NCBI GenBank assembly: GCA_032718865.1
Contig: JALUTQ010000004.1
Location: 2,108,001-2,172,000 of the forward strand
Source: Tilletia caries
Lineage: Eukaryota; Basidiomycota; Exobasidiomycetes; Tilletiales; Tilletiaceae
Reading direction: 5' to 3'
Length of the DNA stretch: 64,000 nt
The notes under the pieces: model-generated
Told to the model about the DNA's origin: nothing
Databases searched by the model: none
The model's input: the letters and a program-made list of their open reading frames with translations, nothing else
Part shown: in pieces, positions 1-64,000 of the stretch
Numbering within the stretch: the first letter of the stretch is position 1
Layout of the letters: every line of letters begins with the position of its first letter
Translations under genes and position numbers: made by a program

Positions 1-261
1 ACCGCATCACACATCACCGTACCGATTGGCTCCTTGTGCCCAGTCTCTTCCGTCGCCCTTAATACCGCCGATCGCGTCGCCATCGACATCCATACCAGCT
101 CGTCCGCAGGGACAGCCAAACGGAACCAGCACATATCAGCGCCTTGTGCCTGGCATTCCGACATCACCGCCAACAACTACCGCAGGAGTAGTCCGGCATC
201 GCCCTCGCGCGCGCGCAAGTGCCTTGTGCTTGGCTGCACCAAGTCCGTCCGTGGGACTTAT

Positions 262-285
262 CAGCAGCAGCAGCAGCAGCAGCAG
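262..285. repeat. (CAG)8 trinucleotide repeat
   Basis: Eight uninterrupted CAG units lie in a stretch with no convincing gene. Several overlapping short frames are open here, but none resembles a known protein. The first 300 bases otherwise contain a word like CCTTGTGCCTGG three times (near 32, 142 and 222), possibly traces of a decayed minisatellite. Confidence 0.8.
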
Positions 286-309
286 CACAGGGGTACGTGG
301 GACCGGCAA

Positions 310-1936
310 CTAGCTACGTTTCCAACAGGAAGAAGGTGGCACGCGTCTTGCTCGGGGCTCAAGTGGATCAATGAGACGAACGACCTTGACAGCGGATAAA
401 CTGGCAGCAGTGCGCCATTGTGAATGAATAGATTCCAGGGGGATTGGAAGTTCCATATCGTGGAGAAGGCGAAGTGTGTGGTGACAGGGCAACCTCATCG
501 TGGCGGGCAACGTGCAGGTGCAAGAAGATGAGGTGTACTGCAGTGCCGAGGCCTCCCCGTCCGTGCGTTCATTCCGCTCGGCCCTGATCCTGTCCTTGTT
601 TGCCATTCGTCGAGCAGCTTCGTCCTGTATCTTCAAGATGTTCAAAGCAAATCGAGACACATTTCTGGCGACCTCCAGATAGAATGGATCGCCCAAGATA
701 AGGATTGCCACCTTTACTCGGTCGTTCTCCAGGTCACTGTGAATGTTGGTGTGCTAAGGATGAGCACGGAGTAAGCCCCGGAGCGGCTTTGCCGGAGCGC
801 CCCGGTTATCTGGACCCGCACTCCGGGAGAACCGGGGGTACGGAGTGAGAATCAGGAGGTTACCTCACCGTTGCCGGAGTACGGAGCTGACTTTTAAGCA
901 ATGCAGGAAGTTCCCCGGAGTCCGGAGCTGACCTCTGGGCGTTGCAGAAAGTTCCCCGGAGTACGAAGTAAATACCTGTGAAATGTGACGGAGTACGGAG
1001 TTACCCCCGGAGTCCGGGGCGCTCCGGGGCCTCCACATTTTTCTCATAAGGAAGGTATATTGCTATAAACATGGGTATGTTGGGGTCAATTTTCAAAATT
1101 TATTTTCACAAATCTTATCTCGCAGTCCAAATCTGACCAAAACAGCTCTTCAAGCGCTCTCAGACTGTTCTCTGAAGCACAGCTGCTACAAGCTTGATCA
1201 CGAACATACACTGTTCTGAAATCGTACCATATTTCGAGATTTGTGAGATCATCTCCCGGAGTACGGAGCTCCCCCGGAATATGCGGGCTCCGTAGCCGCG
1301 GAGTATGGATTAGATGTTCTGAAAAACTTCATAATTCGACGGAGCGCGGAGTAAGTTTTCTCTGGTGTTCCTTATCTTGACGGAGTACGGAGTAAGATGC
1401 TGGCGTAAGTCTGAAAAGAGACGGAACACGGAGCACAACAGAAAGTCAGCGGAGCGCCCCGGAGTATGGGCCCGGGAGTACGGAGCACTCCGGAGCGCTC
1501 CGGGCTCATCCTTATGGTGTACTGGGTTATGAAGTGATTTTGCAACACTTGGGTCACGTTGAAGAGATTGCCGTGTCGGGAAATGAGAAATTTTTTGAGA
1601 GTGGCGTGAAGGCCTTCCACTCGCGATGTGACTTTGGTCCCCATATGAGGGTGTCGGTTGATGTATGCAGCCACCCACAGAAAGTCTGCCGAGAGCTTGA
1701 GATCGACATAATCGACAAAATTCGGATGCGACTCGCCCCACTCGTGCTGCAAAGCGGCAGCGTGTTCCTCCAGCGCGTCCAGGGACGGAGAGTCTCGGAT
1801 CTCGTCGAAGTCCGACAGAAATTGCTCGTATTCTGTATCGTTCTGCAGTCGTGGACGGGCCATCTTCTTCACGTTCTGGCGGATCACGGATGTGCCACTC
1901 GCAAAGAATGTGGGCGGATTCTGGCATTGTGTTCAA
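310..1936 (-). pseudogene. MULE (Mutator-like) transposase remnant, split by a MITE
   Basis: This is the C-terminal half of a fungal MULE transposase, read on the minus strand. From 1936 downward, one frame gives a short piece ending near CEWHI, like the end of the DDE core where an HxxxNV segment is expected. It continues in a second frame (1887-1523) with YINRHPHMGTKVTSRVEGLH, a block typical of this family before its terminal domain. After an inserted MITE (755-1514) the protein resumes at 711-310 with a SWIM-type zinc finger, seen as CTC, then CHH. The N-terminal DNA-binding region and the first catalytic Asp are absent; a GC-rich repeat begins at about 1961 instead. Family assignment is firm from motif order. 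The frameshift near 1880 and the MITE make it non-functional. Confidence 0.8.
755..1514. mobile_element. MITE family A, copy 1 (TAAGGATGAGC termini)
   Basis: Non-autonomous element with inverted ends TAAGGATGAGC and GCTCATCCTTA. It is flanked by TGGTGTGC on the left and TGGTGTAC on the right, a 7/8 match, suggesting an 8-bp target duplication of hAT type. It sits inside the MULE remnant, whose coding sequence resumes on both sides. The interior repeats words like CGGAGTACGGAGT near both ends. Related copies lie at 15917-16675 and 29674-30191. Confidence 0.85.
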
Positions 1937-1960
1937 AAGAGCAGCACTGATGGCTGCATC

Positions 1961-2265
1961 GTGTAAGGAAAGGCGTCACCTCCGCGCTCTCTGCGGAGTT
2001 CCGCGTCCTGCGCCTCCGTACCGCAGAACTCCGCCGATTTTCCTCCGCCGGAGGACGTCCTCCGTACCGCGGAGGCTGACAGCGGAGGGGCAGACGGAGA
2101 AGTACCGCCAACGACTTGAACGCGGACGGAGGGCGGGGGAGTTTGAGGTTCCCAGACTTGAGCGCGGACGGAGGTGTCGATGACCCCAACTTCGGCGGAG
2201 TTCCGGCGGAACTCCGCGCCTCCGCGCTTACTCCGCTCCGAGACTGAAAACCCAGGGGTTACACA
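1961..2265. repeat. CTCCG/CGGAG-rich repeat fragment
   Basis: Dense TCCGCGC, GGCGGAGTTCC and CTCCGTACCGC words resemble the interior of the TAAGG-type MITEs elsewhere in the window, but I cannot find a matching pair of ends. It truncates the MULE remnant at its N-terminal side. The following bases to 2490 contain GTCTCAAGACTTGAGAC-like self-complementary words and no gene I can recognise. Confidence 0.5.
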
Positions 2266-2490
2266 GGGTCTCTCCTATTGAAGGGGTCTCAGAAGACGGA
2301 GTCTCGGGTCTCATGTCATGTGATTGCTGGTCACGCCGGAGTCTCAAGACTTGAGACCCGGTCGAGTGCGGGCGGTGTCGAACTTGAGCCCACATCTCTG
2401 GCAGTGGCGAAGGGACGCAAGGATGGGGGGAGCGTTATGGAGCAATGGGGGAGGAAATGGAGTCGCTAAGGTCTATGGAGACTTGAAGAC

Positions 2491-3252
2491 TAAGGTTGTC
2501 CCCGGAGTTGACGCTGAGCTTGGGTTTTGCGGACTCCGCCGGAGGCGGAGCGTGGAGCTCACTTTTGGGGACTTTTCGATCTTGAAAAAGCACGGACTCC
2601 GCCTGGAGGACTCCACCGGAATTTACGCGGAGCGCGGAGCCCAATCCTGGGCCCACTGCCCAAAAGTGCGGAGCGCGGAGTCGTCAAAATATTGTGAAAC
2701 TTCCGGCGGAATTCCGACGGAGCTGTGAGGTCACGTGATAGTCGAAAATAGGGGTAACGTGACCTCATTTTGGGTGCGCTCCGCCGGAATCCCGCAAAAT
2801 TTCCGCGGAAATGTGCGGAATTCCGAGAAAATAGGCATCCTCGAGACACCCACAGGGGATAAAACAGGCATCATCATCCGTTGAGAACTTCAAAATAGCA
2901 CTGGAGTCAATACCGCGACAATGTCGGACGGTGAAAGTAAAGCTCTGATTGTATCAGAGTCATTTTGAAAGCAACTTACACCACCACTGCGCTCCGACGG
3001 AATTCCGCGGAATTCCGAGCTCCGCATACACGGAGCGCGGAGGAGCATTATGAAAACGCACAGAAAAAGCGCGGAGCGCGGAGCTGGGATTTTAACATCT
3101 GTACAATTCCGTCGGAATGCGGAGCTGGTTTTTTCCAGCTCTGTATTAGTCTGCGGAGGCGGAGCTCTCAGCTCGCCTCAAAAAGTCAATATTCCGGCAG
3201 AATTTGGCAGTGCGGAGGCGGAGCTCTCCGCGTTACTCCGGGGACAATCTTA
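2491..3252. mobile_element. MITE family B, copy 1 (TAAGGTTGTCCCC termini)
   Basis: Inverted termini TAAGGTTGTCCCCGGAG (left) and CTCCGGGGACAATCTTA (right) differ by one base. Flanks TTGAAGAC and TTCAAGAC match at 7 of 8 positions, an 8-bp target duplication. The right end abuts the Copia remnant, so it inserted upstream of or within that element. Interior words GCGGAGCGCGGAG and GGCGGAATTCCG recur. Other copies are at 27644-28347 and, truncated, 46292-46623. Confidence 0.85.
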
Positions 3253-4709
3253 TTCAAGACTGGTGCCATGTCCTAAGGGTAGGAGTATTGTGACGTGCAG
3301 GTTGGTATTCAAGCTCAAGTTGAATGCAGAAGGACGAGCAGAACGGCGGAAAGATGGGCTCGTGGCACGAGGCTATAGCCAAAAAGAAGGGATCGACTTT
3401 TCTGAAACCTTTGCTCCGGTTGCTCGCATAACCACCATTCGCAACGTCATCGCCCTCGCCGTCCAGTATCAGCTCGTCGTTCATTCTATGGCCGTCAAAC
3501 TTGCACGGGAAACTCAATGAGACCATCTACATGGAGCAGCCACATCTTTTCGATGATGGGTCAGACCGGGTGTGTTTGCTCATTGCTGCAGCGTACAATT
3601 TACGGACTGAAGCAGGCTGGACGACAATGGCACGAGACGATCACCAACAAGCTTCATGAGGCCGGCTTCAAGCAGCTGGTGAGCGAACCTTGTGTCTTCA
3701 TCCAGCGGCGCGACGGCCAGATGCTGGTGGTTACGGTTTACGTGGACGATCTATTGCTTGCAGGGTCGAGCGAAAATATCATCGTCGATTTCAAGCAGCT
3801 GTTGAGCTCGTGGTTCAACATGACGGACAACAGACCACTGTCATACATGCTCGGCATCAAGATCGCATTCGGGGATGGAGAAGCACAACTCAACCAGTCA
3901 GCTTATGTGGAGGGAGTGTTGAAACGTTTGGGATGACGAAGTCAGCACCGGTACCGATACCGATGACTCAGACGGGTGCGGATGTTGGGCCTAGGGAACA
4001 CGGTCGGTGCAACGAAGGAGGAGATCCATTGGTTTGCCTCTCTGCTAGGTTGTCTCTTGTGGATCGCACAATGCACTCGCCCAGACATTTCCTTTGCAGT
4101 CTCAAAGCTTGCTAGTTATATGGCTAATCCTTCTTCTGATCATTCCAAATCAGCCAAGCGCATTCTTCGTTATCTGTCCGGTATCTGGACCCTTGGCCTC
4201 GTGTACGCTCAAAGTAGCGAACCGCAAATCGCAGCATACAGTGATTCCGAATTCGCTCAGAATCTTTGGAGTTGGAGGAGCGTGTCCGCTTAAACCGTAT
4301 ACTTATACGGAAACCTCGTCAGTTGGCGATCTGGATTACAATCCACGGTCACAGTCTCGACCGCGGAAGCAGAGTACCTCGCTCTCTCGGAGGCAGGCCG
4401 AGAGGTGCGCTGGATCATTTCTCTACTCGGGGAACTTCATTTCAGCCTACAGGAGGCGGTGCTCATCTACACAGACAATCAGGGAGTCGAGGCTATTAGC
4501 AAAAATCCGAAGCACATGGCCGGACGAAGCACATCCCCATACACCATCACCTTATTCGAGATTCCCAGAAATCAGGCTACGTACAAGTGGGACGAGTGGA
4601 CACCGACGCGAATCCGGCCGACATCCTGACGAAGGCGGCGACACCAGCTCGATTCGCGGACGGCGTCATGCAGCTTCGGCTGCGAGACGTAAAGGTCAAG
4701 GGTCAATGA
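3253..4709 (+). pseudogene. Ty1/Copia reverse transcriptase-RNase H remnant
   Basis: The 3' third of a Copia polyprotein. In order: the RT entry block (VFKLK, then LVARGYSQKEG, then ETFAPVAR) near 3300-3430; IYGLKQAGRQWH near 3600; catalytic YVDDLLLAGS near 3740; SYMLGIKI; the thumb and connection region with CTRPDISFAVSKLASYM near 4075; RNase H with YTDNQGVEAISKNP near 4470; and the usual terminal segment ending at a stop at 4707-4709. At least three frameshifts and a small deletion just after HSMAVK (where MDVKTAFLNG is expected) break it. Gag, protease and integrase are missing, cut off by the family B MITE. The enzyme would copy element RNA into cDNA in virus-like particles. This copy cannot. 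Confidence 0.88.
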
Positions 4710-6020
4710 GAGAAAGGACAGATTTCGGCGGAACAGCGGTGGCAGCGGGCTGCGGGAGCTGGGATGATCAGGATAAAAAAAAAACCAGCAAGTTGCAATC
4801 TGCATGGGACAATGGCGCAGGTGAGGTGACCGGATCAGGGCACAAGGGTTGGATAGTAGGACTGGGAGTCGGAGATGAAGTGGTGCCTGGCGGCAGGCAA
4901 GGAGGCGAATTGCGGTATGAAATCAGAGATGAGACGGTGCGGACAGCAATGGCCACCGCATCAGGAGGGAGAGTCAAAATGTGGTGGCGCGGTGAGCTCG
5001 CTGCCGGGAGAAGAACTGTGGGATCTGAGCGCCCGGTTCTTCCGAAGGCTCAAGACAGCAGTTTTCGTTCTCTCTGTTTTCTCTTTCTTCTTCTCTTCAA
5101 TCAATCACTCATACACCTGGACATATCGCACACACCGCAGTGTTCTCAGGCAGCAATGTCATTGTCTTGCTCTCAGAGATCTGATCGCAAGGAAGCTTTC
5201 TTTCACTTACAGTGATCACCCCGTTTCTTAACTCTATAGGACATCACGTGAACTACTATAGCTCCTCCCGCTTCTCACGGATCACCCTTCAGCCATTCCA
5301 CTCCGCTTCTCCTCACCATCGTCCGCAACACTCTCGCTCGCCTCCATCAACACGAATACAGCATCATGGCAGGTGCTTAGAAGAACATCTTCAACAAAAT
5401 CCTTCAGATTTATCTTGTCAATTCCTCTACCTCCGCCAGCTGCATCGTGAATCTGCTCAACATTATGTATGAAGATTGAAGTGAGATCAATCAGTCAGAA
5501 CTTCTCGTAAGTTTCTTTGAGAGAATCGTATCTCACCTTCTGCTTCCAAGCAAAGCGCATGCTGTCCATGCAAGCCCTGCCTCCGTTCGTACCCAGCATC
5601 TCAGGTTTCTTCTCTGTCATACGCTGTCAGAAATGTTAGGTAGGGTAGAGTGCGAGTAACGAGACGTTAGCCATGCGGGGGTGCTGAGATTCTCGCGACG
5701 ACAAGCTCCCCGATGGCGCGGCAGTGATGAGAGTAGCCGGGGCAGTTGAAATTCCACCAGGCCTTCTTTACGGCTGCTTCGTTATTGGCCTGTAAAAGTT
5801 AAAAGGGTAAAGTGCCGAGTCAGAGATCTTCGTGATGGACAGCATCGAGTCGCTTGGATGAGCTTGAATCTCGAGTGACCTCCAAAACGCTCACTCTACC
5901 TTCCTCTCGAGCTGAGTTGCTGACTTCCAACAGCGGGAGGAGTGTTGGCAAGTTGCTGTTGATTACCTCCACCTCCTCCCGCAAGACCTTTAGTCCTTTA
6001 CCTCCTTCAGCAGCTCCACG
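4710..6020. other. No recognisable gene; possible Copia 3' flank
   Basis: A purine-rich stretch with a run of A at about 4776 follows the Copia stop, where a polypurine tract and LTR would be expected. No matching second LTR exists in the window, so no LTR is called. From 5212 to 6020 only short open frames are visible on either strand, none with a recognisable motif. CT-rich tracts near 5060-5110 resemble fungal promoter or LTR leader sequence. Confidence 0.4.
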
Positions 6021-6021
6021 A

Positions 6022-6560
6022 TTATTTCTGTCGCGGACAAGGCCTGAGCACACCCGTCCACTTCCATCTCGATGCGATCTTCGAGATGGCCATCCTGTGA
6101 ACAGGTAGGCGGTGGACAAACAGAAGCTGTGTGAGTTCATCGATGAGTGTAGAAGGTGCGGGCTGAGTCACTGACAAGCCTCCTTTTATACTCACTTCAG
6201 CCTCGAAAGCATCGACCATCATCTTTGCTTCCGTGTTCAAGCCATGAACAGCGGCATTCGAGAGCTTGTAGCGTTTGGCGGCGGGCAAGACGCTCGTGTT
6301 CTCGGCTTCGTCGCTGGTGAGGAGATCTGGAGCATCCGGGACGGGGGTGCGCATGGCCGCATGCGGCGCCGCTACTGGGTTACGCCATCGTCATCCGTAT
6401 CCGTATCTTCGGGCGGGACAGGGTTATCACGGAGAAGGTCGTTCCGGAAGGCCTGGTTCGAGTCATTGCGGGGCTTCTGGCGGAGCAGCACAGTCGTTGG
6501 TGTTGCTGGGTGATCTGGTCACCGGTGAGTAGTGACAACTGAGTGGCGGTGTCGTGAGGC
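6022..6560 (-). pseudogene. Hypothetical protein remnant, minus strand
   Basis: Two adjoining minus-strand frames look protein-like but cannot be read as one ORF. The upstream part (about 6500-6390) has an acidic run PPEDTDTDDDG. The downstream part (6354-6022) contains LPAAKRYKLSNAAVHGLN followed by a probable amphipathic helix. A basic stretch before a helical segment is reminiscent of uncharacterised basidiomycete proteins that occur near transposons, but I cannot assign a family. Either a short intron or a frameshift near 6385 separates the parts. Function unknown. Confidence 0.35.
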
Positions 6561-6604
6561 GGAGCTGCAGAAGAGGTGAAAACCGAGACTTGTGGCGCCG
6601 ACAA

Positions 6605-7198
6605 AGGTGCACGTGAGTTGGTTTATGGTGTCGACCACATGTCGCCTGTTCGAATCCTTTTGTCGGAGACTTTTTGGTTATCAGTTCGTTTTGCCCCACA
6701 TTTATTTCCTCACACCACCCACTAGCCGCTATTTGCGGCGACGCGCTTCGAGCCTCCGTACACCACCCGCACGTAACCGCAAGGCGCAATGCCGCAATCA
6801 CCGTCTCATCTTTCTCACTGACTTGCGCACTGCTCGTCCTTCTTTCTTCTTTCTTCTATCTTCTATTAACCCTGTCGGCTGTCCCATTCTTTTCCTCCAT
6901 CGGCACTCGCTCTGTCTGTCCCCCTTTTTTACTGTCGAGTATCGACTATCTGTGCTAGTATGGACTGCGGGCTCGCTTCTATTCTCCCCACCGTTCTTTC
7001 CTCGTTCCCTTATCATATGACATATTTAATCTTCCTCACTTGCTCTCTCACTTTCTCTGGCCCTCACTTTCCGCTCGGCCAAGATTACTTCTTCCACATT
7101 TCCCACGCTTCTCGCTCAATTACTTCGCTTCTCTTGCACTACTCACTTGTACTCAGCTTCCCTCAGTCATCACTCATTAAACCCAGCTTTCTTTTACT
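6605..7198. other. No gene seen; CT-rich intergenic sequence
   Basis: Pyrimidine-rich plus-strand sequence with short open frames of low complexity (Leu/Ser/Phe-rich) and no recognisable domain. The last eight bases (7191-7198, CTTTTACT) are the left target duplication of the following MITE. Confidence 0.5.
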
Positions 7199-7792
7199 CA
7201 AGGCTCGGCAACTTACCACCTTACCTAACTGCAACTGCGGGTAATTTAACTTATTCTAGTTAAACTGTGACTAAAGTGCGGGCGGCGGAGCCTCCGGAAA
7301 AATTAAATCAACTTAAACTGTATGGGCCCGGACACGGTAACTTATAGTCACTAGCAGTTTCCGTTCGCAAGCCGAAGATTTGACCCAACTTACAGTTACT
7401 CACAGCTACTTACAGTGCGAACTTATAGCTACTTATAGCTACTTACAGTTACTTAAAGTTACTCACAGTGCGCACAGTAACTAATCACAACTATAGTAGT
7501 CAACTATTAATAGCTGTATCCATTAACAAACAATAACTGGAACAATTAACTATTAACAACTGTGCCCACAGTAACTAATAATGACTGTAACAAGTAACTA
7601 AAAATAATCAAAAAGGATGAGTCTTTGGAGGTAGCCAAGAGAGGAAACATGTACAAGCGAGCTCGGAGGCGGCAAAGTACGTTCCTAAAAGCAAACTGGA
7701 ATAGTACCAGACATCTTGAGGTAGATACTGCGTGAATTGGGTGACTGAGACGCGATTAAGTTACAATAAATAACTGTAAGTAACGTATAGTG

Positions 7793-8389
7793 CAGTGCTT
7801 TGCAGGATAATATGACCCGTAAGAGTCATATAGGTCATATGACCATTTTAAGAGTCATAAAGTCATAAGTCATATTTGCAAATTAAGAGTGGCCCTGGAG
7901 GTCATATCATATGACCAGACTTTGGAAATTTTGGTCATATATGACACTATGACCACAAATATGACCAGAAATCCTGCAAACACACAATTTAGTCATAATA
8001 AGACTCTTTTTGTGATATTATGACTCTTAATTATGACCTAATTATGACCCAATTAAGATTTACTCTCTGACCTCAACCCGAGCTAGAGCTTCTGTAACCG
8101 ATATTTCTAGCACAGAGTTGACCTTTTTTGACTTCCGCACTGTCTCATGTGGCATTACAGTATGTAACAACATGTTCGTGTGTTGTCGCAACCTTTAAAC
8201 GCCAGAGTCCAACCTCGGAAGTCATTTTGTGACATTGAGGAATATGACCAAAATATGACTTAAATAAGAGTCATATGACTCCTATTTAGGTCATGTCATA
8301 TGACCAGCCTCTGGGATGCGCACACAATATGAGTCATATCATATGACCAAGCCTCAAAAACAAGGTCATATGACCCATGAAAAGCACTG
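7793..8389. mobile_element. Nested hAT-type MITE with GTCATATGAC words
   Basis: Inverted ends CAGTGCTTT / AAAGCACTG and a perfect 8-bp target duplication GTATAGTG (7785-7792 and 8390-8397). It lies inside the family G MITE: the intact G copy at 31620-32362 reads straight through this point. The 597-bp interior is filled with variants of GTCATA and the self-complementary GTCATATGAC near both ends, plausible transposase-binding sites. Non-coding. Confidence 0.92.
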
Positions 8390-8431
8390 GTATAGTGACA
8401 GGCGCAAAATTAAGTGAACTGTAATGATAGT

Positions 8432-9057
8432 CAGAGGTCGGCGTGGGTATGGGTACATCTTGGGTATACCCAGTACCTACCCTGTGGGTACAGGTACGGT
8501 ATTGGGTATGGGGTCCGCTATACCCAAGAGGTTGGGTATGTGGGTATGACTTGAGTAAACCCACCATACCTGACCTGTACCCACCTTATACCCATCTGAA
8601 TGTTCTCCCTGGTATACGCAGGTATAACTTGGGTATACGCAGGTATATCTTGGGTACACGTAGGTATATTCTGGGTATACGCAGGTATAATCTGGGTATG
8701 CACAGGGTATTCCAGGTATACACAGAGTCTTGCTTGGGTACACTTGCATTACTTGAGTATAATTATGAAATGCAGGGTATACGGTATACCTAGGTACAAG
8801 TGTACAATCTGGGTATGTGTACAAAAAAGGTCAGAAGCCAGACAAGATGGGTATACCTAGGTATACCCAGGTTCAACGCAGGTAAACGTAGGTAAATACA
8901 ATCTAAAAATGGCCAAAAAAATCGGTTGATTACATAAGCAGGTATACCTTGAGTATACCCTCGGGTATGGGTATGGGTCTCGTCGGGAAAAAGGGTATAC
9001 CCTCGGGTATGGGTATGGGACCCCAGATACCCAATATTTAACCCATGCCGACCTCTG
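8432..9057. mobile_element. Nested hAT-type MITE with GGGTATACC words
   Basis: Inverted ends CAGAGGTCGGC / GCCGACCTCTG and a perfect 8-bp target duplication ATGATAGT (8424-8431 and 9058-9065). It lies in the same host MITE only 42 bp from the previous insertion. The 626-bp interior contains dozens of GGGTATAC / GTATACCC words, many spaced about 18-20 bp between 8610 and 8720. Non-coding. Translated frames across it are repeat artefacts (Tyr/Thr/Pro repeats). Confidence 0.92.
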
Positions 9058-9187
9058 ATGATAGTAAGTGGCTAAACTGTGACTAAACTAAACTGCAGGC
9101 GCCGGCGCCGGGTTCCAACTGCAACTAAACTTAAATGCGGACCAAAAATGGACAGCTTATAATAACTGGCCGAGCCTTGCTTTTACT

Positions 9188-9977
9188 CGCAAGTGTCACA
9201 CTTGTACACTATCCCCGTTCCTAAGTCACTCCTTTTCGACTGTGTCTGTACTTAGATAAGGTTGTGCCGACAGAGGGACTGGCGCAGTGGCACTACACAT
9301 TACTGCGCACCAGGGAAGCCTGAAAGGTATAAAAGGAGCGCCCCTCTCGCCCTTTTCTCCCTTTTTGTCCCCCCAGCTCTATACTCTCACACAGCTTGAC
9401 ACCTAACTTGGAAATCACATAACATTGCAGAGTTAAGTCAAACATGTGAAATCTGAGTCTCATTAAGTTTCAACAAATAGTCTCACACACTTTATTAACT
9501 TTTATACACTGTAATGGACTAGGCGTCTAGCGGGCGTGCGAAGATGGCGATTCGAGAGCGTGTGGAGGAGAGTAAAAGAGAAGGGAAACGAGAGAAGCGA
9601 GATCACGAAGAGGAGAGCGAGAACGAGGATGAGATAGCGAGATGTGGATTGCTTGATCTTTTTGGAGGAGAATGGGAACAAGTACTCTACTTATATGAGA
9701 AGAAAGAGCTGGAAGTAGGGGTTGAGAGAGGACAGCTATGGAACTGCCTGGAAGGAGAGAGAAAGGGTAGCTGACGTGGAAGGGTACTTGGTGGCTATGC
9801 AAGCATGGTGGGAGGTCTGAATGGGGAACTTTCTAGAAGGAGTGAAATGAGATGGTGGTAAGGAAGGTGATGAGTTGCACGTCGTCGAGGCCGTAATCAC
9901 CTGCGGATCAGTGTGCACGGGGCAGCAACCCCAAATTCACAACATCTCCCACGACTGAGCCGAGAAGCCCTGACTTC
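9188..9977. other. Sequence with a TATA box but no clear gene
   Basis: TATAAAAG at 9328-9335 (plus strand) is followed by pyrimidine-rich sequence, a convincing core-promoter layout for a plus-strand transcript or an LTR. The only downstream plus frame (9544-9774) is short, Glu/Lys/Arg-rich and unrecognisable. On the minus strand this is where the 3' LTR of the neighbouring Ty3-like element would lie: TGTTGTG-like sequence begins near 9951 just past its stop. No second copy is present, so no LTR is claimed. Confidence 0.4.
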
Positions 9978-12900
9978 TCACTCTTCTGGTTGAGGTCCCG
10001 TGCCGAGGCGAGCACGAATGCGTGATCGGTAGAGCTTGACGTGCGAGGGGTGAATGGAGGAGGGTAAAGCCGTGCCCTGCATCGTCGTCATCCAGACTCC
10101 GCCGTTGATCGTCTGCCAGAGCACCTTGAAGGGGCCGACCCAGTTGTCCTGCAACTTGACTTCCGCTTCGTGAGAGCTGATGCCCTTGAAGTTCCGGACG
10201 AGCACGAGTTGACCGGGCTGGAAGCTGGGCATTACAAGGGACTCTTGGAGATTTCGGCGAGCAACAGCGCGTTCTCGGTCGGTGCTCTTGCTCTTGCGAG
10301 CGAGCTCGAGCAGCTCCTTGTGAGTGCCGAGTCGAGCGACGCGTTCGGCGATGGCGGCAAGGAGAGCATCCTCGTCGTCCTTGATGACCGCGTATTTTTG
10401 GACGAGTTCCGGACTGGAGAGATCGATGGGCAGCACAGGCTCGTGCGCGTGCAGAGCAGAGAGAAGGGACTTGCTCCGTACTGACGGCGAATTGACGTTC
10501 GATCGATCCAGCAGGCCAAACTGTCGACTTCTGGCCAGGGAGCTCCAAGCGTGCGAGCTGCATGAACAATCGCTTCCTTCAATGGCGGGTGACCTCGCTC
10601 GACTGCGCCGTTTGCTCGAGGGTTGTAGACGCTGGTCCTTGTGATATCGATCTTGTATTTGTTGAGCAGCTCGTCGACAACACCTTTGAACTCAGTGCCT
10701 TGATCAGTTGTGACCTGAATGGGTAACCCATGTCGCGTGAAGACATCCTTGACCAGAAATCGCGCGACCGAACGCGAAGACTTGTGCCGCAGAGCTCGAG
10801 CTTCAACCCAACCGCTCAGATCGTCGCGGGCTACGACGAGGTAGCGTTGACCGAGCGCCTTGGGCAGGTAGGTGATGTCGAGCCCGATTCTCTGCCATGG
10901 ACCAGGGGCAATTGTCGGCCGAATCTCGACCTCCTTGTGACCCTTCTCTCGCCGCTGGCAGGAGTCACACGTCTTGATCCACTCACGTACATCCAGGAGG
11001 AGCTTCTTCCAGAAGTACCGCTCTTCAAGAATCCTTGCAGTCGTCAATACCCCTTTGTGACCGCTCTCCTCGTGTGCCATCCTCATAAGCCGCTCCTGCT
11101 GCTCCTTGTCGTCGACCACCAGACGACCGGCGCCTTCGATTCCACCGCGCCGCCACAGGCAGTCGTCGACCACGAAGTACCGCGAGGCCTTGCGCAGGAA
11201 CGCCTTGTTGACGGCATACGTGCTCGCTGAGGGGGGCTTCTTGCCGTCCTTGAGGAAAGTGAGGATCTCCTGGTGCTCTTGTGAGAGGTCGAGCGGGCGC
11301 GAAGGCGGGGAGTCTGGCGACGGGGCTCCGTCCTCGACCTGCAGAGCAGTGAGAGGGAGCTGGAGGAAGGAAGGGACAAGGAGATTGGCTGCAGGCGAGC
11401 TCGACAGTACCAGGTACGAGTCGTTGAGCTTAGCAGTGATCCACCCGTCGTCGTCTGTCACCGCGTCGTCATCAGGCTGCACTGGGCGACGAGAAAGGCC
11501 GTCGGCGACAGCGTTGTCCTTCGCCTTCACGTGCAAGACTTCGAGGTCGAAGAGCAGAATGTATGCGAGCCATCGAACCATCGCGGAGTTAGGTAATTCC
11601 GGATTTGCGAGCATGCCTTTGACGAAACCGGCGTCTGTCCGCACGATGACCCGGGTTCCCCACAGCCAGTGACGGAAGTACTTGAGAGCGCGGAACACCG
11701 CGTATAGCTCGCGCTTCGCCTGTGAATAACCTTGCTCTCTCTCGTTGAAGGGCAGCGATCCGTAGCGAGCAACCCGGATCACTTCCTCATCGTTTTCCTG
11801 GCCAAGCCAGAATCCGCAAGCGAGAGGTCCTGCGTCGACTCCGAGCTGAATCGGCTTCATGTCGTCGCTGTATTTGAGCTCAACGAGGCATGTCCTCTCC
11901 GCGATAATGCGTTTGACTTCGTCCATCGCCGCTTGTTGTTCCGGACCCCAGTGGAAGCTGACTCCCTTCCTCGTAAGCTGAGTGAGTGGCTGAATGAGGA
12001 GCAAGTAGTCCGGGACCCACGCCCGAGCCTGTCCGGCGAGCCCAATGAAGCTTCGTACCTCCGAGACACTGCTGCAGCGAGTCCATTTCAGAACCGCATC
12101 AACCTTGCCCTTGGAGACGCGACGACCCTCAGGACTGACCTCTTGTCCCAGAACCTCGACAGTGCGGCGAATGGGCGCCATCTTGCGAGCCGACACTGTC
12201 ATTCCTGCCTTCCCGATGCGGAAGAGGACACGGTGAAGCTTGGTCAGGTACTCGTAGATGAAGCGTCGGAAATTCGGATTATCAGGGATAGGCTCGTCGT
12301 CGTAGGTGCTGTCTGGGCCAGGGATGAAGGTATCATCGACATACACCTTTCCGTCGGGACCAACGATTGCCACGACGATAAAGTGGAAGACAACACACGA
12401 ATTTGTGCCGCCTTGTGGTAGACGAGTGTGCCGCAGACGACCGAGCTCGGTCTCGAACGTGGTGAGGTCTCGAGATTCCACAGCAAGCCAGACCTGATCA
12501 AACCCCGAGAAGTGATCGAGGCTTCCGATGCATGCCTTGCCGCTGAGCTCGCCGACGAACTGATCAATCTGCGGGAGTCTGCCGGGAATTCGCTTCGTGA
12601 CTCCGTTGAGAGGCTGCAAGTCGTGCACAATCCGGTAGTCTCCAGCAACCTTCTTCATCACCGCAAGCCATCGACTCGTGTACCCAGCTGACGAGGCCTC
12701 GTACAGTCCCGAGTCGATCTTGCTCTTGAGGATGCCGAGAACCTTCTCTTTGATCGCTGCCGGTACGGGAATGTTCCTCATGTTCCACAATTCGTGCTCG
12801 GTGACTGGAATCGTTACAGGAGGCACTATGGCTGGGTCAACTACGCCTTTCTCGGACTCATCAAAGGCCATGGCCATCTCGTTGCTCACCAGCACCCACT

Positions 12901-14042
12901 TCAGCAGGTCCATCTCGTCGGGGAGAAGTAGACCGTCCGGGTCGAGCTTGAGCTCTGCGAGTCGCTCGAGCGTCAGTCTCTTGCCGGGCTGAAGTGGAGG
13001 TGCGATCGAGGGGAGCTTGATCATGTCGTCCTCGTAGTCGGGCGGAATGTTGACCTGGACTCGATCGTGCTCAGTAATGTTCTCCGCGACGGACCGAACC
13101 TTGCGCGCGACCGGCTTGTATGCTGCGAGCACTGAAGGTTGGTGAGCAGGGGTCCTCGTGGTCCGTTCTCTGGCCAGCAATGCTTGCTCCTCGTCAGCGT
13201 CCTCTCGCCTGAGTACTCTACCCAGCTCGTCCTCACAGAGCAGATGCGAGACTTCACGAACCACGTCATGCACAGACAACCGGTAAGAGGAACGGGGGTC
13301 AGATTGCTCGGATGGGAAGGCAATAAAGGAGTGTGTGGCGGTAGTGACAGGATCGTGGATAGTGATGAGGAGGCCTTCGTCTGCGTCGCGGTTGATGCAG
13401 CGGACAGTGCGTTGCCAAGGGCGGCCGAGGAGGAGCTCGTACGTGCAGTTCTCGATCACATGGAGGTGAATACGAGCGACAACACCGCCGCAGTTGACGT
13501 CGACGTTCCGAACAATGTGGTTCAGGGAAGAAGAACGTCCGTCCGCCGTGCGCATGCTGCTGTTGTAGGTGGTGAGCGGTAGGCGCAGGCGTTCGCAGGC
13601 TGAGCGACTGATGACGTTGATCTCCGATCCCGAGTCGATGATCGCCGTGATGGGCATGCCCGAGACGCGACACTCCACCTTTCCAACTCCGCATGACATC
13701 AACGACACGTTCACGTCCGGCTCTACCACAGTAACGTCCCATCCGTCTTCTCCTGTACCAGAATCGAAGGCATTGACGTCGAAGTTCTTGTGTCGCTGCA
13801 GCATCGGTCCGAGGATCTTCTGCACTTCGGGAGACGCGAGCAGGACTCCAGTGGGCACTGTGATGGGGTTCTCGATGAGCTTCTGCAGCACCGAGGCGGG
13901 GGGGGGGGTAGGCCTTGCTGATCTCGCTCGTAAGCGTGTACCGACGAGGGGGCTGGCGGCGCTTCTCACCTCCAGCGTCCGTCATCGCTGTGTCTCCCAC
14001 GACTGAGGGAGCAGCCTGGGACGGTGGGGCAGCGGGTGCCAC
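9978..14042 (-). pseudogene. Ty3-like polyprotein (PR-RT-RNase H-IN), canonical order
   Basis: The main frame runs 13969-10232. Protease has IIDSGSE near residue 112. A divergent RT shows VDD in place of the YxDD centre (KVYVDDTFIPG). RNase H is complete and in the normal place: VDAGPLACGFWL, then KRELYAVFRALKYF, then RTDAG and NAVADGLSRRP. Integrase follows with HKGV..CDSCQRR zinc-binding residues and a DDE core (GLDITYL, TTDQGTEF, NGAVERGH). The last 150 residues (RNFKGISSHEAE, VGPFKV) are in another frame, 10436-9978, so one frameshift lies near 10445. A run of nine G at about 13899-13907 causes another: the N-terminal segment ending RYTLTSEISKAYPPP (14042-13910) is in a different frame. 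Open sequence continues upstream to about 14290. LTRs were not found. Confidence 0.85.
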
Positions 14043-14291
14043 GGGCGCGGCGAGACTAGGCGCAGTTACTGCAGGAGCAGCAGGAGCGGGAGTAGGTGCG
14101 AGAGACTGCTGTGCTGCGCCGGCGGCTGCTGAACGAGTGCGAGAGGACGGTCCGAGTCTAGGTGGTGGTGTGACCGTACGATCATACGGGCCAGAGCGAG
14201 GAGTTGGCTGATCACCGTGTCGACCTTCACACCAGTGACTCGGTGGGGCCGTTCGACGTAACGTATTTGTGGGAAGTGGGAACAGTCTCAG

Positions 14292-15527
14292 TCACTGATA
14301 CTCACGTAAGAATTGGGCCAGACGCTCGTTGCCATTGCTTTGCGGACGAGTGTCGGACATCGCCGTTCGCTGGGCCTCCCTGTCGTCAGCGTCCCCTGTT
14401 TGATCGAGTGCGAAGGGTCGCTCGGCGTCCTCGCGCGTGCGACGACAGGTTCGGACCGGGCGGCGGCGCTGGCCCATATGTGTGTTTGTAGCGAGGGTAG
14501 CAAGCGGCCATTCGTTGGGGTAGAGTCGGTGAAGGCGGTCTGCTGCCACCTGGTTGTAAACCAAGTATGGTGTCATTACCGCAGCATGCTCCCTGATGTA
14601 ACGTTTGAATGCATCACTTGACCACCGACCGTGAAGCATGACACGTTCTGGTGGGACGCCACCAGTGAGCAGGGTCGTGCAGCCGCCGATGCGCATCGAG
14701 TGGCCATGGAGACCATTGATTCCGGCTCGCTTCGCCATGGCTCCTACTGTGCTAAGAAATTTCGTTCTGGAAAGCGGGATCAGCTTGCCCGTGCCCCTGT
14801 ACGCAAAGAGGGGCGTCTTCGCCTCCGCCTTTTGATTCACACACGGTGATAGTTCCAAGTGCTGGCTTAGCAAGCGTACGGGGTCGCACGTTTCGTTCTG
14901 ATGCGCGATTACGACTGTCTCGCCAGTGGGCATGGTTTTGGTACGAGGGAGCTTGAGAGTGAACGTTGGTACCGCACCAAACGTTACTGACTGGACCACG
15001 TGCGCTCTAGTGATGTTGTACTGTCGCTGTTCTTTGTCGCTGCTGGTCACAAGTTCTCCGAGTCGGCACAGGCCCCAGAAGCCCGTCGCAGCTGCTGCAA
15101 TTACGGCAAGCTCCAAAGGATCGCCTGGCTTTGCTGCTCGCGTGAGCGTGTCGAGCCATTCGACAGTCATTGGCTCGCGAGGGGGACGGGGATCGGGCTG
15201 GAGGTTGAGGACTCCTCGGCGTATGAGAGCGAGTCTTTCTTCCTTTGGAAGCCACGGAAGGTCGTTCACAGTGTGCCAGGCTTTGATCCCCGAGATCCAA
15301 TCGCTCAGGTAGCTGCCGCTCTTCGTACCGGCTTGCATTGCGACCCAGTGCTCGACCAAATGGGCAGCTGCTGGCTCGCGATGCTTCTCCGGAATCTTGT
15401 GCTCGTCGCAGTATCGATGCCATTGAGCCAGGGCGGTGCTGTAATTCCGAACCGTCCCTGCCGCGTACCCCGCCAGTGCCACGTCCCGCATGACCTTCGA
15501 CGATGCCCTGGTAGCCCTTGCTGCCAT
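14292..15527 (-). CDS. Tyrosine recombinase (Crypton/DIRS-type integrase)
   Basis: Single frame encoding a tyrosine recombinase. An N-terminal SAM-like core-binding region (TVRNYSTALAQWHRYCDEH, VEHWVA, LSDWISGIKAWH) precedes the catalytic domain. Catalytic residues are visible in order: Arg in GLCRLGEL, Lys in LPRTKTM, HxxR in HSMRIGG, His/Trp in HGRW and nucleophile Tyr in FKRYIREH. It would cut and rejoin DNA by a 3'-phosphotyrosine intermediate. I chose Met at 15527 because sequence upstream is basic and low in similarity to the family. The frame itself is open to 16208, but its first 97 codons are MITE sequence. The C-terminus ends in LAQFLREYQ where a GTGAGT donor-like site overlaps, so splicing toward the Ty3-like ORF downstream is conceivable. 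The complete active site suggests recent function. Confidence 0.8.
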   Translation of the reverse strand: MAARATRASSKVMRDVALAGYAAGTVRNYSTALAQWHRYCDEHKIPEKHREPAAAHLVEHWVAMQAGTKSGSYLSDWISGIKAWHTVNDLPWLPKEERLALIRRGVLNLQPDPRPPREPMTVEWLDTLTRAAKPGDPLELAVIAAAATGFWGLCRLGELVTSSDKEQRQYNITRAHVVQSVTFGAVPTFTLKLPRTKTMPTGETVVIAHQNETCDPVRLLSQHLELSPCVNQKAEAKTPLFAYRGTGKLIPLSRTKFLSTVGAMAKRAGINGLHGHSMRIGGCTTLLTGGVPPERVMLHGRWSSDAFKRYIREHAAVMTPYLVYNQVAADRLHRLYPNEWPLATLATNTHMGQRRRPVRTCRRTREDAERPFALDQTGDADDREAQRTAMSDTRPQSNGNERLAQFLREYQ

Positions 15528-15916
15528 AGAAGACGAGACAGGGAGCCATTTGGAAAAGCGCTGCGACGCCAGCTTCGTCTTCGGCCTATTTGACGTGACA
15601 CTGGTGACAATCTGCTTGCTCTTGAAGATTCGAGTTTTGATGCTTGCGCCACTTTTGCGTTTTCTGGTGGGGAAGGGGGCAACCTCTCGCTTCTTCTCCT
15701 TCCATCTTTGCACCAGTTTGCTCCATGGCCGAGCCTTGTCAGGTACGGCTGTAGCTGCAGTAGCGTGCGATCTTTCTGGTGCTGTGTTCTTGCGCGAGTC
15801 CGGATCGTCACCGCCTCCTGTGCCATCACCAGCTGCCTGAGAACCACTCGGATAGGGAACCGGAAAGGGGTAAGGGTGGGAGGCGACCGATGGCTTTGTC
15901 GTGCTTGCCTCGAGAC

Positions 15917-16675
15917 TAAGGATGAGCACGGAGTAAGCCCCGGAGCGGCTTTGCAGGAGCGCCCCGGTTATCCGAGGCCGCACTCCGGGAGAGCCGGGAG
16001 TACGGAGTGAGAATCGGGAGTTAACCTCACCGTTGCCGGAGTGCGGAGCTGACTTTTGAGCATTGTAGGAAATTCCCCGGAGTACAGAGCTGACCTCTGG
16101 GCGTTGCGAAAATTCCCCGGAGTACGGAGTAAATACCTGCGAAATGTGACGGAGTACGGAGTTACCCCCGGAGTCCGGGGCGCTCCGGGGCCTCCACATT
16201 TTTCTCATAAGGAAGGTATATTGCTATAAACATGGGTATGTTGGGGTCAATTTTCAAAATTTATTTTCACAAATCTCATCTCGCAGTCTAAATCTGACCA
16301 AAACAGCTCTTCAAGCGCTCTCAGACTGTTCTCTTAAGCACAGCTGCTACAAGATTGATCACCAGCATACACATTTCTAAAATTATACCATATTTTGGGA
16401 TTTGTGAGATTATCTCCCGGAGTACGGAGCTCCCCCGGATTATCCGGGCTCCGTAGCTACGGAGTACGGAGTAGACTTTCTGAAACACTTCATAATTTGA
16501 CGGAGCGCGGAGTAAGTTTTCTCTGGTGCTCCTTATCGTGACGGAGTACGGAGTACGATGCTGGTGTAACTCTGAAAAGAGACGGAGCGCGGAGCACCAC
16601 AGAAAGTCAGCGGAGCGCCCCGGAGTATGGGCCCGGGAGTACGGAGCACTCCGGGGCGCTCTGAGCTCATCCTTA
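15917..16675. mobile_element. MITE family A, copy 2
   Basis: Same termini (TAAGGATGAGC...GAGCTCATCCTTA) and nearly the same 760-bp body as copy 1 at 755-1514. Flanks CTCGAGAC (left) and TCATACAC (right) do not match, unlike copy 1, so one flank has been exchanged or deleted. Its left part is translated in frame with the adjacent tyrosine-recombinase ORF. Confidence 0.88.
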
Positions 16676-16900
16676 TCATACACTTATCTTTCACGTAGCT
16701 ATTCTATGTCTTGTTTCTCTCTCTCTCTCCACGCAAGCAACTATATCATTCGTTGCTTTCTGCTTCTTGACCCTCCAATCCCTCTTCGTTCTCCAGCTCT
16801 GGATTCAATCCGACGTCGGCTTCTGGATCGTTGCCCTCCTTTTCCCAACGAGAGAAATTTAACCCGTGTTCTCGCTGTATCCTAACCCTCTCCTCGCTCG

Positions 16901-18180
16901 TCAGCCAGTCCCCGGCTCCGATTCCTCGTCCACCCGCACGTTGTGGAGCACAAAGCACGCCCAAATCCAACAGGCTGCGCGTTGCTCCCCCAGCGCATCC
17001 TTCAGGCTGATCGGAAGCGCGCGAAGAGACTGCCAGCGCAGCTTGAGAAGCTCAAACGCGTGCTCGACAAGAACGCGGCGACAGGAAGCGTGCTGGTTGA
17101 AGCCGATCTAAATGAGAAAGGGGAACATCAATCAGATTATATTCTTGTGAGGTGCGAGAGGGAGAAAGGAAGGAAACACTGACCTGCGCCGCAGAGACAC
17201 TGCTTTGCCCTCTGAAGCGGCGGAACAACGAGACGAGGTGCGCGTCGGACGTGTAGCCCGAGTCGCTCAAAATGAACTCGTCCTTTGAGAAGTGATGATC
17301 AGGGTTTTGCGCGAGCGCGCTTGCCCTGTACACACGCTGGTCGTGGGCGGACCCAGGGAAGCCAAGATGCAGAAAACAAAATCGTAGATTGTAATCGACC
17401 ACGGCCAGGATGTTGTAGGAATGCATATGATGCCGATTGAAAAAGTCGGCAGCATCGTGACGGGCAGGAGCTCCGATGAAATTGACGTGGGTCCCATCAA
17501 TGAAGCCGACGCAGCCGGCGAGCCCGTGATGGTCGCTAAGCTCTTGACGCAGCTGCTGACGCTCCCTGCCGTCGGCCACCACACGTACGTCGATTCTACG
17601 GCAATCAGAGCGCAGAGAACTCGATCTGTCCACGCAACGACAGTACCCTCTACAAAATGAGATTGAAATTGTCAGCAACTGAGGGGAGAAGATTTAGCGT
17701 GCCGTACTCCATGACCCCTGTTCTGATAGCCCACAGACAAACCGGAGACCCCAAAACGCTCTGCAAGGTGAAAAGCAGTGGCACCCATGCCCGAGTGAGC
17801 AAGGCACCAAAGCACCAAAAGAACTTGATATTCGACAGGCTGCTCAGGACGACCGCGCCGCTTTTGAAAAAAAATAATTGTCGGGGGCGAGAAGCGACGA
17901 CCGAGTCAAACTAACTCTTGGTGACCCGAAATCCGCGTCTGAAATCCTCGTCGTTCCAAGAGAGATGCTCTTCAAAACAACGATGCGTGTCTCGATGGCG
18001 CTGTTCCTCCGCCGGACGTCTCCGAGACAGGTACCGACTGCCCTCAACGTGGTCGAGGGCCTCCTCGCACTCGTCGATCTCATTCTCCAATCCTTCATCC
18101 ACTGCGGCTGCCGATACCAGCAGACGAAAGTATCTTGATAACGCCTGTATCAGACGAGCGCGCTTGGAGAGGTTGGGCAT
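16901..18180 (-). pseudogene. PIF/Harbinger transposase with introns (frameshifted)
   Basis: DDE transposase of the Harbinger type (DDE_Tnp_4 fold). The N-terminal part 18180-17914 has a basic helical region. A middle exon near 17860-17720 has a helix-turn-helix-like HLAERFGVSGLSVGY. The catalytic core 17560-17184 has GFIDGTHVNF (first Asp), LHLGFPGSAHDQRVY (second Asp) and ILSDSGY. A 76-bp intron (17108-17183, GTCAGT...TTTAG) leads to the last exon, which holds VEHAFELLKLRWQSLRALPI (catalytic Glu) and ACFVLHN before a stop at 16901-16903. A shift between WWP and GRERQQLRQ near 17570 breaks the frame. The partner Myb-like protein normally encoded by Harbinger elements is not visible. No terminal repeats identified. 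Confidence 0.8.
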
Positions 18181-18219
18181 GTCGGGGGAGGATGATGAAG
18201 AGAATGAGATGATGTACAT

Positions 18220-18803
18220 TGATGATGAGGAAGAAGATCAGACACGTCGCGTCGGAGCGCGTCATGCGTGTGTCCTACACGTGGAAGCCGCGTGGAAAAC
18301 ACGTGGCTGTGCCGCAGTGTCAGTGCCACTTCCTTACCGCTCAAGCACCATCGGTCCGACCTCAACGCCGTTCACTCCAGCTCCAACTCCTTTCCTTTCC
18401 GCTTCCTCCATCTTCCAGCTACCGTCTCGTTCGCCGTCTCCGCTTCGTTCCTCTTCGCTCTCTGCTCTCCCGCTTTCTCTGTTCCTTCCTCTCCTCGCTC
18501 ACTCACACCGTCACCCTCTTTTCGCTCGCTCTGCTTCGTACTCTACTCCTGAAGATTCTCCTTCACCATTTCCAGTTCTCTTCTACACAATGTCTATATA
18601 TCCCCAGCTTTCTGGACACTTGGAATGGATTCGGACAAGCCTTTTCCACTCTCACTTCACACTCACTTACTTTCCTCTCTCATCCGGATACGAACCGACA
18701 GCAGCGAAGTTTGGAGGGTTTTGGGTCACTCAATAATTACCTCTAAAATGACAAACTTTGGACCATAATCAGGGTTGAACATGATATCATAGTATACTGG
18801 TTT
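18220..18803. other. CT-rich plus-strand region, no recognised gene
   Basis: Overlapping plus frames up to 272 residues are open here, but they are Ser/Leu/Pro-rich products of a pyrimidine-rich strand and show no domain. It may be the 5' flank of the minus-strand Harbinger gene. Confidence 0.4.
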
Positions 18804-18965
18804 CAGGGGCTCGGGTAGTATACTCCATGCTACCTTTGGTCGTCGGGAGGGCGAAGGTAGTATATAGGGTAGGATGGTATGGTATAGTATTTCCTATAAT
18901 ACTACTATACTCCAAGGCCAAAAAGGGGTAGTACTATAGTATTATAATGTTTCTACTATAGTATG
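18804..18965. mobile_element. MITE fragment with GTAGTATAC / TACTATAGTA words
   Basis: Begins CAGGGGCTCGGG, like the CAGGGCTCGGC end of the complete MITE at 60230-60910, and is dense in self-complementary TACTATAGTA and AGTATACT words. It stops abruptly against the 3' end of Ty3 element 2 with no matching right terminus, so it is truncated or marks the deletion that removed the element's 3' end and LTR. Confidence 0.6.
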
Positions 18966-21900
18966 CGCCGCGAGCGTTCCTAGGTCAAAGTTGCGGAGAC
19001 CAGGCGGAGGACGACGGCTGCGGACGGAAGAAGACACGCGCTCGGAATTCAGCCCGTCGACCACATCACGACGCGACACGGGATCGAGGGATGGCGAGGT
19101 GCAGGCGGAGGGCGGATCCGGTGCATCCTCAACGACGCGAACAGGAGGAGGAGACCCGGCGCGAGCAAGAGCGAAGGGGTCGGGACTGGGCGGCACGAGG
19201 TCCAACTGCTCGACACTCATGACCGGATCGACCGCCACTCCCTCCGGCAGCAACAGGCGGACGCGATGCGGCGAGAGTACCTCGTCAACGACGAACGGGC
19301 CGCTCTTGCGTGCATCAAGCTTCGACCCCACCGCGCCCGGGATCGGCCGGTCCGCCAGACGGACAAAGACGCGATCACCAGCTTGGATCGGTGGCAACGG
19401 AGCCTGCCGAGCGTCATAACGGCGCTTCTGTTCCCGCCGAGCCGACACCATGGCCGCCCGAGCGTCCTCAAGGTGCTCATGAGCAGCAGCAAGCCGCTCA
19501 GGGAACGACGCAACGCCGAGGTGCTCCGCGTCGTCGAACACAGCGTGCACGATGGACGGATGCGACACGAAGACGAGGTCAAACGGCCGAACACCCGTCG
19601 ACACCGCGGGGGAGGAGCTAATCGCCAGTTCGGCCGCGGGCAGGGCGCGTTTGTCCCAATGCGCCGCAGAGTCCACAGAGAGCGCCTGCAAAACCTTCTG
19701 AACCGTCTGGATCGAGCGCTCAACAGCGTTGGCTTGCTGATGGTACTGCGTCGACGGGGTGAGTGTTGCGCCCAAAGAGGCAGCCAGCGCAGCCATCCTG
19801 GCTCCAGTCATGCGTGCTTCGGAGTCACTGACGATGCGCTGCGGTCGCCATCTCATGCGCAGGACGCGATCACTCACGATGGCCGCAATCCCATCGGCCG
19901 TCACGGTGTGATGACAGGGCGTCAGCAGGACCATTCGCGAGAAGGTATCGAGGATGGCAAGGGCAGCATCGTTTCCGGAACGCGACAACGGCAAGCCCAG
20001 GACCAGATCGATGGAGATGCGTTCGAAAGGACCCGACGCGTCGTTGTCGATGTCGAGACTGCCCGTCTTCGGAACCGACTTGGTCCGTTTGCAGACTCCA
20101 CAATGCTTGACCCAAGCACGAACCGCCGTAGACAGCGAGGGTCGCCAAAACCGCCGACTGATGGCCAGGAACGTCTTGACGAAACCAAAGTGGCCCGTCC
20201 CATCGTGTGCCGCTCGAAGAATGGTGGGCAAGCCCGCCTCCGGCAAGGCCAACTTGTCATCCGCGCATCGTATCAGGACACCGTCACGAAGCACCCAACC
20301 AGGACGAGAGTCCGGTGACTTCTCCAAGTCTCGCAGCATCAGTCCGAAGACACGGTCATCGCGCAGCCACTGTGTCCACCGGGCGCGTGCCACGGACGGA
20401 GGAAGGAGAGGGACCGCTAAGTGAGCAAGGGTGGCGGCGGACGAAGACTCGGAGAGGGTCTCGTGGGTATCGTCCTCGATGCAAACCTGGTGCAGGATCG
20501 CAGCAAAAGCCTCCTTGCTAGCATCCACGTACAGAATGTACGGGTGGGCCGGATTCGGATGGGCGAGGACGGGCGGCTGACTGATGGCGGCCTTTAGAGC
20601 ATCAAAGCTACGCTGCTGCTCGTCAGCCCACGGAATCGACACGCGCGAGGCCACGGCAGTCTTGCCCTCCACGCTGACGAGCCGAGACTGGTCATCCGAT
20701 GTTTCGTATCACCAACCCCGCAGCAGACGCGTCAGGGGCTCGGCTACCTCGGCAAATCGATGCAGAGATAGATGACGGCCTGCTGCCAACGTAAGGGTCC
20801 GAGGACGTGATCCATCAAGCGTTGGAAGACCGAAGGGGCGTTCCGCAACCCAAAAGGAACCATTTTGTACTGGAAGAGACCGCGATGGCAGATAAACGCC
20901 GTCTTCCATCGGTACTCTTCACGCACGCCGAGCTGGTGATACCCGCGGATGGCGTCGAGGGCGCTCAACCATTTCTTGCCCGACAGCGTCTGGAAAACGG
21001 AGTCAATCGTCGGCAAAGGGTACCGATCCGGGATCGTGTGCGTGTTGAGCTGTCGGTAGTCAACGCAGAAGCGCCATTTGGCCTGCTGCTTGACCATGAT
21101 GACCGGGAAAGACACGGAGCTATGAGATGGCTCGATGACGTCCCAGTCAAGAAGCTGGTCAATGGCGGCGTCCATGGCGTGCCGCTTCTCGGGACTGGCA
21201 CGGCGAGGGGCCTCGGGGAGGAGATTGGCGTCAGGGCGGAGCGGGATTGCCATGTCAAACCCGACAACGCGACCCGGGCGACCGTCCAGGGCGAACGCAG
21301 CATGGTGGCGACGGAGCAACGCGAGAACCTCGGGAGGCGCCGTGCCGGACGGGTCCACGCCAATGCGGAAGGCATCGTCGAACACCGACGTGGCTGCGTC
21401 CTGGATCAGCGTATTGTCGACATCCTCTGTGCCGGCGAACACGTCCAACGGAACGCCCGGAGCAGAAGCGAGATCGTCCGACGCCGACGCTTCGGTCGCA
21501 GCCAACGGGTATTCCTTCACGTGCGAAGCAGCCGTCAGCCGGAACACCTCTACGGACGCGCGGACAACATCCCCGACGCGTGCCGCGACTGCGTCCGCAA
21601 TCACGGTCCCCTTGCCGAGCAGGTGAGCAGACGATCCGTAGTTGCCGAGCAGAACGAAGGCACGGGGCTGATGAACCATCACTCCGGAAGGACCTGTGAG
21701 CCGAACAGATTCGTCAGGCGACACCGTAAGACGAGGCAGAACGGCGTAATCGACGCCTGGTGCCAGCGAAGAAGCCCCGACGGGTACCCATGCTTGGAAA
21801 CCAGGTTCCAGCACGATGTCCTCCGCGACGACCAAGGTCAGATCAGCGATGGGTGGACCGTCCACGCGCTCGGAAACAGCAAAGGTGAAAGGACCCACGC

Positions 21901-22477
21901 GGGCACGACCACGGGCGGGGGAGATGGACACGTCGTGGCCCGCAATGAAGTCTTGGCCCAAGCATAGACCGGGCGCGAAACGGGGAAGAACATGAAAGTC
22001 GTGACGGAACTCCAGGGCGACGTGGGTGCCGTGGAGATCCGTTCCATCGATGAACGCCGTCAACGTCGTCCAGCCCAGCCTGCGCGTGTCCCCGAGGCCA
22101 TGGACCGCCATTGATGTACCTTGCGGCCGGCCACCGAGCCGAGACAAAAGACCGGCGTCGATGACGGATAGGGAGGCGCCAGTGTCCAACAGCGACGACA
22201 AGGTTCGACTATCGGTACCGTTCACGCGGACGTGAACAGTGAGGGGAACGTGGATTCGGTACCCGGTGCCGCTCCCTGTGGCCGACATGGAAGGCAGCGG
22301 CACAACGTTACCGTACCGACGAGTTTCTTGGGCGAGCGGGGGTCGTTTCTCGTTGACGTTCATGGTTCGTTCCACATGGAAAATGGATCGATCGGCGAAA
22401 TACAGACAGGCATCTTCAGAAAATGGAAGTGGTGTGGAGTTTGCAGGTGGAAGATCATCATGCATTGAATTGGACAT
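18966..22477 (-). pseudogene. Ty3 element 2 pol: protease, RT, split RNase H (N part), integrase
   Basis: The first frame (22477-20744) holds a retropepsin with SSLLDTGASLS (DTG at residues 98-100) and RT through FCVDYRQLN, TIPDRYPLP, GYHQL and FGLRNAPSVFQRLMD. It stops at QAVIYL just where YIDD should come. Compared with element 3, about 95-100 residues including the catalytic YIDD are deleted; the text resumes with EPLTRLLRGW near 20735. The second frame (20672-18942) has only the start of RNase H (LYVDASKEAFAAILHQV), then goes directly to integrase: HDGTGHFGF..HCGVCKRTK zinc residues, SIDLVLG, VSDSEARMTG, NAVERSIQ, GPY/F-like KSGPFVVDEVL. It ends at RPPPGLRNFDLGTL, homologous to the linker before the displaced RNase H part in element 3, cut by a MITE fragment. 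Confidence 0.88.
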
Positions 22478-22754
22478 GGCGGTCGCAAGGCCAGACCCAT
22501 GTGTAATCTACAAGCAGAGTGAGGAATGGAAACATGAGAATGGATCTTGGGACAGAGCAGCATGGAAAGCCGAAGCTAACCACTCACGGAAGGGGGTGTA
22601 GAAACCAGCGTCGTCGTCCCTCCCATCACACTCTTCTCCGGACCCGAGTCGGGTCGAGCAGCAGCGGTACCCTCGTCCTTGTCGGGAGGATGAGGAGGGG
22701 GCCGCATGTTGTGCATCGCCGCGGGTGCTTGGTCTAGTTTAGAGTCGTCGCGGA

Positions 22755-24459
22755 CTACCAGAAATCCGACCGATCCTCCTCAGCACCGACCGCTTCCTCC
22801 TCGACCACCGGGTATTCATCATCGCCCGGCCAGATCTCCAGCATGCGGACCTGGGGGGCGTTGATGTGATAGTGTTCGAAGTTGAAGTGGTCCTGCCCAC
22901 AGCGTCCGCAAGGCCGGTTCAGCTCCATCGGCTCATCGTTGTCAGGTCGCCGATAGATACGCTTCTTGCCGTTGGCTGCAGGGGTGATACGAGACGGATC
23001 GTATGTCGCGGCGAGACCGAAAGCACCCGTCGAGTTGGACGGAGAAGATTGGGCGGCAGCCGGCGATGCCGGCGCCGAGGCGGAGCGTGCCGTGGCCGCG
23101 GCAATTCCAGAGGGAGGTGCCGTAGACTTGGGCGGGTTTCGAGCAGCAGAGTGGGCGGAAGCCGCCGTTGGAGTTCGGGATGAGGGAGCGGGGTACATTT
23201 CTTCCCACTCCGGTTCGTACTCGGTGATCTGCAAACGCAGTGCCTTCAGAGTGGCACCTCGTTGCGGAATGCGCAGCATGACGCGGAACGTCGAGGGGAA
23301 GCCGGAGCGGATGTCCGACACAAGTCGCTCATCGGACTGGCCGTATCCCCAAGCCTGCCGAAGAAGACGCAGTTTGTGGTGGAAGTATGCGCTGGCCGAC
23401 TCGTGATAGGGACGCCAGGCCCGGTTGTGAGCCTCGTCGCGTACTGCGTAGTCGCATGACGTTGACCGGGAAGGCTTCGCGAAGGGCTGCGATCCACTTG
23501 TCGACAGAGGTGAGAGCGTCGGCCTCGGTGTCGTCGAGGCCCTGATGCCACGCCGCGGCGTCACCCTTGAGCGCCATAGGAAGGGCGCGGACGACGGCGC
23601 GTTCCCACTCGGGCTGTCGGTTGGAGCGCCAGACGTCCCGAATCTGACTGACGAAGTTTTCCACCTCCATGGACTGGCCCTCGAATGTACCGATGAACTC
23701 CTGCCGACAAATCAGGGTGCGCGGGTGGGTTGGTGAGTCAGGAGGGGTGGTCGGTTGTAGGGGCTGAGTCGGACTGGTGGGGGTGGATGGAGACTGGGGC
23801 TGGAGCTGCTCGTTCGATCCCGGGACCGGGTCGGACAGGAGATCGACCAACGAAGTGTCTCCGTCGAGGCAGTCACGGACCGGCCGGCCGAGCAGCGCAG
23901 AAAGGCGCTGAATGGCCGCCTTATCCTTCGAAGTGAGCGCGCGGAACGCCTGGACCTGTGGCGGCTTCAGCTCGTGTGGGGTGCCGGAGCGACCAGCAGC
24001 TTTGTCCGGACGCGGAGGACGAGACGGCAACGCAGCGTGCTCGGACACGGCGCGCTCGGATCCTGCGTGTGTAGACTCGGGGCCGCCAGAGTCAACGGCG
24101 GGCAGCAGGGGGTTGGGGTCGGAGTCGGCGATGGAACCGGCATCGAGTTGTCGTTCCGAAGACGTATCTCCTTCAACGTTGGGGATCCAGTTTTCCACCT
24201 TGTTGACCCTGTCCACCACGGTGTCCATCCGTCCGTCGAGGCGCTGGATCGAGCGCCGCAGACCGCCGACCTCGGACAGAATGTTGGCGAGAGCTGTGGC
24301 GATGTTGTCGGGCGGGGCCTCAGCGGAAGAAGAGGAGGCAGAGATGGATCCCGCCTCGCCAGGGAGCGAAGGAGACTGACGACCAGACATGGCGAGACGT
24401 GGGCGGTTGTGCGGACGAGTCGCGCGTGGAGCTGGTGTTCCCGGAGTCTGTGGGAACAA
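22755..24459 (-). pseudogene. Ty3 element 2 Gag with CxxC..H..H knuckle
   Basis: Gag precursor, expected to form the virus-like particle. The N-terminal frame (24459-23465) has a Ser/Pro-rich start, a heptad-like segment (ILSEVGGLRRSIQRLDGRMDTVVDRVNKV) suggesting a coiled coil, and the retrotransposon-gag core with RQEFIGTFEGQSMEVENFVSQI and WERAVVRALPMALKGDAAAWHQGL. A frameshift near 23462 moves the rest into another frame (to 22755): SAYFHHKLRLLRQAW, FRVMLRIP, then LGLAATYDPSR-like text and a terminal knuckle CGRCGQDHFNFEHYH, an atypical CxxC..H..H rather than CCHC. Element 3 Gag is homologous throughout. The protein ends 278 bp before pol. Confidence 0.8.
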
Positions 24460-24628
24460 AGTGCGAGAAGCAGATGAAGGATCTTGAGGAAGAGGTAGTG
24501 TGTGTGGGAGTGGTGTGGTGTGATGGTCGAGTGAAGAGGGTGAATTAGAGTGAGGGTGTCTGTATAATGGAGAGCGGGGGGCAGTGGGCGGTTGACGGTC
24601 GTCGTTCGGTGCGTCAGCGATGATCCGG

Positions 24629-24639
24629 TCTCATCACCA
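24629..24639 (-). other. Primer-binding site of Ty3 element 2
   Basis: Read on the minus strand, TGGTGATGAGA lies about 170 bp upstream of the Gag start. It is the same word that follows the 5' LTR of element 3 (36744). This places the lost or degraded 5' LTR immediately to the right, ending near 24640. I cannot delimit that LTR because the 3' LTR is gone. Confidence 0.6.
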
Positions 24640-25059
24640 TATGCTAGAGTGCAGCTGGATAAAGGATTCACCTGTATGCGGGTGCGGAGTAATTAATGAA
24701 ATGAAACCTTAGCCGACAGAACCTTCTTGGCGAAAGGGAGCAGCAATTCCAACGCGTCCGAAGCGAAGGAGATTGCGGACCCTGAGCCGATAGTCGAAAC
24801 TATACTAATAGAAAGATCTGTGAGAAAAGCTATGGATTTCTCTATGGGTACAATGGGGAGGAGCCGTTTTATAGGCGGGGGAATTGGAGCGTGAAAAGAA
24901 GAAGAGAGAAGTGCCACGACGTTGCGCAATGATCTGGGAGCAAGAAAGGAGGAGACGCGTGGCGAGCGCGGGAAAGCGAACTGGAAAAAGTGAGTCTGAG
25001 GAGTCTGGAGTCTGAGAAGTCTGGAGTCTACTAGTAAGGATTGAGAGCCGAGTCTGGAG
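24640..25059. other. Probable residual 5' LTR and unknown sequence
   Basis: The first part should be the 5' LTR of Ty3 element 2 but has no second copy for comparison. A TTTTATAGGCGGGG core-promoter-like word occurs at about 24868 on the plus strand. Direct repeats of GTCTGGAGTC / GAGTCTGGAGTC occur at 24990-25065. No gene recognised. Confidence 0.35.
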
Positions 25060-25636
25060 TCGAGTCTGAGGCAAGGAGGAAGTTATCAAAAAACTTCCTC
25101 CGCAGTGGCGGAGTAGGGAGTAAGCGCGGAGGAAAGCCTGCAAAATGTGCCGAGTGACGGAGTCCTCCGCACATGCTCCGGGGATGGCAAAGTGGGTCAC
25201 GTGATGGCCAAAACTGAGTCACGTGACCGGTTTTTGAGGGCTTCTCGGCCGAATCAGGTCGAAATACTGTGTATTTCAGCTGTTTTGGGGCAGTAAACCC
25301 TTGGAAAGGAATGATATAGACTTCTAAAACTGCGATTGAACTGTTTCGATGACATTTGACCTTCTCCTGAGCCCATGTTGGACTCATTTCATGACACGCC
25401 GGAGTACCCCGGAGTCCGCGGAGCTATTTTGCGGAGCACGGAGGCCGCCTGTGAAAAATATACGGAGCACGGAGTAGATTCTTGTGCGCAACCGCGAATT
25501 CGACGGAGCACGGAGTGCTCGCCAGCTAATCACCAGAAATTTTGCGGAGCGCGGAGCTGGCCGGATCTCAGACGGAGCTGAGCGGAGCGCCGCCCCGGAG
25601 TCCGGGCTCCGGGGATCTACTCCGGGAAGATCCTTA
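25060..25636. mobile_element. MITE family D copy with altered left end
   Basis: The right two-thirds matches the family D element at 61572-62268, including GGTCACGTGATGGCC and the right terminus GGATCTACTCCGGGAAGATCCTTA. The left part is different and starts near AGGAAGTTATCAAAAAACTTCCT, a small hairpin, without the TAAGGATCTTCCC terminus. It is a chimeric or end-deleted copy. Confidence 0.7.
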
Positions 25637-25888
25637 GTCGCTATATACCTACAATGTGCTTGGTAGCTTCGGGGAGGTAGATATAGAAAGCTCGCAATGA
25701 GAGAGGAGTGAGAGAGAACTAGGAGAGTGGCAGGTCGTTGCGCAACAAATAGAAGGTCGTGAAGTGGAGAAGCGTGGAGCAAGAGAGAGGAGAGCGGAAC
25801 GGAACGGAATGAATCGGAAGAAAGGAGAAAGGGAAACTTCAGTGATCATCAAAGTGATCATCATTCATACCTCTGCCAGCACAGGAGC

Positions 25889-25936
25889 ACCGCCCCGGAA
25901 TCCGGGCTCCGGGGATCTACTCCGGGAAGATCCTTA
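25889..25936. repeat. Short right-end fragment of MITE family D
   Basis: About 48 bp identical or nearly so to the right terminus of family D (GGATCTACTCCGGGAAGATCCTTA at its end), with no body attached. A second such orphan end occurs at 56149-56198. Confidence 0.75.
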
Positions 25937-25939
25937 GTT

Positions 25940-26129
25940 TAAACAGTTTGGGGCCCGAAAAAATTCCAACTTAATCAACTGTACAGTTGACTGTACCCGG
26001 GCCCTACAGTTACAGTCAACTTAATTTTTTTTTGGGACTCCGCCGCCTACAGTACAGTTACAGTTATGACTTATTAAGTCAACTCACCTACAGTAACAGT
26101 GGGCACAGTTATACAGTCGCCGAGCTTTG
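25940..26129. mobile_element. MITE family F right-half fragment
   Basis: GTTTGGGGCCCGAAAAAATTCC, then CAACTGTACAGTTG and CAGTTACAGTCAAC words, a GACTCCGCCGCC block and the terminus GTCGCCGAGCTTTG. Nearly the same as 62395-62587. The left half is missing, replaced by the family D fragment immediately upstream. Confidence 0.7.
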
Positions 26130-26149
26130 GCCCACGGGCTTCATTCTTC

Positions 26150-26540
26150 TTACTGAAAGCACTTTGGTCTTTTTCTGGCGCTGATACAGGACTTCTAGAG
26201 GCCCGAAAGGCGGGTTGGGCTATTCGAGAGGGAGGGGCAGAAGGAGTCGGGCTTGGTGCCGCTCTACGCGACTTTACGGAGTACGGTGCTGGGCGAGACT
26301 TGGAGTTTGGACAGGCCCGAGCGTGAGCCGCATCAGACCGACCCGCACGCTTCCATCGCTGCGCTCGCAGGAGAGATTCCGGCCATTTTGCTCGACGACA
26401 CGGTTCAGACGCAGCTTCGTCGTCATATGAGCACCATCTTGCCGCCACCGGAAGACATGGGCGTCTCTATTTTCCGCCATACCGTTTTGCTGGTCAGTAT
26501 TTTGCTGCAGTCAATGGATCTTGCATTATCGGATCAGTGA
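26150..26540 (+). pseudogene. Hypothetical protein fragment
   Basis: Two overlapping plus frames look coding: ARKAGWAIREGGAEGVGLGA then, in the next frame, a proline-poor helical stretch with LAGEIPAILLDDTVQTQL and MSTILPPPEDMGVSIF. They can be joined only by a frameshift near 26310. A GTCAGT at about 26491 could be a splice donor. No domain recognised. The fragment abuts the family F MITE on its 5' side, so its start is lost. Confidence 0.35.
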
Positions 26541-27262
26541 CTGGCGAGCTATGAAGATACAAGAGCTGGGTGAAAATGTAGCGAGCAAGTCACGAGAACG
26601 ATCAATGGGAGCTGAGAGGAAATAGAAACATCAAAGAATACAAAACCGAGTTCAGAATACCTTGCCCTGAATCCGATGCGTCCGGCTCTGGCCTCTACGT
26701 TCGAGCACAAACCCGTGCAAAAGCCAGTGGTGCCGCGAGCAGGGTTTTAGCGTTTGCGTGAGGCTGCGCGCCTGCGCTCGATGGAGATGGAAAAAGTCGG
26801 GGCTTCTTGCCGTCCTTCTTTGATTGTTCCGCCTGCTGCTGCTGCCTGCTGATGTCTCGTCTTTGCCGGCGGGGACGTCGTCCAGAACTTGCTATTGGCG
26901 ATGCGGCAGGGCGAGCAGCGCCAACGAGTCTTCGGCTGCACGAAGATCCCCACGCAACCGTAGTGGAACTGGAAGTATAAAATCAAAACGTATGAGAATG
27001 AAGTTGAAACGCACATTCATTAAAGCATGTGCAACCATCTCACCCAAGACTCGACCGGGCATGCTCTGCACTGGATCATCTAAGCAACAGGGAAGAGTGA
27101 AATCATATCAGAATTCAGAATTGAGCATTGAGTATGATGATGAATCATGAATGGAGGGACGGGAAGAAGGTACACTCACGTCCTCTTTGCTGTCCGGCTC
27201 CCCGCACCCGCAAAAGCAGTTGATGTTGCCAACGTTGCCAGGGGTGAGTGACGGGTGACAGC
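26541..27262. other. No recognisable gene
   Basis: Short frames on both strands, including an 89-residue minus frame (27016-26747) with a CxxC (CSPC) and no family resemblance. Nothing here can be supported as a gene. Confidence 0.4.
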
Positions 27263-28765
27263 TAAGGATGGGCGCGGAGGGCCCCGGAGTGCTCCGTACT
27301 CCGAAGCCCCTGCTCCGGCTGACTCCGGCTGATTTTGAGATTCTTTTTCGCACTCCGTACTCCGCTCCTTTTTAGCCAGTCGCCCCAACTCCACTCCGCA
27401 CTCCGCACCAAATTTCCCCATCGTAATGCGCCAGCTCCGTACTCCGGCTAAACTTAGTAAAACTTCAAAGTCCACTCCGTACTCCGGGGTGACGGAGCGT
27501 GACTACTCCCCCGAAACTCCGTACTCCGTGGAAAGTTCGCAGAGGGCTTACAAACTTAAGAAATTTGGACCCTTACTTTGATTGCCGCTCTTCCATCCAT
27601 GTTTTTGTTCGACAGAATGATCGTTGGCGGTCGTAGAGCTCACTAAGGTGGTCCCCGGAGTTGACGCGGAGCTTGGGTTTTGCGGACTCCGCACTCCTCC
27701 GACGGAGGGCCCCGCCGGAGGCGGAGCGCGGAGCTCACTTTTGGGGGAATTTCGATTTTAAAAATGCACGGACTCCGCCTGGAGAACTGCGCCGGAATTT
27801 ATGCCCAGCGCGGAGCCCAATCCTGGGCCCACTGTCCAAAAGTGCGGAGCGCGGAGTCGTCAAAATGTTGTGAGACTTCCGGCGGAATTTCCGCAGAATT
27901 CCGACGGAGTTGTGAGGTCACGTGATAGTCTAAAATAGGGGTCACGTGACCTCATTTTGGGTGTGCTCCGCCGGAATACCGCAAAAAATTCGCGCAAATG
28001 TGCGGGATTCCGAGAAAATAGGCATCGTCGAGACACGCTCATGGGATAAAACATGCGTCATCATCAGTTGAGAACCTCAAATTAGCACTGGAGTCCATAC
28101 CGCAACAATTCCAGACGCTGAATGTATAGCTCTGAGCCTCTGATTATATTACAGTCCCCTGAGAGCAACTTATACCACCACTGCGCTGTGACGGAATTCC
28201 GCGGAATTCCGAGCTCCGCAAGAAACATTATGAACGCACGCAAAAAACGCGGAGCGCGGAGCTGGGATTTCAACTTTTGCAAAATTCTCCGGCGGAATTT
28301 GGAAGTGCGGAGGCGGAGCCCTCCGCGTTACTCCGGGGACAACCTTAGAGCTCACTAGCACACAATATGAACTTCAAATGAGAAATCTGAAAGTGAATTT
28401 CGCTAAAATTTTGAAAATCAGAGCAAAATAAGTCCATTTCTGATCGAAATTTTCGTAATTGCGACCTTATTTAAACTGAAAAAGACAAGGCCCCAGAGCG
28501 CCGCGGAGTTTCGGGGAAACTCCGCACTCTGTCTGGCATTTGAGCCCGTCACTCCGTACTCCGGAGAAAAGTCGGCTTCAGGCCTTGCCATACTCCGTAC
28601 TCCGGGGAAATGACAAGCTCGCGCTCCGTACTCCTGCAGAATCCAATCAGCGGGAGTAAATCCTCGAAAATGCACTTCGTACTCCGTACTCCCCCGGAGT
28701 GAGGCCCCGGCTAGTCGGGGATCTCCGGGAAACCCACTCCGGGGCTTACTCCGCGCCCATCCTTA
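27263..28765. mobile_element. MITE family C, copy 1, containing a nested family B MITE
   Basis: Inverted ends TAAGGATGGGCGCGGAG and CTCCGCGCCCATCCTTA. Without the 704-bp family B insertion at 27644-28347 (and one 8-bp duplicate) it is about 790 bp. The copy at 52990-53496 is a shorter internal-deletion derivative sharing the first 370 bp and the last 30 bp. Flanks GTGACAGC and TTTGGGAG do not match. Confidence 0.88.
27644..28347. mobile_element. MITE family B, copy 2, nested in family C
   Basis: Ends TAAGGTGGTCCCCGGAG and CTCCGGGGACAACCTTA. The family C sequence GAGCTCAC is present on both sides (27636-27643 and 28348-28355) but only once in the empty site at 53366-53373, giving a perfect 8-bp target duplication. 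This fixes the element's boundaries and shows that family B was active after family C. Confidence 0.93.
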
Positions 28766-28840
28766 TTTGGGAGTCTATCCTGAACAATCGCTCATCATGA
28801 ACCAGCCTCCTTCTCTTTCGCGTTGACGCTCTTCTAAAGT

Positions 28841-29673
28841 GTGTGGCACTCAAGCACCACAGCTGGTACACGACTCCGGCTGGAGAACGACGATTTGATC
28901 CCTCGAAGTGGCAGGGAACACGTCATGGTTCTGAAAGAGTCCGGTGCATTCACCGAGCAACCTTCGACAGTGATGCAACACCACGCCTCGTCTTCCTCGC
29001 ACGCTCATTCGTCGACTTCCCACACACAACAGCAACAGCAATCGGCTGTCTCCTCCACAGCAGCAGCAGCCCTTTCCAACCAGCTCCTCGGCAGAGACCC
29101 GCAGCTACCGAGGAGCGTCGTTTGTATGCATCATGTGCGGTAAGGGGGCCTTCCCTGGTCACAACTTCATCTCCTGCTGGGCCACCCCACCTGGTTGATC
29201 GACTTGCTACGCCTGCCGTCGTGACGATCTCGGCCATCTCTTCCGAGCCTCAGACTATACATCGCTCTGCATGCGTTACAATAGAGACCGTGCAGAGACG
29301 GGAGAGTCCTGCTGGGTCCATGAATGCTCGCTCTGCGGTTCCCATGCTCACGGAGTCCAGCAGTGCCAACTTGCTGCTTCGACTTCGACCCGACCTAGCG
29401 GGCAAGGGTCGACTCCTCAGCTCTGAGGGCTTCGCTTCAGCCCTCCGACAATACGGCCTGCTCGGCACCTTCCAGACCACAGTAGACGGTCGTAGAGATG
29501 GGCTCCATTTAGGCGTGCCTCGGAAGTCGGATCAACAAGACGATCACGCCGCTCAACCATTCCTCGGCTCGAGAAAATCGGCAGGCTCCAGACGATATTG
29601 CTGCAAAGGAGATAGAGAAGGGTCGATGGGCAGAACCCTACACGAAAGACGAAGTCGAAACGATCCTGGGTCA
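28841..29673 (+). pseudogene. Retroelement remnant: Cys/His-rich Gag-like segment and RT start
   Basis: In one plus frame a Cys/His-rich stretch can be read: CIMCGKGAFPGHNFISC near 29130, then CYACRRDDLGHLF and a terminal CWVHECSLCGSHAHGVQQC near 29310-29375, ending at a stop near 29428. CxxC..H..C knuckles of this type occur in Gag-like proteins of basidiomycete retroelements with tyrosine recombinases. Downstream, a frame-broken stretch (VDGRRDGLHLGVP, then SARENRQ-like text) resembles the start of the matching reverse transcriptase. The family A MITE at 29674 cuts the rest off. Several stops and shifts. Assignment to the DIRS/Ngaro type is tentative. Confidence 0.5.
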
Positions 29674-30191
29674 GAGTTACCCCTGGAGTCCGGGGCGCTC
29701 CGGGACCTCCATATTTTTCTCATTAGGAAGGTATTTTCCCATAAACTTGAGGATTTTGAGGATATTTTGGGGACAATTCTCAAAATATATTTTTACAAAT
29801 CTCATCTTGCAGTCTAAATCTGACCAAAACAGTTCTTCAAGCGCTCTCAGCATGTTCTCTTAACCACAGCTGCTACAAGCTTGGTTACGAGCATACACTT
29901 TTCTGAAATCGTATCATATTTCGAGATTTGTGAGATTATCTCCCGGAGTATCCGGGCTCCGTAGCTACGTAGTACGGAGTAGACTTTCTGAAACACTTCA
30001 CAATTTGACGGAGCACGGAGTAAGTTGTCTCTGGTGCAGTGGTGCTCCTTATCGTGACGGAGTACGCAGCAAGATGATGGTGTAACTCTAAAAAGAGACG
30101 GAGCACGGAGCATCACAGAAAGTCAGCGGAGCGCCCCGGAGTATGGGCTCGGTAGTACGGAGCACTCAGGGGCGCTCCGGGCTCATCCTTA
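29674..30191. mobile_element. MITE family A, copy 3 (left part missing)
   Basis: Matches family A from GAGTTACCCC (about position 250 of the 760-bp element) through the right terminus GGGCTCATCCTTA. The first third is absent, so the copy is truncated at its junction with the retroelement remnant. Confidence 0.85.
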
Positions 30192-31619
30192 CCTCTAATC
30201 ACTACATACAATTATACAATTATACAAGCCAGGAGTAACTCGCCCGCGTATAAACGCTTGGTCGTCTTGTATGATTTTCACAATGTAAAGGCATAATTTT
30301 AACCGCGGCTTTTACCTCGGGCGAGGTAAAAACTAAAACTGCAGCTGTCGGCATCTTACGCCCAATTCTACCCAGGTCGCAGGCGTACCTGCAGTCCACA
30401 CAAAGCATATATATGACAGTGAACGCCAATCGTCAGCCAGGCTCATCCCCTCATGGCCTTATCCAAACGACAACGCAATGGCTTTTGCATCGTCACTCGT
30501 CAGGCATTCAGTTACCTACCGCCCATGGTAGGTATACAATTCGACCCGTCATGTTCCTCGTTTCCATCCCCGGCATTGACCGCATCAAAATCAAATGTGT
30601 CACAAAAACGCAAAATAACCGCAACGGGGCTATGGGAATTAATGAGATTCACCATTCCGCGAAATCGTGGACCCACATCACGTATCATTGAAGAAGATGC
30701 CTAGCAAGACTGGAACCGGATCAAAAGTAGGAAAGAAGGATCGGTGTCTTGCCAAGCCAACATCAATCGTTGCTCCCGTCAACGTCGTAGAGCAGTGCCA
30801 AGGTCACTTGGTCGTACTGCGGTGTCCCGTGGCTCCTCCTCCTCCTGAGCCGCCGCTTGTCGAGCTTGACGGACCTGTTGCTCTGCTGTCTTGAAGTCAT
30901 TGTAGGCTTGAGGTGCCATGCCACCACCAGCGCCGGGCTGACAGAGGGAGATTGGCAAGTGTGATGCTGTGATGGACAGAGGGGGGTAACAGCTTACCAC
31001 TTCTAAGCTGACGGTTGACTTTCTTCTCAGTTTCTCATATCCCGATTCCCGGCTTGTTCATCTGTTCATCCCAATCTCTATGTCTTAGCAGAAACAGATC
31101 TTAAGGCGTCAGCTCACCCCTTTGACCCTATTCTTCACCTTTTTGATCACCACAGTGCACAACCCTCTTGTTCTTTCTCACCCTCTTGGCCTCTTGCCTC
31201 TTCTCCCTCAGATCCCATTCCAACCTCCTTCAGCCATTTTCACGATGACCGATGCTGGCAGCTGGGGCCTGGGGCCATGGGCGGTGAGGTGTCCGACCTA
31301 CGTACTCATATCACGTCAGTTTTGGGAAATACACTGCAGCGGTGCGGCCATTCCCGCTCTCATCCCTAATTTGCAGTCCCGTTATAGGCTTTGTGCCTCA
31401 GAGCAGACTTCTAGAAAGTCATACAGCAGAGTAGGCATGAAAGATGAATGAGACTAGGGTAGCAATCGATATGAAAACTGTAATGAGATCTTAGCCAGAC
31501 TCTATCATGTGGATGGGCCTAGGCTTCCTTGAAGGTCTCCAGGCAGAATGATCTGAGAACTTCACCAGGAGTATAGCGAGTATCTGGTCAAGTATGAGTT
31601 CCGAAACTTGTCCAAGAAT
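30192..31619. other. No supported gene
   Basis: Short frames only. A minus frame at 31000-30779 (AYNDFKTAEQQVRQARQAAAQEEEE) and a plus frame at 30413-30704 are protein-like in composition but carry no known motif and no start context worth defending. Treated as unresolved. Confidence 0.4.
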
Positions 31620-32362
31620 CAAGGCTCGGCAACTTACCAACTTACCTAACTGCAACTGCGGGTAAGTTAACTTAATCTAGTTAAACTGTGACTAAACTGC
31701 GGGCGGCGGAGCCTCCGGAAAAATTAAGTCAACTTAAACTGTATGGGTTCGGACACGGTAACTTATAGTCACTAGAAGTTGCCGTTCGCAAGCCGAAGAT
31801 TTGACCCGACTTACAGTTACTTACAGCTACTTACAGTGCGAACTTATAACTACTTATAGTTACTTACAGTTACTTAAAGTTACTCACAGTGCGCACAGTA
31901 ACTAATCACAACTATAGTAGTCAACTATTAATAGCTGTATCCATTAACAAACAATAACTGGAACAATTAACTATTAACAACTGTGCCCACAGTAACTAAT
32001 AATGACTGTAACAAGTAACTAAAAATAATCAAAAAGGATGAGTCTTTGGAGGTAGTCAAGAGAGGAAATATGTACGAGCGAGCTCGGGGGCGGCAAAGTA
32101 CGTGCCTAAAGGCAAAATGGAATAGAACCAGACATCTTGAGGCAGATACCGCGTGAATTGGGTGACTGAGACGCGATTATGTTACTATAAATAACTGTAA
32201 GTAACGTATAGTGAAAGGCTCAAAAATTAAGTTAACTGTAGTGATAGTAAGTGGCCAAACTGTGACTAAACTAAACTGCGGGCGCCGGCGCCGGGTTCCA
32301 ACTTAAACTAAACTTAACTGCGGACCAAAAAAGGACAACTTATAATAACTGGCCGAGCTTTG
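31620..32362. mobile_element. hAT-type MITE family G, copy 2 (uninterrupted)
   Basis: CAAGGCTCGGC to GCCGAGCTTTG, about 743 bp, very similar to copy 1 once its two insertions are removed, and therefore the empty-site reference for both. Flanks CCAAGAAT and GATGTATG do not match, in contrast to copies 1 and 3, so one side has been rearranged. Confidence 0.9.
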
Positions 32363-32503
32363 GATGTATGAGCAGCAGGAGCCGGTACGGGGTGTGAATT
32401 GTGTGCGACACTCACATGAAAAGGAGGTTGGTGAGGAACGAGGTCTGGGAGCGGGAACGAAGTCAAGAGTGTAAGAGGCTGATGAGGAACGAGGTCTGGA
32501 AGC

Positions 32504-33183
32504 TAAAGATGGGCAAGTAATAAGCCCCGGAGTTCCACGATGATCCGGGGCCTGAGCCCTCACTCCGGGGGAGTACGGAGTACGGAATACGGAGCGCATT
32601 TTCGAGGATTTTCTCCCGCTGATCAGATTCTTCAGGAGTACGGTGCGCGAGGCTGTCACGTCCCCGGAGTACGAAGTGCGATGAGAGATGGGGCAAATTT
32701 TTTTGCCGGAGTAGGGAATGACGATACGGAGTGCGGAGTTTTCCAAGCTCCGGGGCGCTCCGGGGCTTGATATTTTCCAAAAAAAAAAAATTGTCGCAAT
32801 TTCGAATATTCCTGTCAGAATAGGCGTGTATTGCTTTGTTTTCAAAATGTTTCGAAAATTGTTCTTCGGATTTCTCATTTGGGGTTCAAATACTATGTTT
32901 GTGAGCTCTACAACGGCCAACGATTATCTTCTCGAAACCTTCCCCGGAGTATGGAGTCTCGGGTCAGTAGTTGCGCTTCGTCACCCCGGAGTACGGAGTA
33001 GACTTTGATATTTTCCTAGAATTAGCCTAAGTGTGGAGCTGGCGCCAATCGCAATAAGGTGGGGAAATTTTGTGCGGAGCGCGGAGTGGAGTTTGGGCGA
33101 CTGCCTAAAAACGAGTGGAGTACGGAGCGCGAAAAAAATTTCAAAAACAGCCGGAGTCGGCCGGAGGAGGGGCCCATCCTTTA
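32504..33183. mobile_element. MITE family E (TAAA(G)GATGGGC termini)
   Basis: Imperfect inverted ends TAAAGATGGGC and GCCCATCCTTTA enclose about 680 bp rich in CGGAGTACGGAGT words at both ends and AT-rich in the middle (a run of eleven A near 32779). It resembles families A and C in plan but not in overall sequence. Flanks CTGGAAGC and GATAGCAA do not match. Confidence 0.7.
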
Positions 33184-33948
33184 GATAGCAAAGCCGGTAG
33201 CCGACCACCTTCACCTCGAAGAATCGAAGAAAATCTGTTGCAGACTCTGCGGCAAGGTCATCGGTGAAGATGCTGCATTACCGCTCGTGGTAAAAGCATT
33301 GGTCGACAGCTGCTCGGCATGAAGCGGTCATGAAGGACATGCTCAATGATGGTTTTGATTTCTGTGATCGTGCCCAGAAATGCTGCCCGACATCAAATCT
33401 GCAGACTTAGGCGTCCTGCCTCGACAATTCTCCAGACCGCCGTTCCGTATACCCTTCCACCAAAATGTCGAGCAGTTAGTAAAGAATCTTCGGTCCTCTA
33501 AGCGCCTGCATCAAGACCCATTCGCAGCAATGAACATATTTGTCCAGCGAGATCCGGAGCTTACGTTTGGATGAGAGACAGTCTACCTGCTGAATGCTAT
33601 GTTATTCACGAACTGATGCAAATTTATCCTGTTGTATCTGGAAAACTACCAGAAGCTACAGGTTTGGTCTAAGTCGTTTAAGTTCAGCGTGGGGATCAAT
33701 CCTGCTGGTCAATAAAAACCCTGATTCGCCATCACGGACGCCTCGTGCATCTGGAATCGTCCTGGCGCAAGAAAAACGAGAATAGATCGCCTTTGACCTT
33801 TGTTACGATTACAAACGAAGCTGATCACATGGTGCCCTGTGAGTATTCTATCAATACTCGGGTCTAAATTCCAGCATCTCATGCGGACATGTTCTGATCG
33901 ACTCTGTCTCCATTTTTCCACACAGGCGCTGTCTACCTTGGCGCCAAT
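33184..33948. other. No recognised gene
   Basis: Short frames on both strands. It leads into the coding-like sequence at 33949 and might contain its 5' exon or exons, but I could not identify any. Confidence 0.35.
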
Positions 33949-35328
33949 ATGACTCCTGCATCAATCGACTCGTTTTCGAGAGCTTTAGAGAACGAGGTGA
34001 TGGAGGAAGTCGAGCGGATTTGCTACCCCGAAGAGGAAGGTGTGTCTTCACTTCTTCTGGCATTGGTCAGTCCTATCCAGGATTCACCTGAGGTTGAAAC
34101 ATCAGACAGCTCCGAGCTAGATAACTATGATCCTCTTTGGACACTAATCACTATAGAATTGAGTGAGCTCCGGAAGTGGGACCTTCCGCTGGTTAAACGA
34201 GCGGCGGATATACAGAAGAAAGCCGCGTGTCAGCCCGCTGCCGTCATGATCGAAAAATGCATGGCTGAACTCAATGCAATCACAACGGGAACGTATTCTG
34301 GACGTAGGCCACGTTAATACGTTATATCAGACTCCGCACCACTGCGCGAAACACGTCCGGCTCTACAAGCTCGCCGACGCCGACTATCGGATCCAGACGG
34401 AGCGGGAGCCCATCATGACTCCTTTTCGGTTGGGGCAAGGGTTGAGAGAAGGGATTGAGATTACTCTCAGCTTAGCTACAAAAGAGGAAAGAGAGGAGGG
34501 GGGGGGCAATCGGTCCATTTCTCTCTGGCGACGGCTCACTACGTCGCAGAGGGGCTGAAGGCCGATGCGGCGCGATTTCCGTGTGGTGGTCGGCTGCGGA
34601 TTGTGGAGGAAGAAGGACGGGGCTCGACTGCCTTCGCAGCCCACGCCAACCAAGCGACGTGGGACAGGTATGGCGGGATCGAGTGGCGCGTAGAGGTGGA
34701 CGGGTTGCCAGGACAGATCTTCCCTGTGGTGATCCGGGCGATGCGGCCTTCCATGTTCGTCGTCGGTGGAGTCGGGCGACATCTTCACAAAACTCGGTCG
34801 ATCAACAAGCTTCTCCGGCTGCTTGAGGCCGTCAAGCTCGCCCACGCCGTCGACACGGCAAGACCTTTCGCGCTCCGGCCCTGGGCAAGTGGCTACCCGA
34901 GCGATCGGCAACCTGTATGGGAGCCTTCCGGACGTGGCAACGGTGGCCGGATGACACTCATCTCGGTGGATGAGGACCCGGTCGAGCCCCGCTTATCCAC
35001 CAGCTTCCCAACGTCCAACTGCGCCGACCGGGATCTCATGCTTCGCGCCTTGCTGGAGGGAACACAACGAGCAAGTGTGCACTTCGCCCCAGGTCAACAT
35101 TCTCCGCTGATCCTCAAGGTTTGCGGTATCTCGCTCCTGATTGGTCATCAGGTGGAGTGGGTTATCGAAGAGTTTGGCATTCACATTGCGGAAGTGATTG
35201 CTAGGCTGAAGGAGGACAATCACAACACGGAGTTCGATATGTGGGCCAAGATGGGCTGGAGTTGGGAAAACGGAGTGTCCATTCAAACTCAGTCGCACTC
35301 TAATTATACCTCTGCGGTCCGTTTCTGA
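33949..35328 (+). pseudogene. Unknown protein, several frames
   Basis: Three consecutive plus-strand blocks look coding. The first (33949-34317) is acidic and helical (ENEVMEEVERICYPEEEG, then DLPLVKRAADIQKKA). The second (34274-34500) contains HCAKHVRLYKLADADYRIQ. The third (34570-35328) is the longest, with VEVDGLPGQIFPVVIRAMRP, MFVVGGVGRHLHKTRSINKLL and QVEWVIEEFGIHIAEVIARL, ending in a stop 18 bp before the Ulp1-like ORF. Frames change near 34300 and in the run of G at about 34500. I recognise no domain. Adjacency and common strand suggest it belongs to the same mobile element or gene as the protease ORF, but that is inference. Confidence 0.4.
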
Positions 35329-35346
35329 ATTTCAAAGTTACGCAGA

Positions 35347-36372
35347 ATGACTTCCCGTTCGCCATCGAAGCCAACCGGCATTTTCATCCCCAAAAGGCCT
35401 ACGTCTCCTCCTGCTGCCAATGTGGGCCCGTCCCCTCCCATACGCCCCGCATCGTCAACGCCGTCTAACTCACGTTCCTCTCCGCCCTCGACTCACCTTC
35501 CTCGACACCCTCTCGTGTGCTGGCCGATACAGCCACAGGCGGGTCAGCGCCGGTTAACCCTTCAACGACATGATCTCGACAAGCTGGGACCCAGGGGGTT
35601 TCTTAACGACGCGTTCATGAAGTTCGGCCTCCATTACCTTCTCGAAACCCCGCTTCCGTTCAACCGACCACCCCCGCCAACCCGCGCCTCTCCGGAGGAA
35701 GTCTACATTTTCGACACCCTCCTCGATATCACCCTTCGAAAAGTTGATCTCAAACAATCGGATCTGTTTCTCCGCGTCGGAAATCACTTCCCGTCCAAAG
35801 AGGACACTTTCTCCCTCCCATACGTTCTCTTTGCTGTCAACAAGGACCTCCATTGGTTTGTAGGCATCTTGGTCAACCCGCACCTGTTCATTCCACCACC
35901 CTTGGCAGCAGCCGGCGACTCCTTCAGCACATCTGGCGGCCTACCGCCGGCCAAGCGAGCTCGCAGCCACCTTTATCCCCCCCAATGCCGCCCCTTTCCA
36001 CCGCCGGCGCCGATCCACCCCGTTAATGGCCCCACCTGCCTTCGCGACCCCGTTCCCCTCGCCAACTTTGACGTCGTATTAGCCATTCGATCCAGTCCGC
36101 GCCCATCCCGTCGACCCATTCAGGCCAAGGGTGTCCCTTATCGTCCCGACGCGCCGACGCTCTTCTACTTTGATCCGCTCCGTTCCTTTGATGGCGTGGT
36201 CGGCAAGAACCTCAGCCAGTTTATGCGCCATCTTTTCTTCGCGCAGAAGCGCGATCAGTGTCTGGTATGTAACATTGGCAGTATTTTCAAAACCTATTTC
36301 CCAGTGTGGTCCAAAGTTCAGGTCCGCCTCTGCCAGTTCCACGCGATCCAGATTCCAGGCCATCGGCCGTAG
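35347..36372 (+). CDS. Ulp1-like (C48) cysteine protease domain ORF, 3' end lost
   Basis: After a Ser/Pro-rich 70-residue start, the frame shows the layout of SUMO/Ulp1 proteases: GFLNDAFMKFGLHYLL near residue 85 (like the WLND entry helix), LFAVNKDLHWFVGILVNP with candidate catalytic His at 169, and TLFYFDPLRS with candidate Asp at 276. A Gln and the catalytic Cys in a QxN..DCG box should follow. Instead, after a GTATGT...CAG intron-like segment (about 36266-36322), the text runs to a stop with no recognisable Cys box. Element 3 inserted at 36471, 100 bp further on. The insert between His and Asp is long and Pro-rich. Ulp1-type genes occur as passengers of DNA transposons in fungi and plants. 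Assignment is moderate. Confidence 0.5.
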   Translation: MTSRSPSKPTGIFIPKRPTSPPAANVGPSPPIRPASSTPSNSRSSPPSTHLPRHPLVCWPIQPQAGQRRLTLQRHDLDKLGPRGFLNDAFMKFGLHYLLETPLPFNRPPPPTRASPEEVYIFDTLLDITLRKVDLKQSDLFLRVGNHFPSKEDTFSLPYVLFAVNKDLHWFVGILVNPHLFIPPPLAAAGDSFSTSGGLPPAKRARSHLYPPQCRPFPPPAPIHPVNGPTCLRDPVPLANFDVVLAIRSSPRPSRRPIQAKGVPYRPDAPTLFYFDPLRSFDGVVGKNLSQFMRHLFFAQKRDQCLVCNIGSIFKTYFPVWSKVQVRLCQFHAIQIPGHRP

Positions 36373-36470
36373 AAATACGGACTCACCCAAAAACCTCAAA
36401 GACAAGAAGTCACCCGGAATCAGTGCTGCACAGAAGCTGTTGATTTGCATTCAATTTCATGAGGCTCAGC

Positions 36471-36743
36471 TGTGCTGGATGAGACCCCAGCGTGACCACC
36501 AGTCTCCCTTTGTTCTCTTTCTCTCTTGCTTCCCTTTGTTCTCTTTCCAGACTCAGATCCAGACTCGCTCGCCTCTCGCTCAGCCGTTCCCATAACGTTC
36601 CTCACTTAATGCTCTCTCACCTTCCCACTCTTCCCTCTTGTATTTCCTCTCTGCTGCTCTACAATCAACTTGCTCTTCTTCTCTTCAACTCTTGCGTTGT
36701 ATTGGCTCTTGCGCCTGGACTCTTGCGTCCTACATACAGCACA
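36471..36743 (+). repeat. 5' LTR of element 3
   Basis: Begins TGTGCTGGATG and ends CATACAGCACA, giving 7-bp inverted ends TGTGCTG/CAGCACA. It differs from the 3' LTR by one base (C versus T in the CACCTTCYCACTC stretch). An internal direct repeat CCCTTTGTTCTCTTTC occurs twice about 27 bp apart. It should hold the promoter, but no canonical TATA box is evident. Confidence 0.97.
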
Positions 36744-36761
36744 TGGTGATGAGAGTTGGAT
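36744..36761 (+). other. Primer-binding site of element 3
   Basis: TGGTGATGAGAG starts directly after the 5' LTR, as expected for annealing to a tRNA 3' CCA end. The same word is present in element 2. I cannot name the tRNA from sequence alone. Confidence 0.75.
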
Positions 36762-36863
36762 CTTGTTGAGTACCTGCACTACAGAGCTCTACAAACCCAC
36801 TGCCACCTCCTCCCTTTGCAATCACCCTCTATACTTTGCCACCCTCCTCCCTCCACAGTAACC

Positions 36864-38373
36864 ATGGCGCCTCTCACCAGCACCACCCCCATCCCCGGTC
36901 CTGCTGCCACCATCGGCGCGTCCTCGGTCGAGCTCCCCACCATCAACGTGCCCGGAGACGACTCCAACGTCTCCTCCCTCACCGATCTCCCCAGTGGCTC
37001 CCAAGAGCCCTCGATGGAGTCCCTTCCCGCCCTCGTACAGAGCCTGCTGCTGCAGGTTGGCGAGCTCAAGAGTCGCGTGGTCGATGCCGAGGGCGGCCGC
37101 TCGGAGAGCCGATCTCGCCTGGTCGAGCCTCACCGTTCTGTGCCCGGTCGCCCTTCCACACCCGCGCAGCAGATACATGCGCTTCATTCGACCCCCCTCG
37201 ACCGTCCTCCCCCTCCCCACATGACCGGCTCGAAGTCGTCTGCGGCCCTCCTCTCCTTCCAGAGGCAGACCGGCCCGGACAAGCAGGTCGTTCGCGAGGT
37301 TCTTGAGCGGATGGGGACGTCGATATACGACGTGTCGATCGCATCGGTCGAGACTCCGGATCTCCACGGTCCGATGAGGCCTTCCGCGCCTCCGTCGATC
37401 CCGGCACGGCCCCCGACGTCGTATCCACCTCCGCGGATCCTTCGTCAACCGCGTCGTCCGACCGGTTCATCTTCGTCCGGCCGGAGTACGTCCCGTCGTT
37501 CAACGGTGACCCGCTCCTGCTTGAGCGCTATCTGACGCGTCTCAACGACATCATCCGCACCGGCAGAACGAGGCTTGGGTGGCGGGCGTCCTCCGGTCGG
37601 TACCGCTTTGCTTCGAGGGCGATGCCGAAGAGTGGCACGCGGGACTGCCAGCGGAAGAAGCGGCGTCCTTGTCGTCTTTCGACGCGCTCGCCGCCGCGAT
37701 GCGAGTGGAGTTCCCGGCGAACGGTTCGGAGCAGCGTCGCCTTGCTCGCGACCGAGTGTGGGACCCTACAGCGGAGCCGGCCAGCACCTTTTATTTCGCC
37801 AAGTTGCGTGCCCTTCGCACCGCGTTCGGCCACGATCAAACAGACCGTGTCCTCGTTCAGGACATCGTCGACTGTCTGCCGCCGACGTTCCAAGCGATGC
37901 TCCGCCTCCCGCGTTCTGGTGTCCGGCTCGTCGATCTTCGCGCCGAGATCGGCATCTGGGAACCGACCTGGCGGAAGATCTTTCCCCAGTTCGACATCCG
38001 CAGTTCGACGCCCGCCTCGGCTCCCGTTGCTCGCGTCATCGCATCGACGCCTCGAGTCACCTCCGTCTCGACACCCGGCCCTACACCCGCCTCGGTTCCC
38101 GCGGCCCCGGTGCCTGTCGCGTCGACTCAGTCGTCCTCCCGTCCCCTCGGTTTGGCCGCCACCTATGATCCGTCGCGTGTCATCCCGGCCGCCGGGGGCG
38201 AGAAGCGCAAGTATCGGCGTCCGTCCGACAACCAGACGATCGAATTGAATCGTCCGTGTGCCCGTTGTGGTCAAGAGCACTTCACCTTCGAGCACATGCA
38301 CTTGATGCCGTCCGCTCACTTTATGGACCGGTCGGAGGACGATGACGACTACCCGTTGTCCGCGGGTTTTTGA
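36864..38373 (+). pseudogene. Element 3 Gag (frameshifted)
   Basis: The start ATG at 36864 lies in an ACCATGG context, 120 bp after the LTR. The N-terminal frame has a Ser/Pro-rich region and a helical LVQSLLLQVGELKSRVVDAEG. Near 37315 the coding signal moves to another frame (DEAFRASVDPG, then DRFIFVRPEYVPSFNGDPLLLERYLTRL), and near 37565 to a third (AWVAGVLRSVPLCFEGDAEEWHAGL, FYFAKLRALRTAFG). The last frame continues to 38373, with LGLAATYDPSR and the knuckle CARCGQEHFTFEHMH. Homology with element 2 Gag runs through all segments, so this was one protein. Two frameshifts in a young element are odd: real decay or base-calling error. Confidence 0.82.
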
Positions 38374-38603
38374 ACGTCCGGAACGACGATAAACTACCAG
38401 CGGGCGACGCTCTTTCCAGCGATCGCCCACCCCCTCAGCCACCCGATGCTGGCAACCTCTTCCTTGCTGAGTCGGCGCGCGCTGTTGAATAGAGTAGGGA
38501 CACTGAGTCAGTAGCCCTCGTCCGCGACGACGTTAAACTAGCTCACCTCGATTCCTCTAAGCCGTTCTCCCCGGGGCGTAACGCCACCCCGGACGAGACG
38601 GGG

Positions 38604-41600
38604 GTGAGGGTCGTTGCTGAAAGAGAGGACGGCATACCTCTGCCGCCTAGCGGCGGGGACAGTGCCCTTGACTGTCCCGGTGAGCATATGCCCGCCATTG
38701 CTCACCACAGCCCCCATCACCAGGGCGGATGCAAGAGCGGCGGAGAGAGGGCTGTGCCCCCTTCTGGTCCCCCAGGGGGCCTCTCCGTCGGGTACAGTGA
38801 CGGCGTGACCAGTGTGGAGACGGCGGAGGACCTGGACCACCCTCTGACCCGAGACCCGCTGGTCCCGATACTCGGGGAGTACTCGTCTTCCCGTGATGAT
38901 TCGTTGAGAAGCCCAGCTGACTGCCCCTCTCCTCCTCCAGTTGACGGGTCTGCCGAGGTGGGCCCGACGCTGTTCTTGGCCGATAGGTCGCATTTCCGAG
39001 CGAAGAAGTTGTTTGTGTTGGATCCAGTGGAGAAGCCTCTGCGGCACTCCACTTTTCGTTGTGGAAACGTCGTCCAGCTGCCGTCGATACCGGAGACAAC
39101 GTCAGGAAAGGGGTACACGAACCACGTCCCCTTGACGGTCCAACTCCGGATCAACAGCTCCACGGCGAACCCACTGTCGTCCTTGCTCGACACCGGGGCC
39201 TCGTTGTCGGGGATCGATGCCTCCCTCCTCGAGCGTCTCGGGGGTCGTCCACAGGGAGACGGCATGACGGTGAAGGGAATTGGCGAGATGCGTACGAAGG
39301 GGTTTACGACCGTCACTTTCTTCATCGAGGGCCGAGACAGTCGGGACAAGCAGGTCTTCCTGGAGTGCTCCCACGACCTGCACGTGTTGCCGAATTTCGG
39401 TCCAGGCTTGCTCCTCGGGCAAGACTTTATCGACGGGCATGATCTGTCCATCTCCCCCGCCCGTGGTCGCGCCCGTGTCGGTCAGTACACGTTTGCCGTC
39501 AACGAGAAGATTGAGGGCCCCTTCTCGGCTGACGTGGAGCTCCACACCGCCGTGGACGTGGTCGTCCCCCCTCATCACAACGTGTGGATTCCCGTCGATG
39601 CCGGTGGTCTGGCCCCCGACGTGGACTACTGCATACATCCGCGTCTCTCCGCCTCCCCGGACGAGACGGTGCAGCTTGCCGGTCCGACCGGTCTGATGAC
39701 GAAGGGGGCCGACGCCCGTCGTCATGTTTTGCTTGGAAACTTCGGCGCGGCCGATTGTCATCTTGCGCGGGGAACGATCGTGGCCGATGCGGTAGCCACG
39801 CGCGTTGGCGACGCGGCGCACGACTCTGGACGATTGTTTTCCTTGTCTGCCGCCGCCCCGCCCTCCCCCAGCTACCAGGCATATACTGCCTCCGCGGAGC
39901 CTGACCCCCTGTCTGGCGTCGCTGACCCTATCGACGCGTTTGAAGCAGAGGGTGGCGCCGATCCCGACCCACGCCATGACTCGGCCACCGTCGAGATCGA
40001 CGGCCATTTCCGTGTCGGCGTCGACGATGACGGTTGCCCCTCGCCTGCGGTCGTCGCCTTGCTGCGCCGTCACGAAAAAGCGTTTGCACTCGACGGTCGG
40101 CCGGGCCTAGTGCACGGCACCGAGATGGCGATCGACCTGAAGGAGGGGACTGACTTACGCCCTGAGGCGCCTCGCCGTGTTAGCCCGGAGAAGCGGCAGG
40201 CTATCGATACCGCCATCGATCAGCTCCTAAAGTGGGACGTCGTGAAACCCTCGTCGAGTCCAGCCTCCTTCCCGGTCCTCATGGTCCGCCAGTACGGCAA
40301 GTGGCGCTTTTGTGTTGACTACCGTCAACTCAACGCGAGCACCATCCCGGATCGGTATCCGCTGCCGACCGTGGACTCGGTTTTCCAAACGCTGTGCGGC
40401 AAGCGGATCTTCAGCTCGCTGGACGCGATCCGCGGGTATCACCAGCTGCCCGTCCGTCCTTCCGACCGTTGGAAGACCGCTTTCACGTGCCACCGCGGGT
40501 TGTTCCAGTATCGCACCGTCCCTTTTGGTCTCCGTAACGCCCCGGCCGTGTTTCAACGCCTTATGGACCGGTTACTCGGCGCGCTTCGGTGGCAGGACGC
40601 TGTGGTCTACATTGATGACATCGTTGTGGCAACGGCCAGCTTGGAAGACCATCTTCGTGCCCTCGAGTCCATCTTATCGTCGGCTGAACGGGAGGGGTTG
40701 CGTTTCAGCCCGGGGAAGTGCACTTTCGCGGTCGGGTCGCTAGTGCTCTTAGGAAGGAAGGTTTCCGGAGCAGGCGTGGCGATCTGGAGCGATCGGGCGG
40801 CCGCGGTGCGGGATCTGGCCCGTCCGACCACCTTGCGAGAGTTGTATCACGCCCTTGGCCTGTTCGGTTATTACCGCATGTTCGTGCCGAACTACGCGCG
40901 GATCGCCGAGCCGTTGTCGCGGCTCACGCGGGGTTGGCGTTATGAGCAGGCCAACGGTCGTTATCGGCTGGTGAACGCGGACGGGAAACCGGCGGTGGCA
41001 GAACGCGTTGTCCTTGACTGGACGGGGGCCCAGCAGCAGAGTTTCGATGCGCTGAAGGCGGCGCTCGTTTTTCCGCCCGTCCTGGCCCACCCCGACCCAT
41101 CTCGACCCTACTTGCTGTATGTCGATGCAAGCAAAGATGGGTTCGGTGCCATCCTCCATCAGGTTTTCGACCGCGACGTCCCCTCCCCTCCTCAATCCGT
41201 GGAATCCGCGCAGCTCCTCGCCATGGATCTGGTGCGGGCGCCTCAGCCGATTGCGCGCGAGAGGTGGACCGCGTGGCTGCGGGCCGACCGCTTGTTCGCT
41301 CCCGTCGTGCGCGAGGCAGAGAGTCGAGACCGTCGGGAGTCGTTGGACGGTGTCTGGTCATTCCGCGACGGTGTTCTCGTTCGACGGCAGGATGGCCGCC
41401 TTGCCTTGCCGGAGGGAGCGCTGCCAGAGTTGTTGCGGTCAGTTCATGATCAGAACGGGCATTTCGGGTTCTACAAAACCTACCTTGCGCTGTCTCGTCA
41501 CTTCTGGCGGCCGGGACTGGCCGTGTCCGTTCGATCATGGGTGAAGTTCTGCTCGGTGTGCCAACGGACGAAGCTGGGACGAAAGACAGGCGCGCTGCGC

Positions 41601-42611
41601 ATCGATCGGGACCCTCAGGCGCCGATTGACGCTATCTCCTTGGACATCGTCCTGGGGCTCCCGTTGTCGCGCTCCGGCAACAACGCCGCCGTCGTCATCC
41701 TTGACGTCTTCAGCAGGACCGTGCTCATTGAGCCGTGCCCACATACGATCACGGCGGAGGGAATCGCAGCTATTGTCAGCAATCGTGTCTTGCGCTACGG
41801 CTGGCGCCCTCGTCGGCTGGTGTCTGACTCTGAGGCGCGACTCACCGGTTCTGTGATGAGCGCGCTGGCGACGTCATTGGGTGCGGAGATCGCGCCAAGC
41901 CCGCCGTATCATCAACAAGCTAACGCGGTGGAGCGCGCCATCCAGACTGTGCAGCACGTCCTGCAGTCTATTGCTCTGGACTCTCGTGCACATTGGGATC
42001 GTCGTCTCGCCCCCGCCGTCGAGCTGGCAATGAATTCCAGCCCCTCCGTGACCACCGGGCATCGCCCCTTTGACCTCCTTTTCATCAGCCACCCTGATAT
42101 CGTCCATGCGGTGTTCGATGGCGAGGAGGAGCACGCCGGTGTAGGTACCTTCGCCGAGCGGTTGGCAGCGGCTGAAGAGCGCTTGGTGGAGGCTCGTCGG
42201 ATGATTGCGGCTGCGAGGGCAGGACAAAAGAAACGGTACGATCAGTCTCGAGCGTCTCCCGCTGCGATTCGCGTCGGCGATCTGGTATACGTACGACTGA
42301 GAGATCGCCCTGTCCCGAACGCCATCGGGGACAAGCTCGACGCGTGGAAGAGAGGACCGTTTGCCGTGACAGAGGTTCTGTCCGCGCACCGTATCCGCCT
42401 CGACCTCCCCGACGACATGGCCATCGATCCTGTCTTTAGTACGGAGCAGGTCGATGTCGTCCCTCGCTCCCTCGCTCCCCTGATCCGTTTTCCGCCAGTC
42501 GTGCTCCGTCGCTGCCCGAGCCGGTTCCTCGAGGACACGATGATGCTGCGGGTTCGGGTGATTCCGCTGGGGGGGAGGCGCCAGAGGTGCCTGTGTCTGA
42601 CGAGGTCTTGA
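38604..42611 (+). CDS. Element 3 Pol: protease, RT, RNase H (N part only), integrase
   Basis: A 1,335-residue frame. Retropepsin: SSLLDTGAS, DTG at 196-198. RT: FCVDYRQLN, TIPDRYPLP, FGLRNAPAVFQRLMD and YIDD at 669-672; connection to RLTRGW. RNase H begins PYLLYVDASKDGFGAILHQV (catalytic Asp near 841) but, after 19 or so residues, the text is the usual pre-integrase linker (RWTAWLRADRLF). Integrase: H..H/C..C finger (VHDQNGH, CSVCQ) from about 947, then DDE core SLDIVLG, VSDSEARLTG and NAVERAIQ with about 34 residues between the second Asp and Glu; GPY/F-like KRGPFAVTEVL. The missing RNase H strands and helices lie downstream. Beyond about residue 1285 the reading is out of the ancestral frame owing to an 8-bp tandem duplication at 42461-42476. 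The first 60 residues are low-complexity, so the true start may be later. Confidence 0.92.
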   Translation: MRVVAEREDGIPLPPSGGDSALDCPGEHMPAIAHHSPHHQGGCKSGGERAVPPSGPPGGLSVGYSDGVTSVETAEDLDHPLTRDPLVPILGEYSSSRDDSLRSPADCPSPPPVDGSAEVGPTLFLADRSHFRAKKLFVLDPVEKPLRHSTFRCGNVVQLPSIPETTSGKGYTNHVPLTVQLRINSSTANPLSSLLDTGASLSGIDASLLERLGGRPQGDGMTVKGIGEMRTKGFTTVTFFIEGRDSRDKQVFLECSHDLHVLPNFGPGLLLGQDFIDGHDLSISPARGRARVGQYTFAVNEKIEGPFSADVELHTAVDVVVPPHHNVWIPVDAGGLAPDVDYCIHPRLSASPDETVQLAGPTGLMTKGADARRHVLLGNFGAADCHLARGTIVADAVATRVGDAAHDSGRLFSLSAAAPPSPSYQAYTASAEPDPLSGVADPIDAFEAEGGADPDPRHDSATVEIDGHFRVGVDDDGCPSPAVVALLRRHEKAFALDGRPGLVHGTEMAIDLKEGTDLRPEAPRRVSPEKRQAIDTAIDQLLKWDVVKPSSSPASFPVLMVRQYGKWRFCVDYRQLNASTIPDRYPLPTVDSVFQTLCGKRIFSSLDAIRGYHQLPVRPSDRWKTAFTCHRGLFQYRTVPFGLRNAPAVFQRLMDRLLGALRWQDAVVYIDDIVVATASLEDHLRALESILSSAEREGLRFSPGKCTFAVGSLVLLGRKVSGAGVAIWSDRAAAVRDLARPTTLRELYHALGLFGYYRMFVPNYARIAEPLSRLTRGWRYEQANGRYRLVNADGKPAVAERVVLDWTGAQQQSFDALKAALVFPPVLAHPDPSRPYLLYVDASKDGFGAILHQVFDRDVPSPPQSVESAQLLAMDLVRAPQPIARERWTAWLRADRLFAPVVREAESRDRRESLDGVWSFRDGVLVRRQDGRLALPEGALPELLRSVHDQNGHFGFYKTYLALSRHFWRPGLAVSVRSWVKFCSVCQRTKLGRKTGALRIDRDPQAPIDAISLDIVLGLPLSRSGNNAAVVILDVFSRTVLIEPCPHTITAEGIAAIVSNRVLRYGWRPRRLVSDSEARLTGSVMSALATSLGAEIAPSPPYHQQANAVERAIQTVQHVLQSIALDSRAHWDRRLAPAVELAMNSSPSVTTGHRPFDLLFISHPDIVHAVFDGEEEHAGVGTFAERLAAAEERLVEARRMIAAARAGQKKRYDQSRASPAAIRVGDLVYVRLRDRPVPNAIGDKLDAWKRGPFAVTEVLSAHRIRLDLPDDMAIDPVFSTEQVDVVPRSLAPLIRFPPVVLRRCPSRFLEDTMMLRVRVIPLGGRRQRCLCLTRS

Positions 42612-43162
42612 GCGCCGGAGCTGACGGCGTGATGGACGTCGATGGGAGGGGATCGCCGCGCGCTCGTCGTCTGCCCGTGTCGCTCCGGGGATTCCACCTT
42701 GGCGTGTTGACGACGGCGGACAGGGCGCAGTTGGAGAAGGCTTTGGGAGAGCCCATCCACCGTCCTCGTCGGCTCGCGTTGAGCGATCGGTCGGTGCTGC
42801 TAGAGGAGAAGCCGGTGGCTTTCCTCTCGCGGTTGACAACACCTGCGGAGCAAAAGATGGTAGCTGCTGAGCTGGAGCTGCGCTGTCTTGCTTGGGCTTT
42901 TGCGAAGTGGGCTTACCTGCTGGAAGGCGCTTTGGTCACCGTCGTGACGGATCATCAGCCGATGGGCGCGATGCTACAGTCCACGGCTGGCGTCAGTTAC
43001 GGTCCCAACATCGCTCGGTGTCGCGCACAGCTCATGCCGCACCTACCTCACCTCCGGTTCGTCGTGAAGCCAGGCGCTCTTCACTCCAACGTTGACGCCT
43101 TGTCTCGTCTTCATACGGACCCGGGTCGGTCCGCTTTTTTGGGGGGGGGATGTGCTGGATGA
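42440..43162 (+). CDS. Displaced C-terminal RNase H domain of element 3
   Basis: Open in the -1 frame relative to pol from 42440 to a stop just inside the 3' LTR. It contains SLRGFHLGVLTTADRAQL (linker shared with element 2) and then the main body of a Ty3 RNase H: PVAFLSRLTTPAEQKMVAAE with catalytic Glu, LELRCLAWAFAKWAYLLEG, VTVVTDHQPMGAML with Asp, and VVKPGALHSNVDALSRL with the last Asp. This is exactly what is lacking after LYVDASKDGFGAILHQ in pol. Removing one copy of the 8-bp repeat at 42461-42476 puts it in frame behind integrase, with SPDPF text matching element 2. It should complete the RNase H fold in cis or after proteolysis. Confidence 0.88.
   Translation, partial: YGAGRCRPSLPRSPDPFSASRAPSLPEPVPRGHDDAAGSGDSAGGEAPEVPVSDEVLSAGADGVMDVDGRGSPRARRLPVSLRGFHLGVLTTADRAQLEKALGEPIHRPRRLALSDRSVLLEEKPVAFLSRLTTPAEQKMVAAELELRCLAWAFAKWAYLLEGALVTVVTDHQPMGAMLQSTAGVSYGPNIARCRAQLMPHLPHLRFVVKPGALHSNVDALSRLHTDPGRSAFLGGGCAG
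43141..43150 (+). other. Polypurine tract
   Basis: GGGGGGGGGA immediately before the 3' LTR, preceded by a run of T. It is the usual primer site for plus-strand synthesis and overlaps the last codons of the RNase H C part. Confidence 0.8.
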
Positions 43163-43423
43163 GACCCCAGCGTGACCACCAGTCTCCCTTTGTTCTCTTT
43201 CTCTCTTGCTTCCCTTTGTTCTCTTTCCAGACTCAGATCCAGACTCGCTCGCCTCTCGCTCAGCCGTTCCCATAACGTTCCTCACTTAATGCTCTCTCAC
43301 CTTCTCACTCTTCCCTCTTGTATTTCCTCTCTGCTGCTCTACAATCAACTTGCTCTTCTTCTCTTCAACTCTTGCGTTGTATTGGCTCTTGCGCCTGGAC
43401 TCTTGCGTCCTACATACAGCACA
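43151..43423 (+). repeat. 3' LTR of element 3
   Basis: Same 273 bp as the 5' LTR with one substitution. Followed by TCAGC, the right copy of the target duplication. Confidence 0.97.
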
Positions 43424-44019
43424 TCAGCGCTGTCGAGACAGTGCCGAGTGGGCAAATTTTCAGTCCGCATTGTAAAGGAGGTGAACCCCATTTGTCCTTT
43501 TCGGCGCGCTGCACCGCCGCAGTGAAAAAAGCAAGTGGTTTCATACTTCCAGGAAAATTGATAAAATTATACCTGGAGAGAAGAGCCTAGTCCAATGTCC
43601 GAGGATTTAGTGTTGCTTCGCGATCATCATATAATATTAGGGGTGTTTAGCAACAGGACGCATGGTATAATACGACGCTAATCTGGACGCGGGTCCGGAG
43701 TTGACTGGTCACGAAGGTACCTCGGTAAGCCGTGCGATGCGACCTGCTTGCGGTGGAGCGGCGGTTAAAATGCGGTTATTGCTTGTGTTTAACTTCAAAA
43801 AGGCGCCACAGAAAGATCGCCGCAGCCGAGGGTCGGTGTTGATTTTCCCCAGCTGCGAGCGACCAGCAATGGTGCTCCAGCATATGTTGTGTATTTCCCT
43901 TTGTCCGCACACACATGGCGGGTCACGTGACCTCCACCTTCACACTCATTGTTCTCTCGGCCGATAATTTCTCCATTCTCTCCGCTCCACTTCTCGCTCT
44001 CGTTTCCCACACTCTCACC

Positions 44020-44776
44020 ATCACGTGAACGATCTCTGTCCGATAATCACTGCCCTGAGCAGAGAATCTTCACCCATTGGGTGCATTTCTCCACAGATGT
44101 CCTTGGGCGGAATTTTGTTGGCCGGGGTTTTGGTGGCCTTGATCGCTGTTCTTTCTGCCTTGTTCCGCTTCTCGATGTGGTGGGCGAGTTGTTGAAGGGA
44201 GCGGAGGACCATATCCGCGATGTTGCTGCCGCTGCACCTGGATGGGAGATGGAGAGTTCACTGGTTAGCTCACATTAAGCAGGTCGCCAGCGGCCCACTT
44301 GAGTACTAAGATTAGTACTAACCCCGTTGTCTAAGGTGATGAAGGTGAGAACGAGACGACGAGGGATGGGGGAATGGGGATACTCACTTCTCAGACTCCC
44401 CATAAAACTTGCTGTGGACGGTGTTGGCCCGCAGAACCACCACAGGAACGCGAGCGGCGGAGGCGACATGGGCGACGATGAACGTCTTGCCCGTCCCGGG
44501 CGGTCCGTAAAGGATGGCCCCGCCGGCGAGGGGAACGTGCTTGAAGACGCCGATGCGTTTGATAGGCTTGAAGAGACTGTAGTCGAGCTCTTCAAGCTGG
44601 GGGTCGACACCGGCGGGACATGCTGTCGGCTTGGTGAGGATGCTGAAGGTCGGAGTGGGCCCGGCGGACTCGGACTCGGACTCGGGCTTGGGGTCGGGCT
44701 TGGGCTTGGGCTTGGGCCTGGGGTTGGACTTGGGCTTGAGGTCGGACTTGGGAATCATGCTGGCACGACAGGTCAT
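44020..44776 (-). pseudogene. AAA ATPase, internally deleted
   Basis: The first exon (44776-44384) has a Lys/Pro and Glu/Ser repeat-rich start, then the entry to an AAA module: LEELDYSLFKPIKRIGVFKH, Walker A GAILYGPPGTGKT and ANTVHSKFYGESE. A GTGAGTATC donor follows. The last exon near 44240-44020 contains CSGSNIADMVLRSLQQLAHH, like the C-terminal lid of AAA domains, followed by a basic tail. The intervening 100 bp is far too short for Walker B, sensor 1 and arginine finger, so the middle of the domain is deleted and it cannot hydrolyse ATP. The pattern resembles CDC48/AFG2-type proteins but I cannot be more specific. Confidence 0.6.
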
Positions 44777-44941
44777 AACTATTTCAGCTATTAGTTACTC
44801 CGCGCCGATCTGAAAAAAGATATAGCTACTGTTTTTTCTAGGCGCCTTCGCCGCCCAAATTATAGTTAAGTTATCACTATAAGTTATAACCATATTATAT
44901 ATAGTTATCATAGTTACATAGTGAAGATAGTTGCCGGGCCT
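44770..44941. repeat. AT-rich MITE fragment ending GCCGGGCCTTG
   Basis: AGTTATAACTAT-type words and a central GGCGCCTTCGCCGCCC block, ending in GTTGCCGGGCCTTG, similar to the right end of families F and G. The left end is missing next to the AAA gene start. Confidence 0.55.
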
Positions 44942-45269
44942 TGATCTGAACGCGGGTCCGGAGTTGACTGGACAGGGTTTACGCGCATTAATTTTGCATC
45001 ATGTTGGTGAAGCATCATGCCGGCACGCAAAAGGCATGAAGAATTTATTTCGTCGGTCAAAAATCCAAGTTGTCCAGCAGGAGAAGATCAAAAAATTACT
45101 TTTTTTCTTCTTGATGATCAGCATGATCGCATGATCTTTGTTGCGTGATCACTCATTTAGGGCAAGGTCTAGGATGCTAAAGGTGAAATGAGAGCGTGAT
45201 GGCTAAAGTGAAGGGTGTCTAAATTATGCCTTCTCTGCTCCCTGGGAATGTTGCTAAACACTCCCATTC

Positions 45270-46290
45270 TGCTTTTTACTTGCATTAGGTTATGTACTAC
45301 AGAGCACGCAGTTATAGACTAGCGTTTACTGTTCACAGTCAAATCGTTGCGGCTTCTGGGCTTCCTTGTGGCATGGTCGATTCTTGTTGGGCAGGGTGTC
45401 ATTTCAGCGGCTTAATGGTCGCGATTTGGACCTTCGCAGTGGCGATGCCAGTAAAGCAGCTTTCCTCGCTGGCAAGATGACCCTGGTCATCAATCTATAG
45501 CGCAAAGGCGAGTTTGGTCAATTCAGTGTAGGCAGAGCACCGAGCAGAGCTCGAGGCATCACGAATCACGATTCTTACAGTCTCAGAAAGTTGTAGAACA
45601 TCGCCAGATGTCAGAAGCTGTGTGTCATGGCCGACACCCATTCTGATCGTGGTGTACGCCGTCCTGATCGAATTTTTCGAATTGGCCCGCAAGAGAAGAT
45701 CTCGGCATGCCATTCAAAGCCGAAGATGCTTGCAGCCCGGCCAAACTGCTGGCAAGCGGGTCCGTCCAGGTCGACCGAACAAGAGGAGCTTGAGTTTGAG
45801 GCTCGCCGAACGAGACATCGAACATGTGTTGATTCCAAGCAGGTTGGGTAGCAGGTCCTTGAGGCCCGATCATGCTGTTGGCAGACGGGTCAGTCCAGGT
45901 CGACCGAGCAAGAGGAGCTTGAGCTTGGGGCCCGCCGAGCGACGCATCGAAGATGTATTAAGGCCAGGCAGGCTGGGCAGCAGGTCCTTGAGGGCTGTAA
46001 AACGTCAGCTCGCGACAGCTGGACTGTTGTTGTACCGGATGCTGCGGGGAGGGAGCTGAGAGGTAACGAACAGGATACTTTTGACGATGTTGAGTGTGGC
46101 GATGTTGAGTGAGGAAGAGCTTCCTAGCAGTGCCTTTTGGAGGGCGTAAAATTGGCCGACGTTTCTCACTTTTATTGCTCTAGTTTTGGAATCCATCATG
46201 TATTTCTCACAGCCCTGACAGTTTACCACGACACCCGTTTATCGAGCTTTGGAAGTCAGCCGTTAGACCACCCTGGCCGGTTGACGTGCT
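45270..46290. other. Sequence with a 129-bp tandem duplication; no sure gene
   Basis: Short frames of both strands cross this stretch. The longest plus frame (45622-46059) encodes two copies of a unit containing GRPxKRSLSL and GSRSL, simply following the DNA repeat. No domain recognised. Confidence 0.4.
45735..45992. repeat. Two-copy tandem repeat, period 129 bp
   Basis: CCAGGTCGACCGA recurs at 45766 and 45895 and the surrounding 129 bp are duplicated with about 15-20% divergence (AAGAGGAGCTTGAG, GCAGGTCCTTGAG in both). The period is a multiple of three, so frames stay open across both copies. Confidence 0.8.
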
Positions 46291-46291
46291 G

Positions 46292-46623
46292 TCCCGCAAC
46301 AATGTCGGACGGTGAATTTATAGCTCTGGTTGTATTAGAGTCATTCTGAGAGCAACTTATACCACCACTGCGCTCCGACGGAATTCCACGGAATTCCGAG
46401 CTCCGCATACACGGAGCACGGAGGAGCATTATGACGACGCACAGAAAAAACGTGGAGCGCGGAGCTGGGATTTCAACTTTTGTATAATTCCGTCGGAACG
46501 CGGAGCTGGTTTTTTTCAGTTCTGTCTTAGTCTGCGGAGGCGGAGCTCGGCTCAAAAAGTCAAAATTCCGGCGGAATTTGGAAATGCGGAGGCGGAGCCC
46601 TCCGCGTTACTCCGGGGACAACC
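46292..46623. mobile_element. MITE family B, copy 3 (right half)
   Basis: From AACAATGTCGGACGG to the terminus CTCCGGGGACAACCTC, matching 2900-3252. The left half is missing. The terminal TTA of other copies reads CAC here. Confidence 0.8.
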
Positions 46624-46624
46624 T

Positions 46625-47374
46625 CACCTCGCTTCGGGCGCTCGTCCTTGTTGGTCTTGCCCTCGAATATGGACTGCACAACCACGCGCGAGGTATGCCC
46701 GCACCAGAAGACCTTCTCCTTCTCGAGGAGAAGAATGCTGGTTCTTCTCCACGAGCTTTTGGCATTGCCAGAGGTTGGTGATCGCCTTGATGTTCGTGTC
46801 GATTCCCTCGTGTTCGAGCCAGAAGTTCTTACGAAGAACATAGCAGCTACACAACCCGGAAGGAAAAGAAACAAATTACACCAGTAAGACCACCACAGAG
46901 GCAGGAGAAAGAACGTTACGCTGCTCACTTCAGAAACGTCACCAGCTTTTGCTCCGTGACCAAGACCTCCTCTGAAGAGAAAGGAGGAGGGTATGTTTTC
47001 TCCCGCCCGCAGATGATTGAAAACTCTCCAGAAAGCTTGATAAGTCGAGTCAAGATGTGCGCGTCAGAATGATACGAAATGAGATCCACTTGTTTGAGAA
47101 CACAACTGCTCACCAAGAAACGTTGTTGCGGCGGCCTCCACAAGACAGCCGTACCCGGCTCGAGGCTGTTGAGCTTAGTCTGTACGGCTATTTTGACGAT
47201 CTCGCTCACAAAGTGCTCGGCCGCCTTACCGACATCTTTGTCGATACGGACGGCGAGATGGTCTTTCTCAGCTTCCGTCAGCCCGATGGCATGATCGATC
47301 TTCCGCAGCTGCTCAACAAGGTCGGGAGAAACGAAGCCGGGATGAATTGCGGCTGTGGGTGTCAAACACTTCAA
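46625..47374 (-). pseudogene. Unknown spliced protein, minus strand
   Basis: The upstream exon (47374-46929) reads HPGFVSPDLVEQLRKIDHAIGLTEAEKDHL, then VLWRPPQQRF, then ILTRLIKLSGEF..LVTEQKLVTFLK. An 82-bp intron (46847-46928, GTGAGC...TTGTGTAG) follows. The next exon reads FWLEHEGIDTNIKAITNLWQCQKLVEKN, changes frame near 46740, and continues VFWCGHTSRVVVQSIFEGKTNKDERPKR up to the MITE. A further exon containing MAKTVAAIRVRTDESILEVF may precede it (47498-47424). Splice sites and composition argue for a real gene. I recognise no family, and the MITE removes its 3' end. Confidence 0.45.
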
Positions 47375-47499
47375 CGCTGTGGCCTAGACCGTCTGGCCGG
47401 ATCGAGGCCGTGGATGGGCCAGCTTATGCTGGAGTGGGGAACACCTCCAGAATGCTCTCATCCGTGCGCACTCGTATTGCTGCAACGGTCTTCGCCATT

Positions 47500-49782
47500 A
47501 CAGCTCCAGCCGGGAGCGTATGAACGTCACTGGAAGACAGGAAATGAGACGCATCAGCAGGACAAAAGCGTGCCTTAGAAAGTGCGCCAGATACAAACGA
47601 GCCCAAGCAGTACATATTACATTACAAGCGCCAGGCATGATGGAAGAAACAGCTCTGATCACTTCCTCTTCCCGACCACGACCATGATATCCGATACATG
47701 GGGAACCTCTGTCATTTTCCTGTTAGACCCGATAGAAATGATAGCTACAGTCGCGTTGAAAATGGCTGTGATGGTTTGAGCGAGAACGAGTAGGAATTAG
47801 ACGAGATTTGTGAGTGACAAGTCGGCAGGAACGCAAACCGGGGAAATCACAGGTCCCCGAAAACAATTGCGGACAGTGAAATAGTGACAGCTTGGGGCTA
47901 GACTACCTGTCAGTCATGCGACCCCCCGGCAAGCGGCCACTACTGCTGTCTACTGCGTATCGTTTTGACCACAGACTGATTAAGGCCTGAATAATGACTT
48001 CCTCCAACGAGTGGTCACGGAAAAACGGGCGGAAAATGGTTAAAATGCCGAAAAAAATATAATATGAAAATTGGCAGCGAGTTCGGGGAAACTCTGGTTT
48101 CAAGGCCAGGTCACGTATCTGTTGGGTCGAAAGGGGAGGAGAATGGGCGAGAGCCATTCTCCTTTTATACGTTTTCGACCTGGTTCTGGAGGCTCGCTGA
48201 GCGCTTTCAGGGGTCAGGGCCTGAGTCATAGCCTAGTCATGAACGGCTCATGCACGACTCATGGTAAGCTACTCAGGCAAGAGTCAAGACACTGACATTC
48301 TCGACATCGTCCAGAAGTTGCAACAACAGGAGAGCGACTAAGTACACGAGGTTGAAAGATACTGACATTGGATGAGGTGAGAATGGGAAAAAGAGTGTAT
48401 GGATGAGTCCAGAGTCGCCATTGCGTAATAATGACACGCAGGACTTTGGTCATAAACGAGTCACAGCCAGAGTATACTTTGAAGGACTATTCTATTTACC
48501 GCGGTTTTTGGGTTTGAACGCGCCTGCGAGTAACAAAGGGAAACTGCTGCAGACCGTGCCTCGTGTCACAAAATAACCACGTGCACAAGCTTTGCGCTGG
48601 GACCTCTCAGGGCCGCACTTAGACCTCCCGCGGCCGCGCTTGGACCTCTGAATGCCAGATTTGGCGCAGATGAGGCATGGACACAACCTTACTTCCTTGT
48701 CCCTTCGCCATCGCCGAGGTGATGCCCGGCCAAAGGCGATGGTGACCTATTGCCGGTTGAATGTGTGTTGATGACCCTTGCTTGAGACTCCATTTTGCTT
48801 GAAATTTCAAAATTAAAATTAGATGCCACATGTAGGCCATAGGCCTTATGGGGCAAGCACCGCAGAAATAAGGGGAAAAGCTGTCAGATGTCAGACCTGG
48901 TGGCTGGGTGGCTACCTACGAGGTCTTGCTTGGGCAGACGCCTTTGAATACACCAGAGGATGGCCTATTGTGCCTCCTGGTTGACTGCGTGAGGCGCGCT
49001 GGGTCCCGAGTTGAACAAGAGAGTTTAAGTTTGGATGAGGGTCTGACAGAAATTTAAAGTTTCACGTGCTGTTCACAGAATTTTACCGCGCTTTTGGGTG
49101 GAGGCGCGGTTTTCATATGACACCGCGCCCGGGACGCGGGTAATAGCACTGTCCTACTTTGAAATGAATTGAATCAGGGGACGGTGCTATCGAGTCAGAG
49201 CGCAAAGACCAGAATCCTTTACATCCTCCCCCCACAGGATTCAACTGAAGTGTAAGTGAATCATAAGTGGAAAATGAAGCCAGACGGGAGGGAGGGGATT
49301 TTGATCGTTCGGAGAAGAGAAGTAAACGAGGCGAGGAAGATATTTTTTCTTTCTGTTTTCATTTTTCACATTGTTCGAATTCATTTTTCTCGCCTCTGGA
49401 AATTTCAGAGGCGTTTTTCTCAGCGATGGCATTATAGACCATTGCTGAAATTTGAACTGCAGCTTGCAGTAACCATTGCCCACGAATGCTGTCCTGAGAG
49501 CGACGTTCCAAAGAAGCTTCATCGGTGCTCAGGTCGACGCCGAGTTCTCACGAAAAGGACCAGTTTTTGTTGGTGGGGCCGCGGGGTTTTGAGCTTAGCG
49601 CGGTCTTAAAGCCTGAAGGCTGAAACATCCGTACTAACAGGTTCGGAACGTGTCCGCTAGAAAGCGGTTTGAAGAGGTGGGTGGTGACTGGTGATCGACG
49701 TGAGGTTGTGATGAGTGGCGAGTGGTAACTGGTGAGTGTTGACCGTATTTCGATTTTTGGGTGATTGAAGTGTGGAGCCAAG
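47500..49782. other. Long stretch without a supported gene
   Basis: Only short frames on either strand. TGACTCATGC / CATGAGTCGTGC words near 48230-48265 and AATAGCACTGTCC (49143) facing GGACGGTGCTAT (49180) form a small inverted repeat. Nothing resembles a known gene, tRNA or rRNA. Confidence 0.45.
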
Positions 49783-50120
49783 GCTCGGACAGCTACTTAC
49801 AGTTGTCCATTTTGGGTGTACAGTACAGTACAGTTCAGTTATAACTTACCGCCAGCGCCTACAGCACAGTTACAGTTACAATTAATTTACTTTAAGTTAC
49901 TACAGTTACTGTATTTATTTCGTCGCGCACGGAGCTCCAATCCCAGTTTAAGTCACTGTAACAGTTACTAACAGTTACTATAGAAAAGTCTCAAAGTAAC
50001 TGTAACTTAAGTCTTAAAAAGCATTTTAAGTCACAGTTTTGCCTTTTAAAATTGGCACCATACAGTCCTTGAAAGTGAGTAAGTGACTGCAACTGTAACC
50101 TTTACAGTTCCCACAGTTCT
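49783..50120. mobile_element. hAT-like MITE, left end CAAGGCTCGG, right end unclear
   Basis: Starts CAAGGCTCGGACAGC after GTGTGGAGC and is filled with CAGTTACAGTTAC and AGTACAGTACAG words, like families F and G. I could not find a matching GCCGAGCCTTG end before the exon at 50335. Confidence 0.55.
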
Positions 50121-50334
50121 CAGTTCTCACGGACCCTCGCCGCTCAGCCTTTTACCTCTTCATCTCATTTATCCTTGCACACACCACCTCAGCGACCCCA
50201 TTTCTCTTCACAAGCAGCATCCCTGACCTTCGCCCTCACCGTCCACATACCCAACGTCTCACTATTGCCATCGCCCATGCACAACGCATCCAGCAGTATT
50301 CTGCATTCCTTACCCCAATCAGCTTCTCGCTATC

Positions 50335-50413
50335 ATGACCGAGGCTGTCAAGCCTCCGACCAAGAATCCGCTCATCCTCACTCAGTATGACAAGGATCGC
50401 CGCCTCTTTGAAC
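50335..50413 (+). pseudogene. First exon of an unknown gene, cut by a MITE
   Basis: The ATG at 50335 begins a frame ending TQYDKDRRLFE at the MITE boundary, preceded by CT-rich promoter-like sequence. The last eight bases CTTTGAAC reappear at 62269-62276, followed by TCGTGTGAGT, which would complete a Leu codon and supply a splice donor. The exon's continuation is therefore probably at 62277, 12 kb away. Function unknown. Confidence 0.45.
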
Positions 50414-50605
50414 TAAGGATCTTCCCGGAGTGGGCCCCGGAGTAGCATTCCCCGGAGCTCCGCGGACTCCGGGGCACACTCTGCACGGGTACGGAGCACG
50501 GAGCGAGATTTGAGCGTTTTTGACTAGCTTTAGATTTGCGGAGCTACTCCGCGAAGGTATGGCTGCAACTCCCCGGAGCACGGAGTGAGTTTGCTTGCAT
50601 TGTCA
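50414..50605. mobile_element. MITE family D, left part
   Basis: TAAGGATCTTCCCGGAGT terminus and the first 190 bp of family D, as at 61572-61765, then interrupted by the MULE terminal repeat at 50609. The rest of the element does not follow the MULE. Confidence 0.85.
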
Positions 50606-50836
50606 AAAGAGTTTTATCACAGGATGGGTCAGTATTTTGCATTTAATCACAGGATGGGTCACCTGCAAAATTATATCACAGGATGGGGCGCATCAAAATC
50701 AAATTTTTTGCGGCGAAAGTATGAAGGTGCGCAAGATAGTAGAGACGCGCGTTGGCATGAGGAGCGCGAGACATGAGTGATGAGCGATGAGTGCATGGAG
50801 GCATAAGAACAAGAGTGTGACAAAAAGACAGGTGAT

Positions 50837-52970
50837 CTAGTGAGCAGATCGGCACTGCTTAGTGGTGTGGGAAAGGTCTCCGCAGGTGCGGCAGAACGAA
50901 ATCTCGATAGGAACAAAGGGAGCAGAGTTGGACGAAGACGCGGTTGCTGAGTCAGAAGACTCGATCTGCTTTGCCTTTCCCTTACCTGCTTCAAAGCGTT
51001 TCTTCTGTGGGCGTCCACGCTTCTTCGCAGGGTTAGGAGCCTCGATCTCAGCTGGGGTTAGATCGTCTCGAGATACTGGAACATAGGGCACTTTGTAAGT
51101 AGCGCGCCACTCCTCGGTCGTGTACCAGCCTGCCGCGTAGGGAATAACATCCAACTTCTGAGCGGCAGCGAAGCAGCACACATGTGCGCAAGGCAGCAGC
51201 AAAAGGTTGGGAATGCCGCAGGAGCAGGAGAAAGACCCTTTGGACCCTGTGATGACCTTGGCGGGGTCTTCGGGCAGCTGGACCTCTCGGGTCTTGCCCG
51301 AGACCGACTTAACGAGCCCGGTTAATCCGCTCGCGCTGTTGACGTTCATTCGTCGAGACAGCTCCAGTGCCTTGAGTACCGCTTCGTACGGGTGGGGCGC
51401 CAGAGCCTGCTGCCACTTCGAGGCACTGCTGGCACGCTTGTAAAAGTGCCCCATTTCGTAATCATAAATTGCCGCTAAGATCTGCAGAGGGGGAAGCTCG
51501 CGATGCTGACGCAGTGCAGCATTGGCGATTTCGCTGAGGTTTGATGTCACGTGCTCGAAGCGGCGTCCAGGGAAGGCGTAGCTGGCCCATTTCTTGTGCG
51601 GAACCGCTGCGTCGTCAAGGTAGTCTGCGGCCCCGGCCTTGTGCTGGCGAAGTGCCGCCATGCAGTCGTTGAACTTCGATTCGGTAGTCGCATACACCAG
51701 TGGCCAGAAGAGACGCCGAGCCTCCATGCCGTAATGCTTCTTCACATTCTCCGCAAGGTGAAAGCAGCAAAATCCCTCGATCGTCTCGGGCAGAACAGTC
51801 TCAATTGCATTGAGCAGCCCTTTTTGGCGATCAGAGATGATCGTAGTGGTCGAAAGCCCCAGTGTAGGGCAGGCGACGAGTAAGAGTCGAAGAAACCATG
51901 TCCAAGTCTCCTCAGACTCCGTGTTGACCATGGCCCAGGCGACAATGACAAGGTTGCTGTCTGCATCCATGCTAGTGGCCAAGAGAAGAACCATTCCGAA
52001 TTTGTTTTTGGTGAAAGTGCCATCGACGGCAATAAATGGCTTGCAGTGTGACCAAGCGAGTCGTGCAGCTCCGGGGCTGATGAAAGCACGAGAGAAGTTG
52101 CCGCTGTGGACTGCATGTTCGATTACCGTGCCTGGGTCCTTTTCCTGCACGCGAGCAAGCCAAGCCTGGATCAACTGAAATTCGAGCTGCTGGCTCGTCA
52201 GAGCAGAACCGATAATAGCATTGCGAGCCTTGTTGATCGTCGCCTGAGGGGGAGCGATTCCGTGACTCTGCTTAAGCTGAGCAATGATCTGCGCATCGGT
52301 GGTGCTGCCGTCGACACTCATGCAGCTCTGGATCTGTACAAATTCAAGCAAACAGCACAGGCGGCCAAATAGAACCATGAAGTCAATATATTTCCCTGTC
52401 AGTGGGTGGTTCGGATACGCGAAGGAGAGAGGTAGTTGAGCAGTGCTGGGGGAAGCGGGAAGGCTATGTAGTATGTACTACTGGAAAGAGGAAAGGCGGA
52501 ACAATTAATATGCACCATTGCCGTATCATGCTGGCCTGTGGCTGCAGCTTAGATTGAAGTGGAATGTCCACGGAAGGTATGCAGGCAGTAGGCCGCAGGG
52601 ACGCAGTAGTAGAGAAGAGAAGAAGGGGACGTAAGAAGAGTGTGAGACTCACCAGACGCTTGAGGAACTCATGATCCGAGTAAGCTTTGCGCTTAGAAGG
52701 CGGCTTGCCAGCACAACGATGACCCTCAACGAAAGTCGATACATGGAAAAGGCCGGAATCCTCTCCATCCACATGGGCTCGGACGCGAAAGGGACAGCCA
52801 GAAGACTTCTTCTGCTCACAGACAGCCACACAGTAGCCTGACTTCGATTCTTCCCAAGTGGGATTGAAGCCCAGTTTCATCGCGTAAAAGCGGACGGCGT
52901 GCTTGAACTCGTCGAGGGAGGAGAAGCTGCTGTTGACCTCGACAACTTCGAAAGGCTGGACGGCGGACAT
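50837..52970 (-). CDS. MULE transposase (FAR1/MuDR type), two exons
   Basis: Exon 1, 52970-52653; intron 52652-52334 (GTGAGT...TTTGTACAG, 319 bp); exon 2, 52333-50837. Joined phase 0, about 604 residues. The N-terminal MuDR/FAR1 zinc domain (FSSLDEFKHAVRFYAMKLGF, then C..C..H..C to EGHRC) binds DNA. The DDE core has FIAVDGTFTKNKFG (Asp near 210), IISDRQKGLLNAI (Asp near 274), CCFHLAENV, and TSNLSEIANAALR (Glu near 374). A SWIM finger FSCSCGIPNLLLLPCAHVC follows, then a basic nuclear-localisation-like KKRGRPQKKR and a C-terminal CCHC knuckle CRTCGDLSHTTKQC. All catalytic residues and no stops: probably intact. A family C MITE begins 20 bp upstream of the ATG and may have displaced its promoter. 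Confidence 0.88.
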
Positions 52971-52989
52971 CGTTTAGACTTTTGGGCGA

Positions 52990-53496
52990 TAAGGATGGGC
53001 GCGGAGGGCCCCGGAGTGCTCCGTACTCCGGGACCCCTACTCCGGCTGACTCCGGCTGATTTTGAGATGCTTTTTTTGCGCTCCGTACTCCGCTCATTTT
53101 TAGGCAGTCGCCCCAACTCCACTCCGCGCTCCGCACAAGATCTCCCCATCTCATTGCGCCAGTTCCGTACTCCGGCTAAATTTGGTAAAATTTCAAAGTC
53201 CACTCCGTACTCCGGGGTGACGGAGCGCGACTACTCCCCCGAAACTCCGTACTCCGGGGAAAGTTCGCAGAGGTCCTACAAAACTTGAGAAATGTGGACC
53301 CTTTCATTGATTGCCGCTCTTCCAATCATGTTTTTGTTCGGCTGAATCATCGTTGGCGGTCGTAGAGCTCACCAACACACAATATGAACCTCAAATGAGA
53401 AATCTGAAAAAGTATTTTACCGAATTTTTGAAAATCAGAACAAAATATGCGCATCTCTGACTGAAATTTTCAAAATTTACTCCGCGCCCATCCTTA
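52990..53496. mobile_element. MITE family C, copy 2 (internally deleted)
   Basis: TAAGGATGGGCGCGGAG to CTCCGCGCCCATCCTTA, 507 bp. It lacks the family B insertion and a middle block present in copy 1, and so gives the empty site for the nested copy. Flanks TTGGGCGA and GCGCAGAC do not match. It separates the divergent transposase and cargo genes of the MULE. Confidence 0.88.
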
Positions 53497-53550
53497 GCGC
53501 AGACTTTTGACGCTTACTCTTCTCACTATTCTTTCTATCTCACGGTCTCC

Positions 53551-54566
53551 TAGGCAATCGAATTGGCGCCGCAAAGGTGTCCTCTCGAAGGTTTCGGGGC
53601 TCTTCGAAGACTGAAGAGGCTGGAGCGGACGAAACCTACGAGGACTTCGTTGACAGGAGCTACATCCTGATCAACGAGGCCAGCCCCTCGGAGAAGGATT
53701 TCGTCGACACATTCAAGGTCGGATCGGATCAATACCCGACTCGGAGCGCGCTCGAGCGCATCTGCCTTTTCGGCTGCGGCGAGTGCGACAAACCCTTCAC
53801 CCGTATGGCAAATCTGGTTCGGCACTGGGGCCTCCACCGCCGGCCGTCGATCCCGGACATCAGCGCTCGGAGCGAGGAGACGATCGACCTCAGCCGCTCG
53901 GCAGAATTCCGAGGACTGGCAGTGGCACCAGCGGAGGCTCCTCAAGTTCCGAGTCTTCGCAAGTCTCGAGCTGTTACGACCCGCGTCAGTCAGGCCTTGG
54001 AGCAAATTGCGGGACCGCTTCCAGTTCAAGAGCTGCTCCCGGCACGAACCCGGCACATTCGCTACACGATCACGGCGCTGATGGGATTGTTCGCAGTCAC
54101 ATTGCTGTTGACAATGATCCAGCTTAACATCGAGAGCTACCGTGGTAAGTCCTTTCCCCTTTCTGATTCTTCATCGACGGGACGCTGACATGATCTTTAC
54201 TTCCCATCTTTGCGCAGAGCATAAACAAAAGCTGGCCCACGCCAACAAGGCACTGGCCACTGGAAGCGTGCAAAGACGGCTCCCAGATTTTTTCGAAGGT
54301 ATGCGACGAAGTAAAGGTGCGCGTCAATGATGTTTGGATTCCCACGTTCGGTGTGCATCGAGCTCTGCTGCGCATGCTGGGTATGGGCGATTTTGACTTC
54401 TGGGTAAGTAAGAGTCTGACACTGACTTCTTGATGATGAAGTAACTGACCATCTTCCATCTTGTTCTTTGCAGGATTTCTCGGCTCTGCTCAGTTCTGCC
54501 AGCGTCACCATACCTGCAGTCAGATTCATCGTGAGGAGCATATTTGGTGCCTGGAATTCTCCCTGA
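53551..54566 (+). CDS. MULE cargo gene: C2H2 finger and transmembrane segment
   Basis: The first visible exon starts after a CTCCTAG acceptor-like site at 53550, so an upstream exon is missing (towards the MITE). It encodes an acidic region (TYEDFVDRSYILINEASPSEKDF), one C2H2 finger CGECDKPFTRMANLVRHWGLH, a Ser/Pro linker and a hydrophobic helix ALMGLFAVTLLLTMIQL ending at a GTAAGT donor (54144). A second block, 54221-54405, is open in the frame that gives VNDVWIPTFGVHRALLRMLGMGDFDFW and ends at another GTAAGT. A third, after TTTGCAG near 54475, gives FSALLSSASVTIPAVRFIVRSIFGAW and a stop. The junction phase between blocks 1 and 2 does not fit exactly, so the model is provisional. Function unknown; possibly a membrane-tethered DNA- or RNA-binding factor. 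Confidence 0.5.
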
Positions 54567-54800
54567 TTGCTGCCCTCAATGCCCCTCATCGTAGCGAGCT
54601 CTTCCGCGTCATCCCTTTTTGCCTTCCCTGTTCCCTTGAACATGATGTTTCCTGTCGCAACTATACCACGATCATTCACCCAAGAACTACGATCTACGAC
54701 GTGTTTCAGAAAAGGGATATGGCTTTTGATTGCAGACATCCTTCTGGTGACCCATCCTGTGATTAAATGCAAAATACTGACCCATCCTGTGACAAAACTC

Positions 54801-55436
54801 GTTCTCGGAGTGCCAAAGACACCGTGCGGCAGGCAGCTCATCGCCTCCGTCAGGCGTCTGGTGCCAGGGTTCTTTTCAAGGACATGCTGGAACGCATGCG
54901 AATGCATGCGGCCTGCCTCAAAAGCAAGCCAAAGCCCTTTATGGTGGCAGAAGAGAGGTTTGGGCAGGCTAAGCTGTGGACGCTGGATGAACCCATTGCA
55001 GTAATTTCCCAATCGGAGCAAGGCGCTCGACAATCGGTCAACTTCAAACGAAGAAATTTTTTTCCAAGACAGAAATCGGCCCCCCACCATGGCCATGGGA
55101 AAAGGAATGTTTTCCAATACACAGGTTCTTATCTCCAACCATCTGTAGACTAATTGATAATGTTTTGATAGACTTCGTTCGAGAGCGTTATTGAGGCAAA
55201 AAGTGTGGGTGAATGAGCGCTCGGAGCCTTTCCCGTATAGGGCACTCTGCAGGCTTGAGTAACCAAAATCAACACATTACCTCACACATTACCTCACTTT
55301 CCAGGCCATCTACGACCACCAGCTGCAGACCTGACATCAGACAGATAGGTGAATTATACTTAGGGCGGTATGCTAGTGCCAAGTAGGCTGTTACTTGCTG
55401 CAGTGAAAAATAAATGCATGTGTGGGATCAGACTAT
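54801..55436. other. Unassigned sequence right of the MULE
   Basis: A plus frame to 55153 (DTVRQAAHRLRQASGARVLFKDML, FMVAEERFGQAKLWTLDEPIAV) is protein-like but begins inside the MULE repeat and matches no family I know. It may be the truncated target gene into which the MULE inserted. Confidence 0.35.
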
Positions 55437-56117
55437 TTAATAGCGGGTGTGCAATCCGTCTGCCTCTTCCAGCTCCATATAACTCTCTGGCATGGTCGAA
55501 ACCACTTTGTTGATGTAGGCTTGGTCAATATCGTCCCAAGCCTCGTATGTAGCCTGGATGAGCTCTTTGACAGAGTGAACTAGTTAGGGTCGCTTCGTAA
55601 TGATGCTCTTGAGTTTCCGCCAGACAGTCTTGATGGCGTTGAAGTCGGGGGAATCTTCGGAAGTCGGGGGAATTTTCGGAATGTGTGAGATTTTCAAAGA
55701 CCACATTTTGGCGTACCTTACGCACGTGTGAATCTTGTGAGGTGAAGCGCCATTCTTCAGCACAACGCAGCTGTTGTGCAGCAAATTCATCCTCTGCACC
55801 GTCGGATTCATTTCCCGCCTGAGAATCCCAGAATAAGCCAGGTTTTCAAACCCTGCTCTACCCTTCCTGTAGGTAGTTAAATTACCATGCTCAATATGTC
55901 GGGCAGCGTGTGCAAAGAGTAGCGGGCTCTTATAATCCCATCCGACCGCCCCCCAGAACATGATCCGAAAGCAGTCTCTAGGAAGCTTGCGCTGGATGAA
56001 GCGGGGCTGACATTTTTTGTAGGGCGGCCTCGTAACGTGGCGAGTCCCGCGCAAGCCGACTTCGATAGAAGTTTCATCCGTAAATAGCACCGTGTGCCAG
56101 TCCCTGTTTTTATTCAC
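55437..56117 (-). pseudogene. Tc1/mariner transposase remnant with mutated active site
   Basis: The C-terminal two-thirds of a Tc1-type DDE transposase. VLFTDETSIEVG has the first Asp; FRIMFWGAVGWD follows. The second catalytic Asp should precede GASPHK, but the text is LKNGASPHK, so Asp is Asn. SPDFNAIKTVWRKLK has Lys where the catalytic Glu is expected. A stop at KRP interrupts the frame, yet the same frame continues as LVHSVKELIQATYEAWDDIDQAYINKVV to the natural end at 55437. The N-terminal HTH region is missing beyond 56117. The substitutions are the kind produced by G-to-A change in the coding strand. Inactive. Confidence 0.85.
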
Positions 56118-56148
56118 CCACAGTCACTCCCTTCGCCCTTCCACATTT

Positions 56149-56198
56149 GCGCCGCCCCGGAGTCCGGGCTCCGGGGATCTACTCCGGGAAGATCCTTA
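56149..56198. repeat. Orphan right end of MITE family D
   Basis: Fifty bases ending GGATCTACTCCGGGAAGATCCTTA, identical to the last 50 bp of the copy ending at 25636, with no element body attached. Confidence 0.75.
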
Positions 56199-59100
56199 GA
56201 TAGTGGTGTTGAGCGCCTTGGTGTCGTCCTGCATCTTGTTCGTGGCCGTAATCAGCGCGTCGAGCCTCCAGGTTGCTGTCTCTCACCTCAAGTTAAGGGG
56301 TCAGTTTTATCTGAGATGATGGTTGAATGCGGTTCATGATTGATATGGATACGCCGGATAACGAGGGAGTTGAATTACACTCGACGCTCACGTGACTCGG
56401 AGGTTCTAACTCCTGCGGGCTTTGAAAATTTTGCCTCTTCTGTCGACTGCGAACAGTACGCAAGCCCTTCTCTAAACTTACAGGTCTCGCACCAGCCTGA
56501 CAACCCCATACAGATCACAGTTCAGGCATCCAGACGTTCAGGATGGCACTAGGTCCGGCGCCGTCCAAGAAGAAGAAAGGGGAATCGACCAGTTCATCCG
56601 AGTCAAATAGTTCGAGCAGCTCGTCAAGTTCATCGTCATCTTCTAGCTCGAGTGAAAGCTCAAGCTCGTCAGACGATTCTGATGATGACGATGTCGGACA
56701 GTGGTATAAGTTGATCAAAAGTCTCGAGATCACGGAGGATTACACGGTCTTTGCAGATGGCAAACTGCTTCTGAAATTTGACCTCCGCCAGTGCATCGAT
56801 TTCGGTTTCACTGCGGACTGGAGCTGGCGAAATCGGCACACTTACGACCTCGAAGAGGATGCGGAGTTGGGCGTCGGAAGGCAGACTCAGTATGCCTGCC
56901 TCGGCGTTTTGGAATGTTCCCAGTGCGAATTCGTCCGCCGTGTTACGCGTACCATCTGACGGGAACACGTCGAAGGAGGAGAAAGCCAAAAAAGAAGGCT
57001 GCAAAACTTGTCTAGCGATGAGCGGTGAGGTCGAGCCCCTGTCCAGGTCTCCGCGAAACGAACGATGTGAAGCCCAGCTAAGGCTCACGGTGTTCCAGAA
57101 CGCTAACGTCGGAATTCTGGAACATATCGGGTCTCACAGCCACAGCCGCCCACCGCAGAACAAACCGCCTCCATCGGCTGAGAAGCTGCTCAAGGATACC
57201 GTTACCAAACACCCACATGCCAAGGCAAAGAGCCTGAGCGTGGGACGCGTCAAAGCCAGCACAGGAACATCGTTGCGAATCGACCCGGCACGTGTGATCC
57301 ACCCATCTCTCATCAAATTGGGAAGACTCGCCTACCATCGCCTCAGATTTCTCAGAGAGAGCGGAATCCAACCTGCAGATGGTTCACGCGATCTGACCCT
57401 TCTACAGTTCTTTGCGCTGCAGAAAAGGGAAGACGAGTGCGGAGGAGCGTCACTGCGTCAATAAGGGTGGCGAATTTTGTGGAATCGGAGATGAGGGTGG
57501 TGGTGCAGACTGACTGGCAACGCTCTTTTTTCTGCCTCAAGTCACGCACGGCGCTAGCACGACCTCACCAGTCACCACCACCAAAGTCCACCAACCAAAC
57601 GAACGGGATCCTGACGGACGTGACCTTTTTGTTCTTCAAGGAATTTTACCTCTGCAGCAGTTCCATCTTCTGCGAGCGTCTCGGACGATGGGTACCCTGC
57701 GCCTGGTCAATCATTCGTGGTCAGAAGGACAAGGACTTCGAGGCCCATTTTCTTTACCTGTTCACCTTTCACCACACTCTCAGAAACTGGTGTCGGCGAT
57801 GACGTGGTCAAGGAGGTCATGTCGGGGGTCATCGACGTTTCTCAGGCCCAGCTGAACGGATTCAAAGCAGCCTATCGACGATTGTCGCTGCGCAATGCTA
57901 ACGTTTCCGGAATTTTAGCAGCTGCCCGTGCTGCGCACTCTGAAGGAGGAGGCTAGATCGTTTTTGAAAGGCTGCAATTTTCATTTTGCACAATCAACAG
58001 AACGAGTTCAGCGCAACGGAACGTTCGTGGATCCAGCTCTCAGCAAGGACTTCTCCCGACTCATCAAAACCCTCAAGACATCGACGTCGAAGACGGCAGT
58101 GATCAACGCGGCGAGCGAGCTCGAAAAGTAGTTCCCGAAGTTGTCGGAATGGATCGCGTGGTGCTTGCGATGCGACATTGCGGGCATGATTTTTCCTGCA
58201 TTCAAAACCATGGGCGACGCTCGATGGAATTCGTTACCTTCGACAACTTCAGCGCTCGAAAACCAACATTACGTCTACTACCTGACGTTCGAGAAGGGCA
58301 TGGACCTGATATGCGGGACGGAGTGCCTGCAAGATCAAGCCCATTTACTGGAGGCGGAGTACAAGGCGGAGGGGGAAGGAAGGGGGACAAGGTACAGTGG
58401 GTACAAGGGGGGGGGAGGAAAAAGAAACGAGCGACGAGAAGCAGGTACGAGAACGATGGAAGGGCTCCCGATACTGCCTCTCGCCACTCTCCTCAATTTG
58501 GTGCGAAGGAAAAGACGGCATCCGATTGCACAGCAAAACCTTAGACAGCAAAGACGACCAAAAAATACCCCACCAAGAATTTCGTCACGTCCTACCAGTC
58601 TTACGGACACACAACCAACACCTGCTACATTACCGCAACCTTGGAGTTTCTTTGGTCCGCTTGGCTTCGACTGCTAGACGAATGGCTCAAGCTGCGGGAC
58701 GATATGGCGACGGGGGGAGGACTGGCGATTGTCACTTCTTCCATGCTGACCCGAGAGGAAGCATACACTCGCTCGACCAGCAAGGCCTGCGTGGCCTCAC
58801 TGACGAAGGCGAGAGACTCGGTCATCAAATGGGTCACGGAGGATGCTCGTCTTGTCGTTCTGGGAAAGTATGGCAACTACTGGTCGTGGTTCAGTCATGC
58901 CGTTGCTTGCGAACCTAATTTCAAAGTCCAGGCATTTTTCTCCCTTCTCATACAGAACAACAGAATTTACGTATCCAACCACGTTCGCAACTCGCCTCCT
59001 TCCTTCGTCTCCCGCCTGGAGATTCCCTCGCTGCGCCGAGAAGACCAAGAAGGTTCAATCGGAGAAGCGATCACATCGTACCTCACCGAGTCCACCAGCG

Positions 59101-59436
59101 GTACATGCGATGTTCGGGTTGTCGACATCTGCAAGTCGGAAACAACGCTTGTCCGACAGGTGATCAACCTTCCAGCTTGTCTTGGTGTGGATCTTTTGCG
59201 CCAGGAAGAGGAGTCGCAACTTTGGAGAGCTGATCACGAACTTACAATCATGGGCCAACGCTACGTTTTGGTTGGACGTGTTTGCGCAACATCATCACGC
59301 GGAGACCATTTCATTTCTGTGGTACATATTCCATCAGACCAGGTCAATACAAGTTCGATGGCGTGTACGAGTACAACGATATGGTGAAAGGAGGCAAGGC
59401 TCGTCTGCTGAAAGCGACACCCAAGAATCCCACAGT

Positions 59437-60178
59437 CAAGGCTCGGCCAGTTATTATAAGTTGTCCATTTTTGGTCCGCAGTTAAGTTTAGTTTAAGTTG
59501 GAACCCGGCGCCGGCGCCCGTAGTTTAGTTTAGTCACAGTTTAGCCACTTACTATCATTACAATTAACTTAATTTTGAGCCTTTCACTATACGTTACTTA
59601 CAGTTATTTATAGTAACTTAATCGCGTCTCAGTCACCCAATTCACGCGGTATCTGCCTCAAGATGTCTGGTACTATTCCATTTTGCCTTTAGGCACGTAC
59701 TTTGCCGCCTCCGAGCTCGCTCCTACATGTTTCCTCTCTTGACTACCTCCAAAGACTCGTGCTTTTTAGTTATTTTTAGTTACTTGTTACAGTTATTATT
59801 AGTTACTGTGGGCACAGTTGTTAATAGTTAACTGTTCCAGTTATTGTTAGTTACTGGAGACAGTTATTAATAGTTGACTACTACAGTTGTGATTAGTTAC
59901 TGTGCGCACTGTGAGTAACTTTAAGTAACTGTAAGTAACTATAAGTAGCTATAAGTCCGCATTGTAAGTAGCTGTGAGTAACTGTAAGTTGGGTCAAATC
60001 TTCGGCTTGCGAACGGCAACTTCTAGTGACTATAAGTTACACTGTCCGGGCCCATACAGTTTAAGTTGACTTAATTTTTCCGGAGGCTCCGCCGCCCGCA
60101 GTTTAGTCACAGTTTAACTAGATTAAGTTAACTTACCCGCAGTTGCAGTTAGGTAAGTTGGTAAGTTGCCGAGCCTTG
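59437..60178. mobile_element. hAT-type MITE family G, copy 3 (inverted)
   Basis: CAAGGCTCGGC to GCCGAGCCTTG, reverse orientation to copies 1 and 2, with perfect 8-bp target duplication CCCACAGT (59429-59436 and 60179-60186). Inserted in the 3' coding region of the FLYWCH-MULE gene. Confidence 0.94.
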
Positions 60179-60229
60179 CCCACAGTGGAAGGCATGGACG
60201 ACCTATGCAAACCTCGCCTGTATTCGGTA

Positions 60230-60910
60230 CAGGGCTCGGCTCCGACTATAGTCGCACGTTTTTTGGCATAGTCATAGTCGTAGTCGCAGGCGTTTTTTGA
60301 AAATCCGAAATAGTCATAGTCGTAAGTCTGACTATAGTGTCATAGTCGACTATAGTCGCAGGCTTTTGCGCAGCCAAATTTTGCACTATAGTGTGACTAT
60401 AGCCAAATTGTAACGCCTATGCGCCACTATAGTCGGACTTTGGGACATTAATTTTCGCACTATAGTTGCATATCAAATTCCAGACTATAAATAATTATAG
60501 TGTAGGTCGCCTTTCATTGTCTAGAATTGGATATTTTCAGGCTATGGTTCGACTATCCAGCGATAATAGTCGCACTATGACTGGCTATACTGCTTCATGG
60601 GCAATGGATGTCATAGTCTGACTATAGAGGTCGCGGTTGGTCCTGCGGCTATAGTTGCAACTTCAAGCTATAGTCAGACCATAACATGCTATAGTCGGAC
60701 TATAGCGGCATTGACTGCTGCGACTATAGCCTTGAAGTCCAGCTATTGTCCGACTATAGTTGCAAATTCAGTTTTAGACCGGATTTTTAGCGACTATGGC
60801 GACTATTGTCTTACATTTTCTGGAGCATAGTCATAGTCATAGTCATAGTCATAGTCGTATGCGGCTATAGTCGTAATAGTCGCAACATCCCATAGTGGTG
60901 CCGAGCCCTG
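60230..60910. mobile_element. hAT-type MITE family H with GACTATAGTC words
   Basis: Inverted ends CAGGGCTCGGC / GCCGAGCCCTG. Flanks ATTCGGTA and ATTCGGAA match at 7 of 8. The 681-bp interior consists almost wholly of CTATAGTCG, GACTATAGTC and CATAGTCATAGTC words. It lies 51 bp beyond the family G insertion in the same gene. Non-coding. Confidence 0.92.
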
Positions 60911-60989
60911 ATTCGGAATTCTGCCTCTATGTGGCCGACATGAAACGCAATCATCTCGACATTAGAAAACTAGCGACAACGAGCAAAGG

Positions 60990-61571
60990 TCAGCCCCCAT
61001 CGCCAGATGTATGCCGTCTGCTGAGCAGTCACATACCACGTATTCAGCTGACTGTTGAACTTTTCATCAAACCCTTCCTCATCACCTCATTTACCCACAT
61101 AACTATATCCAGCGCCCACTTCCAAAGCGACCCTCAAGAGGAACGTCGTACTACTCACAGACGGCTCAGGTCGCGAGGTTCGCTGTATGGGCTAACGTTT
61201 ACGCCATCGGTGGTCGAGGTTGAAGAGTGATTAACGAGCAACACGAACGCAATCAGACTTTTGACCATTTTCTTTCTTCCATCTGTCCTGCCTCCATCGT
61301 CCACTCAACTCATCCTCCCAGCCCTCCTCCTCGCATCTCCCATACAGGCCTGCTGTCTCTGTCTCCCGTTCGCACCGCTGACCACCTTATTCTCCAATGT
61401 TTCATCCTTATTACTTTCCTATAGCCTATAGATCCCTTTTCAAACCTCAAGTAAGTTCTTCTTCGCTTCCTCTCTACTCAACCCCCTCTTCGTTTTCTCT
61501 TTGCTGACTGAATGCTGGCAGATGTATTGCCAATCTGCCTTTACAGCTCCGCACTACCGCTCCATCAGTAC
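60990..61571. other. Sequence downstream of the fused transposase
   Basis: Possible intron and terminal exon of the transposase gene, then CT-rich sequence. No domain recognised. The last eight bases ATCAGTAC border the next MITE. Confidence 0.4.
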
Positions 61572-62268
61572 TAAGGATCTTCCCGGAGTAGGCCCCGGAG
61601 TAGCATTCCCCGGAGCTCCGCGGACTCCGGGGGACGCTCTGCACGGGTACGGAGCACGGAGCGAGATTTGAGCATTTTTTACTAGCTTTGGATTTGCGGA
61701 GCTACTCCGCGAAGGTACGACTGCAACGCCCCGGAGCACGGAGTGAGTTTGCTGGCATTGTCAAAAAAGCCCCGGAGCACGGAGCAGACCCCGGAGTCCG
61801 TCGGAGCTCCGGGGATGGCAAAGTGGGTCACGTGATGGCCAAAACTGAGTCACGTAACCGGTTTTTGAGGGATTTCTCGGCCGAATCAGGTCGAAATACT
61901 GTGTATTTCAGCTTTTATGGGGCAGTAAACCCTTGGAAAGAAATGATATAGACTTCTAAAGCTGCGATTGAACTGTTTCGATGAGATTTGACCTTCTCCC
62001 GAGCCCATGTTGAACTCATTTCATGACACCCCGGAGTACCCCGGAGTCTGCGGAGCTATTTTGCGGAGCACGGAGTCCGTCTGTGAAAAATATACGGAGC
62101 ACGGAGTAGATTCTTGCGCGCAACCGCGACTTCGACGGAGCACGGAGTGCTCGCCAGCTGATTACCAGAAATTTTGCGGAGCGCGGAGCTGGCCAGAGCT
62201 CAGACGGAGCTGAGCGGAGCGTCGCCCCGGAGTCCGGGCTCCGGGGATCTACTCCGAGAAGATCCTTA
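61572..62268. mobile_element. MITE family D, full-length copy
   Basis: TAAGGATCTTCCCGGAG to CTACTCCGAGAAGATCCTTA, 697 bp, CGGAG-rich at both ends with a central GGTCACGTGATGGCC. Left flank ATCAGTAC and right flank CTTTGAAC differ. The right flank equals the left flank of the other family D copy at 50414. Confidence 0.9.
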
Positions 62269-62394
62269 CTTTGAACTCGTGTGAGTAACTGAACGTAACT
62301 GTACGTGGCTGTCAGTGGCTGTAAGTGCTTTCTCAAACTGAAAGTGGCTGCCAGTTATTTTTTTGATTTAAACAGTGCTGTATAGTCATACGAA

Positions 62395-62587
62395 GTTTGA
62401 ATAGTTTGGGGCCCGAAAAAATTCCAACTTAATCAACTGTACAGTTGACTGTACCCGGGCCCTACAGTTACAGTCAACTATTTTTTTTTTGGCGGCTCCG
62501 CCGCCTACAGTACAGTTACAGTTATGAGTTATTAAGTCAACCTACCTACAGTCACAGTGGGAACAATTATACAGTCGCCGAGCCTTG
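62395..62587. mobile_element. MITE family F fragment
   Basis: Same sequence as 25940-26129 (AGTTTGGGGCCCGAAAAAATTCC to GTCGCCGAGCCTTG), 193 bp, with a GGCGGCTCCGCCGCC hairpin near 62491. The region 62277-62394 just before it has GTAACTG words and may belong to the same element. Confidence 0.72.
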
Positions 62588-62777
62588 TGTGGCGCAACCT
62601 TAACACACAAATATTGCATTCTTCACTCCTACGCAACCGCTAGCCACCGATGAGTAGGTTTTGTCGATTTTTTTAATTTTTTTTTTTAATTCATTTTTTT
62701 CACCTTGAACCAACGGCTCAATTTGTCAATCGCCAGGGAGGAAGTCAAGATCATTACTCTGCGGGAGTGGAAGTGGA

Positions 62778-62960
62778 TCAACAAAACGAAGAGCAATGCC
62801 CAGCCAAGGCCTTTCCGGGACGCGAAGCGAGTGTAAATCTTTGACGGCCAAGGTCCAGAGGAAGACAAGAAGTACCGATGGCGCGAGGTTCAAGGGGCGC
62901 GGCCAGGCTGAGGGTCGCAGTACCGGCTGTGAAGAGGAGCGTAAGAATTTGGTGCTTCAT
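62778..62960 (-). CDS. Possible small secreted protein
   Basis: A 60-residue frame starting MKHQILTLLFTAGTATLSLA, a textbook signal peptide with likely cleavage after SLAAPLEPRA or nearby, followed by a short basic region with two Cys. The frame also extends upstream to 63320, but that part is low-complexity. A different frame continues the coding-like text (SGPWPSKIY to 62686), so the 3' end may be spliced or frameshifted. No family recognised. It could be a fragment of a larger secreted protein. Confidence 0.4.
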   Translation of the reverse strand: MKHQILTLLFTAGTATLSLAAPLEPRAIGTSCLPLDLGRQRFTLASRPGKALAGHCSSFC

Positions 62961-64000
62961 TCTGCTGAAAGAAAGGAAGGAGAGGATAGGAAGTGCGGAA
63001 AGGATGCAGAGGAAGAGCGTTCGTAGCCTGCGGCTGTGGCATGACGGCTGCTGTTCAGAAGGAGATGGAGGAGGGTGGGTCAGTTCGTTAGACAGGAAGA
63101 TCTGAACAAGGAGCGGCGGTGAGTGCTTAGCCTTGTGAGTCCGACATGGTTGGGAGTGCAGTGTGATGATCAGCGCCCGCAGTCCTGGGCCACCGCCGTC
63201 CTGGTCGTCGTCGTCGCGCTCGTGCTCATCGTGGTCAAGTTGGCTGCCGTGTGCGAAGAGCTTCCTTGAGCTTGGTTGCAGTGCTTCAACGTGCTTCCAC
63301 GGGCTTCGATAGTGTTCCATGTCTGTGCGTTGGTCACATTGTTCATTACGTCATGGCTGCCCTTCCCCCGCACCCACGCAGCTATATAACAAGGCACCTC
63401 CCACCACCTGCAGAGCCCCCGGGGGGGGGCGCTTCGGCTGTTCGCCCTCTTGTGGTCTTATAGCTAGTAGCATTTGCCACCTGACTGGTTGTCAATTACA
63501 CGTATCTTCGGCATTGGCATCCGCCCCTCGCTGGAAGTATAAGGCGAGTGTTTTTCCGATTTGGAAGGTGAGAATTCGATCCCCATTGGAGTATGGCGTC
63601 TAACGAACAAAGAGCTGGACCTCATATTTCTTCACGGCGGCGATGTAATAACGCACTTGTACGTTGAGAAGTCCGGTTTTGGCCGCCGCAGCGGAAAGCT
63701 CCTCGTCCGTGGTACAGGCTCCAGTCAGAGACTTGAGGACGAGGGGGAGGGGAGCATAATGTAGCGTTGCTCCAGGGTGTGGAGAGGGCGATCAGCCGGC
63801 TCGGTGTTTCGGTAGTGATGAGACCGAGCGAACTATATAAAGGAATGGGCCGACGAGGCACAAGATGAGATGTAGATAATAAACAGAGGGGGTTGAGTTA
63901 GGTACAGCATGTCGTCTTTGGAAAGGGGAGAAGACAGGGGATGAGGAAATGAGAAGGCTGAATGGATGTGATGAGTAAAAAACGTTGATGATCATCACAA
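62961..64000. other. No supported gene; promoter-like elements
   Basis: Short frames on both strands. TATATAA-type words occur at about 63383 and TATATAAAG at about 63833 on the plus strand, but no convincing coding sequence follows either within the window. A run of nine G/C near 63420 could hide a frameshift. The window ends here. Confidence 0.4.

What the first reader, a model, noticed from the sequence alone, without database searches (positions are those of the whole stretch)
40900..43162. RNase H split in two by integrase in a young Ty3 retrotransposon
In element 3 the RNase H domain starts normally after RT (LYVDASKDGFGAILHQ, first catalytic Asp) but is followed directly by the pre-integrase linker and integrase. 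The remaining RNase H (AAELELRCLAWAF with Glu, VVTDHQPM with Asp, SNVDALSRL with Asp) lies after the GPY/F region, at the extreme 3' end. All four acidic residues are still present. LTRs with one difference and a perfect TCAGC duplication show this is one element, not a chimera of neighbours. Known Ty3 and Ty1 elements place a contiguous RNase H next to RT. I know of no described element with this permutation, though I cannot search.
Basis: partly seen in the sequence, partly recalled or inferred. Interest (0 to 1): 0.88.

Follow-up and report, generated by a model that had tools for sequence, protein, structure and literature searches.

The report
Integrase nested inside a split RNase H
A lineage of Ty3-type retrotransposons in smut and bunt fungi carries its integrase in the middle of its RNase H domain, with both parts kept under selection and predicted to fold back into one enzyme, a gene order for which I found no description.

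Summary
In element 3 the first two RNase H strands (first catalytic Asp) follow RT; the rest (Glu, Asp, Asp) lies after integrase, at the 3' end inside the LTRs. No second RNase H was found. Here the 3' part is in another frame, but other copies encode RT to C-part in one ORF of up to 1601 aa.

The order recurs in 20 of 20 own-genome copies fetched (chosen for long frames) and in 127 of 188 proteins examined, from three orders of Ustilaginomycotina. These form one clade (100/100) inside Ty3/Gypsy. The four catalytic acids are nearly invariant and both halves are under purifying selection. In a predicted model both parts, with RT, superpose on Ty3 RT-RNase H (1.9 A, 369 residues).

Activity and processing are untested. 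Ten literature searches found no description. Host most likely Tilletia caries TC1_MSG. Against: models are predictions, dN/dS is near saturation, and the idea that a longer loop came first is only partly supported.

The parts
36466..36470 (.). target-site duplication TCAGC, 5' side
36471..36743 (+). 5' LTR, begins TGTGCT, ends GCACA, 273 bp
   Evidence: 1 difference from the 3' LTR
36744..36765 (+). putative primer-binding site, begins TGG directly after the LTR (role recalled, not tested)
37579..38373 (+). ORF, weak gag-like match (Retrotrans_gag E 0.078, below cut-off)
38604..42611 (+). main pol ORF (1335 aa from first GTG; stop-to-stop 38493-42608): protease-like, RT, RNase H N-part, integrase, SH3/GPY-F-like
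40143..40916 (+). reverse transcriptase
   Evidence: own profile, 415 bits; PF00078
41019..41165 (+). RNase H N-part (strands 1-2, first catalytic Asp at 41124-41126)
41400..41588 (+). integrase H2C2 zinc-binding domain
41640..42002 (+). integrase catalytic core; candidate D,D,E at 41643-41645, 41826-41828, 41931-41933 (the triad assignment is recalled)
   Evidence: PF00665 sub-threshold
42315..42473 (+). SH3 / GPY-F-like domain of integrase
   Evidence: PF24626 27.8 bits, cut-off 30
42587..43162 (+). 3' ORF in another frame (stop-to-stop 42440-43159) carrying the RNase H C-part; runs into the 3' LTR
42827..43111 (+). RNase H C-part (strand 3 to the last conserved Asp; Glu 42875-42877, Asp 42950-42952, Asp 43094-43096)
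43135..43150 (+). putative polypurine tract region, T-run then G-run directly before the 3' LTR (role recalled)
43151..43423 (+). 3' LTR
43424..43428 (.). target-site duplication TCAGC, 3' side

Best explanation
Element 3 is a copy of a lineage of Ty3/Gypsy elements (nearest to chromodomain-bearing ones) in which two neighbouring pol segments changed places: the usual order RT / RNaseH-N / RNaseH-C / integrase became RT / RNaseH-N / integrase / RNaseH-C. The cut lies in the loop between RNase H strands 2 and 3, a loop that is lengthened in some, not all, of the nearest conventional relatives. The integrase therefore sits as an inserted domain between two flexible linkers, and the RNase H parts close up on the outside into one RNase H fold in its usual place against RT. 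Shown: the order, its presence in many copies and three fungal orders, one clade on the trees, conservation of the catalytic residues, purifying selection on both parts. Predicted: re-assembly of one RNase H fold (AlphaFold2 models). Inferred, not tested: that the RNase H is active, and that the mature protein is either an RT-RNaseH-integrase single chain (slightly preferred, about 55%) or a cleaved set of pieces held together non-covalently.
Against: No protein or activity data. In element 3 itself the C-part is out of frame. The models are of two Tilletia controversa proteins, not of this copy; pTM is 0.51-0.52, no inter-domain error map was available, and AlphaFold2 knows the RNase H fold from training. 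dN/dS is rough: synonymous sites are near saturation (median pS about 0.7) and many pairs were dropped (120 of 210 for the C-part). The RNase H pieces of the Ty3 sequence comparison are weak on their own (2.5 and 1.5 bits). The loop idea is uneven: own-genome row L008, near the permuted clade on the RT and IN trees, has the normal 13-residue gap and was not in the tree, and P0186 (65 residues) lies further off on the IN and C-part trees.
Confidence: 0.85

Rival explanations
1. A version of the best explanation: the protease frees the integrase by cutting in the two linkers, and the RNase H C-part works as a separate small subunit that docks onto RT-RNaseH-N (split enzyme, non-covalent, possibly between subunits of an RT dimer).
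For: Both linkers are hypervariable (P0130 residues about 236-258 and 676-697) and hold stretches of pLDDT under 50 (244-258 and 678-695). In Ty3 RT the second subunit of a dimer provides RNase H (PMC11363490, passages), so exchange between subunits is conceivable.
Against: No conserved stretch stands out in the linkers, but the protease's specificity is unknown. Indistinguishable from the single chain by sequence.
Confidence: 0.4
2. Messenger RNA splicing removes the integrase, so that RT and a contiguous RNase H are made from spliced RNA and integrase from unspliced RNA.
For: The residue after LHQ is often Val (a GT codon) and a GAG Glu codon often precedes the C-part: GT in 17 of 20, AG in 13 of 20.
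Against: Both present in 12 of 20 copies; none of the 20 six-base stretches there resembles a GTAAGT/GTGAGT donor; GAG (13 of 20) is no commoner there than overall (976 of 1290 Glu codons); the 6 non-Tilletia or unnamed proteins with a readable junction have Q, R or D there, none Val. In the stretches examined no other position does better (next best GT 8 of 20, AG 9 of 20).
Confidence: 0.05
3. The RNase H C-part is a dying remnant, and host RNase H does the work.
For: Many copies are broken, element 3 among them; the window element at 18945-22507 has no C-part detected.
Against: Catalytic residues nearly invariant, dN/dS as low as for the integrase core, open in one long frame in a number of copies, same arrangement in three orders.
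Confidence: 0.07
4. Artefact: chimera of neighbouring elements or mis-assembly.
For: Nested insertions are common (recalled), and the assembly is a long-read hybrid if the host is identified rightly.
Against: LTRs and target duplication enclose the C-part; same order in 20 of 20 fetched own copies and in proteins from other species.
Confidence: 0.01

Closest known systems
Ty3 (Saccharomyces) Pol, PDB 4ol8 / 7q5b
   Same: RT, RNase H and integrase domains all recognisable; the models superpose on Ty3 RT-RNase H and on Ty3 integrase
   Different: In Ty3 the RNase H pieces are adjacent (857-905, 916-1009) and integrase follows (1111-1460); in the Pseudozyma protein the C-part comes after integrase
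Chromodomain-bearing Ty3/Gypsy elements (chromovirus-like; rows P0120, P0179, P0180, P0186)
   Same: Nearest conventional relatives on the RT plus IN tree; SH3/GPY-F-like domain; chromodomain-like stretch in several non-Tilletia permuted proteins (all below Pfam's cut-off)
   Different: Contiguous RNase H before integrase; gap between the RNase H parts 12 aa in P0179 and P0180, 30 in P0120, 65 in P0186. The label is loose: P0144 and P0185 also list a chromodomain but fall elsewhere
Gmr1-type Ty3/Gypsy elements with Ty1-like order (Goodwin and Poulter 2002; seen only as a reference-list entry)
   Same: A known rearrangement of pol domain order inside Ty3/Gypsy; 13 proteins with integrase before RT turned up here and served as a check of the method (the Gmr1 label for them is recalled)
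   Different: There integrase as a block precedes RT and RNase H stays whole
Dual RNase H elements (Tat, Archon, Odin, retroviruses; PMC5348765 and PMC9040795, passages)
   Same: Changes to the RNase H module of Ty3-type elements
   Different: They carry a second RNase H beside the first; here there is one RNase H, in two pieces, and no second one was found

Membership tests
LTR retrotransposon | two near-identical LTRs with target duplication | tested here: met
   273 bp, 1 difference, TCAGC
LTR retrotransposon | primer-binding site and polypurine tract | tested here: inconclusive
   TGG directly after the 5' LTR and a G-run before the 3' LTR; no tRNA match tested
Ty3/Gypsy | RT and integrase related to Ty3/Gypsy | tested here: met
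   best solved relative by sequence is Ty3 Pol for P0001 and P0115; nested among conventional Ty3-type rows, 99/99
Ty3/Gypsy | pol order RT - contiguous RNase H - integrase | tested here: not met
   RNase H interrupted by integrase; hence described as a derived lineage by descent, not a member by architecture
Chromovirus-like subgroup | chromodomain after integrase | tested here: inconclusive
   window: no Chromo match; P0182 23.8 bits and P0115 18.7 bits against cut-off 25.1, weaker in P0125 and P0181, none listed for P0114 and P0124 (P0123 not scanned)
Gmr1-type elements | integrase upstream of RT | tested here: not met
   RT precedes integrase in the window and in the permuted rows that have both
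Dual RNase H elements | second RNase H domain | tested here: not met
   none found in the window element's linkers nor in those of 5 relatives
Active RNase H | four catalytic acids | tested here: met
   present in the window and nearly invariant in permuted rows
Active RNase H | hydrolysis of RNA in RNA/DNA hybrids | not testable with these tools
   needs purified protein

The most novel reading that the evidence does not exclude
The lineage works with a permanently joined RT-RNase H-integrase in which one RNase H-fold enzyme (integrase) is nested inside another (RNase H), so that degradation of the RNA and integration are carried out by one chain and the protease never separates RT from integrase.
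Probability: 0.4. Interest if true: 0.9.

Novelty: new variant of a known kind. Interest (0 to 1): 0.8.

Why it matters
Pol domain order is used to classify LTR elements, and RNase H next to RT is treated as fixed (PMC3248453, passages, puts RT and RNase H in direct neighbourhood). Here an essential enzyme is interrupted by a catalytic module of about 400 residues, and the arrangement persists in three fungal orders with its active site intact. It is a natural example of one enzyme inserted into another of the same fold superfamily, shows which RNase H loop accepts it, and makes testable whether RT and integrase must be separated by the protease. Annotation that expects contiguous RNase H before integrase could misread such elements as truncated or chimeric.

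Tried and rejected
Splicing as the way to rejoin RNase H: not supported by junction sequences. A hidden second RNase H or leftover duplicate in the linkers: none found, so the route 'duplication then complementary loss' left no visible trace; block exchange and duplication-loss cannot be told apart. Chimera of neighbours: rejected. The C-part alone found no solved-structure relative at E <= 0.01. The second window element (minus strand 18945-22507) has the N-part followed directly by integrase, but no C-part was found downstream. The one apparent exception in the pairing (rve 2923 bp downstream of C3:1430118) fits the next element, whose own hit lies at C3:1434133. LTR pairs: 15 of 20 loci gave a pair; that of L027 (70%, inside the element) is not credible, those of L013, L016 and L021 are trimmed or lie further out, five loci gave none within 9.1 kb; a 5-bp target duplication was seen in 5 of 20. 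A lengthened loop as forerunner: partly supported only (see evidence against). Of the five AlphaFold2 runs for the second protein the worst had mean pLDDT 72.6.

Limits: one search scored 150 of 315 candidates, 150 of 344, 150 of 186, so copy counts are lower bounds. The 69 partial hits were sorted out by hand; the 20 fetched copies are 20 of these 69, chosen for long open frames. The 188 proteins (186 from searches, 2 own-genome translations) were collected with C-part queries of permuted proteins, so the 127:47:13 ratio is not a prevalence; one search listed 120 of 121 hits. Trees use chosen rows: 60, 51 each, 35. Structure alignments used 83 and 82 rows. Literature: ten searches of the open-licence PMC library; no description seen in the listings; subscription journals and repeat libraries such as Repbase were not searched. 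Papers seen as passages only: PMC3248453, PMC5348765, PMC11363490, PMC9172201, PMC10684912, PMC2577118, PMC9040795; all others as search listings.

Full report
What is there. Element 3 spans 36471-43423: two 273-bp LTRs with one difference, flanked by TCAGC on both sides. Its long ORF (38604-42611) matches, in order, protease-like, RT, the first half of the RNase H-like profile PF17919 (positions 1-52), integrase zinc finger, integrase core and SH3 (the last two below Pfam's cut-offs). The 3' ORF (42587-43162) matches the rest of the RNase H profiles (PF17917 positions 29-100, PF17919 positions 54-100). Profiles built here from relatives give the same order with 87 bits for the N-part, 175 for the integrase core and 133 for the C-part. 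The four acids are D (41124-41126), E (42875-42877), D (42950-42952) and D (43094-43096). Unfiltered searches of the stretches between the domains found no other RNase H.

This copy against the family. In element 3 the main and 3' ORFs are in different frames and overlap. In other copies of the same genome RT to C-part is one ORF, for example of 1601, 1542, 1533 and 1522 aa stop to stop. A copy whose RNase H region is 90% identical (C7:2400105) is open from integrase into the C-part and breaks inside it. Frame breaks are thus copy-specific. If the host is identified rightly the assembly is a Nanopore/Illumina hybrid, so an assembly error in element 3 cannot be excluded.

Whole-genome picture. 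A search with PF17917 scored 150 of 315 candidates. Sorted by hand, 69 cover only about positions 29-90 and 81 are full or otherwise placed. Pairing with rve hits (150 of 344 scored), measured between hit midpoints, gives two separate classes. Of the 69 partial hits, 20 have rve 1074-1110 bp upstream, 48 have no listed rve within 3 kb, and 1 has only the next element's. Of the 81 others, 42 have rve 857-1675 bp downstream, none upstream and 39 none listed. I fetched 20 of the 69, chosen for long open frames. All 20 show RT, RNase H N-part, H2C2, integrase core, SH3, RNase H C-part in that order, though in several RT or integrase is broken across frames and in L021 the C-part match is split. 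Of the 15 loci with an LTR pair, in 11 the C-part ends 36-49 bp before the 3' LTR, so it is the true end of pol. A protein search with the C-part gives 130 of 150 scored rows at 51-100% identity and 20 at 38% or less, with nothing between (some loci give two rows).

Other species. Three protein searches gave 186 proteins; with two own translations 188 were examined. By domain order 127 have the C-part after integrase (119 with the six domains, 8 incomplete), 47 have conventional order, 13 have integrase before RT (a known alternative, here a check of the method), and 1 is mixed. Permuted proteins carry the names Tilletia indica, T. controversa, T. laevis, T. caries, T. walkeri, Pseudozyma flocculosa, Ustilago trichophora, Parajaminaea phylloscopi and Melanopsichium pennsylvanicum; two (P0114, P0181) have no name. 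Tilletiales, Microstromatales and Ustilaginales all belong to Ustilaginomycotina (the place of Pseudozyma and Ustilago is recalled). Against Ty3 Pol, the P. flocculosa protein aligns as RT 404-666 with 587-848, N-part 701-749 with 857-905, integrase 840-1188 with 1111-1460, C-part 1279-1380 with 916-1009: the same four pieces with the last two exchanged (the two RNase H pieces are weak alone).

One clade. In quick trees of RT (60 rows), integrase (51) and C-part (51) the permuted rows form one group with SH-aLRT 100. In a careful tree of RT plus integrase (35 rows, RNase H left out) the group has 100/100, joins P0120 and P0186 (99/95) and lies with P0179, P0180 and own-genome conventional rows (99/99). 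P0120, P0179, P0180 and P0186 list a chromodomain; so do P0144 and P0185, which fall elsewhere. Tilletia rows do not form one group inside the clade, so age and horizontal spread cannot be told apart here.

The loop. In 31 of 35 conventional or integrase-first rows measured the two RNase H parts are 11-13 residues apart; the others are P0144 at 18, P0120 at 30, P0186 and P0188 at 65. P0120 and P0186 are the sister rows, though P0120 is a long branch and their own pairing has 94/79. Against this, own-genome row L008, with a normal gap of 13, is about as near on the RT and IN trees and was not; on the IN tree P0186 lies further off, and on the C-part tree P0186 and P0188 do too. That the loop lengthened before the exchange is therefore a suggestion. 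Several non-Tilletia permuted proteins keep a chromodomain-like stretch between SH3 and C-part, best 23.8 bits against a cut-off of 25.1, so the whole integrase module may have been enclosed.

Selection. Of permuted rows with a residue in the column: first Asp 119 of 121, Glu 127 of 127, Asp 125 of 126, last Asp 122 of 122. Median dN/dS over own-genome copies: RT 0.091, N-part 0.127, H2C2 0.209, integrase core 0.137, SH3 0.212, C-part 0.130 (synonymous sites near saturation, saturated pairs dropped). Between the domains conservation is lowest in two linkers, at P0130 residues about 236-258 and 676-697.

How it works. Most likely the integrase is an inserted domain on two flexible linkers and the RNase H closes around them. 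Whether the protease later cuts the linkers is open. Splicing is unlikely: GT and AG at the natural junction occur together in 12 of 20 copies, without a donor consensus, and the 6 non-Tilletia or unnamed proteins readable there do not keep the Val that gives the GT.

Host. Two contig lengths of the window's genome, 1,798,756 (C36) and 2,689,501 (C7), equal the N50 and the largest contig reported for Tilletia caries TC1_MSG, 38.18 Mb in 46 contigs (PMC10684912, passages); the copy held here has 38.10 Mb in 40 contigs. The identification is inference but strong. That paper and PMC9172201 count Gypsy elements; the passages shown name no domain order.

Verdict. A real, shared, apparently undescribed rearrangement: a new variant of a known kind. 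Descent from Ty3/Gypsy is supported by the trees; the defining pol order is not met.

Noticed in passing
window 18945-22507, minus strand: A second, broken copy of the same lineage: RT, then RNase H N-part directly followed by integrase and SH3; no C-part found downstream.
   Followed up: partly
window 10235-13981, minus strand: A conventional, very divergent Ty3-like ORF of 1249 aa (RT, contiguous RNase H, integrase) on a long branch of the RT tree.
   Followed up: partly
G000:C37:5990-18872 and G000:C1:1771216-1777699: C-part hits at even spacing (6349 and 6348 bp; 6304 bp), suggesting tandem arrays of these elements.
   Followed up: no
window 45724-45981: Two adjacent 129-bp repeats, 79% identical.
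   Followed up: no
window 44384-44776, minus strand: ORF ending in the start of an AAA ATPase domain (PF00004, 36 bits).
   Followed up: no
P0186 (unnamed) and P0188 (Meripilus lineatus): Conventional elements with a 65-residue gap between the RNase H parts, against 11-13 in most rows; by eye the end of that stretch resembles the start of the permuted C-part.
   Followed up: partly
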